Positions 1 through 64,000 of a stretch of 64,000 nt of DNA are shown in pieces. Position 1 is the stretch's first letter, and each line of letters starts with the position of its first letter. The position numbers were made by a program, and so were the translations under genes. The DNA comes from Candidatus Aminicenantota bacterium (lineage in GTDB: Bacteria; Acidobacteriota; Aminicenantia; Aminicenantales; Saccharicenantaceae), in contig JACIYJ010000001.1 in assembly GCA_014360015.1 (NCBI GenBank), forward strand, positions 310,001-374,000. Direction: 5' to 3'. Below the pieces are notes generated by a model that saw nothing but the letters and a program-made list of their open reading frames with translations, searched no databases and was not told where the DNA came from.

Positions 1-1194
1 GGCGGGGGGACAGGGCTGGCTGGCGGCTGTGTCCCGGTTCATGGCGGCATTGTTCTTTCCATGCAGAGAATGAACAGGTTTCTGGAGCTCGACAGAAAAA
101 ATCAGTTAGCCGTGGTTGAAGCTGGCCTAACTCTGGGCGAGTTCATTCATTCGGTAGAAAAAGAAGGATTTTATTTTCCGCCCCATCCTGGTGATGAAGG
201 CGCTATGTTTGGCGGGATGATTGCTACAAATGCCGGCGGCAGCCGGGCAGTTAAATACGGTGTCATTCGCAATTACATCCGCGGTCTGGAAGTGGTTTTG
301 GTTGACGGTCAGGTCATCCATCCTGGCGGCAAGCTGATAAAAAACTCTACCGGCTACAATTTGCTAAATCTTTTTATCGGTTCTGAAGGCACACTCGGGA
401 TCATTACCAAAGCCATTGTCCAGGTAATGAGCCGGCCGACTTTTCTCCGGACCATGGTCATTCCGCTTAACAGCATTGAGCAGGCGATAGATAATGTCCC
501 TCTGATTTTTGAGAAGGGGATAGTACCGATGGCCGTAGAGTTTGTTGGCTTGGACGTCATTACTCTGACCGAACATCATTTAAATTTGAGCTGGCCTACT
601 CATCAGGGAGAAGTTCATCTTATGATCATCGTGGATTCGCCATCTGAAGATGACTTGAGCCGGATGACTGACCAGATAGCTGATGTGGTACTTGAAAACG
701 GAGCCATAGACGTTTTTGTGGCTGACACCCCCACCAAGCAGGACGAGGTGCTTAAAATTCGCTCTAATATTTATGAAGCCATCAAGAAAGAAACGGTGGA
801 TATTCTGGATATCTGCGTGCCCAGGTCAGAGATACCCGGGCATGTCAGAAAAATTCAGGAAGTGGCCCGGAAATATGGGCTGTGGCTACCGGCTTTTGGC
901 CACGCCGGGGATGGCAATATCCATACCCATCTGATGAAGGCTAAGTATGAAAACAGCCAGCTTGTTCCGGTGAATCTTGAAGAAATCAAGGATAAGCTGG
1001 AAGCAGCAAGAGAGGAATTAATAAGAGATGCGGCTTCGCGGGGCGGAGTAATCTCCGGAGAGCACGGTGTCGGCCTTTATAAGAAAAAATACTTGCCACT
1101 TTCTGTGGAAGCTACCCAAATAGAGCTGATGAAAAAAATAAAACAGTCCTTCGATCCGCTTGGCATCCTCAATCCCGGAAAAATCTTCGACTGA
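1..1194 (+). CDS. glcD: FAD-linked oxidase, GlcD/D-lactate dehydrogenase type (5' truncated by window edge)
   Basis: The reading frame is open from base 1. The first codons give GGGTGLAGGCVPVHGG, the glycine-rich FAD pyrophosphate-binding segment of the PCMH/FAD_binding_4 fold, so the ATG at 61 is internal and the true start lies outside the window. Further signs of the family are GGMIATNAGGSRAVKYG, STGYNLLNLFIGSEGTLGI, and near the end the FAD-oxidase C-terminal motifs FGHAGDGNIHTH and SGEHGVGLYKKKYL. The C-terminus LMKKIKQSFDPLGILNPGK is typical. Members oxidise glycolate or D-lactate to glyoxylate or pyruvate, often as a GlcDEF complex or with a separate Fe-S partner; no partner gene is visible downstream. 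Substrate cannot be chosen between glycolate and D-2-hydroxyacids. The family assignment is secure; the gene symbol is a convenience. Confidence 0.9.
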   Translation, partial: GGGTGLAGGCVPVHGGIVLSMQRMNRFLELDRKNQLAVVEAGLTLGEFIHSVEKEGFYFPPHPGDEGAMFGGMIATNAGGSRAVKYGVIRNYIRGLEVVLVDGQVIHPGGKLIKNSTGYNLLNLFIGSEGTLGIITKAIVQVMSRPTFLRTMVIPLNSIEQAIDNVPLIFEKGIVPMAVEFVGLDVITLTEHHLNLSWPTHQGEVHLMIIVDSPSEDDLSRMTDQIADVVLENGAIDVFVADTPTKQDEVLKIRSNIYEAIKKETVDILDICVPRSEIPGHVRKIQEVARKYGLWLPAFGHAGDGNIHTHLMKAKYENSQLVPVNLEEIKDKLEAAREELIRDAASRGGVISGEHGVGLYKKKYLPLSVEATQIELMKKIKQSFDPLGILNPGKIFD

Positions 1195-1350
1195 ATCTTT
1201 ATGAACGATATCCGGATAGATAGCCACTCTCGTTATACAATAATCTAAAGTCATTCATTTTCTTAAGGTAGCGCCCATCTTTAATATTTACCTGAGGGAT
1301 AGTCTCTATTGTTGCATAATGAAAAGAAAAAATAAAAAGAAAAAAAATCC

Positions 1351-1379
1351 TTGACAGGGCTCCATTTCTGGATTAGTAT
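1351..1379 (+). promoter_or_regulatory. sigma70-type promoter for the tetR gene
   Basis: A perfect -35 TTGACA (1351-1356) is followed by a 17-base spacer and TAGTAT (1374-1379), a 5/6 match to the -10 consensus. Transcription would begin near 1386. A box TTTGGTCGAAA (1408-1418) lies just downstream of the predicted start, and a close copy lies at the next promoter. Confidence 0.7.
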
Positions 1380-1440
1380 TAGATTTAGATTTAGAATAAA
1401 AAACTAATTTGGTCGAAATACGTAATAAGGTTGTCTGAAT

Positions 1441-2016
1441 ATGGATAAAAAGAAAAGAACAATCATAATCAATGCAGCTCGAGGGTTATTTGCCAGGTTT
1501 GGTTTTTTTAAAACGACTGTTGATGAAATTGCCAGGGCGGCTCGAATAGGCAAGGCGACTATCTATTATTATTTCAATGGGAAGGAAGATGTTTTTAAGG
1601 AAGTAGTAGAGGAAGAAAGGAGAATCATTACAGAAAAAATTAAAGAGGTAATTGAAAAAGAAGAAACTCCTCCCCAAAAATTAAGAGCCTTTTTTCAAAA
1701 AAGGTTAGAGTGTTTGAATGAACTATCGAACATGTATGCTATCTTAAAGGATGAAGCGCTGGCTCATTATAATTTTATCGAAAAAACCAGACAAAAATAT
1801 TTAAATTGGGAAATCGAGACTGTAAGTAATATCCTAAAAGAAGGTATAAATCAGGGCATTTTCGCCATAAAAGACTTGAAGGTGACTTCTTATGCCATTG
1901 TCTCTGCCCTAAAAGGTTTGGAATATGCATTGCCAGTGGAAGGACCTTTCCCTGATCTTAAGCAGAACCTCGATAATCTCATCGAAATACTTTTTAGTGG
2001 AATTTTAAAGAAATAA
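1441..2016 (+). CDS. TetR/AcrR-family transcriptional regulator
   Basis: This 191-residue protein has the N-terminal TetR helix-turn-helix at about residues 8-52 (AARGLFARFGFFKTTVDEIA, then KATIYYYFNGKEDVF), followed by an all-helical ligand/dimer domain. Length is normal for the family. It has its own strong promoter and heads a group with a patatin phospholipase and a radical SAM protein. TetR proteins commonly repress themselves and adjacent genes, and many in this setting sense fatty acyl molecules. That ligand is an inference from the lipase neighbour. Upstream spacing holds no strong Shine-Dalgarno, but the ATG is the only reasonable start for the HTH. Confidence 0.93.
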   Translation: MDKKKRTIIINAARGLFARFGFFKTTVDEIARAARIGKATIYYYFNGKEDVFKEVVEEERRIITEKIKEVIEKEETPPQKLRAFFQKRLECLNELSNMYAILKDEALAHYNFIEKTRQKYLNWEIETVSNILKEGINQGIFAIKDLKVTSYAIVSALKGLEYALPVEGPFPDLKQNLDNLIEILFSGILKK

Positions 2017-2053
2017 GAAAAGAAGAAAATAAGAAAATATGAAATATATTTTT

Positions 2054-2082
2054 TGGTCAAAATTGGAACAAAAAACTATAAT
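2054..2082 (+). promoter_or_regulatory. candidate promoter for the patatin-radical SAM genes, with operator-like box on the -35
   Basis: A perfect TATAAT (2077-2082) stands 17 bases after TGGTCA (2054-2059), which matches the -35 consensus at 4 of 6 positions. The -35 is embedded in TTTGGTCAAAA (2052-2062), nearly identical to TTTGGTCGAAA just downstream of the tetR promoter. A regulator bound here would block the -35. Use by the adjacent TetR protein is an inference. Confidence 0.5.
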
Positions 2083-2129
2083 AGTCGAATTATTCAAGAG
2101 AAAGATAAATTTCTCGAAAGGTAAGAAAT

Positions 2130-3107
2130 ATGAAGGATAGACGACCTAAAATAGGATTAGCTTTGGGTGCAGGTGGGGCCCGGGGCCTGGCCCATATTGG
2201 AGTTTTAAAAGCTTTCGAAAAATATCAGATTCCAGTGGATATAGTAACGGGCACCAGCATGGGCGCTCTGATTGGAGGTGCTTTTGCTTCAGGGATAGAC
2301 GCCAGAGCTATGGAAGAAATTGCCTTAAAAGCTGACCGCAAATTAGTGGCCAAGTTGTTTTTCCCGACGATCTCTTCCTCGGGCTTGGTAGATGGAGAAA
2401 AAATAAGAAATTTCTTAGAAAAAAACATCGGCAATAAGAATATTGAAAGCTTCGAGAGAAAATATGCCTGTGTGGCTACTGATATTCTTACCGGAGAGGA
2501 AATAGTCATCGACCGGGGCTCGGTTGTTGAAGCTATAAGAGCCAGTATTTCTATCCCAACTATTTTTACGCCTGTTGTCCTGGAAAATAGAATTTTAGTC
2601 GACGGTGGGATTGTAAATCCGGTTCCAGTGGATTTAGCCAGAAGAATGGGAGCGGATATTGTCATTGCTGTAAATGTGGTGCCCTTGAATTCTTCCTTGT
2701 CGGGCGGGAAAAAGAAAAAAAGCTATTTGGTCTATGACAGGATAAAAATATCGTTTCCTAACAATTTAGTGGATAAAGTAGAAAGCTTTTTCGCTTTCTC
2801 CAAAAATAATCAACTCTTTAAAAAAGAGGGGGAGGAAAAACTTTTTATTCCAAATTTTTTCAACATGACTGTATATACCCTGAACATTTTTGAAAGGCAG
2901 GTAATTAAGCTCAGATTAGAAAAAGACAGACCTGATTTCCTCCTTGAACCTGATACTACCAAAGTAACCATGATGGAGTTCTATAAAGGAAAAGAAGCCA
3001 TCCAGGCTGGAGAAGCTGCAGCCTTGAGATTGGCACCAAAGATAAAAAATTTATTGGGGGAGGCCAGGGATGTTTCAAAAATCAATGATCTTGAAGAGTC
3101 CTCTTAA
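2130..3107 (+). CDS. patatin-like phospholipase (RssA/YchK type)
   Basis: This 325-residue cytoplasmic or membrane-associated acyl hydrolase has the patatin oxyanion loop LGAGGARGLAHIG (residues 12-24), the nucleophile elbow GTSMG with Ser43, and the catalytic Asp158 in VDGG. Patatins use this Ser-Asp dyad to release fatty acids from phospholipids or acyl esters. No signal peptide is seen. The C-terminal third (from about residue 180) is less conserved. The gene follows tetR by 113 bases and has its own candidate promoter. Its last 38 bases overlap the radical SAM gene in another frame, which suggests translational coupling. The fold is certain; the substrate is unknown. Confidence 0.92.
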   Translation: MKDRRPKIGLALGAGGARGLAHIGVLKAFEKYQIPVDIVTGTSMGALIGGAFASGIDARAMEEIALKADRKLVAKLFFPTISSSGLVDGEKIRNFLEKNIGNKNIESFERKYACVATDILTGEEIVIDRGSVVEAIRASISIPTIFTPVVLENRILVDGGIVNPVPVDLARRMGADIVIAVNVVPLNSSLSGGKKKKSYLVYDRIKISFPNNLVDKVESFFAFSKNNQLFKKEGEEKLFIPNFFNMTVYTLNIFERQVIKLRLEKDRPDFLLEPDTTKVTMMEFYKGKEAIQAGEAAALRLAPKIKNLLGEARDVSKINDLEESS

Positions 3108-4518
3108 AGAGGCAACCAAGGTAATTCTTCTTAATAATCTTACCCGCAAAGCTGTTTTAAATATTGTTGAAAAAGAGGTTCACCGAAAATTCTTGAAAAG
3201 AGATAAACATAGATATCCGAGGAAGGTCCAGGAAGATAAGTTCTGCATGGTCAGGAGCATGTTGCGGTCAATTGATAGGGGATTAAAGACGGGTCTGATT
3301 TCAAAAGAAGTCTTTTCTCGATTTCTGCAATCCTTCGGCAGTATTTATATCAAAGAGAGTAAAAACGTAAAAAAATTTCAGGAACAATATGGCTTCAAGC
3401 CCCCCGGTTTCATAACCCTGAGTCCAACCAGGCTCTGCAACCTCCACTGTGAGGGCTGTTATGCTAACAGTTTCTCCACGGCCAGCGAAAGGCTGGATTA
3501 TGAAATAGTTACCCGCATCGTCAAGGAACAAAAGGAATTATGGGACTCTCATTTTACTGTAATTTCCGGCGGAGAGCCATTAGTCTATAAAAGTAATGGA
3601 AAAACCTTACTTGATCTGGCAAGAGAACATCAGGATACTTTTTTCCTGATGTTTACCAACGGCACCCTTATTAATGAAGAAATGGCCAGGAAACTGGCTG
3701 AGGTTGGCAATATCACTCCAGCCATTTCTATTGAAGGGTTCGAAGAAGAAACAGATAAAAGGCGAGGCCAGGGCGTTCATCAAAAAATACTAAAAGCCTT
3801 TGAGTATTTGAGAAAATATGGTGTTCCTTTTGGTGTTTCCATAACTGCCACCAGGTATAATGCCGAGGTTATTATGAGTGATGAGTTTATTGACTATTAT
3901 TTTAACCAGCAGGGAGCTCTTTATGGCTGGATTTTCCAGTATATGCCCATCGGCCGTGATTTTAGCCTCGAGCTGATGGTGACGCCCGAACAGCGACTTC
4001 AAATGTATCTGAAGACCTGGGAGCTCATCAGGGAAAAAAATTTGTTTCTGGCTGATTTCTGGAATTGTGGGGCAGTGAGCAATGGTTGTATCTCAGGAGG
4101 CAGGCAGGGCGGTTATATTTATATCGACTGGAATGGTAACGTTATGCCGTGTGTATTTAATCCCTATAAGGTTCATAATATTATTGAGGTTTATAAGCAG
4201 GGTGGCAACTTGAATACAGTAATCTTTTCATCTTTTTTTAATGGAATTAGGGAGTGGATAGAAGAGTATGCGCTGAAGGGGCCGGCTGAAGCTATGGGTA
4301 ATATAATCGTACCCTGCGCTATAAAAGATCATTTTGATGTAATGTACGAGCTTATCAGAAGGACCCAAGCCCAACCGGCAGATGAGGCAGCTGCCCAAGC
4401 CTTACAGGATAGGGGATACTATGAAGGGTTAGTTCAATATGGGAAAAAAGTTAAATTAATCACAGATGAAATCTGGCAAAAAGAATATCTGGAGCCTGAA
4501 AAAAGAAGGCCTTCTTAA
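3070..4518 (+). CDS. radical SAM protein with SPASM-like C-terminal cysteines, coupled to patatin
   Basis: This 482-residue protein has the CxxxCxxC cluster motif CNLHCEGC (Cys123, 127, 130), which binds a SAM-cleaving [4Fe-4S] cluster, and an SGGEP motif about 40 residues later. A second set of cysteines (CGAVSNGC, then MPCVFNP) resembles an auxiliary-cluster SPASM/twitch region. About 110 residues, mostly helical and basic, precede the core. The start at 3070 is supported by a GGGGGAGG ribosome-binding site at 3056-3063 lying inside the patatin gene. Its tight coupling to a phospholipase under a TetR gene suggests a lipid substrate. Membrane-spanning-lipid synthases are one radical SAM group that could fit, but I cannot show membership from sequence reading alone. 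Confidence 0.85.
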   Translation: MFQKSMILKSPLKEATKVILLNNLTRKAVLNIVEKEVHRKFLKRDKHRYPRKVQEDKFCMVRSMLRSIDRGLKTGLISKEVFSRFLQSFGSIYIKESKNVKKFQEQYGFKPPGFITLSPTRLCNLHCEGCYANSFSTASERLDYEIVTRIVKEQKELWDSHFTVISGGEPLVYKSNGKTLLDLAREHQDTFFLMFTNGTLINEEMARKLAEVGNITPAISIEGFEEETDKRRGQGVHQKILKAFEYLRKYGVPFGVSITATRYNAEVIMSDEFIDYYFNQQGALYGWIFQYMPIGRDFSLELMVTPEQRLQMYLKTWELIREKNLFLADFWNCGAVSNGCISGGRQGGYIYIDWNGNVMPCVFNPYKVHNIIEVYKQGGNLNTVIFSSFFNGIREWIEEYALKGPAEAMGNIIVPCAIKDHFDVMYELIRRTQAQPADEAAAQALQDRGYYEGLVQYGKKVKLITDEIWQKEYLEPEKRRPS

Positions 4519-4812
4519 ATATCTTTTAAAATTGAATATTGCTCTGTTTGTCATAGAGCATAAAAACTGTCAAAAAAGGCATAAAGTTTCAGAAATGAAT
4601 AAAAACCGCATTGGTCGAGATAATTCAGGGGCAATTTTAAAGAAGGATTGCAGCTATAAATTTTTCGTAAATCTATCAACAAAAGAACAGTTGCTTAGCT
4701 GTCCTCATGAGATTTTCTCGAAAAATTTCAATTGCAAAAGAGCCCGGTTTAGGTTAAATAAAATCTGTAAATAATTTTAAGGGGAAGAATATAATTTTAG
4801 GGAGAGGTATGC

Positions 4813-5199
4813 ATGGAATTTGAAAGAATCACCGAAATCTTTGTCATCCTGGAAAATAAGCCTTCGGTCCTGGGAGAGTTGTTAAATCAGCTGGCAGAAA
4901 ACGAGATCAACGTTGAAGCCATTGGAGTTTTTCAGGACACAGCCAAACTTTATGTTCATAACCTTAATAAGGCAGTGAAAGTTCTTAACAAACTCAACTA
5001 CACCACTGAACTCCGGGATGTGCTTCTGGTTCATCTGGAGAACAGGCCCGGTGCCCTGGCTGAAGTCACTACTAAAATAGGGGATGAGGGAATTAACATT
5101 GAATATTGCTATGGAACACTGAGCCGGAAAGGGGATATGGTTTCAGTCATCCTGGATGTTTCTAACATCGAGCGGGCCATCAAGGTGTTGCAATCTTGA
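4813..5199 (+). CDS. tandem ACT-domain protein
   Basis: This 128-residue protein is made of two ACT domains. The first (about residues 6-60) begins EIFVILENKPSVLGELLNQL and the second (about 68-125) begins VLLVHLENRPGALAEVTTKI. The NKPG/NRPG turn marks the amino-acid binding site of the fold. Stand-alone double-ACT proteins are thought to sense amino acids, but no target is indicated here. The start is supported by GGGAGAGG a few bases upstream (4800-4807). The 294 bases before it, after the radical SAM gene, hold no convincing gene. Confidence 0.85.
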   Translation: MEFERITEIFVILENKPSVLGELLNQLAENEINVEAIGVFQDTAKLYVHNLNKAVKVLNKLNYTTELRDVLLVHLENRPGALAEVTTKIGDEGINIEYCYGTLSRKGDMVSVILDVSNIERAIKVLQS

Positions 5200-5280
5200 A
5201 AGAATTATTACTCAAGTCCTTCCGGGCTATTTACCAGACTTAATCTTTCAGCTAAAATTTAATGGACAGGAGGAGAGAAG

Positions 5281-5970
5281 ATGTTCTATTTCGATTATAC
5301 CTTCTGGCTGCTGATACCAGCCCTTATTTTTGCTCTTTATGCTCAGAGCAAAGTTAAATCGACCTATGCTCACTTCAGCCGCCTTGCTTCTTCTTCCCGA
5401 ATGACGGCGGCCGAAGCGGTTGAAGAGATTCTGAAATATAGTCCGGCCAGCAATGTTCGGGTGGAAAGAGTTCCCGGACATCTGACCGACCACTATGACC
5501 CGAGAACAAGAGTTCTGAGACTTTCTGAAAGTGTCTATGATAGCCCATCTATTGCGGCTTTGGGTGTGGCTGCTCATGAAGCCGGGCATGCCATTCAGCA
5601 CGCCCAGGGATATGCTTTCCTGGTCCTGCGCAATGCTATTTACCCGATTGCCAGCCTGGGATCAAACTTGGCCTTTCCACTGTTTTTCTTTGGCCTGATT
5701 TTTAGCCGCAGCGGTGCTAACATCCTGATGGATATAGGAATTCTGCTGTTTACTGGAGCTGTAGCTTTTACTGTCATTACCCTGCCGGTGGAATTTGATG
5801 CTTCCAGACGGGCCCTGGCCATCCTGAGAGAAAGAGGCTTCCTGAATGCCAAAGAGCTCGAAGGAGCCAGAAAGGTTCTGCAGGCAGCCGCTTTAACCTA
5901 TGTGGCGGCCACGGCTATGGCGGCTATCCAGCTTTTGCGGATGATTTTAATCCGACAATCCAGAGATTAG
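5281..5970 (+). CDS. membrane zinc metallopeptidase, YugP family
   Basis: This 229-residue protein opens with a membrane segment (FWLLIPALIFALYAQ). The zinc motif HEAGH sits at residues 99-103, followed by IQHAQGY, and two more membrane segments flank about residues 117-165. The end repeats the family pattern VEFDASRRAL...AALTYVAA. Length and layout match the YugP/neutral zinc metallopeptidase family, whose physiological substrates are not established. The start follows a strong AGGAGGAGAG. It is a single gene with 80 bases upstream and no evident operon partner. Confidence 0.93.
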   Translation: MFYFDYTFWLLIPALIFALYAQSKVKSTYAHFSRLASSSRMTAAEAVEEILKYSPASNVRVERVPGHLTDHYDPRTRVLRLSESVYDSPSIAALGVAAHEAGHAIQHAQGYAFLVLRNAIYPIASLGSNLAFPLFFFGLIFSRSGANILMDIGILLFTGAVAFTVITLPVEFDASRRALAILRERGFLNAKELEGARKVLQAAALTYVAATAMAAIQLLRMILIRQSRD

Positions 5971-6200
5971 ATAACAACAAATATCGGACGGGTTTATCTT
6001 TCGAATTATAGATCAAAGCCAGTCTCTATAGTAACGAATTCAATCAGTTTCTCTGTTTTTTTCAGTTTAGATTCAAAATACCCAGCAGAAAATCTATGAA
6101 CTAATTCTTCTAAAAGTCTTAATTTGACAACATCTTTTAAATTTTCTTTTTTATTTTCCCCATAGTTAGTTCCATAAAATAAAAAATATTTTGTAATATA

Positions 6201-6229
6201 TTGACTTAAAAATATCAGAGTGGTACAAG
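6201..6229 (+). promoter_or_regulatory. promoter for the M14 peptidase gene
   Basis: TTGACT (6201-6206) is followed by a 17-base spacer and TACAAG (6224-6229), with an extended -10 TG at 6221-6222. It gives a leader of about 40 bases to the GTG start. Confidence 0.55.
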
Positions 6230-6273
6230 GATTTTTTGATGAAATTCTATATTGAAAAGAAGGAGGTGTTTTC

Positions 6274-8865
6274 GTGAACAGAACAAAAAAATTAGCTTTT
6301 CTGATTTTATTGTTTTTTGCCATTTATTCGGGCCTTTTAGCCCAGACTCCGCCTGATAAATTCCTCGGGCACAGGGTGGGTGAGGATCGTAAACTGGCTG
6401 ATTACAATCAAATTAAAGCCTACTTTGAATTGCTGGATAAAGAATCTCCCAAGCTGGCTGTGCTCAACATCGGGAAAACTACTCTCGGCAAAGATATGAT
6501 TATGGCGGTCATCACCGATGAAGAAAATATGAAGAATCTTGACCGCTACCGGGAAATTGCCAGGCGGCTAAAAGAAGCTCGTGGACTAAGTGAGGAGGAA
6601 GCCAGAAAGCTGGCCAAGGAAGGCAAAGCAATTTTACTTATTACCTGTAATATTCATTCCACAGAAATCGCTTCTTCTCAGATGGCTATGGAGCTGGCTT
6701 ATGACCTCATCACAGGCAAAGCCTTTTTCGATGTAAACCAGGCCCTGAAGAATGTCATCGTCCTTCTCTGCCCGTCCATCAATCCCGATGGTCAGCAGAT
6801 GGTGGTTGACTGGTATCGAAAATATGTCGGAACCAAATATGAAGGCAGTAACATGCCATGGCTGTATCATCCCTATGCCGGGCATGATAACAACCGCGAT
6901 TTCTTCATGTTTAACTTAGCTGAGACCAGGGCTGTGACGAAAGTGCTTTATCACGATTGGTTTCCGCAGATTCACATCGATGAGCATCAGATGGGCTCTA
7001 ACGGAGCCAGATTGTTTGTTCCGCCCTTTATGGACCCGCCACTGCCCAATATTCATCCATTACTCTGGAGAAGCGTTAATCTCTGCGGGGTGAATATGGC
7101 TTTTGACCTGCAGAAGCATGGCTACAAAGGTGTGGTTAATGGCCGCAGTTATACTGGCTGGTGGATCGGCGCCTGCGATGACACTTCTTGGTTGCACAAT
7201 GTTGTCGGCCTCCTGAGCGAAGCGGCTTCAGTCAGGGTAGCTTCTCCCATCTACATCGAACCAACTGAAGTCCCAAAAGATTATTACGAAAAACGCATGG
7301 ATTTTCTAGATCCCTGGCCTGGAGGCTGGTGGCGGCTGCGCGATATAGTTGATTATGAGTTGATCCTTTCCAAGAGTTTGGTAAAAACTGCCTGGCTCAA
7401 CAAAGAAGATTTCCTTTTCAATTCTTACCTGATGTCCAGGCAGAGTATAGAAGTAAGAGAAAAGAATCAACCCTATGCTTTTATCATTCCAAAGGATCAG
7501 CCTGACTATCTAACCACGCTCAAAATGATTGAGATTCTTCAGTTTGGCGGAGTTGAAGTCCATCAGGCTAAACAGGATTTTATTGCTGATGGCAAGTTTT
7601 ACCCGGCTGGCTCTTTTGTGGTGCTTTTGGCCCAGCCATATAAAGCCTATGCCTGGGCGCTTCTGGAAAAGCAGAAATACCCGGATTTAAGACAATATCC
7701 TGGCGGTCCTCCGGTTCCACCGTATGATAATGCTGGCTGGACGCTGCCGCTTCAGATGGGCGTTAAATGCGACCAAATAGAGAATGAGTTCTCAGTGCCC
7801 TTAGAAAAAGTGGAAAAGGTTGTCTATCCCAAAGCCGAAATCCCTGACTTTGCCTATTTTGTCCTTGACCCCCGTTATAATGCTTCTTATGGGATAGCCT
7901 TTGGTCTTCTTAAAAACAAAGCCGAACTCTGGCGAGCCAAAGCTGAAATTAAGGTTGATGGACTTCAGCTTCCAGCCGGTGCTTTCCTGATCAAAAATAC
8001 GGCGGAAAGCAAGAAAACCTTAGCTTCCCTTCTGGAAAAATGGCCTGTTCCGGTAAAAGGTCTGGCTGACATTTCGGCTATTGATAAAGCTTCTTTGAAA
8101 TTCCCGAGGATTGCCATCTATCAATCCTGGCGCGGGAATATGGATGAGGGCTGGACTCGTTATGTGCTGGATGATTTGGGCTTTAGCTATACAATATTAC
8201 ACAACAAGGATTTCAAGGGGACCAAGGAGAAAAAAGTCAACCTGAAAGCCAATTTTGACGTCATCATCTTTGCCAGCGAAAATCCTGAAGTAATTAAAAC
8301 CGGCCGTTTTTCCCGTCCGAATGAATTTGCCAGATTTATGACTCCAATGCCGCCCGAATATGAGGGAGGTATTGAGAAAGAAGGAGTCGATGCCCTGAAA
8401 GCTTTTGTGGAAGAAGGCGGAATTCTGGTTACTCTGAATCAGGCCAGTGAGCTGGCGATGAATGATCTGGGGGCCCCGGTCCGGAACGCTTTAAGTGGTG
8501 TTGACCGGACAAAGTTTTTCTGTCCGACCTCGATTCTCAGAATAAAGGTAGATAATACCACTCCACTCGGTTATGGATTTGGAGAAGAAGCAGCGGCTGT
8601 ATTTGCTCAGAGTCTGGCTTTTGATACATGGACGCCTCCAGTTGATTGGGACAGGAAAGTTGTCGCCTATTATCCGGAAGATGATATTCTGCTTAGTGGC
8701 TGGCTGCTTGGTGGGGATTATATTGCCAGGAAAGCTGCAGTGGTTGATGTCAAGCACGGAAAAGGTCACATTGCGCTTATCGGCATTAGGGCTCAGAATA
8801 GAGCTCAGAGCCATGGCACTTATAAATTCCTGCTGAACGCTCTCCTGTATCCAGAGGGAATGTGA
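6274..8865 (+). CDS. secreted M14-family zinc carboxypeptidase, large form
   Basis: An 863-residue exported peptidase. The start is GTG at 6274, set by the strong AAGGAGGTG at 6260-6268. A signal peptide covers residues 1-23 (KKLAFLILLFFAIYSGLLAQ). Zinc ligands are His128 and Glu131 in NIHSTE, then His in FPQIHIDEHQMG; NNRDFF supplies the substrate-binding Asn-Arg pair, and LLSEAAS the likely catalytic Glu region. The family removes C-terminal residues from peptides. The roughly 500 residues after the catalytic domain include a part resembling a class I glutamine amidotransferase-like fold (FVEEGGILVTLNQASELA), a layout common in long M14 proteins of environmental bacteria. It is likely periplasmic or extracellular, for peptide scavenging. 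It is monocistronic: a promoter lies upstream and a terminator 142 bases downstream. Confidence 0.93.
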   Translation: MNRTKKLAFLILLFFAIYSGLLAQTPPDKFLGHRVGEDRKLADYNQIKAYFELLDKESPKLAVLNIGKTTLGKDMIMAVITDEENMKNLDRYREIARRLKEARGLSEEEARKLAKEGKAILLITCNIHSTEIASSQMAMELAYDLITGKAFFDVNQALKNVIVLLCPSINPDGQQMVVDWYRKYVGTKYEGSNMPWLYHPYAGHDNNRDFFMFNLAETRAVTKVLYHDWFPQIHIDEHQMGSNGARLFVPPFMDPPLPNIHPLLWRSVNLCGVNMAFDLQKHGYKGVVNGRSYTGWWIGACDDTSWLHNVVGLLSEAASVRVASPIYIEPTEVPKDYYEKRMDFLDPWPGGWWRLRDIVDYELILSKSLVKTAWLNKEDFLFNSYLMSRQSIEVREKNQPYAFIIPKDQPDYLTTLKMIEILQFGGVEVHQAKQDFIADGKFYPAGSFVVLLAQPYKAYAWALLEKQKYPDLRQYPGGPPVPPYDNAGWTLPLQMGVKCDQIENEFSVPLEKVEKVVYPKAEIPDFAYFVLDPRYNASYGIAFGLLKNKAELWRAKAEIKVDGLQLPAGAFLIKNTAESKKTLASLLEKWPVPVKGLADISAIDKASLKFPRIAIYQSWRGNMDEGWTRYVLDDLGFSYTILHNKDFKGTKEKKVNLKANFDVIIFASENPEVIKTGRFSRPNEFARFMTPMPPEYEGGIEKEGVDALKAFVEEGGILVTLNQASELAMNDLGAPVRNALSGVDRTKFFCPTSILRIKVDNTTPLGYGFGEEAAAVFAQSLAFDTWTPPVDWDRKVVAYYPEDDILLSGWLLGGDYIARKAAVVDVKHGKGHIALIGIRAQNRAQSHGTYKFLLNALLYPEGM

Positions 8866-9007
8866 TTTTAAAAAAGTAAAAGGTCAAAAAAGAGATGAAA
8901 TTTAAAGGATATTAAAAGAGAGAAGATATCCAAAAATGCTGAAGTAGAGGGAGTTTTTAAACGGCGAATAACCTTAAAGAAAAGGTTAATTTTTCGGAGA
9001 TATTTTA

Positions 9008-9047
9008 ATGGCCAGTCGGGAAAAATTCCGGCTGGCCATGTTTTTTT
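9008..9047 (+). terminator. Rho-independent terminator
   Basis: A 12-pair stem, ATGGCCAGTCGG (9008-9019) with CCGGCTGGCCAT (9028-9039) and one T-G wobble, has an 8-base loop and is followed by GTTTTTTT. It lies downstream of the M14 gene. Confidence 0.85.
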
Positions 9048-9336
9048 GTGTTTTTGAAATCGGGAAAAAAGCAAAGGGATTCTGAATGAACAAGCTCGTC
9101 GAGTGAGATCTGATGATTTGAGTAAAGCTCATCTCAAAGACAGAAAATTTTTGATTGAAAAAAATTGAAAAACTTGAAATAGCTATAAGGCATATTTTTT
9201 TCGATTATTCTAAACGTTTATGCCGTTGAAATTTGAAAGTATTATTATGTTTTTTGGATATACTAATATCTAAGGTCTTTTGATTTATAAGGATTTATAT
9301 TGTTCTGCTGAAATCTATGTTATATAAAATGGCTTA

Positions 9337-9345
9337 TGTTATAAT
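9337..9345 (+). promoter_or_regulatory. extended -10 promoter of the SRP RNA gene
   Basis: TGTTATAAT contains a perfect -10 hexamer (9340-9345) with the TGn extension. It ends 7 bases before the first base of the RNA. No good -35 is seen at the usual distance. Confidence 0.6.
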
Positions 9346-9351
9346 CTAAAA

Positions 9352-9626
<275 letters not shown>

Positions 9627-9810
9627 GCTTTATTCCGCTTTTAAAATTCTAATCTATATAATCCACATTCTTGTTCTGCTCTGAAGGTTATGGTTGATAC
9701 CTACTTCTCGGTTGGACAAGAATTTTTGGTTTCTATTATAAGAAAAGCCGATTAATCCGAAATTCTTGCGAAATTCTTGTGGATAACTTGATAAAAATTT
9801 AGGCCGTCGC

Positions 9811-10476
9811 TTACTGTAGTCTTGTCTGGTTATCGGCAGTTGAATCTCTTTCAGCTTCAACTATTCTTATCCAGCGCAGGTTTTTGAGTTGCTCAGTAGT
9901 TAAAACGATGGTTTGAGCCTTTTCTTCAGGCAGACGGCTGTCTCCAGCCTCCAGCGGTTTTAAGATTACATAAATTGATTCGGGTTCAAGGCCTGCCCAG
10001 GATGATGGTGATAAATTAACTATAATGAAGTTGAGTCCGGGTATGGCCCCGACTAAGGCTCCCCAGAATGTCCATTCACTCAAATGATCTGGGAAATCTC
10101 TGGGACCTATGGCATTTCCTATAACCCCTCCAAGGCACATTCCGGCGGCCAGAATCATCGGTCCGATGGTAAGAGCCTTAATTCTCGAATGACCAGCATA
10201 TTTCTTTTTATTAGTTTCGACCTGGATCCTGACGCTCTGGTAGCCAGCTTTTTCAATCAGAATAGTGTGTTCTCGGGAGCTTTCAAGTTTGAGGTTCAGA
10301 GGAGTTGGCCCGACCTCTTTTCCGTCCACTGTGATTTTTGCTCCTTCTGGTCTACTGGTTACAGGAATGGTCTGAATCTGTTTTTTGGTAAACAAACAGC
10401 TTTGAAATAATAAAGACAGCAGGCAGAAAATTAAAAGCCCGGGAAAAAAATCTTTTCCCCGGACCAAGCTGAACAA
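9811..10476 (-). CDS. PEGA-domain lipoprotein
   Basis: This 221-residue protein has a type II signal peptide (FFPGLLIFCLLSLLFQSC, lipobox LFQSC around residue 27). A PEGA domain follows at about residues 36-90 (TSRPEGAKITVDGKEVGPTP). A hydrophobic, Gly-rich region at about 100-160 could be a membrane-associated hairpin. The start appears to be TTG at 10476: no in-frame ATG or GTG exists before the signal sequence, and GAGGAGGGG lies about 12 bases upstream. PEGA domains are extracytoplasmic beta-sandwich modules often tied to envelope or surface structures. The function of this protein is unknown. It is the last gene of a minus-strand run starting at the adenosyltransferase gene. Confidence 0.8.
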   Translation of the reverse strand: MFSLVRGKDFFPGLLIFCLLSLLFQSCLFTKKQIQTIPVTSRPEGAKITVDGKEVGPTPLNLKLESSREHTILIEKAGYQSVRIQVETNKKKYAGHSRIKALTIGPMILAAGMCLGGVIGNAIGPRDFPDHLSEWTFWGALVGAIPGLNFIIVNLSPSSWAGLEPESIYVILKPLEAGDSRLPEEKAQTIVLTTEQLKNLRWIRIVEAERDSTADNQTRLQ

Positions 10477-10531
10477 ATATTTTTATGGCCCCTCCTCGAG
10501 AAAAAATTCTTAAATTCGGTCAACTTATATT

Positions 10532-11422
10532 TTAATTCAACAGCTCTAATGCCTGCAAATAATTATCTATTTCGGCCCGAGCCCCGGCTTCAAGAGGAAG
10601 CAGGGGAGAGCGGCAGGGGCCGCCGTAATAGCCCCTCAGGTCAAGGGCATACTTAACAGCCGCAATACCGTAGGTTTCAGTCAGGGCTCGGTTTAAAGGA
10701 ATTAATTTATACTGAAGTTCCTTGGCTTCTTCCTTCTTCCCGGCCATAAACAGTTCATACAGCTTAACGCTGAGCTCAGGGGCTACATTAGCCAGCGCCA
10801 GGATAGCTCCAGAAGCTCCAAGTTCTAAAGCTGAATACAAAATGCTGCCGGAACCTGTGAAATAAAGAAAGTCGGCCGGCACCTTTTTTATGAGTTCGCC
10901 CAGAAAAGCGATGCTGCCGCCGCTCTCTTTCAAGCCAATGATATTTTCATGCTTGGCCAGTTCGACTACAAGTTCGAGAGGCAGCCAGATCTGGGTATTC
11001 TGAGGAATGTTGTAAAGAATTACAGGTATTTTTGCCCGATCAGCTACTTCTAAATAATAAGCCCGCAAAGCTTCATAATTCATCCGGCCCTTATAGTAAG
11101 AAGGCGGCCTCACTAAAGCCGCCTGAGCTCCGGCCTCGGCCAGACGGTTGGTGAATTTTATCGTCCATTCAGCTGATTCCCGGGCTGTTCCAGCAATTAT
11201 GGCCTTATCCTTAGATGCTGATTTTCTGGCTTCTTTCACCAGTATTTCTGATTCTTCGTCATCAACAAACGGCGCTTCACCCGTCGAACCCATGACCACA
11301 TAGCCGGCCAGGCCGGTCTGGTTGAACTTTTCGATATTCTCCCTGAATTTCTCTACTGCAATCTGGCTGTTGACAAAAGGCGTGGTTAAAGCTGCGAAAA
11401 TCCCTCTGAATTTTTTATCCAT
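10532..11422 (-). CDS. class I aldolase of the DapA superfamily, 4-hydroxy-2-oxoglutarate aldolase-like
   Basis: A TIM-barrel lyase with the superfamily motif GSTGEAP, Tyr137 in YNIP, and the Schiff-base Lys165 in GLKESGG. Two features match 4-hydroxy-2-oxoglutarate aldolase (HOGA1) better than housekeeping DapA: YYKGRMNYEALRAYY before the barrel centre, and the ending GYYGGPCRSPLLPL. That enzyme makes pyruvate and glyoxylate. The ORF can be extended 14 codons upstream, but the ATG at 11422 has GGGAGA about 10 bases before it, while the upstream ATG has no ribosome-binding site, so I place the start at 11422 (296 residues). KDG aldolase or another 2-oxo-acid lyase activity remains possible. 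Confidence 0.85.
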   Translation of the reverse strand: MDKKFRGIFAALTTPFVNSQIAVEKFRENIEKFNQTGLAGYVVMGSTGEAPFVDDEESEILVKEARKSASKDKAIIAGTARESAEWTIKFTNRLAEAGAQAALVRPPSYYKGRMNYEALRAYYLEVADRAKIPVILYNIPQNTQIWLPLELVVELAKHENIIGLKESGGSIAFLGELIKKVPADFLYFTGSGSILYSALELGASGAILALANVAPELSVKLYELFMAGKKEEAKELQYKLIPLNRALTETYGIAAVKYALDLRGYYGGPCRSPLLPLEAGARAEIDNYLQALELLN

Positions 11423-11467
11423 GGTTTTTTTCTCCCAAAGATGATATTTGTTTTCTCCCATCATAAA

Positions 11468-11857
11468 TCAAGTTGCTTGCCTGATTTTTTCCTTTTTTTG
11501 AATTTTCTTTATCCTGTATGCTTCAATTTCTCGCAGGGTTTTTTCATCCATCCCAAAATAATGCCCGATTTCATGAAGAAGCACATCTTCAATTCTTTCT
11601 CTTATTTCTTCTTCACTCCGGCAGAGGTTTTCAATTGGCTCTTTATAAAGCACAATGACATCCGGCGGCACAATGCCGTAGTAAGAACCGCGATTCTTCA
11701 AAGGAACGCCATGATAGAGCCCGAGCAGATTCTGTCCCGGCGGTGGAAAATCCTCCACCAGAATGGCCACATTCTTTATCTGCCTGATGTATTTTCTGGG
11801 AATATTTTTCATCACCTCTTCTACTAACTGCTGGAATCTTTCTTTATCTAAGCGCAT
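11468..11857 (-). CDS. small zincin-like metallopeptidase-family protein
   Basis: This 129-residue cytoplasmic protein has the pattern LLHEIGHYFGMDE (zinc motif HEIGH at residues 95-99) near its C-terminus. It is preceded by the family signature GLYHGVPLKNRGSYYG and PPDVIVLYKEPI. This is the zinc-dependent peptidase domain of the DUF/PF06262 type, usually about 120-130 residues and of unknown substrate. It lies between the adenosyltransferase and aldolase genes in the same direction, with short gaps. Confidence 0.9.
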   Translation of the reverse strand: MRLDKERFQQLVEEVMKNIPRKYIRQIKNVAILVEDFPPPGQNLLGLYHGVPLKNRGSYYGIVPPDVIVLYKEPIENLCRSEEEIRERIEDVLLHEIGHYFGMDEKTLREIEAYRIKKIQKKEKIRQAT

Positions 11858-11912
11858 TTTAGACCATCATTCAAAAATAAGCTTTTTTTCTATAGTAACT
11901 GAAAACCTGTCC

Positions 11913-12449
11913 TTACTTTTCAATTCCTTTTCTGGCCCTGACTCCTTTTTCATAATAATGTTTGCGGCAGACCATCTCCGTTACCAGATCAGCTCTTTCG
12001 ATGATTGACTCTGGAGCGTATCTTCCGGTCAGGATAACTTCGACCTTCTCTGGTTTCTTATCCAGAAATTGGTGGACTTCTTCTTCTTTGATTAGGCCGA
12101 GGTTCATCGCCACATTGATTTCATCCAGAACCACAATCTGGTATTCATCGCTGAGCATGGCTTCCAGACATTTCTTCAGTCCATCAGCAGCCAAGCGATA
12201 ATCTTCTTCTTCGAAATCCTCCGTCACCATGATGAATTTTTTTCGACCGAATTGTTCAAGGGTGATCAAAGGAGAAAGCTTCTCTGCGACTATGATCTCT
12301 CCGCTGGGCTGACCCTTAAGGAATTGACCAAAATAGGTTCTAAAGCCATGGCCAGCTGCTCTGAGGGCTAATCCCAGAGCCGCGGTAGTCTTGCCCTTGC
12401 CGTCTCCGGTATAAACCTGAATGTAGCCTTTGAATCCTGAAGGTTTCAT
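11913..12449 (-). CDS. cobO: corrinoid adenosyltransferase (BtuR/CobO/CobA type)
   Basis: This 178-residue protein opens with the P-loop GDGKGKTTAALG (residues 15-26). It has the family elements AAGHGFRTYFGQFLKG and VVLDEINVAMNLGLI, then VILTGRYAPESIIERADLVTEM. It adenosylates cob(I)alamin or cob(I)yrinate diamide to the coenzyme form. No other cobalamin gene and no B12 riboswitch is seen nearby, so it may serve salvage. It is the first gene of the minus-strand group; the divergent dehydratase gene starts 125-137 bases away. Confidence 0.95.
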   Translation of the reverse strand: MKPSGFKGYIQVYTGDGKGKTTAALGLALRAAGHGFRTYFGQFLKGQPSGEIIVAEKLSPLITLEQFGRKKFIMVTEDFEEEDYRLAADGLKKCLEAMLSDEYQIVVLDEINVAMNLGLIKEEEVHQFLDKKPEKVEVILTGRYAPESIIERADLVTEMVCRKHYYEKGVRARKGIEK

Positions 12450-12573
12450 GACGTTCGTTTCAACCTCGATTTTCTTATTTTTTTTCCAGAGTTTAAACTA
12501 TAAGGTAAGATTAAGCTTGAGTCAAATTTTAAGGGTGTGTTATAAATTAACTATCCAAATATCCCGATTTTAA

Positions 12574-13551
12574 ATGGAAAGGTTGATGGAAAATAGGCTC
12601 GTCAGCCAGATTGAAGCAGCCAGGTTAAGAATCAGACCATACGCCAGGAAAACAGAAGTCAGTTTTTCTCCGGATTTGTCAGCCAAGCTGGGTGCACATA
12701 TTTATTTCAAGTGGGAAAATCATCAGCCAACCGGATCATTCAAAATTCGTGGTGCCTGTAATAAGATTTTGGTCAATCTGCTTGATTGTCAAAAAAGGGG
12801 AGTGATTTCTGCCTCCACCGGGAATCATGGCCTGGCTGTGGCTTTTGTCTGCCAGCAAGAGAAGCTTGCTCTGACCCTTTATGTTCCTGCTTCTATTTCA
12901 AGCCTCAAGCGACAGAGACTGGAGGCCACCGGTGCCAGATTGATTTTTGTTGATGGACCCTGCGAGCGAGCCGAGACTCTGGCCAGAAAAGAAGCCAGGG
13001 AAAATGGCCAGGTCTTTGTCTCCCCCTATAATGATGAGGAAGTGATTGCCGGACAGGGAACCTGCGGTCTGGAAATCCTGGAAGATTTACCCGAGATAGA
13101 GGAAGTGATGGTTCCGATAGGCGGCGGTGGACTCATTGGCGGTGTTGCTGTTTACCTGAAAACTTTAAAGCCTGCCATTAAAATCACTGGTATTGAACCG
13201 GAGAATTCAGCTTTTATCAAGAATTCACTCGAACATAACCACCTGACCAATGACTTTCCGGAAAAGCCAACCTTAGCCGAGGCTGTGGCTGGCGGGCTGG
13301 AAGAGGGAGCCATTACCTTTGACCTGGTCAAGAAATATGTTGACCGGGTAATAACAGTTGAGGAAGATGCCATCTATCAGGCTATAAGACTCGTGTTCAA
13401 ATACCATCAAGAGAAAGTCGAAGGGGCTGGAGCTTTGGCTATGGCTGGCCTGATTTCCTATCCAGAGATTTTCTCAGGTAAAAAAGTGGTGGCGGTCACC
13501 AGTGGTGGTAACATCGAAGAAGCCTTGTGGAAAAAAATAATTTATTCATGA
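12574..13551 (+). CDS. PLP-dependent threonine/serine dehydratase family enzyme
   Basis: A fold-type II PLP enzyme of 325 residues. The internal aldimine lysine is Lys57 in GSFKIRGA, preceded by FKWENHQPT. The substrate and phosphate loops are STGNHG and GGGGLIGG. At 325 residues it lacks the C-terminal ACT regulatory domain of biosynthetic IlvA, so it resembles catabolic threonine dehydratase or serine racemase. The ATG at 12574 has no clear ribosome-binding site; a second ATG at 12586 follows GGAAAGG very closely, so the start is uncertain by four codons. It is followed 12 bases later by the ABC binding-protein gene. Confidence 0.9.
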   Translation: MERLMENRLVSQIEAARLRIRPYARKTEVSFSPDLSAKLGAHIYFKWENHQPTGSFKIRGACNKILVNLLDCQKRGVISASTGNHGLAVAFVCQQEKLALTLYVPASISSLKRQRLEATGARLIFVDGPCERAETLARKEARENGQVFVSPYNDEEVIAGQGTCGLEILEDLPEIEEVMVPIGGGGLIGGVAVYLKTLKPAIKITGIEPENSAFIKNSLEHNHLTNDFPEKPTLAEAVAGGLEEGAITFDLVKKYVDRVITVEEDAIYQAIRLVFKYHQEKVEGAGALAMAGLISYPEIFSGKKVVAVTSGGNIEEALWKKIIYS

Positions 13552-13563
13552 AATAGTAAGAAA

Positions 13564-14625
13564 ATGAGAAAGTTTGAAAGAAAACAGCGTCTTTTATTGT
13601 GGTTAGTCTTAATCGGAGTCTGTGTTAGTCTAATTATGCCTGGTTGTAAGAAGAAGATGACTGAGGCCGAGAAGTCCTCAGGAAAATATGTCATCGGTGT
13701 TCTCTTAGCTTATGACTCCCCAACTTCGACTGAAGTCTTAAAAGCCATCCAGGTAAAGTTGGAAGAATATCAGAAAATGTCTGGAGAAAAGTTGGAGCTG
13801 GTTGTTCAGAAAGCACATGGGCAGTTAGCCTTGCTTCCAGAACAGGCTAAACAGCTGAGCAGAGAATCGCAATTGCTGGTGGCCATTTCTACTCCCGCCT
13901 TACAATCAGCGATGATAGCTACCGAAAACATCCCCATAGTCTTTTCTTCAGTGGCCAATCCTTACATCGTTCGAGCCGGCCGAACAGCTGTGGATCACAA
14001 CCCAAGGGTTACCGGAGTTTGTTCGACTGCTCCGATCCGACAGGTTCTGGAGTTGATAAAACAGGTCCGCCCGACGGTAAAAAAAGTTGGTACCATCTGG
14101 ACTCCCTCTGAAATCAACTCTGAATATTATTACGAATTGCTTAAGGAAGCGGCTTTAAATCTTGATCTGGAAATTAGCAGTCAACCAATTTCCGGTGCCC
14201 AGGACATAGTTCAGGCTGTTCAGACTCTGGTCCGGGATGGAATTGAAGTCCTTTTCCCTGTTTCGGATAATACCATCAATGCTAATTTTAACCTGCTTGG
14301 CCGACTGGCAGAAGAAAACAGCCTGCCGCTGTTTGCCGCTTTTGCCCTGGGGGCTGAATTCGGCGCTTGCGCTTCAATGGGCTTTGACTTTGGAGACATT
14401 GGAATAAAGACAGCCGAGATAATCATTAGAATAAAAAAGGGGGAAAGTCCGTCCCGAATTCCATTTCAGTACATAGACCGGGTCAGGTTTAAGGTGAATG
14501 AAGAAGCAGCCAAGAAGCAAGGGATAAAATTTCCGGAAACTATCATCAAAAAGGCGGATCGACTGGTGAAATTTTCCGATCAGGTTGAGAATATTTCCCA
14601 GGCGACTGTCAGGAGTGAAGGATGA
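13564..14625 (+). CDS. ABC transporter substrate-binding lipoprotein, TrpX/YtmK-like (ABC_sub_bind) family
   Basis: This 353-residue protein has a lipoprotein signal (LVLIGVCVSLIMPGC, lipobox MPGC near residue 28). It has the two-lobed binding-protein signature of the tryptophan/tyrosine-type ABC_sub_bind family: YVIGVLLAYDSPTS, IPIVFSSVANPYIV, KKVGTIWTPSEINSEYY, LFPVSDNTI and ASMGFDFGDIGIKTAEI. Such genes are normally followed by a permease and an ATPase; here neither is present. Instead its stop overlaps the start of a penicillin-acylase-family gene by four bases, so the two are probably translated together. The binding protein may serve a transporter encoded elsewhere or act as a ligand sensor. 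Confidence 0.88.
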   Translation: MRKFERKQRLLLWLVLIGVCVSLIMPGCKKKMTEAEKSSGKYVIGVLLAYDSPTSTEVLKAIQVKLEEYQKMSGEKLELVVQKAHGQLALLPEQAKQLSRESQLLVAISTPALQSAMIATENIPIVFSSVANPYIVRAGRTAVDHNPRVTGVCSTAPIRQVLELIKQVRPTVKKVGTIWTPSEINSEYYYELLKEAALNLDLEISSQPISGAQDIVQAVQTLVRDGIEVLFPVSDNTINANFNLLGRLAEENSLPLFAAFALGAEFGACASMGFDFGDIGIKTAEIIIRIKKGESPSRIPFQYIDRVRFKVNEEAAKKQGIKFPETIIKKADRLVKFSDQVENISQATVRSEG

Positions 14626-16943
14626 AAATTTTAAGGATTTTAAAGTACGTTTTACTGGCCCTGGTTTTTCTTATTTTAGGTGCAGTTATTTTTAGCTATA
14701 TCACTTTCCACCAGTCATTGCCACCGACAGAAGGTTCGATTAAAGTAGCCGGACTTCAGGCAGAAGTTACCATTAATTGGGATAGATGGGGGGTGCCTCA
14801 CCTTAAAGCTAAAAATGAACAGGACTTGTTTTTTGCGGTTGGCTATGTGCAAGCTCAGCAAAGAATGTGGCAGATGGAGCTGCTCAGAAGAATGGCTCAT
14901 GGTCGTCTGGCTGAAATTTTGGGCGAGGTTGCTCTCAATCAGGATATGAAAGCCAGAGTGCTTGGTTTACCTGTGGCCATAGAAAGGGATTATGAGAAAA
15001 TGTCTGAGGAGATGAAGCAGCTGGCTGGAGCCTATGCTCGCGGAGTCAATGCCTGGCTTGGACAGAAAAAATGGAACTGGCCACCTGAATTTATGGTGTT
15101 GAGGACACGGCCTGAACCCTGGCGAATAGAAGACAGCCTGTCGATTAAGCAAGTTTTAGCCTTGAGCCTGGCTGCAGACTTCACTACGGAAATCTCCCGG
15201 ATGAAATTAATAAAAAGAGTCGGACCAAAAGCTCTGGAACTGATGGAACCAGGGATAGATTTCTTGCCAGCCTCTGAGGTCAAGTTGGATTTTCTGCATT
15301 TGGGCTGGTGGCGAGAAGATGTACTTCAGGGCAGTAATAATTGGGTGGTGTCAGGAAAACTTACTCAGACGGGAAAACCATTGCTGGCCAATGACCCGCA
15401 TCTAATGATTTCAGTTCCACCCATCTGGATGGAAATGGGTCTGGAATGTCCAGGATTCAAGACGATCGGCGTGACCATTCCTGGTGTTCCGCTGGTAGTA
15501 ATCGGGCATAATGACAGGATTGCCTGGGGGGTGACCAATTCCTATGCGGATGTCCAGGATTTATTTATCGAAAAAATTGAATGGAATAATAATACTTATT
15601 TCCGCAACGGAATCTGGAAGCGGCTCACATTCAGGACAGAAGTCATCAAAGTCAGGGGACAAAAAAACCCAGAGATCCTGGAAATTCCCTGGACTGAAGA
15701 AGGGCCGATTCTGACTCCTTTTATTCTAACCTGTGAACTTCCTGTGTCCTTGCGCTGGACAATTTATGAAGGTGATCAATCCTTTGAGGGCCTGTATCTG
15801 ATTAATAAAGCTAAAAACTGGCAGGAGTTCTGCCAAGGAGTCAGGCTTTTTGAGAACCCTTCCCAGAATTTTGTCTATGCTGATGTGGATGGCAATATCG
15901 GTTATTATCTTTCGGGCAAGATTCCACTCAGAAAAAAAGAAATTGGAGTTTATCCTTATCCTGGCTGGAAAGAAGACAGCCTGTGGCAGGGGTATCTGAA
16001 GGAAGAAGACAAGCCAAATCTTTTTAATCCTGCCTCTGGCTATATTGTGACCGCCAACAGCAGCATTGTGCCGGAAAATTATGGGCATTATATCAGCTTT
16101 GACTGGCTGATGCCCGACAGGAAAATCCGGATTGAAGAATTAATTAAAGCTCAGAATGAACATTCTGTTGAGTCGTTCATTAATATTCAGAATGATGTGT
16201 TTTCCAGAAGGGCAGAACGTGTTTTGCAGGTTCTTCGCCAGGTGCAGTTGACTGACCCTAAGGCGGAAGAAGCCAGGAAAATCCTGGTGCAGTGGTCAGG
16301 AGAAATCAGAAATGGCTTAGCCCCAGCCCTGTATGAGGTTTTCTGGGAAAAGCTGCAAGAGTTGACTTTCAGTGACGACCTGGAAATAGACTTTCAGGAG
16401 ATTTCCCGTTATTTCCGGGTAAAAGAAACCGGGCTGGAAAGAATTCTGGATAAACCAGACTCACCCTGGTTCGACCGACTTGATACCAGGGAGAAAGAAG
16501 ACCGAAATGAGATTATAAAACAGGCTTTGTTGGCGGCTATCCAGGAACTGGGAAAGAAGGTCAGTAGGAATCGCCAAAAATGGGACTGGGCAAAGATGCA
16601 CAGTCTCAAATATCAGCATGTGCTGGGGCAAAATTGGTTTCTAAACTTTTTCAATTGTGGTGAGTATCCGATGATTGGAGATGCCACCACGGTCAGGGCC
16701 AGTTTCAGCACCAATGGTTGGAAAACTACTGGCGGTGCTTCCTGCCGACTGATATTTGACCTATCGGACCTGGATAACTCGCTGGCTGTGATCACCTCAG
16801 GCCAGAGTGGTCATTTCCTGAGTCCGCACTATCGTGACCAGATTTCTCTTTACCTGAACAGCCTATATCATCCGTTGTCTTTTTCGGATGGAGCTGTCTG
16901 GAAAGTTCGGGATAAAGTGATGAAACTGGTACCTGAGAAATAG
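14622..16943 (+). CDS. penicillin acylase-family Ntn hydrolase, membrane-anchored or exported
   Basis: This 773-residue precursor begins with a hydrophobic segment (residues 8-28) that acts as a signal or anchor. The alpha chain is followed by the autoprocessing site LQGSNNWVVSG, which places the N-terminal nucleophile at Ser238; ANDPHL follows about 20 residues later as usual for the beta chain. Family members hydrolyse amides such as acyl-homoserine lactones, N-acyl amino acids or beta-lactams. The start ATG overlaps the stop of the binding-protein gene (ATGA), and the sequence runs uninterrupted at typical family length. Substrate is not predictable from sequence. Confidence 0.93.
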   Translation: MKILRILKYVLLALVFLILGAVIFSYITFHQSLPPTEGSIKVAGLQAEVTINWDRWGVPHLKAKNEQDLFFAVGYVQAQQRMWQMELLRRMAHGRLAEILGEVALNQDMKARVLGLPVAIERDYEKMSEEMKQLAGAYARGVNAWLGQKKWNWPPEFMVLRTRPEPWRIEDSLSIKQVLALSLAADFTTEISRMKLIKRVGPKALELMEPGIDFLPASEVKLDFLHLGWWREDVLQGSNNWVVSGKLTQTGKPLLANDPHLMISVPPIWMEMGLECPGFKTIGVTIPGVPLVVIGHNDRIAWGVTNSYADVQDLFIEKIEWNNNTYFRNGIWKRLTFRTEVIKVRGQKNPEILEIPWTEEGPILTPFILTCELPVSLRWTIYEGDQSFEGLYLINKAKNWQEFCQGVRLFENPSQNFVYADVDGNIGYYLSGKIPLRKKEIGVYPYPGWKEDSLWQGYLKEEDKPNLFNPASGYIVTANSSIVPENYGHYISFDWLMPDRKIRIEELIKAQNEHSVESFINIQNDVFSRRAERVLQVLRQVQLTDPKAEEARKILVQWSGEIRNGLAPALYEVFWEKLQELTFSDDLEIDFQEISRYFRVKETGLERILDKPDSPWFDRLDTREKEDRNEIIKQALLAAIQELGKKVSRNRQKWDWAKMHSLKYQHVLGQNWFLNFFNCGEYPMIGDATTVRASFSTNGWKTTGGASCRLIFDLSDLDNSLAVITSGQSGHFLSPHYRDQISLYLNSLYHPLSFSDGAVWKVRDKVMKLVPEK

Positions 16944-16958
16944 ACGGACCTTCAGAAA

Positions 16959-17723
16959 TCAGAGGTCAAACAGTGGTCGATGGCCGAGGAGAAGGGGTGA
17001 GTGGAGGAATCTGTGGATGGTCATTGAAGCCTTCTTACAGGCTTCAGTAAGAGGCAGGCCTTCAGCCAGAAAGCAGAGAATGGTCGATGAAAGAAAGCAG
17101 CCTGTTCCATGAACTTCAGCCGGCAATTTTTTCTTTTTGAATAAGTGAATCTGGTGGCCATCGTAGAACACGTCAACTACCTTATCCATCAGATGCCCGC
17201 CCTTTAACAGACAGGCTGACCGGGTTAGCTGACTAATCCTGCGGGCAGCCTGCTCCATATCTTCAACGGTATCAATCTTTTCTCCAAGGATCAGAGAGGC
17301 TTCGTTTAGATTGGGTGTGAGGAGAGTTATCTTTCCCCTGATGGACTGGAGATATTTCTGGATATATTTTTTTTCGAGCAGCCATTGGCCCGAGGATGAA
17401 CGGAAGACTGGATCGATGACCACAGGCAAATTATTGTTATCGGACACAATTTCTTCGACAGCTGAAATAGCCTTTCTGCTGCCGAGCATTCCGACTTTTA
17501 TTCCTGCCAGCTTAAAATCAGCTTTTAACTTTCTGTATTGCTCGAGAATTAATTCGGCTGAAAGTGGTTTAAAACCATAAACCTGAAAAGAATTCTGGAT
17601 GGTTATGGCGGTAAGCACGGCCAGGCCGTAAAAGCCAAAATGGTTGAAAACTCTAAGGTCAAGGGTGGCTCCAGCTCCGGAACTCGGATCAAAGCCAGCT
17701 ACCGTCAGCAAAACATTTTTCAT
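16959..17723 (-). CDS. thiD: hydroxymethylpyrimidine/phosphomethylpyrimidine kinase
   Basis: This 254-residue ribokinase-fold protein starts LTVAGFDPSSGAGATLDLRV, the ThiD substrate and Gly-rich site. It has VIDPVFRSSSG and the C-terminal catalytic motif HGTGCFLSSTI, where GTGC replaces the usual GAGD-like anion hole. It phosphorylates HMP and HMP-phosphate in thiamine biosynthesis or salvage. It stands alone: no TPP riboswitch or other thi gene is next to it. It converges on the acylase gene with a gap of 15 bases. Confidence 0.93.
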   Translation of the reverse strand: MKNVLLTVAGFDPSSGAGATLDLRVFNHFGFYGLAVLTAITIQNSFQVYGFKPLSAELILEQYRKLKADFKLAGIKVGMLGSRKAISAVEEIVSDNNNLPVVIDPVFRSSSGQWLLEKKYIQKYLQSIRGKITLLTPNLNEASLILGEKIDTVEDMEQAARRISQLTRSACLLKGGHLMDKVVDVFYDGHQIHLFKKKKLPAEVHGTGCFLSSTILCFLAEGLPLTEACKKASMTIHRFLHSPLLLGHRPLFDL

Positions 17724-17945
17724 ATAGCTATTTTATATTAAAATGATAATAATTTTTAGAAGAGCTGGGAAAAGTTTTCAGGAAAAACTTGATTTATCTG
17801 TCTTCAAGTTAGAAATCGACATAAGATGGTTTGGGTGTTTAGTAAAACCTGGCTTTTTGGCGTTAGGTTTTTCTTGAAATCTGAGCTTTTCTAAAGACAA
17901 TTTTTAAAGTTTTTCGGTTTAACTATTTGTGCTAAAATTCTTTAC

Positions 17946-18227
17946 ATGAAAGCCAGGATTCATGCTTTCATTTCTGGACGGGTTCAGGGTGTGGCTTTCC
18001 GTTTTTTCGCCCAGCATGTGGCCAATATGCTTGGAGTTACAGGCTGGGTGCGCAACCTTTACGATGGCCGGGTAGAAGTGGTAGCAGAGGGGGAGAAAGA
18101 AGTACTGGAACAATTTCTGGCAGAGTTGAAAAAAGGTCCACGTTTGGCCAGGGTGGAAGAAGTTGAGGTCGCCTGGGAAGATTTCCAGGATGAATTTTTA
18201 GATTTTTCCATCAAATTTTCCGGCTAA
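17946..18227 (+). CDS. acyP: acylphosphatase
   Basis: This 93-residue protein has the diagnostic [16 protein letters not shown] (catalytic Arg in the VQGVxFR loop) and [20 protein letters not shown] (catalytic Asn). Length is exactly that of the family. It hydrolyses acyl phosphates such as 1,3-bisphosphoglycerate. It is a stand-alone gene and converges on the YHS-like gene with 14 bases between the stops. Confidence 0.95.
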
Positions 18228-18241
18228 TGAGGCGGGGAGAA

Positions 18242-18508
18242 TCAGCCGGCCTTATTTTTAGAAGACAGAAACTTTTTCCGGCACTCTTCAGAGCAAAAAT
18301 AGTGCGCCTGACCATTTCGAACTTCTTTCAGAGCTTCGTCTTCGGGAATATAGGTATTGCAGATTTCATCTTTGACCATTAATTTCCGGGGGTTGGAATT
18401 AGTTTGCTGGTTTTTTCTCCGATTATCCTCTCCCAGTGACTGAAAAAAACGGACAACAAGATAGATCAAATAGAAAAAAAGGGCTAAAAAAATAATTCGG
18501 CTTAACAC
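18242..18508 (-). CDS. small membrane-anchored YHS/TRASH-like metal-binding protein
   Basis: This 88-residue protein has one N-terminal membrane helix (residues 4-23), a polar linker, then VKDEICNTYIPEDEAL and HYFCSEECRKKF. The Cys and CxxxC pattern is that of YHS/TRASH metal-binding domains, here in the short PP0621-like form with YFCSxECRxKF. It is likely cytoplasmic-facing. Function is not established; such domains bind copper or other soft metals. Confidence 0.8.
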   Translation of the reverse strand: MLSRIIFLALFFYLIYLVVRFFQSLGEDNRRKNQQTNSNPRKLMVKDEICNTYIPEDEALKEVRNGQAHYFCSEECRKKFLSSKNKAG

Positions 18509-18663
18509 ACTTAAAATTTATCCAATAAGGGGCCAGCTGTCAATAAACGTAGCATCCCATAATATGCAATCAAAATCATAATAATTAGGCAAAAATGTTT
18601 TAAATTCGTTTCTCAGACTTGCTTTGTCTGTTCATAGCCGTTATATTTTTGTGTATAAAGCCC

Positions 18664-19734
18664 ATGGATTACTTTCTGTCACCTGAAATAAGAGAAATCA
18701 GAGCCCGGATTAAGCAGGTGTCTGATGAGTTGAGAAATCAGCTAAGCGATATTTCTGAGCATTCTGCTTTGAGTTTTTCGCCTTCAGTTAAAGATGAAAA
18801 GAAACTTTTAGCTGAGCTCAAAAGACTCGGGCTCAATCCTTTCTGTTTGACCAAAGATTTTAGCAATGGGAAAGATTCATCCCGGGCTCTGTGGGCAGTT
18901 GAGCAGCTGGCCTGTCATTTTCCTTCGCTGGCTTTAAAAATAGTGGTCCACAATTATCTGTTTGTTAGAATTTCGGGTTTAGCTAAAAAACAAGATAAAA
19001 ATTTCCCTCAAACATCCGGAGCTAAACCACCTGAGCTGGCCAAAGCAGCCTTTCCCGGTAACCATGTTTTTCTCTCTCCATTGATCCGTCACCAACTCTC
19101 GTCTTGTTTAACCAAGTCTTTGACCATTAAGGATTCTAATTGGAAACTGTTTACTACCCAGGTTCTTAGCTTCCCTTTTCCAGAAGCAGAATATCTTATG
19201 GTCCCGGCTATCAACAGGAATAATTGCCAGAACGAAGACAGGATAGATTATTTTCTGATCAAAAAAGAAGACTTACAGCCGATTGACCTCTGGCCAAAAG
19301 AAGGCCTGTTTCCATTGAGACCGATTAGGCTGACGATCAAAAAACCGGCCACTTTGATTCAGGGATCAGCTTTTCTAACTTTAGAACAGCCTGTATTTCA
19401 AAAAATTCTGGCTGATTTTTCCCTGGCTCTTACAGCCTGTTTTTCTGGCTGGACTCGAGCCTGCTGGCTAAACTTTGCTGTCCACAAACCATTTTCACCT
19501 GGTATGGTTAAACTGGAGTCCGAACTGTCTGTCCTGGTTACCGAGCTGGAAAAATTGAGATTTTATCTTTATCGTCTATCAATCATTTCCAGCAAAATAG
19601 GTTTGATTGATTTCTTGACAGAGGTTGAAAAGCTCAGCCAAAAAGGCTTAACCTTAGCTTCCAGGGCCTGGAAATTCAATCGGATTATTGAACATATATT
19701 TAAATCTGTATGCAGGAGGAAAGATGAAACTTAA
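18664..19734 (+). CDS. diverged acyl-CoA dehydrogenase-like protein
   Basis: From MDYFLSPEIREIRARIKQV the N-terminus matches the helical opening of acyl-CoA dehydrogenases. Later segments follow the same plan: a LLAELKRLGLNPF-like helix, then RALWAVEQLACHFPSLALKI, then AEYLMVPAI with YFLIKKEDL for the beta domain, then a C-terminal helical bundle. The FAD-binding and catalytic Glu motifs cannot be recognised, and the beta domain looks shortened (356 residues against about 380). It may be a non-catalytic paralogue. The frame is open from 18619, but the first 15 codons are hydrophobic and do not fit the family, so I place the start at 18664; no clear ribosome-binding site is visible. Its end overlaps the NIF3 gene by 11 bases. 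Confidence 0.6.
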   Translation: MDYFLSPEIREIRARIKQVSDELRNQLSDISEHSALSFSPSVKDEKKLLAELKRLGLNPFCLTKDFSNGKDSSRALWAVEQLACHFPSLALKIVVHNYLFVRISGLAKKQDKNFPQTSGAKPPELAKAAFPGNHVFLSPLIRHQLSSCLTKSLTIKDSNWKLFTTQVLSFPFPEAEYLMVPAINRNNCQNEDRIDYFLIKKEDLQPIDLWPKEGLFPLRPIRLTIKKPATLIQGSAFLTLEQPVFQKILADFSLALTACFSGWTRACWLNFAVHKPFSPGMVKLESELSVLVTELEKLRFYLYRLSIISSKIGLIDFLTEVEKLSQKGLTLASRAWKFNRIIEHIFKSVCRRKDET

Positions 19735-20689
19735 GGATTTGTATTCCAGAGCTATTGAGATTGGCATTAAAAATGACCTGCGGCCTCGGGAAGAAATCGA
19801 CCGCCTTCTTCAGGAAGAAAAAGAAAAGTATGCTCAGCTGACAGATAAAGAAAAAGAAACCTTTGATCCTGACCGATTGTTCAACCCTTATCCTGATAGC
19901 CGGCTCCTGGTCGGTGACCCTGAGATTGAAATCCATCGGGTAATTGCTGGGATTGATATGGAAGTGGCGGAAATCCTGCTGGCCTATATTTTGAACCGCG
20001 ATCGAAACGAAAAAATCGATTTAATAATTTCCCATCATCCCGAGGGCCGGGCTCTGGCCCAGTTACATCAGGTCATGGGTCTTCAGATTGACCTGCTGAC
20101 CTCATTTGGCATTGCGGCAAGTGTGGCCGAACAATTGCTGGAAAAGCGCATCAGCGAAGTGGAAAGAAAACTTCTACCAATCAATCACAACAGAGCTGTA
20201 GATGTGGCCAAATTGCTCAACCTGCCTCTGATGTGTCTGCATACTCCAGCAGATAATTGTGTCACCAAGTACCTGTCCGATCTCTTCCGGGAAAAAGCAC
20301 CGACCAGACTGAAAGAGGTGTTGAAGATTCTGGAAGAAATCCCCGAGTACCGAAAATCGGCGGCTAATTCTTCCCCGCCCAAAATTCTTTCCGGTTCAGA
20401 GAACAGCCGGGTAGGAAAGATTTATGTGGATATGACTGGTGGAACCGAAGGCTCAAAAGAAATATTTGAGAAGCAGGCTGCGGCTGGAATCAGCACCATA
20501 GTTGGCATGCATTTTAGTGAAGAAGCCTTGGAAAAAGCTAAAAAAGCCAATCTAAATGTCATAGTGGCCGGGCACATTGCCAGCGACACCTTAGGGTTAA
20601 ATCTGCTCTTAGATCAGTTGGAAAAAGAAACCGGTGAGAGACTGGAGGTCATCGGTGTTTCCGGCTTTGAGAGAATCAGGCACCTGTAA
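19724..20689 (+). CDS. NIF3-family protein (NGG1p-interacting factor 3-like)
   Basis: This protein of about 321 residues has the metal-site segment LIISHHPEGRAL, HNRAVDVAKLLNLPLMCLHTPADN, and VVGMHF/VAGHIASDTLGLNLLLD-like C-terminal ligands that place it in the NIF3 fold. Members bind two metal ions; their biochemical role is uncertain (GTP cyclohydrolase-like and phosphodiesterase activities have been suggested in the family). The frame is open from 19688, but GGAGGA at 19715-19720 fixes the ATG at 19724. The start lies inside the end of the acyl-CoA dehydrogenase-like gene, so the two are likely one operon. Confidence 0.85.
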   Translation: MKLKDLYSRAIEIGIKNDLRPREEIDRLLQEEKEKYAQLTDKEKETFDPDRLFNPYPDSRLLVGDPEIEIHRVIAGIDMEVAEILLAYILNRDRNEKIDLIISHHPEGRALAQLHQVMGLQIDLLTSFGIAASVAEQLLEKRISEVERKLLPINHNRAVDVAKLLNLPLMCLHTPADNCVTKYLSDLFREKAPTRLKEVLKILEEIPEYRKSAANSSPPKILSGSENSRVGKIYVDMTGGTEGSKEIFEKQAAAGISTIVGMHFSEEALEKAKKANLNVIVAGHIASDTLGLNLLLDQLEKETGERLEVIGVSGFERIRHL

Positions 20690-20747
20690 AGTTAATTGGA
20701 ACATAATCGGGTACGGCTAAATACTACTAAAATAGTAGGAATTAAAG

Positions 20748-20790
20748 TCAGGGACAGATGATTTTTATAGCGGGGTCAATTTCCAGGGTT
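20748..20790. repeat. possible short REP-like intergenic motif
   Basis: The stretch CAGGGACAGATGATTTTTAT followed by AGCGGGGTCAA lies between two convergent genes. It resembles the GGGACA-type short dispersed repeats of environmental genomes and the copies after the YfcC gene. Only a weak motif match is available. Confidence 0.25.
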
Positions 20791-20874
20791 TTATCTTAAG
20801 CTCATCAGGATAATTTGACCAGGCTAATTTAATTTAACAGGCGTTCAGTTTTAACTTCTTGCGGACAGACAGAA

Positions 20875-21369
20875 TTACTGGCTAGCCAGTGAGATAATCC
20901 AGCGGGCAAAGGTTCTGGCATCTTCTAAATCGTTTTTATCAGGGTGGGTACTGGCTGTGACAGCCATTTCGGTCCAGAGTTCATGTTCCGGTGATTTGCC
21001 CAAGACTTCCATGGCCTGATTTGAAACCTTCCCCCGGCAAGCAAAGGTCCCCAGGATTCTGGTTTTACCGGCTAAAATCAAGGCTTGTTCTAATGCTTCT
21101 CGCGACAGCCTGGTTCCGGGAATTGAGCCGTGTGTCAGAAAAAGAGCGGTTTTCTGGCCTGGGGGCAAATTCTTAAGAAAGTGCTCGACCCGGTAAGGGA
21201 CGCTGTGAGAGTGAACGGGAAAACCGATGAAAACCAGGCCATAGCCTTCTACAGATTCAACTTCAGTCAGTGGTTTTAGTTCCTTGGGCTTTGGTAAAGC
21301 TTCAAAGATGGCTTCAGCCACCATCCGGGTATTACCGGTCAGACTGTAATAGGTAACCAGGGTTCGCAT
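20875..21369 (-). CDS. flavodoxin-family protein
   Basis: This 164-residue protein begins MRTLVTYYSLTGNTRMVAEA, the FMN phosphate-binding loop (S/T-x-T-G-N-T) of flavodoxins. YGLVFIGFPVHSHSVPY and TALFLTHGSIPG give the other flavin-contact loops. It is probably a low-potential electron carrier or flavodoxin-like oxidoreductase. It lies 144 bases downstream of the large kinase gene in the same direction. Its partner enzyme is not identified. Confidence 0.88.
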   Translation of the reverse strand: MRTLVTYYSLTGNTRMVAEAIFEALPKPKELKPLTEVESVEGYGLVFIGFPVHSHSVPYRVEHFLKNLPPGQKTALFLTHGSIPGTRLSREALEQALILAGKTRILGTFACRGKVSNQAMEVLGKSPEHELWTEMAVTASTHPDKNDLEDARTFARWIISLASQ

Positions 21370-21513
21370 TTTTACCTCTCAATCAAGGAACATTAAACTA
21401 AATTTTGCCATAAAAATCGGTTTCTATCTATAAGGTTTTTCAAATACTGAAAGATCAACTGAAATGATACTAAACAAGCCTAAGTTTTTCATCCTAAGTT
21501 CTGATTGGCCGGT

Positions 21514-24500
21514 TCATGATTCTTTGCTGCTGGGAAGAATTATGGTGACTTTTGTTCCTCGTCCAGGCTGACTTTCCAGGTAGATAGTGCCGCCATGCTC
21601 TTCGATAATTCTTTTGCAGATGGCCAGCCCCAGACCTGTCCCTTTTTCTTTGGTGGAAAAATATGGCTCGAAAATATGGGGTAAAACCTCTTTGGGGATG
21701 CCACAACCTGTGTCTTTAATTTCAATTTCGATTTCCTTTTCTTTTTCCCGCAAAATGATTTCGATGTAGCCACGATCTTTGATAGCTTCGATAGCGTTGA
21801 TCAGAAGGTTGCGGATGACTACTTTGATTTTTTCTCGATCGCCAGCTATGTCGAAAACCTGGCCTTCTTCTTTGAAGCTGAGGTCAATCCGGTCGGCCAG
21901 AGTGCTCTGGTAAGGCTGAACCAATTCTTGAATGACCAGCTTAAGGTTAAATCTATCCTTGACCGTTCCAGATTCCCGGGCTATAGTCATAAACTCCTGA
22001 GCGATCCGCCTCAGGTTGTCCACTTCGGAAATTATATAAGATATGGACTCTTTGAGCATCCGGTCAAATTCCGGATGTTTATCCTCATAAACTTTGAGGA
22101 TATGTTCGGCTGAAAGCTGAATCGGAGTCAGTGGATTTTTTATCTCATGAGCCACTTTTCGAGCCATCTCTGTCCAGGCTACCTTCTGACTTAGCTCGGC
22201 AAGTTCTTTTTCGTGAGCTTTCAAACTTTCGACCATGGTGTTGAAGCCATCAATCAAACTTTTCAGCTCATCCTGAGCCTGATGGTCAACCTGAACGTCC
22301 AGATTACCCAGACTGACCTCCTGAGTTGCCCGGATGAGTTTTTTTATCGGGACGATAATCATCCTTTTTATGGTTCGGGCAAAGAAAGCTATGAGCAGGA
22401 TGAAGAAAATTGAAGTGAAAATGAAAAATTCAAAAAGTTCTCTGGTGGCTTGAGAAACCTCCTGTTTTTCAAAAGGGAAGGGAAGATGTAAGAAATAGAT
22501 ATCCTGATGGTAGCGGTAAGGAACAGTCAGAGTCTGATATGAATACTTACCGAAAACTTTACGGCTGACCACCAGTGGTTGATTCTGGTGGACAATCCTG
22601 AAATAAACCTCTCCGTCAATCAATTCTGAAAGAATTCCGGTTTCAAAGAATTCGCGACGGCTGGAGGAGAGAAAAACCCCATTCTTGAATAAATTGACGT
22701 CGTTGTTCAGAGTGTTACTGATCCAGAAAACCAGATCTTCCGGAAGTTCCCCAGCCCGGGTTTCATTCTGTTCCTGGAGGCTGATAAAGTCCTGAAGAAT
22801 GCTTCGGGCAAAATAAGCCCGGTGGGTGGCTTCAGCCACAAACCGGTCTGAGAAAATTCTTTCGACCATGGCTTGAGTGAAAAAGATGAAAAAGAAAAGG
22901 GGAATCAGAGCCACCGCCAGGAAAGCCAAATAAACTCTTGCCGAGAATGACCGGGAGAAAACCTGCCATTCTTTTTTTCTGATAGCCAGAGGTATCAATA
23001 TAATCCCGAGGAAAGCGGCAAAAAGAAAGAACAGCTTTAAGAACTCGGTAGCTATCTGGCGAAAAGATTCAATCGGCTGATAAAACACATAGATATTGCC
23101 ATCTTCCAGATTTAGCAAAAAGGCTCGATATTTTTGACCATTAGCTCGAAATTTTAACCAAATCCCTTCAGGCTTGGCCTCCAGCTGTTGTCTGACTTCA
23201 GGACCAAGAGCAAAACCAGGCCGTCTCTGATTAAAAACTGGCTGACCTCGACTGTCGAACAGGGCCAGAAAAACAGGAAAGTGCTGAAGTGAGGGCAGCG
23301 TATTCAACCGAAGAAGCTCGAAATATGGGTTGGCTGAATAAAAGAATGGCAGAAGCTCGGGGTCAAGACTTATCCAGATCACGAGCCGGCCACCCTTTCC
23401 GTCTGATGTTCTGAAATCCTGGTAGCCGATGAGAAAATGTTTTTCCTGGCCGAGAATTTCCAAAAATTGCTCCTGATAGGCAGGGTTGATGGAAAAAGGC
23501 AGGTCATTGGTCTGCTCCGGGAAAACGGGCATATTCAGCGAAAAAGATGACAGTAATTTCTGGTCCTGAGATTGAAGATAGAGACAGGAATTCCAATTAA
23601 ACCTGGCTAAGAGGGTCTTGTTCCAGAGAGATCTGGCAAAATCACGATCAGCCGGTTGCCTGAAATAGTTGGTGATTTCTTTGAATCTTTTTTGGAGCTC
23701 TGAGAATGATTGTTTGAGAGCCATTTCGGCCCAGGTTTTCTGAGACGAGACCAAATGAGCCAGGACATGTTCGGTAAGGTCATGAGTTTTGGTCTCAGTA
23801 TAGTTCTTGATCAGCACCAGCTGGAACAAACAGACCAGGACAAAGGATAGTCCGAGAAATCTTGAAGGTTTGGAGACAAAAGCTGAAAAAATCGCCAGTA
23901 ATGACCAGAGCCCGAGTTGGATGGCTGTTTCCATTAGGGGTAAGCGTACCAGCAACCAGAGGACTGAGTGAAAGATTAATCCAGTCAACAGGAGAAGAAT
24001 CCAGGTTGAAGCTTTTCTGGCAGAAGGCAGTAAAACCCGCCTGAATAGAAAGATTGCTGGCAAAATAAAACTCAGAGCGGCCAGAAAAAGGCTCAGGTAG
24101 ATAAGCAGGGCAGAAGGGCTGAAGCTAAAGCTTAATAAGTTCAGATTAGAGTTAAGGGTAATTTTTTTAGTGGTCCCGGTTAACGCCAGGATTGATAGTC
24201 CTGAGACAAGAGCAATTAGGATTATTTTGATTGGACTAAAGGTCGGGGTTGAGCCCTTTTGTTCAGGATTAGTTTGGAACCATTGGTTTTCGGCCGAAAA
24301 AATTTTTATAGAAAAAAAAACGAGAAGGCAAAATAAAAGAAAAGAAAGAAAAACATCAGCTGGTGAGCCTGTTAGCCCGGCTGGACTGATAAAAGCCAGG
24401 ATTCTTGGCGAGAATATTTCCCAGGAACTAATCGGTTGGGTGCGGGAAAGTCCGATCAAAAGAAATCTTATAAAAAGCAGGCTGGTTGAGAGCAACAGCC

Positions 24501-25410
24501 AGGCTAAAAATTTGGAAAGCCGGGGTTGGTTTAGTTTTTTAACCAGCCAGAGGAGAAAAAAAGTCAAAGCGGCAATCGCCAGGATGAAAGCCAGAATTCT
24601 TAAGACCTTATCTGGTCCTGTTTTTTTCTGTTGAATCTGGAGTGAATTCAGAGTAACCGTGGCCAGAATCTTACCATGTTCGTTCCTCAGGGGGAAATAG
24701 AGCGTTCGGCTTTCTCGTTCTTCCCGTTGCTGACTCAGATATTCGTCCTGGCTCCGGGAAAAAAGCCGGTCCAGGGCTTCAGTATCGTGAGTGTATTCCC
24801 AGAAGTCGATGTCAGCACCAGCTCTGACCACCGAGCGAAGTCGCTGGAATTCCTTGAGGTAAGTTGATTGAAACTGGGGTTGAAAGGCCAGAAGTTCAAA
24901 TAAGGCCAGAAATCGATTCTGGGTTATAGGCTGAAGGAAGACCAGAAAGAAAGAAGCTTTATCCTGGACGACAAAACTGTTGTTTAAGATTTTTTCGTAA
25001 TTCTGCGGCCAGGGCCTCAGGAGGCTTTTTAAATTGACTACATTTCCATACCAGACCAGTGGAGTCAGGGTTTGATCGAGCCAGGCCAGGCCTTCAACTG
25101 CCGGTTCGAGACCAGCATTTTGAAACAGGCTAAAAACTTCGCGCTCATCTTCGGGGAATTTGATCTGCTGGAAAAAAGATTTTCTTTTTTCCAGTTGATT
25201 AAGGAGTTGAATAAACTCCTGACGGATATTTCGGGCCGTTTCTCTCAGATTGGTCAGAGTCTTAGTTTCAGAAATAGTGGCAGAGCTCTTAAACAGAAAA
25301 GAAGAAAGAATGGTCAGAATTGCAGCCAGCAGAATTAGCAATCCAGCTGCGGCCAGCAGGTTTTCAGAGCTGCGTTTAAAATAGCCAGAAACTTCCTTCA
25401 AGTTTTTCAT
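21514..25410 (-). CDS. very large membrane sensor histidine kinase, NtrY-like core
   Basis: A 1298-residue protein. The C-terminus is a complete kinase: HAMP (about residues 1010-1060), H-box VAHEIKNPLTPIQ with His1088, N-box VIRNLLINAIEA, DTGCGIP, FEPYFSTKEKGTGLGLA. The H-box and HAMP resemble NtrY. The N-terminal 1000 residues are unusual: one helix, a sensory region of about 230 residues, roughly eight consecutive membrane helices (about 270-525), a second extracytoplasmic region (about 530-770), two helices, a third region (about 825-960) and a last helix before HAMP. No PAS domain is evident between HAMP and the H-box. No response regulator follows, so its partner is elsewhere. The start abuts the stop of the upstream small gene. 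Confidence 0.9.
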   Translation of the reverse strand: MKNLKEVSGYFKRSSENLLAAAGLLILLAAILTILSSFLFKSSATISETKTLTNLRETARNIRQEFIQLLNQLEKRKSFFQQIKFPEDEREVFSLFQNAGLEPAVEGLAWLDQTLTPLVWYGNVVNLKSLLRPWPQNYEKILNNSFVVQDKASFFLVFLQPITQNRFLALFELLAFQPQFQSTYLKEFQRLRSVVRAGADIDFWEYTHDTEALDRLFSRSQDEYLSQQREERESRTLYFPLRNEHGKILATVTLNSLQIQQKKTGPDKVLRILAFILAIAALTFFLLWLVKKLNQPRLSKFLAWLLLSTSLLFIRFLLIGLSRTQPISSWEIFSPRILAFISPAGLTGSPADVFLSFLLFCLLVFFSIKIFSAENQWFQTNPEQKGSTPTFSPIKIILIALVSGLSILALTGTTKKITLNSNLNLLSFSFSPSALLIYLSLFLAALSFILPAIFLFRRVLLPSARKASTWILLLLTGLIFHSVLWLLVRLPLMETAIQLGLWSLLAIFSAFVSKPSRFLGLSFVLVCLFQLVLIKNYTETKTHDLTEHVLAHLVSSQKTWAEMALKQSFSELQKRFKEITNYFRQPADRDFARSLWNKTLLARFNWNSCLYLQSQDQKLLSSFSLNMPVFPEQTNDLPFSINPAYQEQFLEILGQEKHFLIGYQDFRTSDGKGGRLVIWISLDPELLPFFYSANPYFELLRLNTLPSLQHFPVFLALFDSRGQPVFNQRRPGFALGPEVRQQLEAKPEGIWLKFRANGQKYRAFLLNLEDGNIYVFYQPIESFRQIATEFLKLFFLFAAFLGIILIPLAIRKKEWQVFSRSFSARVYLAFLAVALIPLFFFIFFTQAMVERIFSDRFVAEATHRAYFARSILQDFISLQEQNETRAGELPEDLVFWISNTLNNDVNLFKNGVFLSSSRREFFETGILSELIDGEVYFRIVHQNQPLVVSRKVFGKYSYQTLTVPYRYHQDIYFLHLPFPFEKQEVSQATRELFEFFIFTSIFFILLIAFFARTIKRMIIVPIKKLIRATQEVSLGNLDVQVDHQAQDELKSLIDGFNTMVESLKAHEKELAELSQKVAWTEMARKVAHEIKNPLTPIQLSAEHILKVYEDKHPEFDRMLKESISYIISEVDNLRRIAQEFMTIARESGTVKDRFNLKLVIQELVQPYQSTLADRIDLSFKEEGQVFDIAGDREKIKVVIRNLLINAIEAIKDRGYIEIILREKEKEIEIEIKDTGCGIPKEVLPHIFEPYFSTKEKGTGLGLAICKRIIEEHGGTIYLESQPGRGTKVTIILPSSKES

Positions 25411-25845
25411 CTATCGCCTTTCAGCTCGAATTTCTCTGATTTTTAGGCTGGCTCTCTGGCTTTTGAAAGGAGGCTTTTCGGGATAGAGGTAAAAATAGAG
25501 TCGGAAAAAATGTTTTCGGCCATCGGTTCTGTGGATAAAAGACCAGCGTGCCTGGACAATGGCTCCTTTCTGGCCAAATACCACCTGGCTTTCCTGGTCA
25601 ATAAAAAATTCCATGGTAGTAGTTTGCTGGAAGATTTTTTTCATAATGAGAAAACTCTGATCCCGGGAAAAACAATCTGAAACCTTGAGTGGTTCAGGCA
25701 GAGTTATGAGCATGGGTGAAGTCAGAGGCATCAGGTCTTGTAGGAGCGATGGATCATTTTGGAGGAAACTTTTCTCAAGAGAAGAATTAAACTGAGAAAT
25801 TACGGTGAACAGAAAAGCCAGACAAGTTCTTATGAAAACATTCAC
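25411..25845 (-). CDS. exported small protein, DUF4783/NTF2-like
   Basis: This 144-residue protein has a probable signal peptide (FIRTCLAFLFTVISQF). The body runs LEKSFLQNDPSLLQDLMPLT...ILK-type helix...FFIDQESQVVFGQKGAIVQARWSF and FFRLYFYLYPE. Helix-then-sheet order fits the NTF2/SnoaL-like DUF4783 proteins that are secreted in Bacteroidota and relatives. Its TAG stop directly abuts the kinase start codon without a gap, so translation is probably coupled. It could be an extracytoplasmic partner of the kinase sensor; that is inference. Confidence 0.65.
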   Translation of the reverse strand: MNVFIRTCLAFLFTVISQFNSSLEKSFLQNDPSLLQDLMPLTSPMLITLPEPLKVSDCFSRDQSFLIMKKIFQQTTTMEFFIDQESQVVFGQKGAIVQARWSFIHRTDGRKHFFRLYFYLYPEKPPFKSQRASLKIREIRAERR

Positions 25846-25912
25846 TTTAGAGATTCTTCAGTTAATATATTTTTAACTCCGAAATTAAAGAAAATATTCT
25901 CAGGGTTGTGAT

Positions 25913-26164
25913 TCAATCCTTTTTTTCTTCGGTTTTTTGTTCTTCCTGAAGAGCCGAAGCCTCGGCTTCAAGCTTCTTCTGACGGATAGAGTCTTTGATG
26001 CTGGAAATTCCGGCGATTATGGCAATCAGACCACCGAAGAAAAGTATCGGCGGAATGAAGCCAAAAACCAGCTCGTAAAACTCACGCCACCAGACAAAAA
26101 TGACTAAGTAAAGCCCGGCTACCATAGCCACAATTCCCAAGAAGATGGCTAAATATTTGCCCAT
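25913..26164 (-). CDS. small two-helix membrane protein
   Basis: This 83-residue protein has two membrane helices (about residues 3-27 and 36-55) and a charged C-terminal tail rich in Lys and Glu (IRQKKLEAEASALQEEQK). The start follows GGGAGG. It is the first gene of the run with the DUF4783-like gene and the kinase. No family is recognised with confidence. Confidence 0.75.
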   Translation of the reverse strand: MGKYLAIFLGIVAMVAGLYLVIFVWWREFYELVFGFIPPILFFGGLIAIIAGISSIKDSIRQKKLEAEASALQEEQKTEEKKD

Positions 26165-26451
26165 TTAAAACCTCCCTTTCCTTTTTATCATTTTATTTTA
26201 TTTTTTTAAACAAATTTTAACAAATAATCACCTTTCAGGCAATTTTAAGTTTTTTTTGAAATTCGATCTGACAGTTGACCTGAATTAAGCCTGCTGGGGA
26301 TCTGATGACAGTTTCAGGTAAGAGAAGAAAGAAAAAAAGGAAAATCTAAAAAAATTTCATCAGAATTATATCTTTTCTAAGGCTATTTTTTAGATTAAAT
26401 TTCAGACTGGTGTTGAATTTTTAAGCCAGGGAAAATAAGATTATTCCTGAA

Positions 26452-27033
26452 ATGAAAATCAGGCTGGTAATCTTTGACCTGGACGGCACAGTGGTTGATA
26501 ATGACTACAACTGGCCAGCCATCAGGAAAGAGCTGGGTGTAGAAGGTGGGTCTATTCTGGCCTACCTGGAAAGCTTGCCTGAACCGGTCCGCACTGAAAA
26601 GTATGCTCTGCTTGAAGCTCATGAAAAGCGTCAGACGGAGAAAGCAGTGCTGAAAGAAGGCGTCAGAGAATTGCTCGATTTTCTGAAGAAGAGGGGAATA
26701 AAAAGGGCTCTGGTAACTAATAATACTTCAGAAAATGTTGATTATCTGCTCAAAAAATTTCAGCTGGAGTTTGACCTGGTCCTGACCAGAGAAAGCGGCC
26801 TGCATAAACCAACCGGTGCGCCTTTTTTATCGGTGATGAGAAATTTTAAGGTTAGCCCCGAAGAAACCATAGTCGTCGGCGATACCAATTATGACCTTTT
26901 GGCGGCTAAGGAGGCAGGAATAAACAGAGTTTTTATTCTTAAAAGTCAGATGACTCCCAAGAATATGGACGGTGCTGAAATAGTCAGTTCTGTGCCTGAG
27001 CTGACCAGAATCATTGGACGACTACTCGGCTGA
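26452..27033 (+). CDS. HAD-family hydrolase, phosphoglycolate phosphatase-like
   Basis: This 193-residue protein has motif I IFDLDGTVVDND (Asp9 nucleophile, Asp11), motif II RALVTNNTS, a conserved Lys in GLHKPTGAP and motif IV VVGDTNYDLLAAKEAGI. A small helical cap lies between motifs I and II, as in subclass I. Phosphoglycolate phosphatase and pyrophosphatase-type HADs share this plan; the substrate is not determined. It is a single gene, divergent from the membrane-protein operon. Confidence 0.9.
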   Translation: MKIRLVIFDLDGTVVDNDYNWPAIRKELGVEGGSILAYLESLPEPVRTEKYALLEAHEKRQTEKAVLKEGVRELLDFLKKRGIKRALVTNNTSENVDYLLKKFQLEFDLVLTRESGLHKPTGAPFLSVMRNFKVSPEETIVVGDTNYDLLAAKEAGINRVFILKSQMTPKNMDGAEIVSSVPELTRIIGRLLG

Positions 27034-27148
27034 CAGTCAGCTGCGATAAAAACAAAAAAGGCAGTAATTATTTTAAGCCAAGTATTTTAGAATTTTTTCT
27101 ATCGATTATTTTTCTATCAATTCTCTGCTGGCAATTTTTCTGAAGTTT

Positions 27149-28849
27149 TTAATCATTGATTTGCCTATTTTCGTAAACGACTCGGCCGCCAAGAATGGTG
27201 TAAGCTACGGGTGCGGTCAAAATCTCTTTTGGCTCAATGGTAAAAAGATCCTTAGCATAAACTGTGATGTCAGCCAGCTTCCCAGGTTCCAGAGTGCCTT
27301 TAAGATTTTCTTCGAAGGAGGCATAGGCAGAACCCCAGGTGAAAAGTTTAATGGCTTCAGCCAGAGTTAATTTCTGCTCCGTAAACCAGCCGTCTTCAGG
27401 AAAATCAAACTCAATATTTTTTCTGGTTACTGCAGAATAGAGTCCCCGTCGCGGGTCAAGTGGTTCAACGGGCCAGTCCGAGCCAAAGGCAATGATGGCG
27501 CCGTTGTCCAGCAGAGTCCTCCAGGCGTAGGCATATTTTGAACGTTCTTTACCAACCCGAATTTCACAAAAGCGCAGGTCAGTGGTGCAGTGAGTTGGCT
27601 GCATCGAGGCGATGACGCCAAGCTTCTGGAATCTCTTAAAATCTTCAGGCTTGATTATCTGGGCATGTTCAATCCGGAATCGCAGGTCTTTTTTGCCGTA
27701 TTTCTGCTGGGCTCGTTCTACTGCATTCAACACCCAGTTAACTCCTTTATCGCCGATAGCGTGAACGCCAACCTGAAAACCATTGGCATAAGCTTTTTCT
27801 ATCAACTGATAAAAAATTTCTTCTGGATACTGAGGCAATCCGGATTTGCTCGGATCATCTGAAAAGGGCTCAAACATCAGAGCGGTACCGGAGCCGAGCG
27901 TTCCGTCAATGAAGGCTTTAAGGAAGCCGATCTTCAGAAATTCATCTCCCTGTCCCTGGCGAAGGCCTTGCCTAAGGCATTCATCCATTTCTTCTATCGG
28001 CAACCAGGCATACACCCTGAGAGTGAGCTTACCTTCAGCTCTAAGTTTTTTATAAATTTCCAGTTCCCTCAGGTTGGTGGAAGCATGAACTCCGGTCAGA
28101 CCAAGCTTTCGAGCATGATCCATAGCCCTCAAGATGTCTTCTTCGGGTGTGGATTGGATGGTTGGTTTGACTTTTATCAGGTCCATGGCGGCTTCTTTAA
28201 GAATCCCGGTTGGTTCTCCGGTCTTCGGGTCACGGACAATTTCACCCCCGAACGGGTCTTTTGTTTTTTTGTCGATTCCAGAAATTTTCAGAGCCAAGCT
28301 GTTCAGCCAGGCTGAATGGCCATCAACTCTACGGATGACTACAGGATTGTTGGGCGAGACTTTGTCCAGGTCTTCTTTTGTTGGCCATTTCTGACCCGGA
28401 AAAAGAGTATGATCATATTCACGGCCAAAAATTGGAGTGCCGGGCGGAAGCTCTTTGATTTTTTCAGCCACCATCTGCTGAACTTTTTCCACTGAATTAA
28501 CGCCCCGAAAACTCAGGGTGATGAGCGACTGGCCTCCAGAAGAGAAGTGGGTGTGGGCATCGATCAGACCGGGGATGGCCACTCCCTCTTTGAGCTCAAT
28601 CAGACGCGTTTGCGGACCTATGTATTTCTTGATTTCATTTCTCTTACCCGTTGCCAGAATTTTCCCCTCAGCGGCAGCTAAAGCTTCAACAAAAGGCTGA
28701 TGGTCAACTCCGGTGAAAATTTTCCCGACAATAACCAGGTCTGCCTTCTGGACCGGTGCTTTCTGGCAGCTAAGCAGCAATGAGCCTAAAAGAAGTGCTG
28801 TACTCAAAAAAACAAGAAGGAACAGCCTGAATAAAGTTTTGTTTTTCAT
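27149..28849 (-). CDS. exported amidohydrolase lipoprotein, YtcJ-like
   Basis: This 566-residue protein has a lipoprotein signal (LVFLSTALLLGSLLLSC) and the amidohydrolase metal sites GLIDAHTHFSSGG, VHAIGDKGVNW, RIEHAQI and FGSDWPVEPLDPRRG. The order and the C-terminal composite beta-sandwich (GKLADITVYAKDLF) match the YtcJ/Amidohydro_3 family. The substrate of this envelope form is unknown; relatives act on N-acyl or cyclic amides. It lies alone on the minus strand. Confidence 0.93.
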   Translation of the reverse strand: MKNKTLFRLFLLVFLSTALLLGSLLLSCQKAPVQKADLVIVGKIFTGVDHQPFVEALAAAEGKILATGKRNEIKKYIGPQTRLIELKEGVAIPGLIDAHTHFSSGGQSLITLSFRGVNSVEKVQQMVAEKIKELPPGTPIFGREYDHTLFPGQKWPTKEDLDKVSPNNPVVIRRVDGHSAWLNSLALKISGIDKKTKDPFGGEIVRDPKTGEPTGILKEAAMDLIKVKPTIQSTPEEDILRAMDHARKLGLTGVHASTNLRELEIYKKLRAEGKLTLRVYAWLPIEEMDECLRQGLRQGQGDEFLKIGFLKAFIDGTLGSGTALMFEPFSDDPSKSGLPQYPEEIFYQLIEKAYANGFQVGVHAIGDKGVNWVLNAVERAQQKYGKKDLRFRIEHAQIIKPEDFKRFQKLGVIASMQPTHCTTDLRFCEIRVGKERSKYAYAWRTLLDNGAIIAFGSDWPVEPLDPRRGLYSAVTRKNIEFDFPEDGWFTEQKLTLAEAIKLFTWGSAYASFEENLKGTLEPGKLADITVYAKDLFTIEPKEILTAPVAYTILGGRVVYENRQIND

Positions 28850-29066
28850 CTCTTATCTCCGTCCTTATTTAATTATTAGATTATGATAGCAAAATCATTC
28901 TCCAGAATGAAAACAAATTTTTGTAACAAAATCTAAAAGCCCACGAGAGAAGAGGTATAAATTAGACCGATAATGATAGTTTTAGTTTTTCTCTTGATTT
29001 TAGAAGGCGGGTGGAGAAAAATAGTATAAGATCAAGGCAAGAAAATTAAGAAAATTAGGTTAAAGG

Positions 29067-30227
29067 ATGGCCCAGATGAAAGAAAGCAAACTTCTCTTAA
29101 TACCAGGACCGAGCCCGGTAGTGGACCGGGTTCTGGAAGCTCTGGCTCAGCCCACGGTTTCTCACATCAGTCCCGAGATGGAAAAAGAGCTAAGCGGAGC
29201 TTTAGAGAATCTGAAAAAGATAGTTTTTACCTCAAGCGGCCAGCCGTTTATCATCGCCGGAGCCGGTACCTTAGCCATGGAGATAGCCCTGCTCAATATT
29301 ACAGCCGAGTCCGACCGGGTTTTGGTTGTCTCCCAAGGATATTTTGGCAACCGGATGGCTGAAATCTGTGAAGCTTTCGAAATCAAGCATGGTGTCCTCC
29401 AGAGTCAGTGGGGGAAAGTGGTTACTCCTGATGAGCTAAAAGCCGAGCTCAAGAAGCATAAATACGAGGTAATTGTCTGCACTCATGTCGACACCGCTAC
29501 CGGTGCCTGCGCTCCAGTTAGAGAGTATGCTGAAGTGATTCATCAGCAGGCACCAGAGGCTCTGTTTGTGGTGGATGGTGTCTGCGCCACTGGTGGTATT
29601 GAAGAAAGACTGGATGATTGGGGGATAGACGTCATTCTAACTGCAGCTCAAAAATGTTTCGGGGCGCCCCCGGGTTTGGCCATTGACATCTTCTCGAAAA
29701 GAGCTATGGAGAAAAGAAAGAAGTTAGCCCGGGTCAAAGCTTATTATGCTGATATTCTCCGCTGGCTCCCGGTTATGGAAAATCCCAACCGCTATTTCTC
29801 AACGCCGAGCGTCAATGAGATTCGAGCCTTCTATGAAGCCACTCGCCTTGTCTTGGAAGAAGGGCTGGAAAAACGCTTCGAAAGACATGAGCGTTTTGCT
29901 TCAGCTATCCGCAGTGGACTAAGGTCGCTGGGCTTTTCCACCTACACTGATGAAACCTGCTTGGCGGCTACCCTCTCGGTCATTCGATACCCTGAAGGTC
30001 TTGATGACCAGACTTTCAGGAAAAAGCTGTCTGACAACGGCGTGGTGGTGGCTGGCGGACTGGGGCCAACTACCGGTCAGGTCTTCCGATTTGGGCATAT
30101 GGGCAACCTCACTCGAGAGCAAATTATTTTTGCCTTTGATGCCATTGAAAAAACCCTGATCAGCCTGGGCTATGAATTTTCCTTAGGCGATGGAGTAGAA
30201 ACTGTTAGGTCGCTTTTAATAAGATGA
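29067..30227 (+). CDS. class V aminotransferase, alanine-glyoxylate/serine-pyruvate type
   Basis: This 386-residue PLP fold-type I enzyme starts LLLIPGPSPVVDRVLEALAQ, typical of the alanine-glyoxylate and serine-pyruvate aminotransferase group. The PLP lysine is Lys196 in LTAAQKCFGAPPGLA, after VVDGVCATGG. The C-terminal region has GGLGPTTGQVFRFGHMG. It transfers an amino group to glyoxylate or hydroxypyruvate. Together with the oxidase at the left edge and the HOGA-like aldolase it could handle glyoxylate, though these genes are not in one operon. It is followed 76 bases later by the DUF362 gene. Confidence 0.92.
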   Translation: MAQMKESKLLLIPGPSPVVDRVLEALAQPTVSHISPEMEKELSGALENLKKIVFTSSGQPFIIAGAGTLAMEIALLNITAESDRVLVVSQGYFGNRMAEICEAFEIKHGVLQSQWGKVVTPDELKAELKKHKYEVIVCTHVDTATGACAPVREYAEVIHQQAPEALFVVDGVCATGGIEERLDDWGIDVILTAAQKCFGAPPGLAIDIFSKRAMEKRKKLARVKAYYADILRWLPVMENPNRYFSTPSVNEIRAFYEATRLVLEEGLEKRFERHERFASAIRSGLRSLGFSTYTDETCLAATLSVIRYPEGLDDQTFRKKLSDNGVVVAGGLGPTTGQVFRFGHMGNLTREQIIFAFDAIEKTLISLGYEFSLGDGVETVRSLLIR

Positions 30228-30303
30228 GTTTATCCGGAACAATAATCTGATAAAATAAATTTTTGAATTTTAAGTCTGATTTTCAAGCAAGCGAGGTTAA
30301 AGG

Positions 30304-31380
30304 ATGAAGAGTAAAGTATTTTTTATCAAAGCCAGAAGAGATGAAGCTCCCCAGCTAATTTCCAGAAAAGCCCGGGCTATTTATTTAGCCCTTGGTCTAA
30401 ATGAAAAAATTGAGCCCGAAGATTTTGTGGCTTTAAAGATTCATTTTGGAGAAAAAGGAAATACCGGGCATATCAAGCCTCAGTGGATTACAGGAATTAT
30501 TGACGAGGTGCTCAAAAAAAGTCAGAGAGCTTTTCTTTCAGACAGCAACACTCTTTATATAGGCAATCGCTCCAACTCGGTTGAGCATATCCGCTTAGCC
30601 TGGAGCCATGGTTTCACGCCTGATGTGGTTAAGGTGCCTATCATCATTGCTGATGGCCTGGTAGGCCGGGAAAAAGTTGAAGTCAAAATGGAAGGGAGCA
30701 GAATAAAATCATCACGAATTGCCAGTGCCTTTCTTAATTCCGACGCTATGGTCTGCCTGACTCACGTGACCGGCCATGTTCAGAGCGGGGTAGGGGCGGC
30801 CATCAAAAACCTGGGCATGGGCTGTGCTTCCAGAGCTGGCAAGCTGGATCAGCATTCAGTCGTCCATCCCCGGGTTAATGCCAAACAATGCCGGAATTGC
30901 AGCATCTGTCTGGATTACTGTCCGACTGGAGCTATCGTTCAAGCTCAGGGTCATGTTATGATTGACGATGAAAAATGCATTGGCTGCGGCGAATGCTTAG
31001 TGGTCTGCAAATTCGGGGCCATCAAAATGAAGTGGGATGAAGACTCTCGGCGGCTTCAGGAAAAGATGGCTGAATATGCGCTGTCGGTGAAGAGTCATTT
31101 CAAAGATAAAATTTGTTTTCTGAATTTTATCCTTCAGGTGACCAAAGATTGCGATTGTCTGGCCAAAAATCAGCCGGCGATCGTTGAAGATGTTGGTATA
31201 GTTGGGTCGCTCGACCCGGTAGCTGTAGACCGGGCTTCGGTTGACCTGGTCAATAAGACTGCAGGTAAAGATCCCTTCAGGGAGGGCTACGACATAGACT
31301 GGTCGGTTCAACTGGATTACGGTGAAAAAATCGGATTAGGTACTCAAAAGTATGAACTGGTAGAGCTTAAAGAGTTTTAA
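30304..31380 (+). CDS. DUF362 protein with two [4Fe-4S] ferredoxin motifs
   Basis: This 358-residue protein has an N-terminal DUF362 domain (VALKIHFGEKGNTGHIKP to LTHVTGHVQSGVGAAIKNLG). A dicluster ferredoxin insert follows at about residues 195-245, with CRNCSICLDYCP and CIGCGECLVVC, both complete CxxCxxCxxxCP/K sets. The C-terminal DUF362 part resumes after it. The family is common in anaerobes and is of unknown redox function. The start follows AAAGG. Likely cytoplasmic, with no signal peptide. Confidence 0.93.
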   Translation: MKSKVFFIKARRDEAPQLISRKARAIYLALGLNEKIEPEDFVALKIHFGEKGNTGHIKPQWITGIIDEVLKKSQRAFLSDSNTLYIGNRSNSVEHIRLAWSHGFTPDVVKVPIIIADGLVGREKVEVKMEGSRIKSSRIASAFLNSDAMVCLTHVTGHVQSGVGAAIKNLGMGCASRAGKLDQHSVVHPRVNAKQCRNCSICLDYCPTGAIVQAQGHVMIDDEKCIGCGECLVVCKFGAIKMKWDEDSRRLQEKMAEYALSVKSHFKDKICFLNFILQVTKDCDCLAKNQPAIVEDVGIVGSLDPVAVDRASVDLVNKTAGKDPFREGYDIDWSVQLDYGEKIGLGTQKYELVELKEF

Positions 31381-31381
31381 A

Positions 31382-32662
31382 TTAGCGGAGTTTTATTATT
31401 CTGCGGTCAAATAGAAAGATGGCTGCGGCATAAATCAGAGAAATGCTGGCCGCAGCGAAAACCGGAATTTTTTCGCCGAGCAGATGAGCTGCACCTCCAA
31501 TCCAGAGGGCAGCAAAGGGCATAAAGCCAAAAAACACGAAACTATAAATACTCATCACCCGACCCCGAATCGCTTCTGGAGTATGAATCTGAACCAGGGC
31601 ATTGCATAGATTAAAAATCATTATTATGGCTATGCCTGAGAAAAACAGCAGCAGGAGTGAAAGGGGTAGAAACCTGGAAAGAGCAAACAGGATGATAGAT
31701 ACCGGGAACAGAAAGGTGCCGATAGTCAGAAGCTTGCCGCGGGAGAGGTGCTGACTGAATGAGGCAATGAACAAAGCCCCGACCAGAGCTCCCAGCCCTG
31801 AGGCGGTCTGAAGAAAGCCATTGGTGCGAGCGTCACCATGAAGAATTTGAACTGCCCAGGCAGGAAGCAGGGTGATGAAAGCCCGGCCAAAAAGAGTGGT
31901 GATGGCTACAGTCAAAACCAAAATCCGAATAGTCGGATGGTTCAGCACATAACTGATGCCCTCTTTTAAATCTTGAACCAGGGAATTATCAGTTTCTCGT
32001 GGTTTGAAAGGTTTTAGCTTCATAAGGGCTAAAGCCACAATTACGGCGATAAAACTTATCCCGTTTATGGTGAAACACCAGGCTGGTCCCATCGCTGCAT
32101 AGATAATTCCTCCAGCAGCAGGACCAAGGGCCTGAGCAGTGTTAAACATAGCTGAGTTGAGAGCAATGGCGTTGGTCAGAGCATCGGGTTCAATCATTTC
32201 CATGACAAAGGCCTGCCGCGCTGGAGCATCGAAAGCGTTAACTATGCCACCGGCAAAAGCCAGGATGATGATGTGCCAGGGTTTAACCAAATGGAGAAAG
32301 ACAAGAGCGGCCAGAATAAAGGCCAGAATCATCAAAGTTGATTGGGTAATGATGAGAATGCGGCGACGGGGGATACGATCAGCTACCACACCGCCATAGA
32401 GCATGAACAGCCAGGTGGGCAATCCGGCCGCAAAACCGACATAGCCTAAATAGGCTGGCGATTGCGTGATTTCATAGACTAAGAAAGCTTGAGCCGTCAT
32501 CTGCATCCAGGAACCAAAAACGGAAATTAGCTGACCCCAGAACCAGAGGCGATAATTTGGATATTTCAGGGCATAAAAAGTCTGCTTCCAGGAGAACTTC
32601 CTGGATAAAGATAGAAGTCTGGCCAAAAACTGAGTTGATGTTCCGTTGTATTCCTGGTCCAT
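31382..32662 (-). CDS. MFS transporter, EntS-like
   Basis: This 426-residue protein has about 11-12 membrane helices and the MFS motif GGVVADRIPRRRILI in the loop after helix 2. The beginning FWGQLISVFGSWMQMTAQAF is typical of the MFS_3/EntS-type exporters, which move siderophores, drugs or lipids. It converges on the DUF362 gene with one base between stops. Substrate is unknown. Confidence 0.92.
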   Translation of the reverse strand: MDQEYNGTSTQFLARLLSLSRKFSWKQTFYALKYPNYRLWFWGQLISVFGSWMQMTAQAFLVYEITQSPAYLGYVGFAAGLPTWLFMLYGGVVADRIPRRRILIITQSTLMILAFILAALVFLHLVKPWHIIILAFAGGIVNAFDAPARQAFVMEMIEPDALTNAIALNSAMFNTAQALGPAAGGIIYAAMGPAWCFTINGISFIAVIVALALMKLKPFKPRETDNSLVQDLKEGISYVLNHPTIRILVLTVAITTLFGRAFITLLPAWAVQILHGDARTNGFLQTASGLGALVGALFIASFSQHLSRGKLLTIGTFLFPVSIILFALSRFLPLSLLLLFFSGIAIIMIFNLCNALVQIHTPEAIRGRVMSIYSFVFFGFMPFAALWIGGAAHLLGEKIPVFAAASISLIYAAAIFLFDRRIIKLR

Positions 32663-32915
32663 ATCTATTTTTATCTTTGAGAATTTTCAATAACAATTCT
32701 ATTTAAAAAGATTTCAATCCGGGGAGAAAAGCCGTCTTAAGCTTCATGGATGTGTTTTTCTGCGATTATTTCGAGTTTCTGGGTGAATTCAACTCCATCT
32801 GGAAAACTTTAATTCAGGAACCAACTTAAAAATTGAAGGAAATTATACGGCAAAAGAGATTGTAAATCAATGAAAATAGGATGAAGCCAAAAAGGATTAC
32901 CTCAGGTTGGGGTAA

Positions 32916-33464
32916 TTAACCTGGACCAGCTGAACCGGCCAGATGGGACAAGGCAGTTTCATATATCATTAAATCAGAGTCGCTGAAGAGCACAAACCTT
33001 ATTTTTTTAACCTGTTTCAACTCAGGAATAACCGACAGGACAGTTTTGATGGCAATTTCTGCGGCTTCCTGAACAGGGTAACGGAAAAAACCGGTGGAAA
33101 TAGAGGGAAAGGCAATTGAATCTATACCATGTTTTTCAGCCAACATCAGGGCCTGGCGATAACAGCTAGCCAGAAGTTCAGCTTCCGGCTTATCGACTCC
33201 ATAAACCGGTCCCAGGCAGTGAATAACATATTTGTTGGGAAGGTTATGGCCTCCGGTAATCACTGCCTGCCCGGGTTCAATAGGTGCTAATGGCCGGCAT
33301 TCTTCTTCCAGGCCGGGACCTGCGGCCCGGTGAATCGCTCCAGCCACTCCACCACCCGGCCTCAGCTGAGCATTGGCAGCATTGACGATGGCGGTCATAT
33401 CTGGCTGGTCAACAATATTACCCTTCACGCACTCAATTATTATTCCAGAGATTTCCTTTTGCAT
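32916..33464 (-). CDS. macrodomain protein, O-acetyl-ADP-ribose deacetylase type
   Basis: This 182-residue protein has the ADP-ribose site IVNAANAQLRPGGGVAGAIH (catalytic Asn and Asp/Gly loop), HCLGPVYG and ISTGFFRYPVQEAA. It matches YmdB/MacroD-type macrodomains, which remove ADP-ribose or acetyl groups. The start is preceded by AGGAGG. No ADP-ribosyltransferase or toxin gene is adjacent. Confidence 0.93.
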   Translation of the reverse strand: MQKEISGIIIECVKGNIVDQPDMTAIVNAANAQLRPGGGVAGAIHRAAGPGLEEECRPLAPIEPGQAVITGGHNLPNKYVIHCLGPVYGVDKPEAELLASCYRQALMLAEKHGIDSIAFPSISTGFFRYPVQEAAEIAIKTVLSVIPELKQVKKIRFVLFSDSDLMIYETALSHLAGSAGPG

Positions 33465-33751
33465 GGTGTTTGCCTCCTGAAATGTCCAACAAGTTGCCCT
33501 CCTTATGAGTTACACTTTGAATATACTTAATTTTAAGAAAAAGACAACAGGAAATTATTCAGTAAATTATTATGGTTTATTATGGCCGCATTTTCTCAGA
33601 ATAATTAGATTGTAAGGCAACTTTACATATTTTTCTTGTCTTCGCGGCCTAATGGAAACCAGGCTTATTTTATTCAGTGGTCAGTCTCTTGCTTACAAAA
33701 ATCAATATTCTTAGTTTTTTAGGAGAAATAATTGCGGGATAAAAAGAAAAA

Positions 33752-33826
33752 TCGGGGAGGTGGGATTTGAACCCACGACCCCAGCGTCCCGAACGCTGTG
33801 CGCTGGCCAGGCTGCGCTACTCCCCG
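33752..33826 (-). tRNA. tRNA-Pro, anticodon CGG
   Basis: The cloverleaf on the minus strand has acceptor CGGGGAG/CTCCCCG, anticodon stem CAGCG/CGCTG around loop TTCGGGA (anticodon CGG), and T-loop GGTTCAAATCC. CCA is not encoded; a T-rich run follows and may end transcription. The 290 bases between it and the macrodomain gene hold nothing else recognisable. Confidence 0.95.
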
Positions 33827-33973
33827 CAGCTTAGCAATTATAATTTAATTCTCTGATGATGTCCAGAAAAGGCCGAAGCTTTTGAACGCCAACTATCGAT
33901 TTCCAATGGAAATGTCAAATAATTGATTTACTGGAATGAATCAAAAGGCTACAATATAGTCAGCGAGGTAAAT

Positions 33974-35728
33974 ATGAAAATTATGAAGAAAAAAGGGTTA
34001 TGGGGAATTTCTTTCCTAATTTTGCTGGCATTTTTTTCCTGGGCAGAGCCCGGCTGCTCTCAGGCTCGAGCTACAGGGGCCAGGGTTGTAGTAAAAGAAA
34101 TTTCCTTAGGGAAAATTCATCCAGGAATAGTCAGGGAAAGTCTGCAGATCAGTCTGAAGGCTAACCGGGTGGCCTATGCGGCCAAAAGCGGAGAAAAGTA
34201 TTTAATGATTATAGATGGAGTTGCTGGCAAGGAATATGATGGCCTTCATATGCCAAAGTCCATTTTCAGTTCGGATGAAAAAACCGCAATTTATGGGGCC
34301 TGGCGAGACAAAAAAATTTTCATTGTAGTTAACGGCCAGGAAGGCAAGCCATACGCAAGGATAAGTCTGATAACTTATAGCCCTGATGGTAAAAAAATTG
34401 CTTATTGGGCAGCTACAGGCGGAAAAGAAGATAATTTAAAAGGGATGGTGGTCATTGATGGAAAAGAAGGCCCTACTTTTGACTGGATTGGTGAAAGTAC
34501 TCCTGGACCAATTGGGCACAGCGTAAAAAAATATGTGCCAGTTTTCAGTCCGAACAGCAGTCGCTTGGCTTATGTGGCTCTGAGCGGTAATCAGGAGCTG
34601 GTAGTAGTTGATGGCAAAGAATGGGCCAGATACGATGAGATTGCTTCTTTTCCGATTTTCAGTCCGGATAGCAAGAAAGTTGCATACCTTGCCCGAAAAG
34701 GCGGCCAATGGTTGGTGGTGGTTGATGGGATTGAAGGCAAGAAATACGAGCGGATTGAGAATTTGATGTTCAGTCCCGATGGTCAGAAAATAGCTTATAT
34801 TGCCTTCCACAACGATAATCAGTTAGTGGTGGTGAATGGAAATGAAGGACCTGAATATCAGATGGTCGACAGGGTGACGTTCAGCCCGGATGGCAAACAT
34901 CTGGCCTACGTTGCTGATATCGGTCAGAAACAAGTGCTGGTGGTGGATGGCAAGGAGAGCAAACAATATGATATGATCAACCATTTCGTTTTCTGTCCGG
35001 ATTCGAAACATTTAGCTTTTTCAGCCCTGGCTGAGCAGAAAGAAGTCGTGGTAGTGGATGGTGCAGAGAAAAGCAAGCATCGGTTTGTAGTCAGTCTGAA
35101 TTTCAGCCCCGACAGCCAGAAAATTGTTTATACCGGTCGGGATGATATGGACAAAGTTGATCTGTTTATCAATGGAGAAAAAGCCAAAAACTATGATGAA
35201 ATAAGCAGCTGGGTTTTTAGTCCAGACGGAAAAAGAATGGTTTACTGGGCGAGGCGAAACGGAAAGAATTTTATCGTGATTAATGGGAAAGAAGATCAGG
35301 CTTATGACCTGCCTGATTATCTCTATCAAGCTAAGTACGAACCGGTCTTCAGCTCTGATGGACAGCACCTGGCCTATGTGGCGGTAAAAGAAGGAAAAAA
35401 TGTGGTGGTAGTGGATGGTGTTGAAAGCAAAGAATATGATGAAATTCTAAGCCCGGTAGTTTTTGATAGTGCCAGCAAGTTTCACTACTTGGCCATCAAT
35501 CAGAATGAAATCTTCAAAGTAGAAGGAACGATTGTTCAGAATAGCAGTGAAGCACATTCTGCCGAAAGAGTTCTGAGGAATTGCCAGGTTATCGATGGGG
35601 CAGATATTTTTTCCCTCTGGCTTCGCTTTCCACTCCAAAAAGGCTGTCCGACTGTAGAAGGCTGGAATCAACGCTCTCAACAGGACTGGTGGCAGCTGGT
35701 GGCTCGGCGGTATCTACCCTGGGGATAA
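33974..35728 (+). CDS. exported repetitive beta-propeller (WD40/PD40-like) protein
   Basis: The start at 33974 has GCGAGG in front; a longer frame from 33923 lacks one. Residues after MKKKGLWG form a signal peptide, possibly lipoprotein type. The rest is about 11-12 copies of a 40-50-residue unit with FSPDGKxxAYxA followed by VVVDGKExxxYD, the pattern of PD40/TolB-like blades. Copies are visible at FSSDEKTA, YSPDGKKIAYW, FSPNSSRLAYV, FSPDSKKVAYL, FSPDGQKIAYI, FSPDGKHLAYV, FCPDSKHLAFS, FSPDSQKIVYT, FSPDGKRMVYW, FSSDGQHLAYV and a degenerate last one. That would make two six-bladed propellers. The last 45 or so residues (from 35590) are Trp/Arg-rich, unlike the repeats, and lie opposite the PDZ gene, so the natural stop may have been lost. 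Function unknown. Confidence 0.85.
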   Translation: MKIMKKKGLWGISFLILLAFFSWAEPGCSQARATGARVVVKEISLGKIHPGIVRESLQISLKANRVAYAAKSGEKYLMIIDGVAGKEYDGLHMPKSIFSSDEKTAIYGAWRDKKIFIVVNGQEGKPYARISLITYSPDGKKIAYWAATGGKEDNLKGMVVIDGKEGPTFDWIGESTPGPIGHSVKKYVPVFSPNSSRLAYVALSGNQELVVVDGKEWARYDEIASFPIFSPDSKKVAYLARKGGQWLVVVDGIEGKKYERIENLMFSPDGQKIAYIAFHNDNQLVVVNGNEGPEYQMVDRVTFSPDGKHLAYVADIGQKQVLVVDGKESKQYDMINHFVFCPDSKHLAFSALAEQKEVVVVDGAEKSKHRFVVSLNFSPDSQKIVYTGRDDMDKVDLFINGEKAKNYDEISSWVFSPDGKRMVYWARRNGKNFIVINGKEDQAYDLPDYLYQAKYEPVFSSDGQHLAYVAVKEGKNVVVVDGVESKEYDEILSPVVFDSASKFHYLAINQNEIFKVEGTIVQNSSEAHSAERVLRNCQVIDGADIFSLWLRFPLQKGCPTVEGWNQRSQQDWWQLVARRYLPWG

Positions 35729-36068
35729 AAAACATTTTAGGCGGAGTGATAGCTTCAAGGCGAAGCCGTCCTGTGGGAAAGGCTGTTGATTTCAGACGCT
35801 GTATCTGTCGTTCAATTTCAAGCTCAATTTTATCGTAAGGAGGATGGAAGGTAATGAGCTCAGCAGCCTGGTTGGCGGAGGAGACAGGCCGTCCGTCAAT
35901 AGCTATAACCACATCTGACGGCCTCAGGCCAGCTTGAGCTGCGGGAGAGTTGGCACTTATCTGATCGATAATAAGCTTTGGACATGGAGCTTCCTGAAAA
36001 TGGACACCGAGGAAGCTGCGGTATGGCGGATAATCAGCTGCCTGAATCTGGCTGATAAATAGAGCCAT
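35589..36068 (-). CDS. exported PDZ-domain protein, overlapping convergent gene
   Basis: This 159-residue frame encodes a PDZ domain at about residues 18-95: FLGVHFQE, QISANSPAAQAGLRPSDVVIAIDGRPV, ELITFHPPYDKIELEI. The tail is Pro/Ser-rich. The ATG at 36068 gives a truncated export signal. The frame remains open upstream and codes for EKSAFFLITPLLTL just before it, completing a good signal peptide, but no ATG, GTG or TTG starts it. The real start may be a rare ATT near 36126, or the start was mutated. It overlaps the propeller gene tail to tail by 140 bases. No protease domain is attached. Confidence 0.65.
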   Translation of the reverse strand: MALFISQIQAADYPPYRSFLGVHFQEAPCPKLIIDQISANSPAAQAGLRPSDVVIAIDGRPVSSANQAAELITFHPPYDKIELEIERQIQRLKSTAFPTGRLRLEAITPPKMFFIPRVDTAEPPAATSPVESVDSSLLQSDSLFGVESEARGKKYLPHR

Positions 36069-36531
36069 TAATGTGAGTAGCGGGGTTATAAGAAAGAAGG
36101 CGGATTTTTCGATTTCAATATTTCTTCGGTTTTTTAGTTCTGTTGCCTTCCGCCCTCATCTTTTCTTTTCTGATAGATTTCATCAGGCAATAATTTAAGT
36201 CAGAATTTATTATAACTAAGCTTCTTACAAAATTAAAAAGAACCTTAGTTTCATTAATTCTTTTGGCTCTTCGGTCAAAAGGCGAAAAAAATGTGCAGAG
36301 GTAACAGGAACTCTTTGATGGTTAAAAGTTGATGATTATCGGAAATGAGAGTTTAGGACAGGAGTTGACCTGCTGCCTAAGTAGCGCCTTACACACCTTC
36401 GGCTTAGTGATGGTTTAAGTTAGAGGCTTTGAACTGAGGGCAAAAGTTACCTTGTTGGTTTTGGCTGTAGATTTTTGCTTATTTTGAGATTTTTAAGTTA
36501 AAATTGGCTAAAAAAATTTATAGAGGCGAGG
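36069..36531. other. intergenic stretch between PDZ and YfcC genes
   Basis: The first 60 bases continue the PDZ signal-peptide frame. The rest is AT-rich, with no gene, RNA or clear promoter that I can support. A ribosome-binding site-like GAGGCGAGG precedes the YfcC start. Confidence 0.4.
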
Positions 36532-37941
36532 ATGGCGAAAAAGAGTTTTAAGCTGCCGCATACGCTGGTTTTGATTTATCTGTTGGTAATTCTGGTTTAT
36601 GCGCTGGCCCTGGCCTTGCCGTCTGGAGAGTTTGATAGGGCAGAGAAGACGGTTCAGGGCAAAACCCGGCTGGTAACGGTACCTGGCACTTATCATCAGA
36701 TAGAAAAAAAGTGGCTCGGACCGCAGTGGCTGCTGATTGCGCCAATACGTGGCTTTCAAGATGCTTCGCTCATAATTTTTCTGATTTTTATTTTCGGCGG
36801 GACATTTGGCATCCTGACCAAATCTGGGGCTATCGATGCCGGAATTCACCGTCTGGCGGCTTTTTTTGGGCGAAATCCGAAATTAAGGATTCTGGTCATA
36901 CCGGTCCTGATGATAATTTTCTCGCTGGCCGGAAGCGTCTATGGCATGGCTGAGGAATCGATACCTTTTGTTTTGATTTTCATTCCGTTTGCCATTTCTA
37001 TGGGCTATGACTCGGTAGTTGGAGTGGCTATTCCGTTTGTTGGGTCGGCGGTTGGGTTTGCTGCAGCTTTTTTTAATCCTTTCACGGTGGGCATTGCTCA
37101 GGGGTTTGCTGAGTTGCCCTTATATTTGGGGTTGGGGTACAGGCTGATTTTGTGGGTAATTGCCACTGTCATCGCCATTGCTTTTGTTATGATTTATGCC
37201 GAGAAGGTCAGGAAAAACCCGCAGCTCAGCCCGGTTTATGACCTGGACCACGAGCGCATTTTTCATCAGGAGAGTTCGGCTAAAAACATGGAGTGGGGGA
37301 TATCGCAGAAGCTGATAATTGCCACGCTTTTTGCCGGCATTCTGCTTCTCATTTATGGCATTCTGAAAAAGGGCTGGTATATGGAAGAAATTGCGGCTCT
37401 TTTTCTGGGCATTGGGTTGATTTCAGGGTTTGTGGCCAGGATGAAGCCGTCGGACATGGCTAAAAATTTTGTTGACGGGGCCAAGGATATGATGAATGTG
37501 TCGCTGATAATATCCGGCGGCCGGGCAGTGCTCATTATCCTGAAAGAGGCGGCGGTGCTGGACACCATGCTCCAGGGAGCGGCCGGGGTGATTTCAGCCG
37601 TGCCATCAATTCTCACCGCCCAGATAATTTTCCTTGTCCAGGCGGTGATAAATTTCTTCGTGCATTCGGGAACAGCCCAGGCAGCCCTGACCATGCCGAT
37701 TATCGCTCCCCTCAGCGATCTTGTTGGAATCACGCGACAGACCTCGGTCCTGGCTTTTCAGCTGTGTGAGGTCATCAACCCGATTCTTCCGACCTCGGCC
37801 GTGACCATGGGCGTGCTGGGCGTGGCCAAAATTCCGTGGGAAAGATGGGCGAAATGGTTTTTGCCGCTGATGCTGATTCTCATGGTCTTCAGCCTGCTGG
37901 CCCTCATCCCGCCGGTGCTGACCAGATGGGGCCCATTTTAA
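36532..37941 (+). CDS. YfcC-family C4-dicarboxylate/amino-acid-type membrane transporter
   Basis: This 469-residue protein has about 11-12 membrane helices and starts FKLPHTLVLIYLLVILVYALALALPSGEF, the hallmark N-terminus of YfcC/DcuC-like (PF03606) carriers. GGTFGILTKSGAIDAGI and FNPFTVGIAQGFAELPLYLG are other conserved segments. Members move dicarboxylates or small amino acids, substrate usually unproven. It converges with the asparaginase gene, suggesting aspartate or asparagine handling. That is context only. Confidence 0.9.
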   Translation: MAKKSFKLPHTLVLIYLLVILVYALALALPSGEFDRAEKTVQGKTRLVTVPGTYHQIEKKWLGPQWLLIAPIRGFQDASLIIFLIFIFGGTFGILTKSGAIDAGIHRLAAFFGRNPKLRILVIPVLMIIFSLAGSVYGMAEESIPFVLIFIPFAISMGYDSVVGVAIPFVGSAVGFAAAFFNPFTVGIAQGFAELPLYLGLGYRLILWVIATVIAIAFVMIYAEKVRKNPQLSPVYDLDHERIFHQESSAKNMEWGISQKLIIATLFAGILLLIYGILKKGWYMEEIAALFLGIGLISGFVARMKPSDMAKNFVDGAKDMMNVSLIISGGRAVLIILKEAAVLDTMLQGAAGVISAVPSILTAQIIFLVQAVINFFVHSGTAQAALTMPIIAPLSDLVGITRQTSVLAFQLCEVINPILPTSAVTMGVLGVAKIPWERWAKWFLPLMLILMVFSLLALIPPVLTRWGPF

Positions 37942-38060
37942 ATGGGGGACACTATACTCATTCATCTAAAAATCGGGAGACAATCTAAATTTACTATTCT
38001 CCTGATTTTTGGAGCTCCCAAAAAATTAGGGACATATTCTATATTCCCTTATTTTTGATA
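37941..38060. repeat. two inverted repeats with GGGAC motifs after the YfcC gene
   Basis: The first pair is AAAAATCGGGAG (37968-37979) with CTCCTGATTTTT (37999-38010), one G-T wobble and a 19-base loop. The second is AAAAATTAGGGA (38021-38032) with TCCCTTATTTTT (38045-38056), one mismatch and a 12-base loop. They are preceded by GGGGGACACTATACTCATTC and contain GGGACATATTCTATATTCCC. The form (GGGAC motif plus palindrome between convergent genes) resembles REP-type dispersed repeats, and the A/T flanks would also terminate transcription from both sides. Confidence 0.45.
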
Positions 38061-38223
38061 GTCTGACCACAAAATATTGGGAAAGGCGAGAGAGGTCCTC
38101 TGGTCAGCCGAATTTTTTTACCAGCCGAAATTACATAATTTTGTTGTTTTCCTGGATTTAGATTTCCAGTTTGAGATTATTTGGCCTCAAAGGCTTTTTA
38201 AATTATTTTGCCAGGTTGAAGGC

Positions 38224-39216
38224 TCAATAATTTTCGGCGTTTATGAGCTCTTCGATGCGGTCCGGACAATGCCTCAGGCCCCACATCAGCTTGGCGCAAA
38301 GAATTTCCAGGCTCTGCTCGTGCCCTTCGATGGCTCCAAGCTCCAGGGCCTTTCTCCCGACATCATAAAGATGCATCAGAGTCTTGCCGTGCAAGCATTG
38401 AGAAGTCACGATGACCGGCAAATTTCTGGCCCTGGCTTTTTTAAAGAAGCTCTCAAACCCATAAGGAATGTTGCCAGTGCCATAGGCCCGGATGATAATG
38501 CCTTTTATCTCTTCGTTATTAAGCAGAAATTCAAGGTCATTCGGGTCGCAGCCCGGGCTCAGGGTGTAGACAAAAATATCTGACTCAAATCCTGGACTTA
38601 CCTCAATATCATGTGTCTCCCGGATCCTTTTCTTAACCCAATCTTTCATCTTAATATCAATGCTGATCTCTCCGGCGTCTTCGCTGTTGACACTCTGAAA
38701 AGCATCCAGCCTGGATTCTGAAGCTTTGGTGGCTCGACTCCCAAGGATAATGCGCTCGTCAAAGACAATGAACACACCGGCTATATCCATGATGGCCAGC
38801 CTGAAGGCATTGACCAGGTTTCGGCGGGCGTCGCTTTCAATGCGACCTCCAGGAATCTGACTTCCGGTCAAAACCACCGGCTTTCCCAATCCGTTGATGG
38901 CCACGCTTAAAGCGGCGGCGGTGTAAGCCATGGTATCGGTCCCATGAGTGATGACGAAACCGTCATATTCCCGGTATTTTTCTTTTATTTTCATGATGAT
39001 TCTGTCCCAATCGGCCGGAGTGATGTTGGTGCTGTCAATGTTGGCGATAAACTCAATGTCGTAATCGGCAATGGTAGTGAGCTTCGGCTCGCAGTTGCGC
39101 AGTATTTCTATGGCTGAATCCTTGTCTTCTGGCACGGCCAGGGAACCGTCAGGCTTTTCCTCCATGACGATTGTCCCGCCGCAGAATAGCACCAGCACTC
39201 TTTTCCTCTCATTCAT
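38224..39216 (-). CDS. ansA: L-asparaginase, type I-like (cytoplasmic)
   Basis: This 330-residue protein begins VLVLFCGGTIVMEEKPDGS, with the nucleophilic Thr15 in GGTI. The second active-site segment is FVITHGTDTMAYTAAALS, and VLTGSQIPGG follows. There is no signal peptide, so it is the cytoplasmic type that deaminates asparagine to aspartate. The frame on the opposite strand across the 3' half is a shadow. The gene faces the YfcC transporter gene. Confidence 0.92.
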   Translation of the reverse strand: MNERKRVLVLFCGGTIVMEEKPDGSLAVPEDKDSAIEILRNCEPKLTTIADYDIEFIANIDSTNITPADWDRIIMKIKEKYREYDGFVITHGTDTMAYTAAALSVAINGLGKPVVLTGSQIPGGRIESDARRNLVNAFRLAIMDIAGVFIVFDERIILGSRATKASESRLDAFQSVNSEDAGEISIDIKMKDWVKKRIRETHDIEVSPGFESDIFVYTLSPGCDPNDLEFLLNNEEIKGIIIRAYGTGNIPYGFESFFKKARARNLPVIVTSQCLHGKTLMHLYDVGRKALELGAIEGHEQSLEILCAKLMWGLRHCPDRIEELINAENY

Positions 39217-39355
39217 TGGGAAAAGCTCCTTTCCTCAGGTTATATTAGCATTAAAAGGTAGAGGGCAAAAGGAGGAATTTCAAGAGAATGAAGGGCGGAA
39301 TGAATAGAAAAATAAAAAATGACTAAAAGAAAAGAGAGGAGTATTTACTGATTTT

Positions 39356-41034
39356 TTAATTTTCCTGATTTTTAACCGCCTTTAAGTATCTTCTGACCAT
39401 TCTGGCCACATCGCCTGCAGCCGGCGGGTCATAGTTAGCCAGGACAATGATGGTATAACGGTTCTGGCCGTCAAGCTCAAGCACAGCATTTATTCCAGGA
39501 GCGCCACCGGCAAGGCCAATATTCAGGCGATTCTGATTAGTTTCAACGCCGGCAGCCTTGAGTTTGTGCGGCTCAACGCCAGTAAAAACCCAGTCAGTCC
39601 AGGCCCCACTCAGCAGTCGGCCTTCGTATAGAGCCCGGGCAAACCGCAGCAGGTCTTCAGCCGTAGCATAACCGCCACCGGCTGCACTGCCCCGGGCCGG
39701 CCGGCTGTAGATGTTTTTACGCCAGGGAATCATGGCCGGGTTTAGCTTTTTCTCCTCATTTTCTCTTTTTTCCTGATTATCTACCTGTCTCGTGTATCCT
39801 TCAGCCACATTTTCTACTACCGCATCAGCCTCAAACCAGTCTGAATCTTTCATGCCCGCCGGCTCAAAAATGTTTTTCCTGACATATTCGTAGTAGTCCA
39901 TACCCGAGACGACGCTGATAATTTCTCCGAGCACCACATAACCTCCGTTTGAATACATTTCCTTCGATCCTGGCTCAAAGGCCAGCGGCTTGGCCGCGAA
40001 AAAGCGCAGAAAATCGCGGTTATGTCTGATGAAATCCTTTGGTGTAGCTCTAAATTCCGGTCCAAAAAAATCTCCTATACCCGAGGTCATGTTCACTAAA
40101 TGCCGTACCGTGACTTTTTCCCGGGCTTCGGCATTGGGATAATCCGGCAAAAACTTACCCAACTTGTCATCCAGGCTCAGCTGGCCTTTCTTCACTAACT
40201 GGACGACGGCAATTTTGGTGAAAATTTTGTTGATGGAGCCAAGGTTGAACCTGGTGTTGAGCTGGTTGGGGGAAGCAAACTCCTTACTCGCATACCCGTA
40301 GGCTTTAAAAAAGACCGGCTTAAAATCACTGGCGATGAGTACCACCCCTGAAAATTTATCTTCAGCTACCCCACCCGTCCTATCTCTTTCTCAATTTCCT
40401 GAAGTGCCTGAGAAAGACTCATCGGCGGCAGGGGAGGGGCCAGGTCCTGCGGGCTGGCTTCATCCACCTGCAGACCCTTTAGAAAATAATTTTTGCCTTG
40501 GCCTTCATTTCTTACCTCAAAGGCCAGGCTGATTTTGAACATTTCCTGCTGGCTGCTGATGGCGAATATTTCAATTGCCTGGGGACCGGGATTAAGAATC
40601 TTAACCGCTTTTATCTCACCCAGTCGCTGCCTTAAGCCAAGAAGCCGCCCCGCTCGCTCCTCAGCTGAAACTTCCCTGAGCTTTTCTGCTGGCAGGCTAA
40701 TCCTGAAAAATTCCGTAAGCCGTGCCCGGTCAGCCTTTTCAAAGGCCTTCCAGAAAGCTTCAGCCCGCTTTCCCACCTCCGAACCGGGGAAGACTGTATT
40801 AGCCTCATTCTGAGCTGATTTGCTTTCTACCGGCGGCCCTTCTTCTCTGTTGTGCAGCTCAGAAGAATAGGCTGATAAGCTTAATTGGGTATTGATGAGC
40901 AGAAATACAGCTACGAGAAAAATCATGCTTATTATGCAGAGCACTTTTCCTTTCTGAATACTATAATTTACCTTTCGCCTATTCTGGATTAGGAAAAAGT
41001 TTGACTTATAATTTTGTTGGCTATTTTCAATCAT
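39356..41034 (-). pseudogene. serine hydrolase (beta-lactamase/class C family) gene split by a frameshift
   Basis: Two frames together spell one protein. The upstream part (40366-41034, 222 residues) has a membrane segment (about residues 33-54) and a small alpha/beta domain, and ends EIGRVG at TAG. The downstream frame (39356-40345 from its first ATG) is open further upstream and reads VAEDKFSGVVLIASDFKPVF, the normal beginning of the hydrolase domain. It then has the nucleophile motif SINK (SxxK) in LGSINKIFT and YSN in EMYSNGGYVVLG. Adding one G to the run at 40369-40372 joins them into one protein of about 560 residues. The break is either a true inactivation, a phase-variable G run, or an assembly error. 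Confidence 0.75.
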
Positions 41035-41250
41035 GAGCCCTCCTTTTCATTGAGCTTTTGAGCTGCTTAACAAGTGGATCTGTCTTTTTTTACCATATTT
41101 TTTTACCGGCAGTAAGCTTTCCATGCTCTTAAGCTACTACAAGTAATGTTTCCATTAAGCTACCACATTCTACTTGTCAAACTAAAATTCTTCTCTATTG
41201 GTTGCGATTGAAGGAAATTAAAAACAATAAGAAATTGCAGCAAAAACAAA

Positions 41251-41475
41251 TCTTTTCCAATTGTCGGACGTGGAGCCGCTTATTTTCTTCTGGCTGACCA
41301 TATGCCTGAAGTCTGCCCGCCTTCAACACCGCTTACCTACAGCCTCGTGCCGGTCTATAAAATCCAGTCAGGCGGCTCGTTCAATCTGCTCAGCTGGCAG
41401 TGAAGCGGTGGCACTGCCTATTACCTTTCCGTGGCCACCGGCACTCTCTCCTCTTCAACCGGCAGTATCTACTGA
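41251..41475 (+). pseudogene. remnant of a secreted-protein gene
   Basis: In the frame of base 41260 the translation reads AAYFLLADHMPEV, TYSLVPVYKIQSGGSFNLLS, a TGA, then SGGTAYYLSVATGTLSSSTG. It is protein-like, Ser/Gly/Tyr-rich, and higher in GC than its flanks, with stops breaking it at two or more places. It has no start and no partner. The rest of 41035-41756 is AT-rich with no other gene. Confidence 0.35.
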
Positions 41476-41756
41476 AAGGAACAACCTGACTACTGTCTCT
41501 TGACCTGAAAGAATTTGAAACTTGACTTGAGAAATTTGAAATTATGAACTAATAGTAACAATGGCTGTAGCCTTTAGTTCATAAATATGAAAGAAAAATG
41601 GCGCAACGAGTTGAACTAATTCTGTTTTTAAAATATTATCATATCTCAGAATGATGAGCAGATTATATGATTAACCTTATTGGGGATAAGTGAGAAAAGC
41701 CTGGGTCTGCATGCAAAAATAAGGAAAACAGAAATAATCAATCTCAGGAGGTAATA

Positions 41757-43949
41757 ATGAGGTTTAAGGCAAAAACAATCATTGGTGTTTTGTTAGCTGG
41801 TCTTCTTTTGCTTCCGTTTTTTACCTTCGCCGATGAAGGTATGTGGATGCCGCATCAGATGCGGATGCTCAACCTGCAACAGCTCGGCCTCAAGATGAAC
41901 CCGGATGACCTTTACAAAAAAGACGGTACCGGCTTGATGAGCGCTGTGGTCAATCTCGGTGGCGGCACCGGCGAGTTTGTAAGCCCTGACGGGCTTATAC
42001 TCACCAATCACCATGTGGCCTTTGGCGCCATCCAGAGAGCTTCCAGCAAGGAAAATGACTACATCACCGACGGCTTTTTAGCTCGTACCCGCGCTGAAGA
42101 AATCCCGGCTCAGGGCTATACGGCCGACATTCTGTTAGGCTACGAAGAGGTCACCTCCCGCGTCCTGTCCAAGGTCAAACCCAGGATGACTCCCCGCCAG
42201 AAGTACGACGCCATTGAAGCAGCCATCAAGGAAATCGTGGCTGAAGCCGAGAAAGCCGGCCCCGACATCCGGGCTAACGTGGTGGCTATGTACAGCGGCA
42301 ATCAATATTATTTATATCGGTTTAAGAGGATTAAAGATGTGCGTCTGGTCTATGCTCCTCCCCAGGACCTCGGAAACTACGGCGGTGAAGTAGACAACTG
42401 GATGTGGCCTCGTCACACCTGCGATTTTTCTTTCCTGCGGGCTTATGTGTCCAAAGATGGAGTGGGTGTTGATTACAGCCCTGAGAATGTCCCCTATAAA
42501 CCCAAAGTCTGGCTGAAGATTTCGCTCGACGGCGTCAAAGAAGGCGATTTCACCTTTGTCATGGGTTATCCTGGCCGTACCTACCGCAACTACACGGCTT
42601 CTGAGATTGAGTACGATTTCAACTCCATGGTCAAGCGGATGGCAGAGTTCCAGGACATAATCAATTTCATAGAAAACGCCAGCAAAGGCGATAAAGAAAC
42701 TGAAATCCGCTACGCCTCCATGCTCAAGGGCCTTTACAATTCGCTCAAAAATATGCAGGGCAAGATTGAAGGGATGAAAAAAGTTGACCTGATTGCCAGG
42801 AAAAAAGAGCAGGAAAAAGAATTTTTAGCCTGGGTCAATGCCAGTCCAGAGCGTCAGAAGAAATACGGAAAGGTCCTGGACCAGATGGCTGATTATATGA
42901 AGCGCTATGATGTTTTTGCTTCGAAGAATGAACTTCTAAGCAACATCATCAGCCCGTATTTTGGTTCGACGGTCCTTTCTCAGGCATATACCATCTATCG
43001 CACCGTGGAAGAATTGCAGAAGCCTGATAAAGAACGCGAGGCTTCCTATCAGAACCGCAACCTGCCTTACATCAAGCAGAGAATTCAATTAGCCGAGCGC
43101 GGCTATGTTTTTAACACTGATCGCGAATTCTTCAAGCACCAGCTCAAAAAAATGATGAACCTGCCGGCCGAAAAAATACCGGCACCGTTCAAAGCTTTGA
43201 TGGCCAAGAAATCAGAAAAAGCCATCGAAGAATATGTTGACAATCTATATAATAATACGATACTCGGTTCACCGGAAAAGCGCCTGGAACTTCTCAAGCT
43301 CAAGCCAGCCGAACTTCTCAAAACCAATGACCCGTTCATCCTGTTAGCAGCAGAGCTGGAGAAAGAGCTCAAAGTTGTCCGTGAAGAGAGTAAAGCTTGG
43401 GCTCAAGAAAGAGCCGACATCAAAAAAGCTTACGAAGCGGCTCTGCTTGAGATGAAAGGCGGAAAGTTAGCTCCCGATGCTAACGGGACCATTCGCTTCA
43501 CTTATGGTCTGGTAGAAGGCTACAGCCCGCGCGACGCCGTCATCTACAAGCCCATAACCACCCTTAAGGGTGCGATGGAGAAGGAAACCGGCGAATTTCC
43601 ATTCCACGTGCCTGATAAACTCAAGGAACTCTACAAGAAGTGCGATTTTGGTCGCTTTGAAGACCCAATCCTGAAAGATGTTCCGACCTGCTTCTTGAAT
43701 ACCACCAACGTCACCGGCGGTAATTCCGGCTCGCCCACTCTCAATGCCAAAGGCGAACAGGTGGGTATCATCTTTGACATGACCTATGAAAGTGTTATCG
43801 GCGATTACTACATCATTCCGGAATGGCAGCGGTCCATCAGCGTTGATATTCGCTACGTCTTGTTTATCACTGAAAAATTCTCTGGCGCTCACCACCTGAT
43901 GGAAGAAATGGGCCTGTGCAGCGGGCAGTGTGAGAAGGAGCATAAATAA
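41757..43949 (+). CDS. S46-family dipeptidyl-peptidase (DPP7/DPP11-like), secreted
   Basis: A 730-residue exported serine peptidase. The signal peptide is residues 1-25 (IIGVLLAGLLLLPFFTFA). The catalytic site shows ILTNHHVAFGAIQ (His85-His86) and TGGNSGSPTLNAKGEQVGIIFD (Ser657). S46 enzymes release dipeptides from peptide N-termini. The residue aligned with the P1-specificity position (Gly in DPP7, Arg673 in DPP11) is Met675, so P1 preference is not the Asp/Glu of DPP11 and is probably hydrophobic or relaxed. The start follows a strong CAGGAGGT. It is a likely periplasmic scavenging enzyme and fits with the M14 peptidase. Confidence 0.93.
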   Translation: MRFKAKTIIGVLLAGLLLLPFFTFADEGMWMPHQMRMLNLQQLGLKMNPDDLYKKDGTGLMSAVVNLGGGTGEFVSPDGLILTNHHVAFGAIQRASSKENDYITDGFLARTRAEEIPAQGYTADILLGYEEVTSRVLSKVKPRMTPRQKYDAIEAAIKEIVAEAEKAGPDIRANVVAMYSGNQYYLYRFKRIKDVRLVYAPPQDLGNYGGEVDNWMWPRHTCDFSFLRAYVSKDGVGVDYSPENVPYKPKVWLKISLDGVKEGDFTFVMGYPGRTYRNYTASEIEYDFNSMVKRMAEFQDIINFIENASKGDKETEIRYASMLKGLYNSLKNMQGKIEGMKKVDLIARKKEQEKEFLAWVNASPERQKKYGKVLDQMADYMKRYDVFASKNELLSNIISPYFGSTVLSQAYTIYRTVEELQKPDKEREASYQNRNLPYIKQRIQLAERGYVFNTDREFFKHQLKKMMNLPAEKIPAPFKALMAKKSEKAIEEYVDNLYNNTILGSPEKRLELLKLKPAELLKTNDPFILLAAELEKELKVVREESKAWAQERADIKKAYEAALLEMKGGKLAPDANGTIRFTYGLVEGYSPRDAVIYKPITTLKGAMEKETGEFPFHVPDKLKELYKKCDFGRFEDPILKDVPTCFLNTTNVTGGNSGSPTLNAKGEQVGIIFDMTYESVIGDYYIIPEWQRSISVDIRYVLFITEKFSGAHHLMEEMGLCSGQCEKEHK

Positions 43950-44301
43950 GAAATTCATGAAGGACCATGGTAAAGCAAGTATTTTAGGTTAGATGAATAC
44001 AGTAGCAGATAGATATGGTAGGTCAGGAGAAAGTCATCTCATAAAGTTGGGCTGAGCAAAAAATAAGCAAAGCCTGAGGTTCGGCCAGCAAACGCCGGGC
44101 CTCAGGCTTTTTGTTTTTAAACCTGTTTCAGTAGAAATTGTGATAGTTATCTTTGCCACGGATGGCATCAGCTTGTGGAGCTATCAATGAATGACCGAGT
44201 AGGGCGCCAGGCATTTTTGCGACATTTACCGAGAAAATCAGGAAACGTGTAAGACGTCCCCCGTTTTTTGAAAGCGCCAAAAGTTTTTTTCTCAGTAGTT
44301 T
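43950..44301. other. intergenic stretch with terminator and a GGGGGACGTC motif
   Basis: It contains the terminator at 44071-44115. On the minus strand it also holds AAAACGGGGGACGTCTTACA (about 44247-44266), a GGGAC-type motif of the kind seen near 37941. No gene is seen. Confidence 0.45.
44071..44115 (+). terminator. Rho-independent terminator after the S46 gene
   Basis: The stem AGCCTGAGG (44071-44079) pairs with CCTCAGGCT (44100-44108), with extra pairing inside (CGGC with GCCG), and is followed by TTTTTGTTTTT. Confidence 0.85.
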
Positions 44302-44769
44302 TTACTCATCTTTGATGAGATCTTTTAGGCTGGAGATCACGTCATCTATATCCACGGCTTCAATTTTTATCCTGGGAAGTGATGAATCCCTGATTTTTCC
44401 CTCATCAAGGTTTTCTTTTATCCAGCGCAGCAGTTCCTTGGTGTTGATGGGCTTTTCTAAGAAAAGGTCGGCACCCCATTTTCTGGACTCAGCCCGGACC
44501 AGGATCTCCTTGTATATGGCGGTGATGAGGATTATTTTGGTTTTCTTTAATTCTGGTTCTGCCTTTAATTTCTGACATAAATCAGCCCCGTGGATTTTTG
44601 GAAGCAGCATATCAAGGATAACCAGGGCCGGTTTTATCTTCATCACCAGCTGTAATCCAGATTCACCGTCGAAGGCGGTATGAACGTTGTAGCCGTTGTC
44701 GCTGAGCACTTTTTTAAGCATCGAGGAGGTGACTCTATCGTCATCTATTACCACTATGTCCTGAGCCAT
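44302..44769 (-). CDS. stand-alone response-regulator receiver protein (CheY-like)
   Basis: A receiver domain of about 155 residues: acidic pair in VVIDDDR, phosphoacceptor Asp in ALVILDMLLP (residue 53 from this start), and the conserved Lys in EKPINTK. No output domain is attached; about 30 residues follow the receiver. Two ATGs are in frame at 44775 and 44769; GGAG sits one base from the first but seven from the second, so I choose 44769. There is a clear promoter upstream. No kinase is adjacent; the large kinase at 21-25 kb also lacks a regulator, but linking them is speculation. Confidence 0.88.
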   Translation of the reverse strand: MAQDIVVIDDDRVTSSMLKKVLSDNGYNVHTAFDGESGLQLVMKIKPALVILDMLLPKIHGADLCQKLKAEPELKKTKIILITAIYKEILVRAESRKWGADLFLEKPINTKELLRWIKENLDEGKIRDSSLPRIKIEAVDIDDVISSLKDLIKDE

Positions 44770-44798
44770 AGCCATACTCCGGTATTTAACTTTTTATT

Positions 44799-44827
44799 AT
44801 TAAATTAATTTGCCTATTTCCTGTCAA
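44799..44827 (-). promoter_or_regulatory. sigma70-type promoter for the response regulator
   Basis: On the minus strand TTGACA (44827-44822) is followed by a 17-base spacer and TTTAAT (44804-44799), a 5/6 match to the -10. Confidence 0.7.
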
Positions 44828-44917
44828 CACAAATTATAGGGAAATGGAATAAAATAACCTTGTTTCCAACTGATAAAATAATTTCCGTCTGAGAAACTAA
44901 AAAAATGCGGACAAACG

Positions 44918-44930
44918 TGATATCATATCA
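44918..44930. promoter_or_regulatory. perfect palindrome upstream of the ABC-F gene
   Basis: TGATATCATATCA reads as a 6-1-6 inverted repeat in the divergent region between the response regulator and the ABC-F gene. It may be an operator; AT-rich chance occurrence is also plausible. Confidence 0.2.
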
Positions 44931-45064
44931 AACTAAATAATCGCTTCAGGTAGGCCTTGTTAATTAGATGAGCTTTGTTATTTCAATAAGATAAAATCTT
45001 TTATTAACACAGGTGAAATGTCATCCGGTTCATTGATTAGTTCCCAGGAGAAGAAATAAGAGAA

Positions 45065-47011
45065 ATGATTGCGGTTGAAGAATTATCCAAGAGCTTTGCC
45101 AAGCAGGTCTTGTTTGAAAAGATCAGCTTTAAGATAAATCAGGGCGAAAGGGTGGGACTGGTTGGTAAAAATGGACATGGCAAATCCACGCTTTTTCGCA
45201 TCATCGCTGGCCTGGAAGAGCCGGACGAAGGTCGGGTTATCATCCCCAAAAATTACCGCATTGGCTATTTAGAACAAGAGCCGAATTTCAAGATGCCCAC
45301 TGTCCTGGAGGAAGCCAGCAGCGACCTTCATGACCACGAAAAAGACCAGCTCTGGCGGGTGGAAAAAGTTCTGGCTGGTCTCGGTTTTTCGCCTGAAGAT
45401 TTTGACAAAAATCCCTATCAGCTCTCCGGTGGTTATCAGGTCAGGCTGAATTTAGCCCGCCTCCTTCTTACTGACTATGATATGCTCCTTCTCGACGAGC
45501 CCAACAATTACCTTGATATCACCTCCATCCGCTGGCTGGAAAAGTTCTTGCTCAGCTGGCGCGGGGAACTTATGCTCATCACTCATGACCGCAGCTTTAT
45601 GGATAAGGTAGCTACCCATATCCTCGGTATTCACCGTCGAAAAGTCCGGAAAATTGAAGGTGACACTGAAAAGTACTACAACCAGTTAGCTTTGGAAGAA
45701 GAAGTTTACGAGAAAACGCGGATCAACGACGAACGAAAGCGAAAGGAGATGGAGGTCTTTATCAACCGTTTCCGGGCCAAAGCCCGCTTGGCCGGTTTAG
45801 TTCAATCCCGCCTCAAATACTTAGAGAAGATGGAAAAGCGGGAAAAACTGGAAAAAATCAAAAATATGGAATTTTCTTTTCTGGAAAAGCCATTTCATCA
45901 TAAATACGCCTTGAGCCTGGATGGTGTCAGCTTTGCCTACACACCAAACAAACCACTTATCCAGGACTTCAGTATTCACATCGGAGCCCGTGATCGGGTA
46001 ATGGTCATCGGACCAAATGGCCGGGGGAAAACCACACTGCTCAAGCTTATGGCCGGTGTCCTCAAACCGCAAGAAGGCGAAATAACTTATCCTAAATCTG
46101 TTTCCATTGGCTACTATGAGCAAAGCTATGCCGAAGAAATGAACAACGAAAACACGGTCCTGGAAGAAATTGCGGCAGCTAACCCCGGGTTAGAGCCGGC
46201 TTGTGTCCGCCAGATTGCTGGCACGCTGATGTTTGAGGGAGATGACGCTCTGAAGCCTATCAAGGTTCTATCGGGCGGCGAAAAAAGCCGGGTTTTGCTG
46301 GGAAAAATCCTGGCCACTCCGGTAAATCTACTGCTCCTTGATGAACCGACCAACCATCTGGACCTGGAATCCTGCGATGCCCTGCTGGCGGCCCTTGATA
46401 ACTTCGATGGCGCGGTGGTTATGGTCACTCACAATGAGATGTTTCTTCAGGCTTTAGCCGAAAGGCTTATAGTCTTTCAGGATGATGAAATCACTGTTTT
46501 TGAAGGAGACTACGAAAGCTTTCTGAAGAAAGTAGGCTGGAATGAAGAAAAGACTGAGAAGACCGAAAAAGAGAAAAGAGAGGTAGAAAACAAACAGGGT
46601 GATGATAGCAAAGAAATTGAAAAAGGCAATAAGGATAAGAACGGAACAAGATCCTCCCCTCCTAAAGAACCTTTTAAGTTCAAACTATCACCCCGCGAGC
46701 TCCGCAAACTCCGCTCGGAAGTCATCATTGAAAAATCCCGAATCCTAAAACCGCTCGAGGAGCGAGTCCTGGAACTGGAAAGCACCATTGAAGAACTTGA
46801 ACAGAAGGTCAACTTGCTGACGCAGGAGATAATTGAAGCTTCTGTTGATGGCCGCGGGCAGGATGTGGTCAGGTTATCCCGGGAACTTGATGCTACAAGA
46901 AAAAACTTGGATTCCCTCTATGAAGAATACACCCAGGTTTATCAGGAATATGAAGAGAAAAGAGAAACCTTCGAAAGACGACTTCAGGAAATAGAGAAGA
47001 TTACGTCCTGA
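45065..47011 (+). CDS. ABC-F family ATPase
   Basis: This 648-residue protein has no membrane helices and two ABC domains. Domain 1: Walker A GKNGHGKST, signature LSGGYQVRLNLARL, Walker B MLLLDEPNNYLD. Domain 2: GPNGRGKTT, LSGGEKSRVLLGK, LLLLDEPTNHLD. A charged linker (about residues 215-270) joins them, and a long coiled coil ends the protein (about 560-645). ABC-F proteins act at the ribosome in translation rescue or antibiotic protection; the C-terminal extension resembles Uup/YheS types. It ends 52 bases before pstS. Confidence 0.93.
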   Translation: MIAVEELSKSFAKQVLFEKISFKINQGERVGLVGKNGHGKSTLFRIIAGLEEPDEGRVIIPKNYRIGYLEQEPNFKMPTVLEEASSDLHDHEKDQLWRVEKVLAGLGFSPEDFDKNPYQLSGGYQVRLNLARLLLTDYDMLLLDEPNNYLDITSIRWLEKFLLSWRGELMLITHDRSFMDKVATHILGIHRRKVRKIEGDTEKYYNQLALEEEVYEKTRINDERKRKEMEVFINRFRAKARLAGLVQSRLKYLEKMEKREKLEKIKNMEFSFLEKPFHHKYALSLDGVSFAYTPNKPLIQDFSIHIGARDRVMVIGPNGRGKTTLLKLMAGVLKPQEGEITYPKSVSIGYYEQSYAEEMNNENTVLEEIAAANPGLEPACVRQIAGTLMFEGDDALKPIKVLSGGEKSRVLLGKILATPVNLLLLDEPTNHLDLESCDALLAALDNFDGAVVMVTHNEMFLQALAERLIVFQDDEITVFEGDYESFLKKVGWNEEKTEKTEKEKREVENKQGDDSKEIEKGNKDKNGTRSSPPKEPFKFKLSPRELRKLRSEVIIEKSRILKPLEERVLELESTIEELEQKVNLLTQEIIEASVDGRGQDVVRLSRELDATRKNLDSLYEEYTQVYQEYEEKRETFERRLQEIEKITS

Positions 47012-47063
47012 CTTTAATTTTTCTCAAAGTTAAGTATAATAAAAAACTAAAAGTAGATTCCCC

Positions 47064-47891
47064 ATGAACAGATTAAAGATAACAAGTGTTGGAGTGTGCT
47101 TGCTTGTAGTTTTTGGCTTTTTTTCCTGCCGACCGAATCACCGCGGGACTGAAATTGTGGTGGCTGGCTCAACCAGCGTTCAGCCCTTTGCTGATAAATG
47201 GGCTGAGCTGTTTATGGAAAAAAGACCAGGGATTGTAGTCAATGTTCAGGGTGGCGGCTCAAGTGCTGGCATTCAGGCAGTCAAAACTGGAGCCGCTCAC
47301 ATTGGCATGTCCTCAAGGGAGTTAAAGGAAGACGAAAAAGACCTTTATGAGATTGAAGTGGCCAAAGACGGACTGGCAATTATTGTTCACCCGAGCAATC
47401 CTCTTGATAATCTGACCATTGACCAGGTCAGGAGTATTTTTTCTGGGGAGATTACCAGCTGGAAAACCCTGAATGGCCGGGATAAAGAGATTACTGTAGT
47501 TGTCCGGGAAGAGGGTTCTGGTACAAGAGGCGCTTTTCAGGAAATGGTCATGGGCAAAACCCGCATTGCCAAAAGGGCCATTGTGGAAGATTCTAATGGT
47601 ACGGTCAGAGAAATAGTTAGCCGCGACCCTAATGCCATCGGCTTTATTTCTCTCGGTCTGGTCAATGAGAAAGTCAAAGCTATTGCTCTTAATGGGGTTT
47701 TTCCCACAGAAGGAGCCATTTTAAAAAAAGAATACCGCTTAGTCAGGCCGTTTCTTTTTTTGACCAAAGAAGAACCCAAGGGGCTGGCCAAGGAGTTCAT
47801 CGATTTTGTCTTGTCAGAGGAAATCCAGACACTGGTGCATAACGAAGGCTTGATTCCCATCAGGAAAGGCTCAGGAGAAACTAATGACTAA
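47064..47891 (+). CDS. pstS: phosphate ABC transporter, periplasmic binding lipoprotein
   Basis: This 275-residue protein has a lipoprotein signal (VCLLVVFGFFSC, Cys near residue 22). IVVAGSTSVQPFADKWAELF, GGGSSAGIQAVKTG, IGMSSRELKEDE and REEGSGTRGAFQE are the phosphate-contact loops of the PstS family. It captures inorganic phosphate for PstCA. A TATAAT lies at 47035-47040, so the operon may have its own promoter; no Pho box was recognised. Its stop overlaps pstC by eight bases. Confidence 0.95.
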   Translation: MNRLKITSVGVCLLVVFGFFSCRPNHRGTEIVVAGSTSVQPFADKWAELFMEKRPGIVVNVQGGGSSAGIQAVKTGAAHIGMSSRELKEDEKDLYEIEVAKDGLAIIVHPSNPLDNLTIDQVRSIFSGEITSWKTLNGRDKEITVVVREEGSGTRGAFQEMVMGKTRIAKRAIVEDSNGTVREIVSRDPNAIGFISLGLVNEKVKAIALNGVFPTEGAILKKEYRLVRPFLFLTKEEPKGLAKEFIDFVLSEEIQTLVHNEGLIPIRKGSGETND

Positions 47892-48744
47892 ACTCGACAA
47901 AAACGACCGCTTAATCAGGATAAGCCTTCTGGTGGTGGCTTTCTCCGCGGTTTCAGTCCTGGCGGTTATTACCATTTTTATCTTCGAGCAAGGGACACCG
48001 ATTATGTTTAAATATGGCCTAAAGAGCTTTTTGTTTGGCCAGGACTGGTATCCTTCGGAGAAAAGCTTTGGTCTTCTGCCAATGATTGTTGGCTCCCTGA
48101 TGGTGACTTTTGGGGCGCTAATCATCGGGGTTCCCTTAGGGCTGGCCAGTGCCATTTTCCTGACTGAGTTTTCTCACCGTCGGCTGACCAGATTTCTCAA
48201 GCCAGTGATTGAGCTTTTAGCTGGAATTCCTTCTGTGGTCTATGGCTTCATAGGTTTGATGTTTTTAGTGCCTTTCATCAGGGAAAATTTTGGCGGGCCC
48301 GGACTTTCGGTGTTGGCAGCTTCCATCATCTTAGGGATAATGATTTTGCCCACGGTCATCAGCATCGCCATAGATTCCATCCGGGCAGTGCCCGATTCTT
48401 ATCGAGAAGGCTCGATAGCACTTGGAGCTACTAAGTGGCAGACGGTCAGGATGGTGGTTTTGCCAGCAGCCAGGTCAGGCATAGTTGCCGGCATCATCCT
48501 GGGAATGGGCAGGGCCATTGGCGAAACAATGGCGGTTATCATGGTTGCTGGTAATGCTGCTGATATTCCCGGCTCTATTTTACAGCCAGTCAGAACTCTA
48601 ACTTCCAACATCGCCCTGGAAATGGGTTATGCCAGCGGTGAGCATCGAGAAGCTCTGTTTGCTACCGGGGTGATCCTTTTTATCATCATCATGATTTTAA
48701 ATACTATAGCCAATCTGACTTCAGCCAGACAGAAGAAGAGGTGA
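47884..48744 (+). CDS. pstC: phosphate ABC transporter permease PstC
   Basis: A 286-residue permease with about six membrane helices. The conserved ELLAGIPSVVYGFIG and the EAA loop REGSIALGATKWQTVRMVVLPAA are typical for PstC. It overlaps pstS and is followed four bases later by pstA. It forms the inner-membrane channel with PstA. Confidence 0.95.
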   Translation: MTKLDKNDRLIRISLLVVAFSAVSVLAVITIFIFEQGTPIMFKYGLKSFLFGQDWYPSEKSFGLLPMIVGSLMVTFGALIIGVPLGLASAIFLTEFSHRRLTRFLKPVIELLAGIPSVVYGFIGLMFLVPFIRENFGGPGLSVLAASIILGIMILPTVISIAIDSIRAVPDSYREGSIALGATKWQTVRMVVLPAARSGIVAGIILGMGRAIGETMAVIMVAGNAADIPGSILQPVRTLTSNIALEMGYASGEHREALFATGVILFIIIMILNTIANLTSARQKKR

Positions 48745-48748
48745 GAAA

Positions 48749-49585
48749 GTGCTTTTAAGTCCGAAGACCGAGCAGAAAATTGTTCAGGCCTTCCTTTATT
48801 TTTTCACTTCTATAGCTGTTCTGGTTTTGCTTTTTATTCTGGTGGTGATTTTGAAAAACGGCCTTCCTCAGCTCAGCCTGGAATTTTTGACCAAAAATCC
48901 AGCTGATATGGGGCGAGAAGGTGGAATCCTTTCGACCATTGTAGCCACCATCTTTCTGACTTTTATTGCTTTATTGGTCGCTACACCGCTGGGTGTGGGC
49001 ACGGCTATTTATCTCACCGAATACACGATCGAGAGCCGCCTCACCAGAATTATCAGATTTGGAGCCGAGTGTTTGGCCGGCATCCCATCCATCATCTTCG
49101 GACTTTTTGGTTTTATCCTCTTCGTCAATAAACTTAAATTCGGCTGGTCAATTCTGAGCGGCGGGTTAACCTTAGCTTTTATGGTTCTGCCGACAATTAT
49201 CAGAACAAGTGAGGAAGCCATTAAGAGTGTACCGCAGGCCTACCGCCTGGTTAGTTTTTCCTTGGGTAGTACCCGCTGGCAGGCCATTACCAGGGTGGTC
49301 CTGCCTTCAGCTGTTCCCGGAATTGTCACCGGCATAATCCTGAGTATCGGCCGGAGCATCGGCGAAACTGCGGCTGTAATATTTACAGCCGGAAGCGCCC
49401 TGAGGATGCCATCGTCGCTTTTTTCTTCTTCCAGAACCATGGCTGTGCATTTTTACATCCTGGCTAAGGAAGGCGTTTCCATGCCCAAGGCTTATGGCAC
49501 AGCGGCAGTTCTGGTGATAGCTATTTTAATCATTAATATCATGACCTATTATCTTATGGAAAAGTACATCAAGCGAAAATCATGA
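48749..49585 (+). CDS. pstA: phosphate ABC transporter permease PstA
   Basis: A 278-residue permease with about six helices. It has AGIPSIIFGLFGFILFV and the EAA loop VPQAYRLVSFSLGSTRWQAI. The start is GTG at 48749 preceded by GAGGTGAG. Its stop overlaps the start of the first pstB by four bases (ATGA). Confidence 0.95.
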   Translation: MLLSPKTEQKIVQAFLYFFTSIAVLVLLFILVVILKNGLPQLSLEFLTKNPADMGREGGILSTIVATIFLTFIALLVATPLGVGTAIYLTEYTIESRLTRIIRFGAECLAGIPSIIFGLFGFILFVNKLKFGWSILSGGLTLAFMVLPTIIRTSEEAIKSVPQAYRLVSFSLGSTRWQAITRVVLPSAVPGIVTGIILSIGRSIGETAAVIFTAGSALRMPSSLFSSSRTMAVHFYILAKEGVSMPKAYGTAAVLVIAILIINIMTYYLMEKYIKRKS

Positions 49586-50340
49586 AAGAGATAGCTATCC
49601 AGGTTAGAAATTTCAGTCATTACTACGGCTCTCATCAAAGCCTGAAAAATCTGAATTTTGATGTCTACCGCCATGAGATTCTGGGAATAATCGGACCGGC
49701 TAAGAGTGGCAAATCAACTTTTCTGGCTTGTTTGAACCGTCTTAATGATCTCCTTCCGGGTTCAAGAGTTGAAGGCCAGATTCTGGTGGATGGTCAGGAC
49801 ATCTATGGACCTGAGGTGGATGTGGTGGCCTTGAGGAGAAAAATCGGGATGGTCTTTGCCACACCAGTGCCCCTGCCGATGTCCATCTACGAGAATGTGG
49901 TCTATGGAGTGAGGCTTCTGGGGAAAAATAATCGGAAAGAGCTTGATCAGATAGTCGAAGATTCCTTAGAAAAGGCTGGATTGTGGAATGAAGTTAAAGA
50001 TCGGCTTCAGACCAGCGCCCTGAAGTTATCGGGCGGTCAGCAACAACGCCTGTGTATTGCCAGAATCCTGGCTCTTAAACCCGAGTATATTCTCTTAGAT
50101 GAACCAACTTCTGGTCTGGACCCGATTTCTACTATGAAGATTGAAGATTCGCTGCGGATGCTGAAAAAAGATTACACCATCATTCTGGTTACCAACAACA
50201 CCAAGCAGGCCGCCCGGGTGGCTGACCGCACTGCCTTTTTCCTGATGGGCGAACTGGTGGAGATTGATGACACTCGGGTGATCTTCACCAGACCCTCTGA
50301 TAAGCGGACAGAGGGATATCTTGAGGGAAAGTTTGGATGA
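49582..50340 (+). CDS. pstB1: phosphate ABC transporter ATPase, first copy, with altered Q- and H-loops
   Basis: This 252-residue protein is clearly PstB: Walker A GPAKSGKST, signature [13 protein letters not shown], Walker B ILLDEPTSGLDP. Two residues that nearly all ABC ATPases keep are changed. The Q-loop Gln is Ala in GMVFATPVPLPMS (normally VFQ-P-P-PMS), and the H-loop His is Asn in ILVTNNTKQAAR (normally [10 protein letters not shown]). The codons are unambiguous. The protein should bind ATP but hydrolyse poorly at its own Walker site. The start overlaps pstA by four bases, so it is made with the permeases. See the finding on the paired copies. Confidence 0.93.
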   Translation: MKEIAIQVRNFSHYYGSHQSLKNLNFDVYRHEILGIIGPAKSGKSTFLACLNRLNDLLPGSRVEGQILVDGQDIYGPEVDVVALRRKIGMVFATPVPLPMSIYENVVYGVRLLGKNNRKELDQIVEDSLEKAGLWNEVKDRLQTSALKLSGGQQQRLCIARILALKPEYILLDEPTSGLDPISTMKIEDSLRMLKKDYTIILVTNNTKQAARVADRTAFFLMGELVEIDDTRVIFTRPSDKRTEGYLEGKFG

Positions 50341-50484
50341 GCCAGGCGGACATAATGTCAGCCTCAAGAAGTAAAAATTTAACCAGAGCATGAGGCGATC
50401 GCTAAGGAAATTAATATTGCTAAAGAATATGGATGTTAAAATAGCTAAGTTGATAAGGATATTGGAGATTAAATCGAGGAAATT

Positions 50485-51246
50485 ATGACCACCAGAAATA
50501 TTATCGAAGTTAAAAATCTATCAGTTTTTTATGGAAGTTTTCAGGCTTTAAAAGATATCAATATCAATATTCAAGCCAACAGAATCACCGCTCTCATCGG
50601 ACCTTCCGGCTGTGGCAAATCGACTTTTCTGCGGACACTCAACCGGATGAATGATTTAATCGAAGGGACCAGGACAGTAGGCCAGGTTTTGTTCGACGGC
50701 CAGAATATCTTTAGTCCTGATACTGACCTTCTTGAGTTAAGGAGGAGAGTAGGGATGGTTTTTCAGCGACCAAACCCATTCCCGCTAAGTATTGCCGAGA
50801 ATATCACCTATGGCTTGCGGGTACACGGCCATAAAAACAAACTTTTCCTGGAAGAAAAGCTTTATAAAAGTCTGCAGGCGGTAAATCTCTGGGATGAGCT
50901 AAAAGACAGACTGACCGACAACGCTTTGAGCCTGACCGGAGAGCAACAACAAAGGCTGTGCATTGCCCGGCTGCTGGCCGTTGAACCGGAAGTGGTGCTG
51001 ATGGATGAACCTTGTTCGGCTCTTGACCCGGTGGCCACAGCCAGAATTGAAGATTTGATGTATGAGCTTAAAAAAAATTATACTATAATCATCGTTACCC
51101 ATAATATGCAGCAGGCTGCCCGCGTCTCAGATTTTACTGGCTATTTTTTGCTGGGTGAGCTGGTGGAATTTGGAGAGACCAACCAGATTTTTACCAGTCC
51201 GAAAGACCCAAGGACTGAAGATTATATCACCGGCCGCTTCGGTTAA
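50485..51246 (+). CDS. pstB2: phosphate ABC transporter ATPase, second copy, with degenerate signature
   Basis: This 253-residue PstB has an intact Walker [11 protein letters not shown]-loop [11 protein letters not shown], Walker [14 protein letters not shown] and H-loop [11 protein letters not shown]. The ABC signature reads [13 protein letters not shown] in place of LSGGQQQRL, with Ser to Thr and Gly to Glu. The signature contacts the ATP bound by the other subunit, so this change affects the partner's site. The gene lies 144 bases after pstB1; that gap holds no gene and no terminator that I can see. Confidence 0.93.
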
Positions 51247-51283
51247 GCTAAGCTGACCAGGGCCGCTGGAAAAGGAGGCTGTT

Positions 51284-51952
51284 ATGACCAGATATTTTGA
51301 TGAAGAATTGCTGGAGCTTAACAAAAAAATTCTGGAAATGAGTGCGAAGGTGGAAGCTGCTATCGGCAATTCAATCAAAGCACTTAGAGAATTAAGTCGG
51401 GAAAAAGCTGAAGCTGTGATTAAAGAAGATGACCGGATTGATCGGATGGAACTGGAAATAGAAGAAAAATGTCTGAATTTGATTGCTCTATATCAGCCGG
51501 CAGCAGCTGATTTACGATTTATCGTCATGTCGATGAAAATTACTACTGACCTGGAAAGAATTGCTGATTTAGCGGTTGATATCAGCCAACGGGTGCTGGA
51601 GATAGCCGACCAGCCGTTGTTGAAGCCGCTGATTGACATCCCCAAGCTGGCTACTCTGGCTCAGGGGATGGTCAAGGATGCTATCAATTCTTTTGTCAAC
51701 AAAGATCCGGAGCTGGCCAGGTCAGTCATCTTGAGAGACAGCGAAGCGGATGAGCTGAGGAATCTGGTTCAATCTGAGTTGATTAATGATTATATGCGCA
51801 AGGACCCTGAGTCAGCCCCCAGAGCCGTGGCTCTGTTGCTGGTGGCCCGGCATCTGGAAAGAATCTGCGACCACGCCACCAACATCTCTGAGGACGTTAT
51901 TTATATGGTCAAGGCAGAAGTGGTTAAACATCATCCAGAAAGTTTGAAATAA
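51284..51952 (+). CDS. phoU: phosphate transport regulator PhoU
   Basis: This 222-residue all-helical protein has two PhoU repeats, each with an E-x-x-x-D metal-cluster pattern (IKEDDRIDRMELEIEEKC; SVILRDSEADELRNLVQ) and the conserved RFIVMSMKITTDLERIADLA and RHLERICDHATNISED. It couples the Pst transporter to phosphate signalling. An AGGAGG precedes the start. No PhoR/PhoB pair is in the window. Confidence 0.95.
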   Translation: MTRYFDEELLELNKKILEMSAKVEAAIGNSIKALRELSREKAEAVIKEDDRIDRMELEIEEKCLNLIALYQPAAADLRFIVMSMKITTDLERIADLAVDISQRVLEIADQPLLKPLIDIPKLATLAQGMVKDAINSFVNKDPELARSVILRDSEADELRNLVQSELINDYMRKDPESAPRAVALLLVARHLERICDHATNISEDVIYMVKAEVVKHHPESLK

Positions 51953-51963
51953 CACTTAAAAAC

Positions 51964-52950
51964 TCATTTCCAGCGAAAGGGATTTTTCCGGCGAAAATCG
52001 GGGATAAGATGCTCTTCAGTCAAAAACGGTTCTGGCTGGAGGAAAAGATTTTCAAAACCCAGTTCTAAGGCCCGATTCATGACTTTTCGGTATTCTTCCC
52101 GGGTTATTTCCCGCTGGAGCTCGACAGGAGCTTTGAAGCACGGGTGATACTGGCTCATCAGGCTGAGGCCGACTGAAGTGGAAAGATTCTCAGCAATCCA
52201 TTCCAGGACTTTGATTGAGTCTTCTGGGGAGCCAGGAAGAACCAGGTGCCGGATGATTAAACCCTTATGGGCTATTTCATTTTCATCCAGGACCAGGTCT
52301 GGCTGCTGGCAGTACATTTCCTGGATGGCCAAGCGAGCGTGTTCAAAATAGTCAGGTGCTGCTGAATATTTCCTGGACAGCTCTGAAGAGAAATATTTTA
52401 AGTCAGGCAGATAGATGTCGATTATTCCCCGGAGCTGTTCGATCACTTCGAGCGAATCATAGCCGTTGGAGTTGTAGACAAGGGGAATATGCAGGCCTTT
52501 CTGATAGGCGATTTTCAAGGCTCGAAGAATAGGCAGAATGACGTGAGTTGGGGAAACGAAGTTGATGTTCAGAGCACCACGCCTCTGAAGGTCAAGCATC
52601 ATCTTAGCCAACTCTTCATCCGTTACCAGCTCACCTTCGTTCAGCCAGCTTATCTGATAATTCTGGCAGAAGAGGCATTTGAGATTGCAGCCGGAAAAGA
52701 AAATCGTTCCTGAACCCGGGGCTCGTCCTGGACCTCCCCGGCCGCTGAGGACCGGCTCTTCACCGAAATGGAGGAGCCCGGTTGAAACCCGGGCCTGGCT
52801 GCTCGTCTGACAGACGCCAGTCTGGCCTTTTGTCCGGTCAACCCGGCAGTTGCGCGGACAGAGTGTGCAGCTGGCTTCAAAGGGAGAAAGATAGGCCAGA
52901 GCCCGGTCAATCGCCTCCAGTTTTCTTCTGGTGACAAATTCCTGATTCAT
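51964..52950 (-). CDS. radical SAM protein, PflA-like (PflX/AmmeMemoRadiSam type)
   Basis: This protein of about 328 residues has an N-terminal Cys-rich segment CTLCPRNCRVDRTKGQTGVC, then FFSGCNLKCLFCQNYQIS with the CxxxCxxC cluster motif. This matches the PflX-like family of uncertain substrate, related to glycyl radical activases. No glycyl radical enzyme is adjacent. The ATG at 52950 is used rather than the TTG at 52959; a TATAAT (52964-52959 on this strand) lies only eight bases upstream, so the message may be nearly leaderless. It converges on phoU. Confidence 0.85.
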   Translation of the reverse strand: MNQEFVTRRKLEAIDRALAYLSPFEASCTLCPRNCRVDRTKGQTGVCQTSSQARVSTGLLHFGEEPVLSGRGGPGRAPGSGTIFFSGCNLKCLFCQNYQISWLNEGELVTDEELAKMMLDLQRRGALNINFVSPTHVILPILRALKIAYQKGLHIPLVYNSNGYDSLEVIEQLRGIIDIYLPDLKYFSSELSRKYSAAPDYFEHARLAIQEMYCQQPDLVLDENEIAHKGLIIRHLVLPGSPEDSIKVLEWIAENLSTSVGLSLMSQYHPCFKAPVELQREITREEYRKVMNRALELGFENLFLQPEPFLTEEHLIPDFRRKNPFRWK

Positions 52951-53078
52951 CAGAAACAATTATAGCAGAGATTTTAAGGCTATGTCTTGAAACAAAGGCT
53001 TGCCAGAAAGGGTCAAAAAAGTGTATAGTTAGGCTTCAACGATTGGCGATTTCCCTCAGGCTGGGATAGAAGCATTAA

Positions 53079-53735
53079 ATGAGATTTCTGATAAAACTTT
53101 TTGACATCGCAGTTCACCTTGACCGTTATCTCGGCGATATCATCAACCAGTTTGGAATCTGGACCTATCTGATTCTTTTTGCCGTGATTTTTTCCGAAAC
53201 TGGATTTGTGGTTACGCCGTTTTTCCCTGGTGATTCGCTGCTGTTTGCTGCTGGGGCAGTAGCTGCACTCGGTGGACTCAATGTTTTCTGGCTGTTTTTG
53301 CTTCTCAGCCTGGCCGCTTTCCTTGGTAATACCACCAATTACTGGATTGGATATAAAGTTGGACCTAGCGTTTTTAAAAAAGAAAACAGTCGGTTTTTTA
53401 AGAAAGAGTATCTGGACAAGACTCACAATTTTTACGAAAAACATGGCGGGAAAACCATCATCATCGCCCGTTTTCTGCCCATCATCCGGACGTTTGCTCC
53501 TTTTGTGGCTGGGATTGGTCGGATGACCTATTTGAAATTTACGATTTACAGTTTGATCGGCAGCGTGTTATGGGTGGGGTTATTTCTCTTTGGTGGCTAT
53601 TATTTTGGCAATCTGCCAGTGGTCAAGAGAAATTTTTCTCTGGTAATTGTAGCCATTATCTTTGTTTCCCTTCTGCCGGCGATGATTGGGTTTATAAGAA
53701 GCAGAAACCAGAGAATGAAAATAAACCAGAAATAA
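53079..53735 (+). CDS. DedA-family membrane protein
   Basis: This 218-residue protein has about four to five helices and the family motif FSETGFVVTPFFPGDSLLFAAG, then HGGKTIIIARFLPIIRTFAPFVAGI. DedA/VTT proteins help flip or recycle phospholipids such as undecaprenyl phosphate or PE. It is a stand-alone gene. The 215 bases after it are AT-rich and empty. Confidence 0.94.
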   Translation: MRFLIKLFDIAVHLDRYLGDIINQFGIWTYLILFAVIFSETGFVVTPFFPGDSLLFAAGAVAALGGLNVFWLFLLLSLAAFLGNTTNYWIGYKVGPSVFKKENSRFFKKEYLDKTHNFYEKHGGKTIIIARFLPIIRTFAPFVAGIGRMTYLKFTIYSLIGSVLWVGLFLFGGYYFGNLPVVKRNFSLVIVAIIFVSLLPAMIGFIRSRNQRMKINQK

Positions 53736-53951
53736 TTGGCTTATCTAACAGAAACTGGCTCTAAGGTTTTATCAGAGGTCCTGAGTTTTCAAATTAATCT
53801 GGAGTTGGAGTTTTGAGCGTTTAACCATCAGCTTGCCTTATTGCTCATGATTATTCTTTTTTGATTTATCGTTTCTAATTTATTCTTATCTTCGCCGCGA
53901 GTTTTAATTTAAATTTTTTTCTTGCTTTTTAATCTAAAAAAGATCAGATAC

Positions 53952-54812
53952 TCAGTGCTTTTTGCTCTCCGAGTCCTGATTGAGCTCAGCGAGCTGGCTT
54001 GCCTTATTGAAATACTTTGCCAGTCCGGAAAGCAATTGGCTACTGGCCAGCTGGTGTGCAGTCCTATCTATTTGAAGGGGGGTGATGGATACCCAGCCGC
54101 GGTCCACCACCTGGACATCGGAATTTTTCGGACCGATAGCTTTGGGGTTGCCCACACCAATCCAGAAATAGGTTTTGCCTCTCGGATCTTTCTTTTTGAT
54201 GAGCTCTGGGCTGTATCTTTTCTCGCCGAGGCGGGTAATTGTTATTCCTTTTATAGGAAATGGCGGAATGTTGACATTCAGGTAAGTTTTTGGCGGAAGC
54301 TTTTTTTTCAGAAGGATTTCAAGCAGTAATCTGACCAGGCGGGCAGCTTTTTCAAAATCATACTGCTTTCCGTTACGACTGATCAAAGAAACGGCTATCG
54401 ACGGAATCCCCATAAAAGTTCCCTGAAGGGCTGCGGCCACGGTGCCAGAGTAGGAGACGTCCTGGCAGCCGAGGTTAGCCCCAAGGTTCATTCCGGAAAT
54501 CAAGAAATCAGGTTTCCGCGGCAAAACATATCTCATAGCAATGTAAACGCAGTCGGCTGGAGTGCCGTCAACAGCATAGACATTTTTGCCAACTTTTTCC
54601 GCTCGAAGCGGTCGGCGCAGGGTCAGAGCTAAGGAAATGGAGCTTTTCTCCCGGTCCGGAGCCACTATGTAAACTTGCCCGAGCTGACTCAGCTCTTCTG
54701 ACAGAACAGTGATTCCGGGGGAAAAATAACCGTCATCGTTAGTCAGAAGAAAGAGAAATTCTTTTTTATTTTTATCAGTTCTCATTTGAGACTTTGACCT
54801 CTGGTTCTTCAT
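53952..54812 (-). CDS. surE: 5'/3'-nucleotidase SurE
   Basis: This 286-residue protein has the metal-binding LLTNDDGYFSPGI (Asp26-Asp27) and SGMNLGANLGCQDVSYSGTV, followed by GTFMGIPSIAVSL. It dephosphorylates nucleoside monophosphates and is often involved in stress survival. The start could be ATG at 54812 or at 54785. There is no signal peptide. It lies alone, convergent with the region after dedA. Confidence 0.95.
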   Translation of the reverse strand: MKNQRSKSQMRTDKNKKEFLFLLTNDDGYFSPGITVLSEELSQLGQVYIVAPDREKSSISLALTLRRPLRAEKVGKNVYAVDGTPADCVYIAMRYVLPRKPDFLISGMNLGANLGCQDVSYSGTVAAALQGTFMGIPSIAVSLISRNGKQYDFEKAARLVRLLLEILLKKKLPPKTYLNVNIPPFPIKGITITRLGEKRYSPELIKKKDPRGKTYFWIGVGNPKAIGPKNSDVQVVDRGWVSITPLQIDRTAHQLASSQLLSGLAKYFNKASQLAELNQDSESKKH

Positions 54813-55066
54813 CTTTTTGAGTAAAAGTCATTATAAAAGACTTTTCAGGAATTATCTACAGCTGGTGATTCCATAATTTAGGTTTATTGATTTTAGTTAT
54901 CATTGTCCTGATTCTGGTGCTCACGTCCGTAAGTCGAAAAGATTTAACATCCTTTAATACTTTTTAGTTTTGACCTGATCTTTAAAGTTTGCTGCTGTTA
55001 TCTGGGAAGAGGGGAGAGTTTAGCTTAATTGAAATCAGGGGCCGCAGAAGGTGAATTTATAAAAAA

Positions 55067-55140
55067 TCGGGACGAGCGGATTTGAACCGCTGACCCCATG
55101 CACCCCAAGCATGTGCGCTACCAGGCTGCGCCACGTCCCG
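55067..55140 (-). tRNA. tRNA-Pro, anticodon GGG
   Basis: The minus-strand cloverleaf has acceptor CGGGACG/CGTCCCG, anticodon stem CATGC/GCATG around TTGGGGT (anticodon GGG), and T-loop GGTTCAAATCC. CCA is not encoded. It lies upstream of nothing else in its direction; the 250 bases to surE hold no gene. Confidence 0.95.
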
Positions 55141-55164
55141 ATTTCTTAAAATCGGATAATAAAT

Positions 55165-55551
55165 TTAACCTTTTTCTCGATTTTTTTCAAGGGCCCGGAG
55201 AATGGCCACCAGTTCTTCTTTGATCTCACTCAGAGCGGAAGCCAGTTTTTCCGGAGGAATTTTATCTGTTTTGAAGCCGAATTCTTCTTCGATTTTTCTT
55301 TTAATGCCGGCATTGGTCAGAGTGTTTTCTTCCAGCAGCTCCTTAATTCGGAGCATAATCAAGACATCTTTCTGCCTATAGATTTGCTTGCCGTTGGCAG
55401 TCTGTCCGGCAAAAAACAGAGCAAATTCGTTCTCCCAGGTTTTAAGAGTCTGGGGCGTGATTTTTAACAGGCGGCAGACCTCTTCGGAAGAAAAGATTAG
55501 CTTCTTGTTGATGGCTTCTCTGATATTGGCTGTTTTCTGGTCTTGGATCAT
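55165..55551 (-). CDS. MerR-family transcriptional regulator
   Basis: This protein of about 128 residues has a MerR-type winged helix-turn-helix: IFSSEEVCRLLKITPQTLKTWE, then KQIYRQKDVLIMLRIKELLEE. A long coiled region follows (NAGIKRKIEEEFG). It lacks the cysteines of metal-sensing MerR proteins. The start is ATG at 55551. The tRNA-Pro gene is 24 bases downstream. Target unknown. Confidence 0.85.
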   Translation of the reverse strand: MIQDQKTANIREAINKKLIFSSEEVCRLLKITPQTLKTWENEFALFFAGQTANGKQIYRQKDVLIMLRIKELLEENTLTNAGIKRKIEEEFGFKTDKIPPEKLASALSEIKEELVAILRALEKNREKG

Positions 55552-55709
55552 TAGCAAATTTCATAAAAACATTAACATTTAACCAGAAAATCGTCAAGAA
55601 TTGGCCAGTTGTCTTGATACCCGTAACAAAAGTAGCTTTCAAGCTTTGAAAATTGTGGTAATGAACTGGAAGAATTTATCTTTTATCTGAAATAATTAAT
55701 ATGAGTTAA

Positions 55710-56606
55710 TCAGATAAGCTGTTTCTTGATCAGGCTGAATCTCTCTCCTGGCAGGAGAATGTGAGTTATCATTCCTCTGATACCAATGGCTTTACTCTGG
55801 CTGATGATTATTTTGGCCCGGCTGGCATCATAAACAATGACGTTTTTGTTACCGATGACTTCAAAAGTTTCATCAGGATAAACGATAATAGCTGTCGATT
55901 CATCAATGCCCACTCCGAGAAGGTCGGGATGCTCGGCGATCACACTGATTAATCGGTTGTGCCTTTTACGGGTGGCAAAATGCTGGTCAATTATGGCTCT
56001 TTTTACCAGGCCCAGACCACGTGCTAAAACTATGTTCCTGGCTTCTATGGTTTCAAACTCATGACCTTCTTCAACTTTTCTAACTTCATCGCCGGTGATC
56101 ATCAACTCGCTCATTACAGCTGCTCCGGCACTGGTGCCGCCAATAATTGCTCCCTGGCTATAGAGTTCCAGAATTTTCCGATGAACGGGTGTATCCAGGA
56201 TAGATTCGGTGATTCTGGTCTGAACTCCCCCGGAAAAAAAGATGCCGCCGGCTCTATTTAAGAGTGCAGCAGACTCGGTTTTTTCCGCCTGCTGCCGGGT
56301 GAAATTATAATAGCTGACGTCTTTTGCCCCGAGCCTCCTGAATTCTTCTACCAGCCCCTGACCGGTTTCATCCGGAGTGGCGCTGGCTATGGGCAGGACA
56401 ATAATTTTGCCTGAGCCGGACTGGCTGGCCAGCTCAACAAACCGCCTCATCATCGCTTCGGGCCGGTCGCCACCGCCGATGATGAACAAGTGGCCTGTGG
56501 GCCTGATTTTAGAAGCCTGAAGATTCAGACCTTGCAGGATAATGATTAGAAATAAAAGGAACAGTAATGGACATTTTAATCTCGAAAGTTTACTTCTCCT
56601 GGTCAT
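55710..56606 (-). CDS. exported cyanophycinase-like peptidase (family S51)
   Basis: This 298-residue protein has a signal peptide (KCPLLFLLFLIIILQGLNL) and then LFIIGGGDRP, IFFSGGVQTRI, the nucleophile Ser in GGTSAGAAVMSE, EARNIVLARGLGL and DQHFATRKRHNRL, a full S51 cyanophycinase set. Start is preceded by AGGAGA. The family cleaves Asp-Arg polymer (cyanophycin). Here the enzyme is exported, as in secreted CphE-type enzymes. No cyanophycin synthetase is in the window, so degradation of external polymer or of another isoaspartyl peptide is likely. Confidence 0.93.
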   Translation of the reverse strand: MTRRSKLSRLKCPLLFLLFLIIILQGLNLQASKIRPTGHLFIIGGGDRPEAMMRRFVELASQSGSGKIIVLPIASATPDETGQGLVEEFRRLGAKDVSYYNFTRQQAEKTESAALLNRAGGIFFSGGVQTRITESILDTPVHRKILELYSQGAIIGGTSAGAAVMSELMITGDEVRKVEEGHEFETIEARNIVLARGLGLVKRAIIDQHFATRKRHNRLISVIAEHPDLLGVGIDESTAIIVYPDETFEVIGNKNVIVYDASRAKIIISQSKAIGIRGMITHILLPGERFSLIKKQLI

Positions 56607-56767
56607 TTTTGTCTCCTCTGACCATTTTACAAATCTGATATTTCAAGACAAGAAGAATTTTTGGGATGGTCCACTTTAAGCTCATTGGCTATATATTTCT
56701 TTTTTTGATAATATGTTAATGAAAATAGTGAGGGATAATCATCCGATTGGGATTTAAAGACCTGGCC

Positions 56768-58114
56768 ATGAAAAAAACTCAGAAGACCGATAGCCAGCAC
56801 ATCCCCTTAGCCGAGCGGATGCGGCCGCAATCGTTCGACCGCTTTTATGGTCAGGAGCATCTGCTCGGAGCAGGCAAGATTCTAACTGAACTTATTGAAT
56901 CTGGTCATCTGGTTTCTATTATTTTTTGGGGCCCGCCTGGCTCTGGCAAAACTACTCTGGGCATGATGCTGGCCAAACATTTTGACCTGCCCTATGTCTT
57001 TTTCAGTGCGGTTCTTTCCAGCATCAAAGAGATAAAAGAGGTAATGGCTCAAACCGAGCAGCAGAAAAAACTTTATGGCAAACCTTTGGTCGTCTTCATC
57101 GACGAAATCCACCGCTTCAACAAAGCTCAGCAGGCAGCCTTTCTGCCCTATGTGGAAAGGGGTGATGTGATTCTTTTCGGATCAACCACCGAGAATCCTT
57201 CGTTTGAGGTTATTGCCCCGCTTCTTTCCAGGACCAAGGTGCTGGTGCTCAAGCCCTTAGATGAAGTTGCTCTCAAAAAAATCATCTACGATGCTCTGAC
57301 TGATGAAGTCAATGGCCTGGGCCAGCTTCATCTGACCATCAGTGATGAGGCTTTAAAACTCCTGCTGGACCAATCCAACGGTGATGCCCGCCGGGTGCTT
57401 AATGCTCTGGAAATAGCAGCCAGTCTGACCCGGGGTAAAGAAATTACCGTCAAAGAGGTGGAAGAAGCACTTCAGAAAAGAATCCTGCTTTATGATAAAA
57501 GCGGGGAGGAGCATTTTAATTTAATTTCAGCTCTTCATAAAAGCCTGCGCAATTCTGACGTCGATGCCTCACTCTACTGGTTGGCCAGGATGCTTTATTC
57601 AGGCGAAGATCCGCTTTACATTGCCCGGCGACTGGTGCGATTTGCCTCAGAAGACATCGGACTGGCTGACCCGCAGGCTTTAGTCATAGCTCTTCAGGCC
57701 AAGGAAGCCTATGATTTTCTGGGCTCACCGGAAGGCGAGCTGGCTCTGGCTGAAGCCGTGGTCTATCTGGCTTCAGCTCCCAAGAGCAACCGGATTTATG
57801 TAGCTTTCGGCCGGGCAATGAAGGATGTGGAAGGAAGTCCCTATGAGCCGGTGCCCCTTCATATCCGTAACCCGGTAACCCCGCTAATGAAAGAACTGGG
57901 CTATGGCCAGGATTATCAGTATGCCCATGACCATCCACTTTCGACCACTGATATGGAAACTTTTCCAGAAAAGCTGAGGGGTCGGAAATATTATCAGCCA
58001 GGAAACTTGGGTTTTGAAAAAGAAATAAAGAAGAGAATTGAGTGGTGGGAAGCTCTTAAAGAAAAGATCAGAAGAGAAAAATTTGGCGCTGATAGCTCGG
58101 ATAAGAAGGACTAA
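56768..58114 (+). CDS. rarA: replication-associated recombination ATPase RarA/MgsA
   Basis: A AAA+ protein of about 448 residues: PLAERMRPQSFDRFYGQEHL, Walker A GPPGSGKTT, Walker B VVFIDEIHRFNKAQQ, sensor 1 GSTTENPSFEV, sensor 2 NGDARRVLNALE. The C-terminal SSB-binding and tetramer domains end with YGQDYQYAHDHPLSTTDM. The frame extends upstream to TTG at 56747; ATG 56768 fits the family. It acts at stalled replication forks. Confidence 0.95.
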   Translation: MKKTQKTDSQHIPLAERMRPQSFDRFYGQEHLLGAGKILTELIESGHLVSIIFWGPPGSGKTTLGMMLAKHFDLPYVFFSAVLSSIKEIKEVMAQTEQQKKLYGKPLVVFIDEIHRFNKAQQAAFLPYVERGDVILFGSTTENPSFEVIAPLLSRTKVLVLKPLDEVALKKIIYDALTDEVNGLGQLHLTISDEALKLLLDQSNGDARRVLNALEIAASLTRGKEITVKEVEEALQKRILLYDKSGEEHFNLISALHKSLRNSDVDASLYWLARMLYSGEDPLYIARRLVRFASEDIGLADPQALVIALQAKEAYDFLGSPEGELALAEAVVYLASAPKSNRIYVAFGRAMKDVEGSPYEPVPLHIRNPVTPLMKELGYGQDYQYAHDHPLSTTDMETFPEKLRGRKYYQPGNLGFEKEIKKRIEWWEALKEKIRREKFGADSSDKKD

Positions 58115-58265
58115 GTTTTTTAAATACCTGATTTTTTATTATTCGATTTAAACTTTAAATTGGGTCAGTGATGAGATATCGTCAAAGATTTAAATCAGGG
58201 CCTGGGATCAAAAAACTTTTCCCTGCAATTGATGACTAATCCTGAAGGTGGATTAGCTGGGGTTT

Positions 58266-58640
58266 TCAAATATCTTTCATCCCACCGGAGCTGTCGAGGG
58301 AACCTTCGTTTGAGCTTTTTTTCTTTTCTTCCCTTTCTTTGAAAAGATAATAGATTTCCCAGCTGATTTCATCAGCTAAGCAGCCAAGGCAGGAGCGGGG
58401 GGTGGTAGCAATTTCTCCATCCTCAATCTTTTCCTTGAGGATTTGCTTAACCACCTTTCTGATTTTGTAGAGCAATATATAATTAACCATTAAAAAAATG
58501 ATAGCAGCTATATTCGAATAAGTAAAGCCAGCTTTATTTTCCTTCGGTGCAGCTAAAAGCTTTGCCTTAATTTGCTCTGCACTCTTGATTTGTCTAAAAT
58601 CAAGTATGAATTTTAGAATTTTAAGGACAATGATAATCAA
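58266..58640 (-). CDS. small membrane protein, possible diverged MscL-like
   Basis: This 124-residue frame has one clear helix (SNIAAIIFLMVNYILLY) after a basic helical N-terminus. PKENKAGFTYSN before the helix and CLGCLADEI after it recall the segment and C-terminal tail of large-conductance mechanosensitive channels. Similarity is weak, and the first helix of MscL is missing. A TTG start at 58640 has GGAG (58648-58652 on this strand) in front. Its first 35-55 bases overlap the divergent propeller gene. Confidence 0.4.
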   Translation of the reverse strand: MIIIVLKILKFILDFRQIKSAEQIKAKLLAAPKENKAGFTYSNIAAIIFLMVNYILLYKIRKVVKQILKEKIEDGEIATTPRSCLGCLADEISWEIYYLFKEREEKKKSSNEGSLDSSGGMKDI

Positions 58641-60096
58641 TAAATCTTCTCCAGCCTTTTGCCCCGCAGCCGTATTGTTCTCTATTTGGCTTTTTTGCGG
58701 AATATTATTGTTCAGGGCAAATCTTTCTTTTCTGGGAAATTTTCAAGAGAAGGCTTACATCTCGGGTGATGAAAGCCAGAATTCTGGTAAAGACCAGATG
58801 CTTACAGGGAGGGATTTAGCCAGGTTTCCGCTGATAGAAGCCTGGCGGCTGGAAAGTCAGGGGAAAATTCTCGGAATTACCACCATCGGGAACACCATTG
58901 TTTGGGCAACTGAAGATGGACAGGTTTACTTAGCTGATTCTCAAAACGGGCTAATTATTAAAGTCATAAATCTGGAGGCATCGCTGCTTTATCAGCCTGT
59001 TGCCACTTCAAATGAAGCCTGGCTGGCGGGGCCGGATAAGCTTTATTGCTTAGAGGAGAACGGGAAGGTCAGGCTGGAGCTGAATCTTCCTGAAAAGTTA
59101 GTCTACCCGCCGCTGGCCAGCCAAGGTCTGCTTTTTCTGTTTTTCGCCGACAATAAATTAGAAGCTATCGAAGCCCGCTCTGGTCAGACTCTCTGGAAAT
59201 ATAATCTACCGGCAGGGCTCATCTCAGCGCCAGCTCTTTCTGATTCTTCAGTTTTTGTGAATTTAGCTTCCAACCTGATTCTGAGACTCAAGAAAAGTAC
59301 TGGCGAGAAAATTGCTGAATATCAATTTAAAGAGCCAGTCTGTTCAGTTTGGCAGGCAGATGACAAATATCTTTTCCTGGCCTTGAAGTCCGGGAAAGTT
59401 CTCAGCTTTGATCTGAAAAAGCAAAAGCTTAGCTGGCAGGTGAGTCTCGGCAGTCAGAAGATTGCCTGGATTGCCACTCAAGGCAAATTGCTCTATGTTT
59501 TAACCTCTGGCGGAATAGTGGAGGCATTAAAGGCTTCAAGTGGGGACTTGATCTGGTGGGAGAGTATTTCTGGAAGAATCTCCTTCAGGCCAGTATTTTT
59601 TCAGCAAGAAATGTTTATCCCGTGCGGCAGCCAGACGCTTACTGGATTCGATCTTAAGACTGGCAAAATAACTTCAGAAATCAATCTGTCTGACGAAATC
59701 AACTCAAACGTTCTGGCAGCGGGTGAGAGGATAATCGTTGGCACCTATAATTTTCGAGAAAATAAAAGCTACCTTTACGGGCTGAAGAAAGAACCGCAAC
59801 TGATAATTGAGGCTTCTAAGTCTCCACCCCAGCCTGCAGGGACGCAAATAGTTTTTACCGCTCAGGCAGTTGGTTTCAACCGGCCTAAATATGAGTTTTA
59901 TCTTCGAACCGGTGATGGTCAGGAAAAGCTTATGCGGAAGGCTTCGGCCAGTAACACCTGGACTTGGTTCCCTGTGAAAGAAGGCGATTATACAATTGTC
60001 GTCAGAGCTTTCGATAAAAGACTAACCAGGAAAACTGAGTTGAGATATAATATCACTCAATTTATAAAAAAAATGGAGACAGAAAGGAGTGAATGA
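58606..60096 (+). CDS. exported PQQ-like beta-propeller protein
   Basis: A protein of about 496 residues with an N-terminal anchor (CPAAVLFSIWLFCGILLF) and repeated quinoprotein-type blades: IVWATEDGQVYLADSQNG, ARSGQTLWKYN, LKSGKVLSFDLKKQ, ALKASSGDLIWWESISG, FDLKTGKITSEIN. The last 90 residues form a separate Ig-like/triple-Tyr-type domain (TWTWFPVKEGDYTIVVRAFD). ATGs at 58606 and 58630 are both possible starts and the frame opens at 58585. It overlaps the HD gene by four bases. Envelope function unknown; it resembles BamB-type folds but is not in a bam context. Confidence 0.82.
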   Translation: MNFRILRTMIINKSSPAFCPAAVLFSIWLFCGILLFRANLSFLGNFQEKAYISGDESQNSGKDQMLTGRDLARFPLIEAWRLESQGKILGITTIGNTIVWATEDGQVYLADSQNGLIIKVINLEASLLYQPVATSNEAWLAGPDKLYCLEENGKVRLELNLPEKLVYPPLASQGLLFLFFADNKLEAIEARSGQTLWKYNLPAGLISAPALSDSSVFVNLASNLILRLKKSTGEKIAEYQFKEPVCSVWQADDKYLFLALKSGKVLSFDLKKQKLSWQVSLGSQKIAWIATQGKLLYVLTSGGIVEALKASSGDLIWWESISGRISFRPVFFQQEMFIPCGSQTLTGFDLKTGKITSEINLSDEINSNVLAAGERIIVGTYNFRENKSYLYGLKKEPQLIIEASKSPPQPAGTQIVFTAQAVGFNRPKYEFYLRTGDGQEKLMRKASASNTWTWFPVKEGDYTIVVRAFDKRLTRKTELRYNITQFIKKMETERSE

Positions 60097-60641
60097 TGAC
60101 CAGAGAAGTAGCCCTGGAATTATTAAAACAACATCTTCATAACAAAAATCTAATCAAACATTGCCTGGCAGTTGAGCAGTGTATGAAGGCTATGGCTAAA
60201 AAGCTCGGTGGAAATGAAGAAACCTGGGGGCTGGCTGGACTGCTCCATGATCTGGACTATGAACTGACTGAAAAGAGTCCTGAGAGGCATACCAAGGAAA
60301 CTATCAAAATACTCCAGAATTACGAGCTGCCAGCTGAAGTCCTTCAGGCAATTCAGGCTCATGCCGGACAGGTGCCCTGCCAGACCGCTATGGACTGGGC
60401 CATCTATTCAGTTGACCCGACCACAGGTTTGATTATTGCGGCTGCGCTGATGCATCCTGAAAAAAAACTTAAGGCTGTGGACCTGGAATTTCTCAAGCGT
60501 CGCTACAAAGAAAAAAGCTTTGCCCGCGGAGCCAAAAGAGAAGAGATTGAAAAGTGTGTCAATCTGGGCCTAAGCTTGGATGAATTTCTAAGCATCTGTC
60601 TTCAGGCCATGCAGGAGATTGACCAGGAGCTGGGCTTGTAA
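60093..60641 (+). CDS. HD-domain phosphohydrolase
   Basis: This 182-residue protein has HCLAVEQCMKAM (His), LAGLLHDLDYEL (HD pair) and later AIQAHAGQVP, the HD metal-site pattern. The sequence ALMHPEKKLKAVDLEFLKRRYKEKSFARG matches a conserved family of small HD hydrolases of unknown substrate. The start is coupled to the upstream gene (ATGATGA). Confidence 0.9.
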   Translation: MMTREVALELLKQHLHNKNLIKHCLAVEQCMKAMAKKLGGNEETWGLAGLLHDLDYELTEKSPERHTKETIKILQNYELPAEVLQAIQAHAGQVPCQTAMDWAIYSVDPTTGLIIAAALMHPEKKLKAVDLEFLKRRYKEKSFARGAKREEIEKCVNLGLSLDEFLSICLQAMQEIDQELGL

Positions 60642-60717
60642 ACCAGATTGTCATATTCATTTTGCCTTTTTTTCAGGTTGATACTCTCAAAATAAGTATA
60701 AAAATAGGCTAAAATTT

Positions 60718-61296
60718 ATGAAGTCTACTATGAGAGCTAAAAGGTTAACCAGGAGCTTTTATACACAGCCGACTTTAAAAGTAGCTCAGCAGCTTCTGGG
60801 CAAGTATATTGTCAGAAAAATAGGCTCCAGGAAGTTGGTCGGCAAGATAATTGAGACTGAGGCTTATATCGGGCCGAAAGATAGGGCCTCTCATGCCTAT
60901 GGAGGCAAGGTTACTCCTCGCAACAAGGCAGAATATCTGGTTGGCGGCCATATTTATATTTATTTAATTTACGGAATGTACTGGCAGTTGAATATCACCA
61001 CCAGCGAAGAAGGAAAGCCCGAGTGCGTGTTAATTAGAGCTTTGGAGGTTCCCGGGGAAGATAAGAATGTAGCTTCCGGGCCTGGTAAGCTCTGTCGTTA
61101 CTTAAAACTGGACAAATCCTTTTACGGCGAAGACTTAACCAGGTCCAGAAGAATCTGGGTAGAAGACAGGGGGGAAATAATAAAGCCATCACACATCAAG
61201 AGAACTCCCAGGATAGGGATTGACTACGCCGGCCCATACTGGTCAAAGAAAAAGTGGCGATTTTTGCTGGAGCCGGAAAGAAAAAGGGAAAATTAG
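60718..61296 (+). CDS. DNA-3-methyladenine glycosylase (AAG/MPG family)
   Basis: This 192-residue protein has LTRSFYTQPTLKVAQQLLGK, IIETEAYIGPKDRASHAYGG, the active-site Glu region in VGGHIYIYLIYGMYWQLNI, CVLIRALEV and ASGPGKLCRYL. It excises alkylated purines. A second ATG (60730) is possible. It is a single gene. Confidence 0.93.
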   Translation: MKSTMRAKRLTRSFYTQPTLKVAQQLLGKYIVRKIGSRKLVGKIIETEAYIGPKDRASHAYGGKVTPRNKAEYLVGGHIYIYLIYGMYWQLNITTSEEGKPECVLIRALEVPGEDKNVASGPGKLCRYLKLDKSFYGEDLTRSRRIWVEDRGEIIKPSHIKRTPRIGIDYAGPYWSKKKWRFLLEPERKREN

Positions 61297-61363
61297 AATA
61301 TATTTTCTCCATGAAATTAACAATAAAGATTTCGTATAGGTTTTAAATTTCCAATTTGTCACC

Positions 61364-61393
61364 TTGACCATCTATAAGGAATTTTAGTATATT
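61364..61393 (+). promoter_or_regulatory. promoter of the tungstate/molybdate operon
   Basis: TTGACC (61364-61369) is followed by 18 bases and TATATT (61388-61393), giving a start near 61400, just before the riboswitch. Confidence 0.55.
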
Positions 61394-61420
61394 TAATCCT
61401 GATTTTAGCTCTTTGATAAA

Positions 61421-61520
61421 GTGACTCCGAGCCGGCACGCCTGAAGCCTGGAAGGTATGGCGGCTGGCCGACAGGGTATGGCTGGAAACGGCCACTGCCT
61501 CCCGTTAAGGAAAGGAGTGA
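61421..61520 (+). ncRNA. Moco/Tuco-type riboswitch aptamer
   Basis: The conserved segments of the molybdenum/tungsten-cofactor RNA are present in order: ACTCCGAGCCGG (61424-61435), GGCCGACAGGGTATGG (about 61466-61481), CTGGAAACGGCCACTGCCTCCC (61482-61503), then AAAGGAGTGA. A closing stem pairs ACTCC (61424-61428) with GGAGT (61514-61518). It sits between a promoter and a terminator, upstream of tupA. The downstream cargo suggests the tungsten form (Tuco), but the variant cannot be told by eye. Confidence 0.85.
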
Positions 61521-61534
61521 AGAATGAGATTTGT

Positions 61535-61570
61535 GGGCATGCTTTCCTGACGGAAGGCATGCCCTTTTTA
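61535..61570 (+). terminator. riboswitch expression-platform terminator
   Basis: The 13-pair stem 61535-61547 (GGGCATGCTTTCC) with 61552-61564 (GGAAGGCATGCCC), one T-G wobble, has a TGAC loop and is followed by TTTTTATT. The 5' arm CATGCTTTCC (61538-61547) can instead pair with GGAAGGTATG (61450-61459) inside the aptamer over ten consecutive bases. That alternative would be an antiterminator. Confidence 0.88.
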
Positions 61571-61720
61571 TTATAGGTAAAGATTGACGCGGGCCAAAAG
61601 GATAGATAGGCAGATATAAAAAGAGTTGAAGAAAAAAAGAAGAAAGAAGAAGGAAAGCTGGTGGTAATCAGAATAATTAAAAGAGAAAGCGAAAAGAATG
61701 CCTCAGAATTGGAGAGGAAA

Positions 61721-62674
61721 ATGAGCCTGTTAAAAAAGAAGACCATTGCCGCAAAAACCAAAAGTGATGCCCAAAAAGACAGCGGAAGCAGGAAAAGGAA
61801 AATTTATTACGTTTTTCTAATTCTTATTATTTTTCTGATTGTCTGGAAAGCTGCGGACAGGAAGAGTTCCATAGATAAGGTTGGCCAGAAAGTTGCTGAA
61901 CCAACTGGCAAAATATCGGGCGATATTTCAAGAGACATTATTGTTGCCACCACTACCAGCCTTTATGACAGCGGCCTGCTTAACATGATAATACCGGCTT
62001 TTGAGAAAGACTCTGGCTATAAAGTAAAAGTCATTGCTGTTGGCACAGGAGAAGCCCTGGAAATGGGCAGACGTCAGGCGGCTGACCTGCTTTTAGTCCA
62101 TGCTCCGGAGTTGGAAAAGAAATTCATGGAGGCTGGCTTTGGCCAACGCCGGGAAGAAATTATGACCAGTGAGTTTGTCATTGTCGGCCCGGTTTCTGAC
62201 CCAGCTCGGATTAGAGGTAAATCTTTTTCTGAAGCTTTCTCAGTCATTGCCCGCCTCCAGATGTCTTTTATCAGCCGGGGAGATAACTCCGGGACTCATT
62301 TTTTAGAGAAAAAAATCTGGACTGAGGCTGGAATTAACCCTTCGGGTAAATGGTACTTTCAGGTGGGTCAGGGAATGGCTGAAAGTCTGAGAATAGCTTC
62401 TGACAAACAAGCCTATATCTTAAGTGATTATCCGACCTTTCATCAGCTCAGGTCAAAGCTCCAACTTGAAGTCCTTACCCAGGACCCTGCTTATAAAAAC
62501 ATTTATTCGGCTATTATAGTCAAAAACAGGGATGGCCAAGTTAATGTAGCTGGGGCCAGAGCGCTGGCTGATTTTTTAGTTTCAGAAAAGGCTCAGAAGC
62601 TGATTTATGAATTTGGTGCCCAACCGGGTAAAGATTTAAGACTTTTTCATCCTCTGAGAATAGGTTTAAAATAG
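61721..62674 (+). CDS. tupA: tungstate ABC transporter substrate-binding protein
   Basis: This protein of about 318 residues has the TupA oxyanion loop ATTTSLYDSGLL, LLVHAPELEKKFMEAG, SRGDNSGTHFLEKKIW and YILSDYPTF. Ahead of it are about 27 basic residues and one membrane helix (IYYVFLILIIFLIVW) with no lipobox or clear signal peptidase site, so it may stay membrane-anchored. GGAGAGG at 61711-61717 supports ATG 61721; a GTG at 61661 is also possible. It is the first gene after the cofactor riboswitch. Confidence 0.9.
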   Translation: MSLLKKKTIAAKTKSDAQKDSGSRKRKIYYVFLILIIFLIVWKAADRKSSIDKVGQKVAEPTGKISGDISRDIIVATTTSLYDSGLLNMIIPAFEKDSGYKVKVIAVGTGEALEMGRRQAADLLLVHAPELEKKFMEAGFGQRREEIMTSEFVIVGPVSDPARIRGKSFSEAFSVIARLQMSFISRGDNSGTHFLEKKIWTEAGINPSGKWYFQVGQGMAESLRIASDKQAYILSDYPTFHQLRSKLQLEVLTQDPAYKNIYSAIIVKNRDGQVNVAGARALADFLVSEKAQKLIYEFGAQPGKDLRLFHPLRIGLK

Positions 62675-62683
62675 GTAGTTTTG

Positions 62684-63355
62684 ATGACCGGTTCAGAAAT
62701 TCTTCAAATTACCCTGCTCAGTCTGTTGGTTTCCGGTTTGGCCGCGCTGCTTGCCTTTCTGACAGGCCTGCCCACAGCAGTTTTTCTTTACCTCAAGGAT
62801 TTCCCCGGGAAAAGGTTGGTGATATCTCTGGTTAATACCGGAATGGGACTGCCGCCGGTAGTGGTAGGCCTTTTTGTGGCTATTCTTTTCTGGCGAACTG
62901 GGCCACTCGGTTTTCTCCATCTGATGTACACTCCGGCGGCCATGATCATCGCTCAGTTCATCATCGCCTTTCCGGTAATTGCTGGCCTGTCCCTGGCTGC
63001 TTTCGAGCAGGTTGATCCAGAGTTGCTGCTTCAGGCTAAGGCCCTCGGGGCTTCAAAAATTCAGACGATTTGGGTTCTTTTTCGTGAATCAAAAATGGGA
63101 CAAATAGCGGCCATCATTGCTGCCTTTGGCGGGGTAATTTCTGAAGTCGGGGCGGTGATGATGGTTGGTGGAAACATCAAAGGTTATACCAGAGTGCTGA
63201 CCACTTCCATTGTTCAGGAAACCAGAATGGGCAATTTCCGTTCAGCCCTTATCCTGGCTCTCATTCTGTTGAGCCTGAGTTTTGCGGTCAACTGGTTTTT
63301 AACTTCTCTTCAGCAAAAAGGAGAAAAAAGGTGGAAAGGCCCGAACTGGAAATAA
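62684..63355 (+). CDS. tupB: tungstate ABC transporter permease
   Basis: This protein of about 223 residues has about five helices. It contains NTGMGLPPVVVGLFVAILFW and the EAA loop LLQAKALGASKIQTIWVLFR, both typical of TupB/ModB-like permeases. It lies ten bases after tupA, and its 3' end overlaps tupC. Confidence 0.93.
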   Translation: MTGSEILQITLLSLLVSGLAALLAFLTGLPTAVFLYLKDFPGKRLVISLVNTGMGLPPVVVGLFVAILFWRTGPLGFLHLMYTPAAMIIAQFIIAFPVIAGLSLAAFEQVDPELLLQAKALGASKIQTIWVLFRESKMGQIAAIIAAFGGVISEVGAVMMVGGNIKGYTRVLTTSIVQETRMGNFRSALILALILLSLSFAVNWFLTSLQQKGEKRWKGPNWK

Positions 63356-64000
63356 GGGAACTGAAGCTCTGGCGAGACGGAAGAAAAATTCTGGACGTTT
63401 CTCGACTCGAACTTGGAAAAAATGAATGCTTAGTTCTCTTCGGGCCGAACGGAGCCGGGAAAAGTACTCTCCTAAGGGTGGCCTCTCTTCTGGAACAGGC
63501 TGATTCCGGCGAAATATATTATCAGGGAATAAAGGTCGATAAGAAAAACAGGCTGGAGTTGAGCCGCAAGGCGGCCTATCTTCTGCAGAAACCCGTCTTT
63601 TTCCGGGGAACAGTCAAAGACAACCTGCTGATGGGATTAAAATTCCGGGGGCTGAATGAGGCTGAACAGCGGAAAAGATTAAATAAAGTAGTGGAACTTT
63701 TCAACCTGAATTCATTTCTGAATCGCCAGCCAGGAGAGCTATCCGGTGGTGAAAAGCAGCGAGTCCATTTAGCCCGGGCTTTTATCCTTGAGCCAGAATT
63801 CCTTTTTTTAGATGAGCCGTTTAATGGCCTTGATGCCGAGTTGAGAGAACGGCTTATCAGTGACTTTTTTGACATCAGAAAAAAAACTGGCCAAACAACC
63901 ATCCTGGTAACTCATCACCGCGATGAAGCGGCCTTTATGGCTGACAGAATTGCGGTGATGGTAGCTGGCGAGATTATTCAGACCGGAAAAGTGGAAGAGG
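63331..64000 (+). CDS. tupC: tungstate ABC transporter ATPase (3' truncated by window edge)
   Basis: The GTG at 63331 is preceded by GGAG and lies 25 bases inside the end of tupB. The frame runs open to the window end (223 codons). Walker A GPNGAGKST, signature ELSGGEKQR, Walker B FLFLDEPFNGLD and H-loop VTHHRDEA are all canonical. It completes the TupABC set. Confidence 0.92.
   Translation, partial: MERPELEIRELKLWRDGRKILDVSRLELGKNECLVLFGPNGAGKSTLLRVASLLEQADSGEIYYQGIKVDKKNRLELSRKAAYLLQKPVFFRGTVKDNLLMGLKFRGLNEAEQRKRLNKVVELFNLNSFLNRQPGELSGGEKQRVHLARAFILEPEFLFLDEPFNGLDAELRERLISDFFDIRKKTGQTTILVTHHRDEAAFMADRIAVMVAGEIIQTGKVEE

Follow-up and report, generated by a model that had tools for sequence, protein, structure and literature searches.

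A P3-less Moco-family riboswitch with a covarying antiterminator, probably acting as a transcriptional OFF-switch of a tup-moe-moa operon in Aminicenantia

Overview

The leader of a tup-moe-moa operon in an Aminicenantia genome contains a Moco-family riboswitch of the P3-less subgroup, for which a tungsten cofactor (Tuco) has been proposed as ligand. It is very probably an OFF-switch that controls the operon by transcription termination, with an antiterminator formed between positions 61496-61514 and 61542-61559 of the window, the whole 64,000-nucleotide stretch of DNA that was analyzed. The leader most likely feeds back on the genes for tungstate import and turns them off when the tungsten cofactor suffices. 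This provides a testable, base-level model of the ON and OFF states for a riboswitch class with little-characterized expression platforms, and the same design was seen in tup leaders from other phyla.

Identity and anatomy of the leader

A cmscan of the window gave a match to RF01055 at 61413-61533 on the forward strand, with a score of 57.4 bits (E 3.9e-11) against a gathering cut-off of 36 bits. The initial annotation, whose letters and coordinates were correct, had recognized a Moco/Tuco-like aptamer here and recommended a covariation search for the Moco family, and this covariance-model match bears it out. Alignment to the family consensus and to relatives showed that the RF01055 core elements CTCCGAGCC, AGGG, GGAAAC, CCTCCC and GGAAAGGAG are present, while the model positions of the P3 stem are deleted, as in the Tuco subgroup. 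The features of the leader are as follows.

61364..61393 (+), putative promoter-like pair TTGACC-18-TATATT (consensus scan, 10/12 matches)
61413..61533 (+), Moco/Tuco riboswitch aptamer without the P3 stem (cmscan, RF01055)
61424..61428 (+), 5' strand of the P1 stem, ACTCC (Rfam consensus structure)
61450..61459 (+), apical loop and 3' strand of P2, proposed earlier as partner of the terminator arm and rejected as the switch here
61496..61514 (+), 5' strand of the antiterminator, TGCCT-C-CCGTTA-A-GGAAAG, comprising the aptamer 3' core and the top of P1 (nascent folding, covariation, cognate/swapped test)
61514..61518 (+), 3' strand of the P1 stem, GGAGT, its first base common to the antiterminator (Rfam consensus structure)
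61535..61564 (+), intrinsic terminator hairpin of 13 pairs with loop TGAC (conserved in 14 leaders)
61542..61559 (+), 3' strand of the antiterminator, CTTTCC-TGACGG-A-AGGCA, comprising the terminator 5' arm, loop and part of the 3' arm (same tests as the 5' strand)
61565..61569 (+), U-run of the terminator, TTTTT (sequence)

The terminator-type platform proposed from the letters was supported, as the 13-bp hairpin with its U5 tract (61535-61569) lies downstream of the aptamer in the window, and the same arrangement was found in 14 leaders of the class. Terminator-type members of the Moco class have already been reported (Regulski et al. 2008, PMC2408646).

Downstream genes and the probable ligand

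Three genes of a tungstate transporter are found directly downstream of the leader.

61661..62674 (+), tupA, tungstate-binding protein (PF12849, E 1.9e-34); the start codon is uncertain and may be further in
62681..63355 (+), tupB, ABC permease (PF00528; NF038017 over cut-off)
63331..64000 (+), tupC, ABC ATPase with TOBE domain (PF00005, PF03459); it exceeds the window and is complete in L222

The tupA product matches the tungstate-binding protein of PDB entry 3lr1 (E 1e-49) as well as the TupA profile NF041772 (E 2.8e-54, under the equivalog cut-off), and the tupB product matches the TupB profile NF041773 (E 2.2e-38, also under the cut-off). The gene order 3' of the leader is tupA-tupB-tupC-moeA-moaA-moaC, with mobB, a ThiF-family gene and an aldehyde:ferredoxin oxidoreductase (AOR) farther downstream. 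The 2.72-Mb assembly contains three AOR-family genes, so that tupABC and AOR together provide the tungsten-gene association of the Tuco subgroup. P3-less RNAs have been linked to tungsten users (Regulski et al. 2008, PMC2408646). We infer the metal to be tungsten rather than regard it as settled, because two molybdopterin-oxidoreductase-family genes are also present in the genome. The feedback by the cofactor on tungstate import that had been suggested from the letters was supported.

An antiterminator built from the aptamer 3' end

Folding of successive transcript lengths revealed a helix between 61496-61514 and 61542-61559 with 17 pairs, one mismatch and one bulge, which excludes both the aptamer and the terminator. 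The first half of this helix is able to form while the terminator 3' arm is still untranscribed, and nascent RNAs ending at 61550-61560 fold as this antiterminator. The initial annotation had suggested folding both states as a check, and the result depended on transcript length: the antiterminator was better than the P1 state by ~7 kcal/mol at a transcript end of 61553 and by ~4 kcal/mol at 61559, and from 61565 onward the terminator state was ahead by ~5.7 kcal/mol. The competitor of the terminator is the aptamer 3' end, not the P2 site proposed earlier. As the terminator is more stable at equilibrium, readthrough without ligand would have to be kinetic, which is common in transcriptional riboswitches.

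On these grounds the switch would work as follows. With cofactor bound, the folded aptamer would hold 61496-61514 within its own core and P1, and the downstream RNA would fold into the terminator at 61535-61564, leaving the tup-moe-moa operon off. With no cofactor, 61496-61514 would pair with 61542-61559, and this antiterminator would capture the terminator 5' arm and loop before the 3' arm is complete, allowing transcription to continue. The direction is expected to be OFF because the antiterminator strand is the aptamer core itself, and stabilization of the aptamer favors the terminator. The anatomy of the aptamer 3' core therefore supports the OFF logic already proposed, in which a folded aptamer leads to the terminator and an unfolded one to an antiterminator.

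Conservation within the class Aminicenantia

RF01055 was searched in relatives and across the class, and the hits were collected. A clear terminator was present in 14 leaders (eleven in the genus of the window, two in g8 and one in g3), and the downstream gene was tupA-like in all of these except L054, whose downstream gene was beyond the search. The 61496-61514-type helix forms in 14/14 terminator leaders, with duplex energies of -23 to -32 kcal/mol. Across the 13 distinct rows of the covariation alignment (A2), 95.9% of the antiterminator cells were paired, and this fraction fell to 33-55% when the partner was slid by one to three columns. Three two-sided changes were observed, a number reached by 0/500 shuffles; as GGAAAG, the conserved half, is held constant by the aptamer, the covariation is limited to few positions and few lineages.

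A terminator needs no particular tetraloop. Six were seen among these leaders (TGAC, TGGT, GGGT, TGGG, TGAG and AAGC), and the antiterminator pairing was kept in all six. When all 256 possible loops were ranked by pairing with the cognate aptamer, each of the six fell in the top 0.4-5.5% (Fisher's combined p = 1.6e-6, which is optimistic as the sequences are related). The loop change in L041 and L054 is tolerated, with the antiterminator bulge shifted by one base. A mutation of the loop only would separate the antiterminator from the terminator. Comparison of cognate with non-cognate pairing has little power within the class, because the terminators are nearly identical.

Coupling of aptamer and terminator beyond the class

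Further leaders were obtained by scanning genome contigs with the TupA profile, followed by Rfam scans, which added 17 leaders of the terminator type, most of them from Bacillota, at tup loci or close to them. All combinations of aptamer 3' ends and terminators were then compared. Cognate pairs fitted better than swapped ones among 22 leaders from several phyla (permutation p = 2e-5), and the advantage was the same in the 17 leaders outside the class (p = 2e-5). No such cognate coupling was detected for the P2 region in either set (p = 0.11 and 0.33, respectively). A clear antiterminator of the window's kind was not found in L159 and L166; the design is common in tup leaders, not universal.

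Tandem Moco RNAs were also observed upstream of tupA at L175:1792-2086 and L170:2019-2337. L175, from Syntrophomonas, has a cassette of aptamer plus terminator in two near-identical copies, along with a third that looks degenerate.

Alternative mechanisms

The initial annotation had named a different switch helix, between GGAAGGTATG at 61450-61459 and CATGCTTTCC at 61538-61547, with which the switch would act through the P2 hairpin. The pairing itself is real: it consists of ten continuous pairs, two of them wobble, with -11.9 kcal/mol as a duplex, and a nine-pair version exists in L041 and in relatives with GAAGGTATG. A contiguous helix of at least ten pairs with the terminator 5' arm is also reached by 4% of dinucleotide-shuffled aptamers (P ~0.04 before any correction for choice by eye), and the ten pairs are for this reason weak evidence alone. 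In the window, isolated P2 segments equal the 3' segment in their score against the whole terminator, so duplex energy alone was dropped as a discriminator and replaced by context energy and covariation. In context the helix requires P2 to open: for all transcript ends tested between 61545 and 61569, the ensemble with the helix enforced was 9-19 kcal/mol less favorable than the unconstrained one. Its role as the switch is likewise at odds with the comparison of homologues that the annotation had itself proposed, naming loss of the complement in related leaders as evidence against it. Positions 61450-61453, in the P2 apical loop, are variable or partly deleted in 13 relatives with a near-constant terminator arm; variation or disruption affects eight of the ten pairs, and most relatives sharing this leader lack an intact complement. 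Among these 13, the helix had no two-sided changes and a paired fraction equal to that of the shuffled control. Given its cost in context, its lack of conservation and its result in the cognate/swapped test, this helix was rejected as the switch, for which it is a very improbable candidate, and the antiterminator at 61496-61514:61542-61559 is favored.

Also unlikely, albeit slightly less so than a switch through P2, are ON control and recognition of a different ligand, such as Moco itself. The class evidence in PMC2408646 is genetic and not direct binding, and the two molybdopterin-oxidoreductase-family genes would suit such a ligand. An ON-switch, however, would require the ligand to favor a helix built from aptamer core bases, the opposite of what the anatomy suggests, and the tup transporter, the AOR genes and the absence of P3 form a tungsten context. 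We consider it still less probable that control is translational, with GGAG of the P1 3' strand as Shine-Dalgarno sequence for an ATG at 61524 and the terminator incidental or constitutive. Most sister Moco RNAs in the class are laid out with GGAG followed by ATG, the start codon lying 5-7 nt after AAAGGAG. The frame opened at 61524, however, stops within the terminator loop after just 8 codons; in relatives the position is occupied by CTG, TTG or GTG, or a stop follows early, and tupA starts ~100 nt further on. The terminator and its loop are moreover conserved in the aligned relatives, and the linker is variable. A leader ORF at 61524 with translational control was rejected as neither start codon nor frame is conserved. 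We regard the GGAG and ATG (61514-61550) as most likely a relic of a translational layout, which suggests that the terminator platform of the favored OFF-switch evolved from a start-codon layout. Both platforms exist in the genome of the window, where the remaining two Moco RNAs directly adjoin start codons, and organisms with both types have already been reported (PMC2408646).

TonB-dependent receptors and other observations

The two other Moco RNAs of the genome of the window, L001:1501-1619 and L003:1501-1622, were located at the start codons of TonB-dependent receptors. Proteins with a TonB plug domain formed the largest group downstream of Moco RNAs in the class, with 54 of 121 proteins; the rest comprised TupA- and WtpA-type binding proteins, MoeA, a few PF01497 binding proteins and one AOR. 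A motif count gave 54 TonB-linked loci in 52 genomes and 23 genera, and four more cases were found outside the class. In the literature searched, no paper was found to connect the Moco riboswitch with TonB receptors. Judged from their riboswitches, the receptors are probably tungsten or molybdenum uptake proteins, although co-regulation alone cannot establish a substrate. We tentatively propose, at somewhat below an even chance, that the tungsten-cofactor regulon spans both membranes, combining a terminator-type switch for the inner-membrane tungstate importer with TonB-dependent outer-membrane receptors whose Moco RNAs are adjacent to start codons. If true, tungstate or a metallophore that binds tungsten would be taken up by TonB-driven transport in Aminicenantia and certain related bacteria.

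Moco RNAs were additionally observed upstream of aldehyde-dehydrogenase-like genes in L236, L237, L240, L065 and possibly L244. PF00171 was confirmed for L236, L237 and L240 were near identical, and L065 was under the family cut-off; the products may stand in for aldehyde:ferredoxin oxidoreductase, without need of tungsten, when the cofactor is in short supply. Longer Moco RNAs, which probably have P3, precede iron-siderophore/B12-type periplasmic binding proteins in L040, L053, L055, L062, L063 and L064. PF01497 was confirmed for L040 and L055, with four PF01497 members among the downstream proteins scanned, and these proteins possibly represent an uptake route for a molybdenum or tungsten metallophore. 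The window also contains a bacterial large-type signal recognition particle RNA at 9356-9622 (RF01854, 161.1 bits).

Comparison with known riboswitches

In transcriptional OFF riboswitches of the TPP, SAM-I and lysine types, the aptamer 3' end or P1 forms the antiterminator. The leader described here shares with them the principle that aptamer plus terminator excludes antiterminator, and differs in its aptamer class and in that its antiterminator extends across the terminator loop into the 3' arm.

The leader has the same aptamer sequence and structure, including the absence of P3, as the P3-less Moco/Tuco RNAs described previously (PMC2408646), and both lie upstream of genes for tungstate transport and cofactor synthesis. 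Aminicenantia are not among the organism groups named in the abstract of that paper. Compared with the members reported there, its antiterminator is resolved base by base with covariation.
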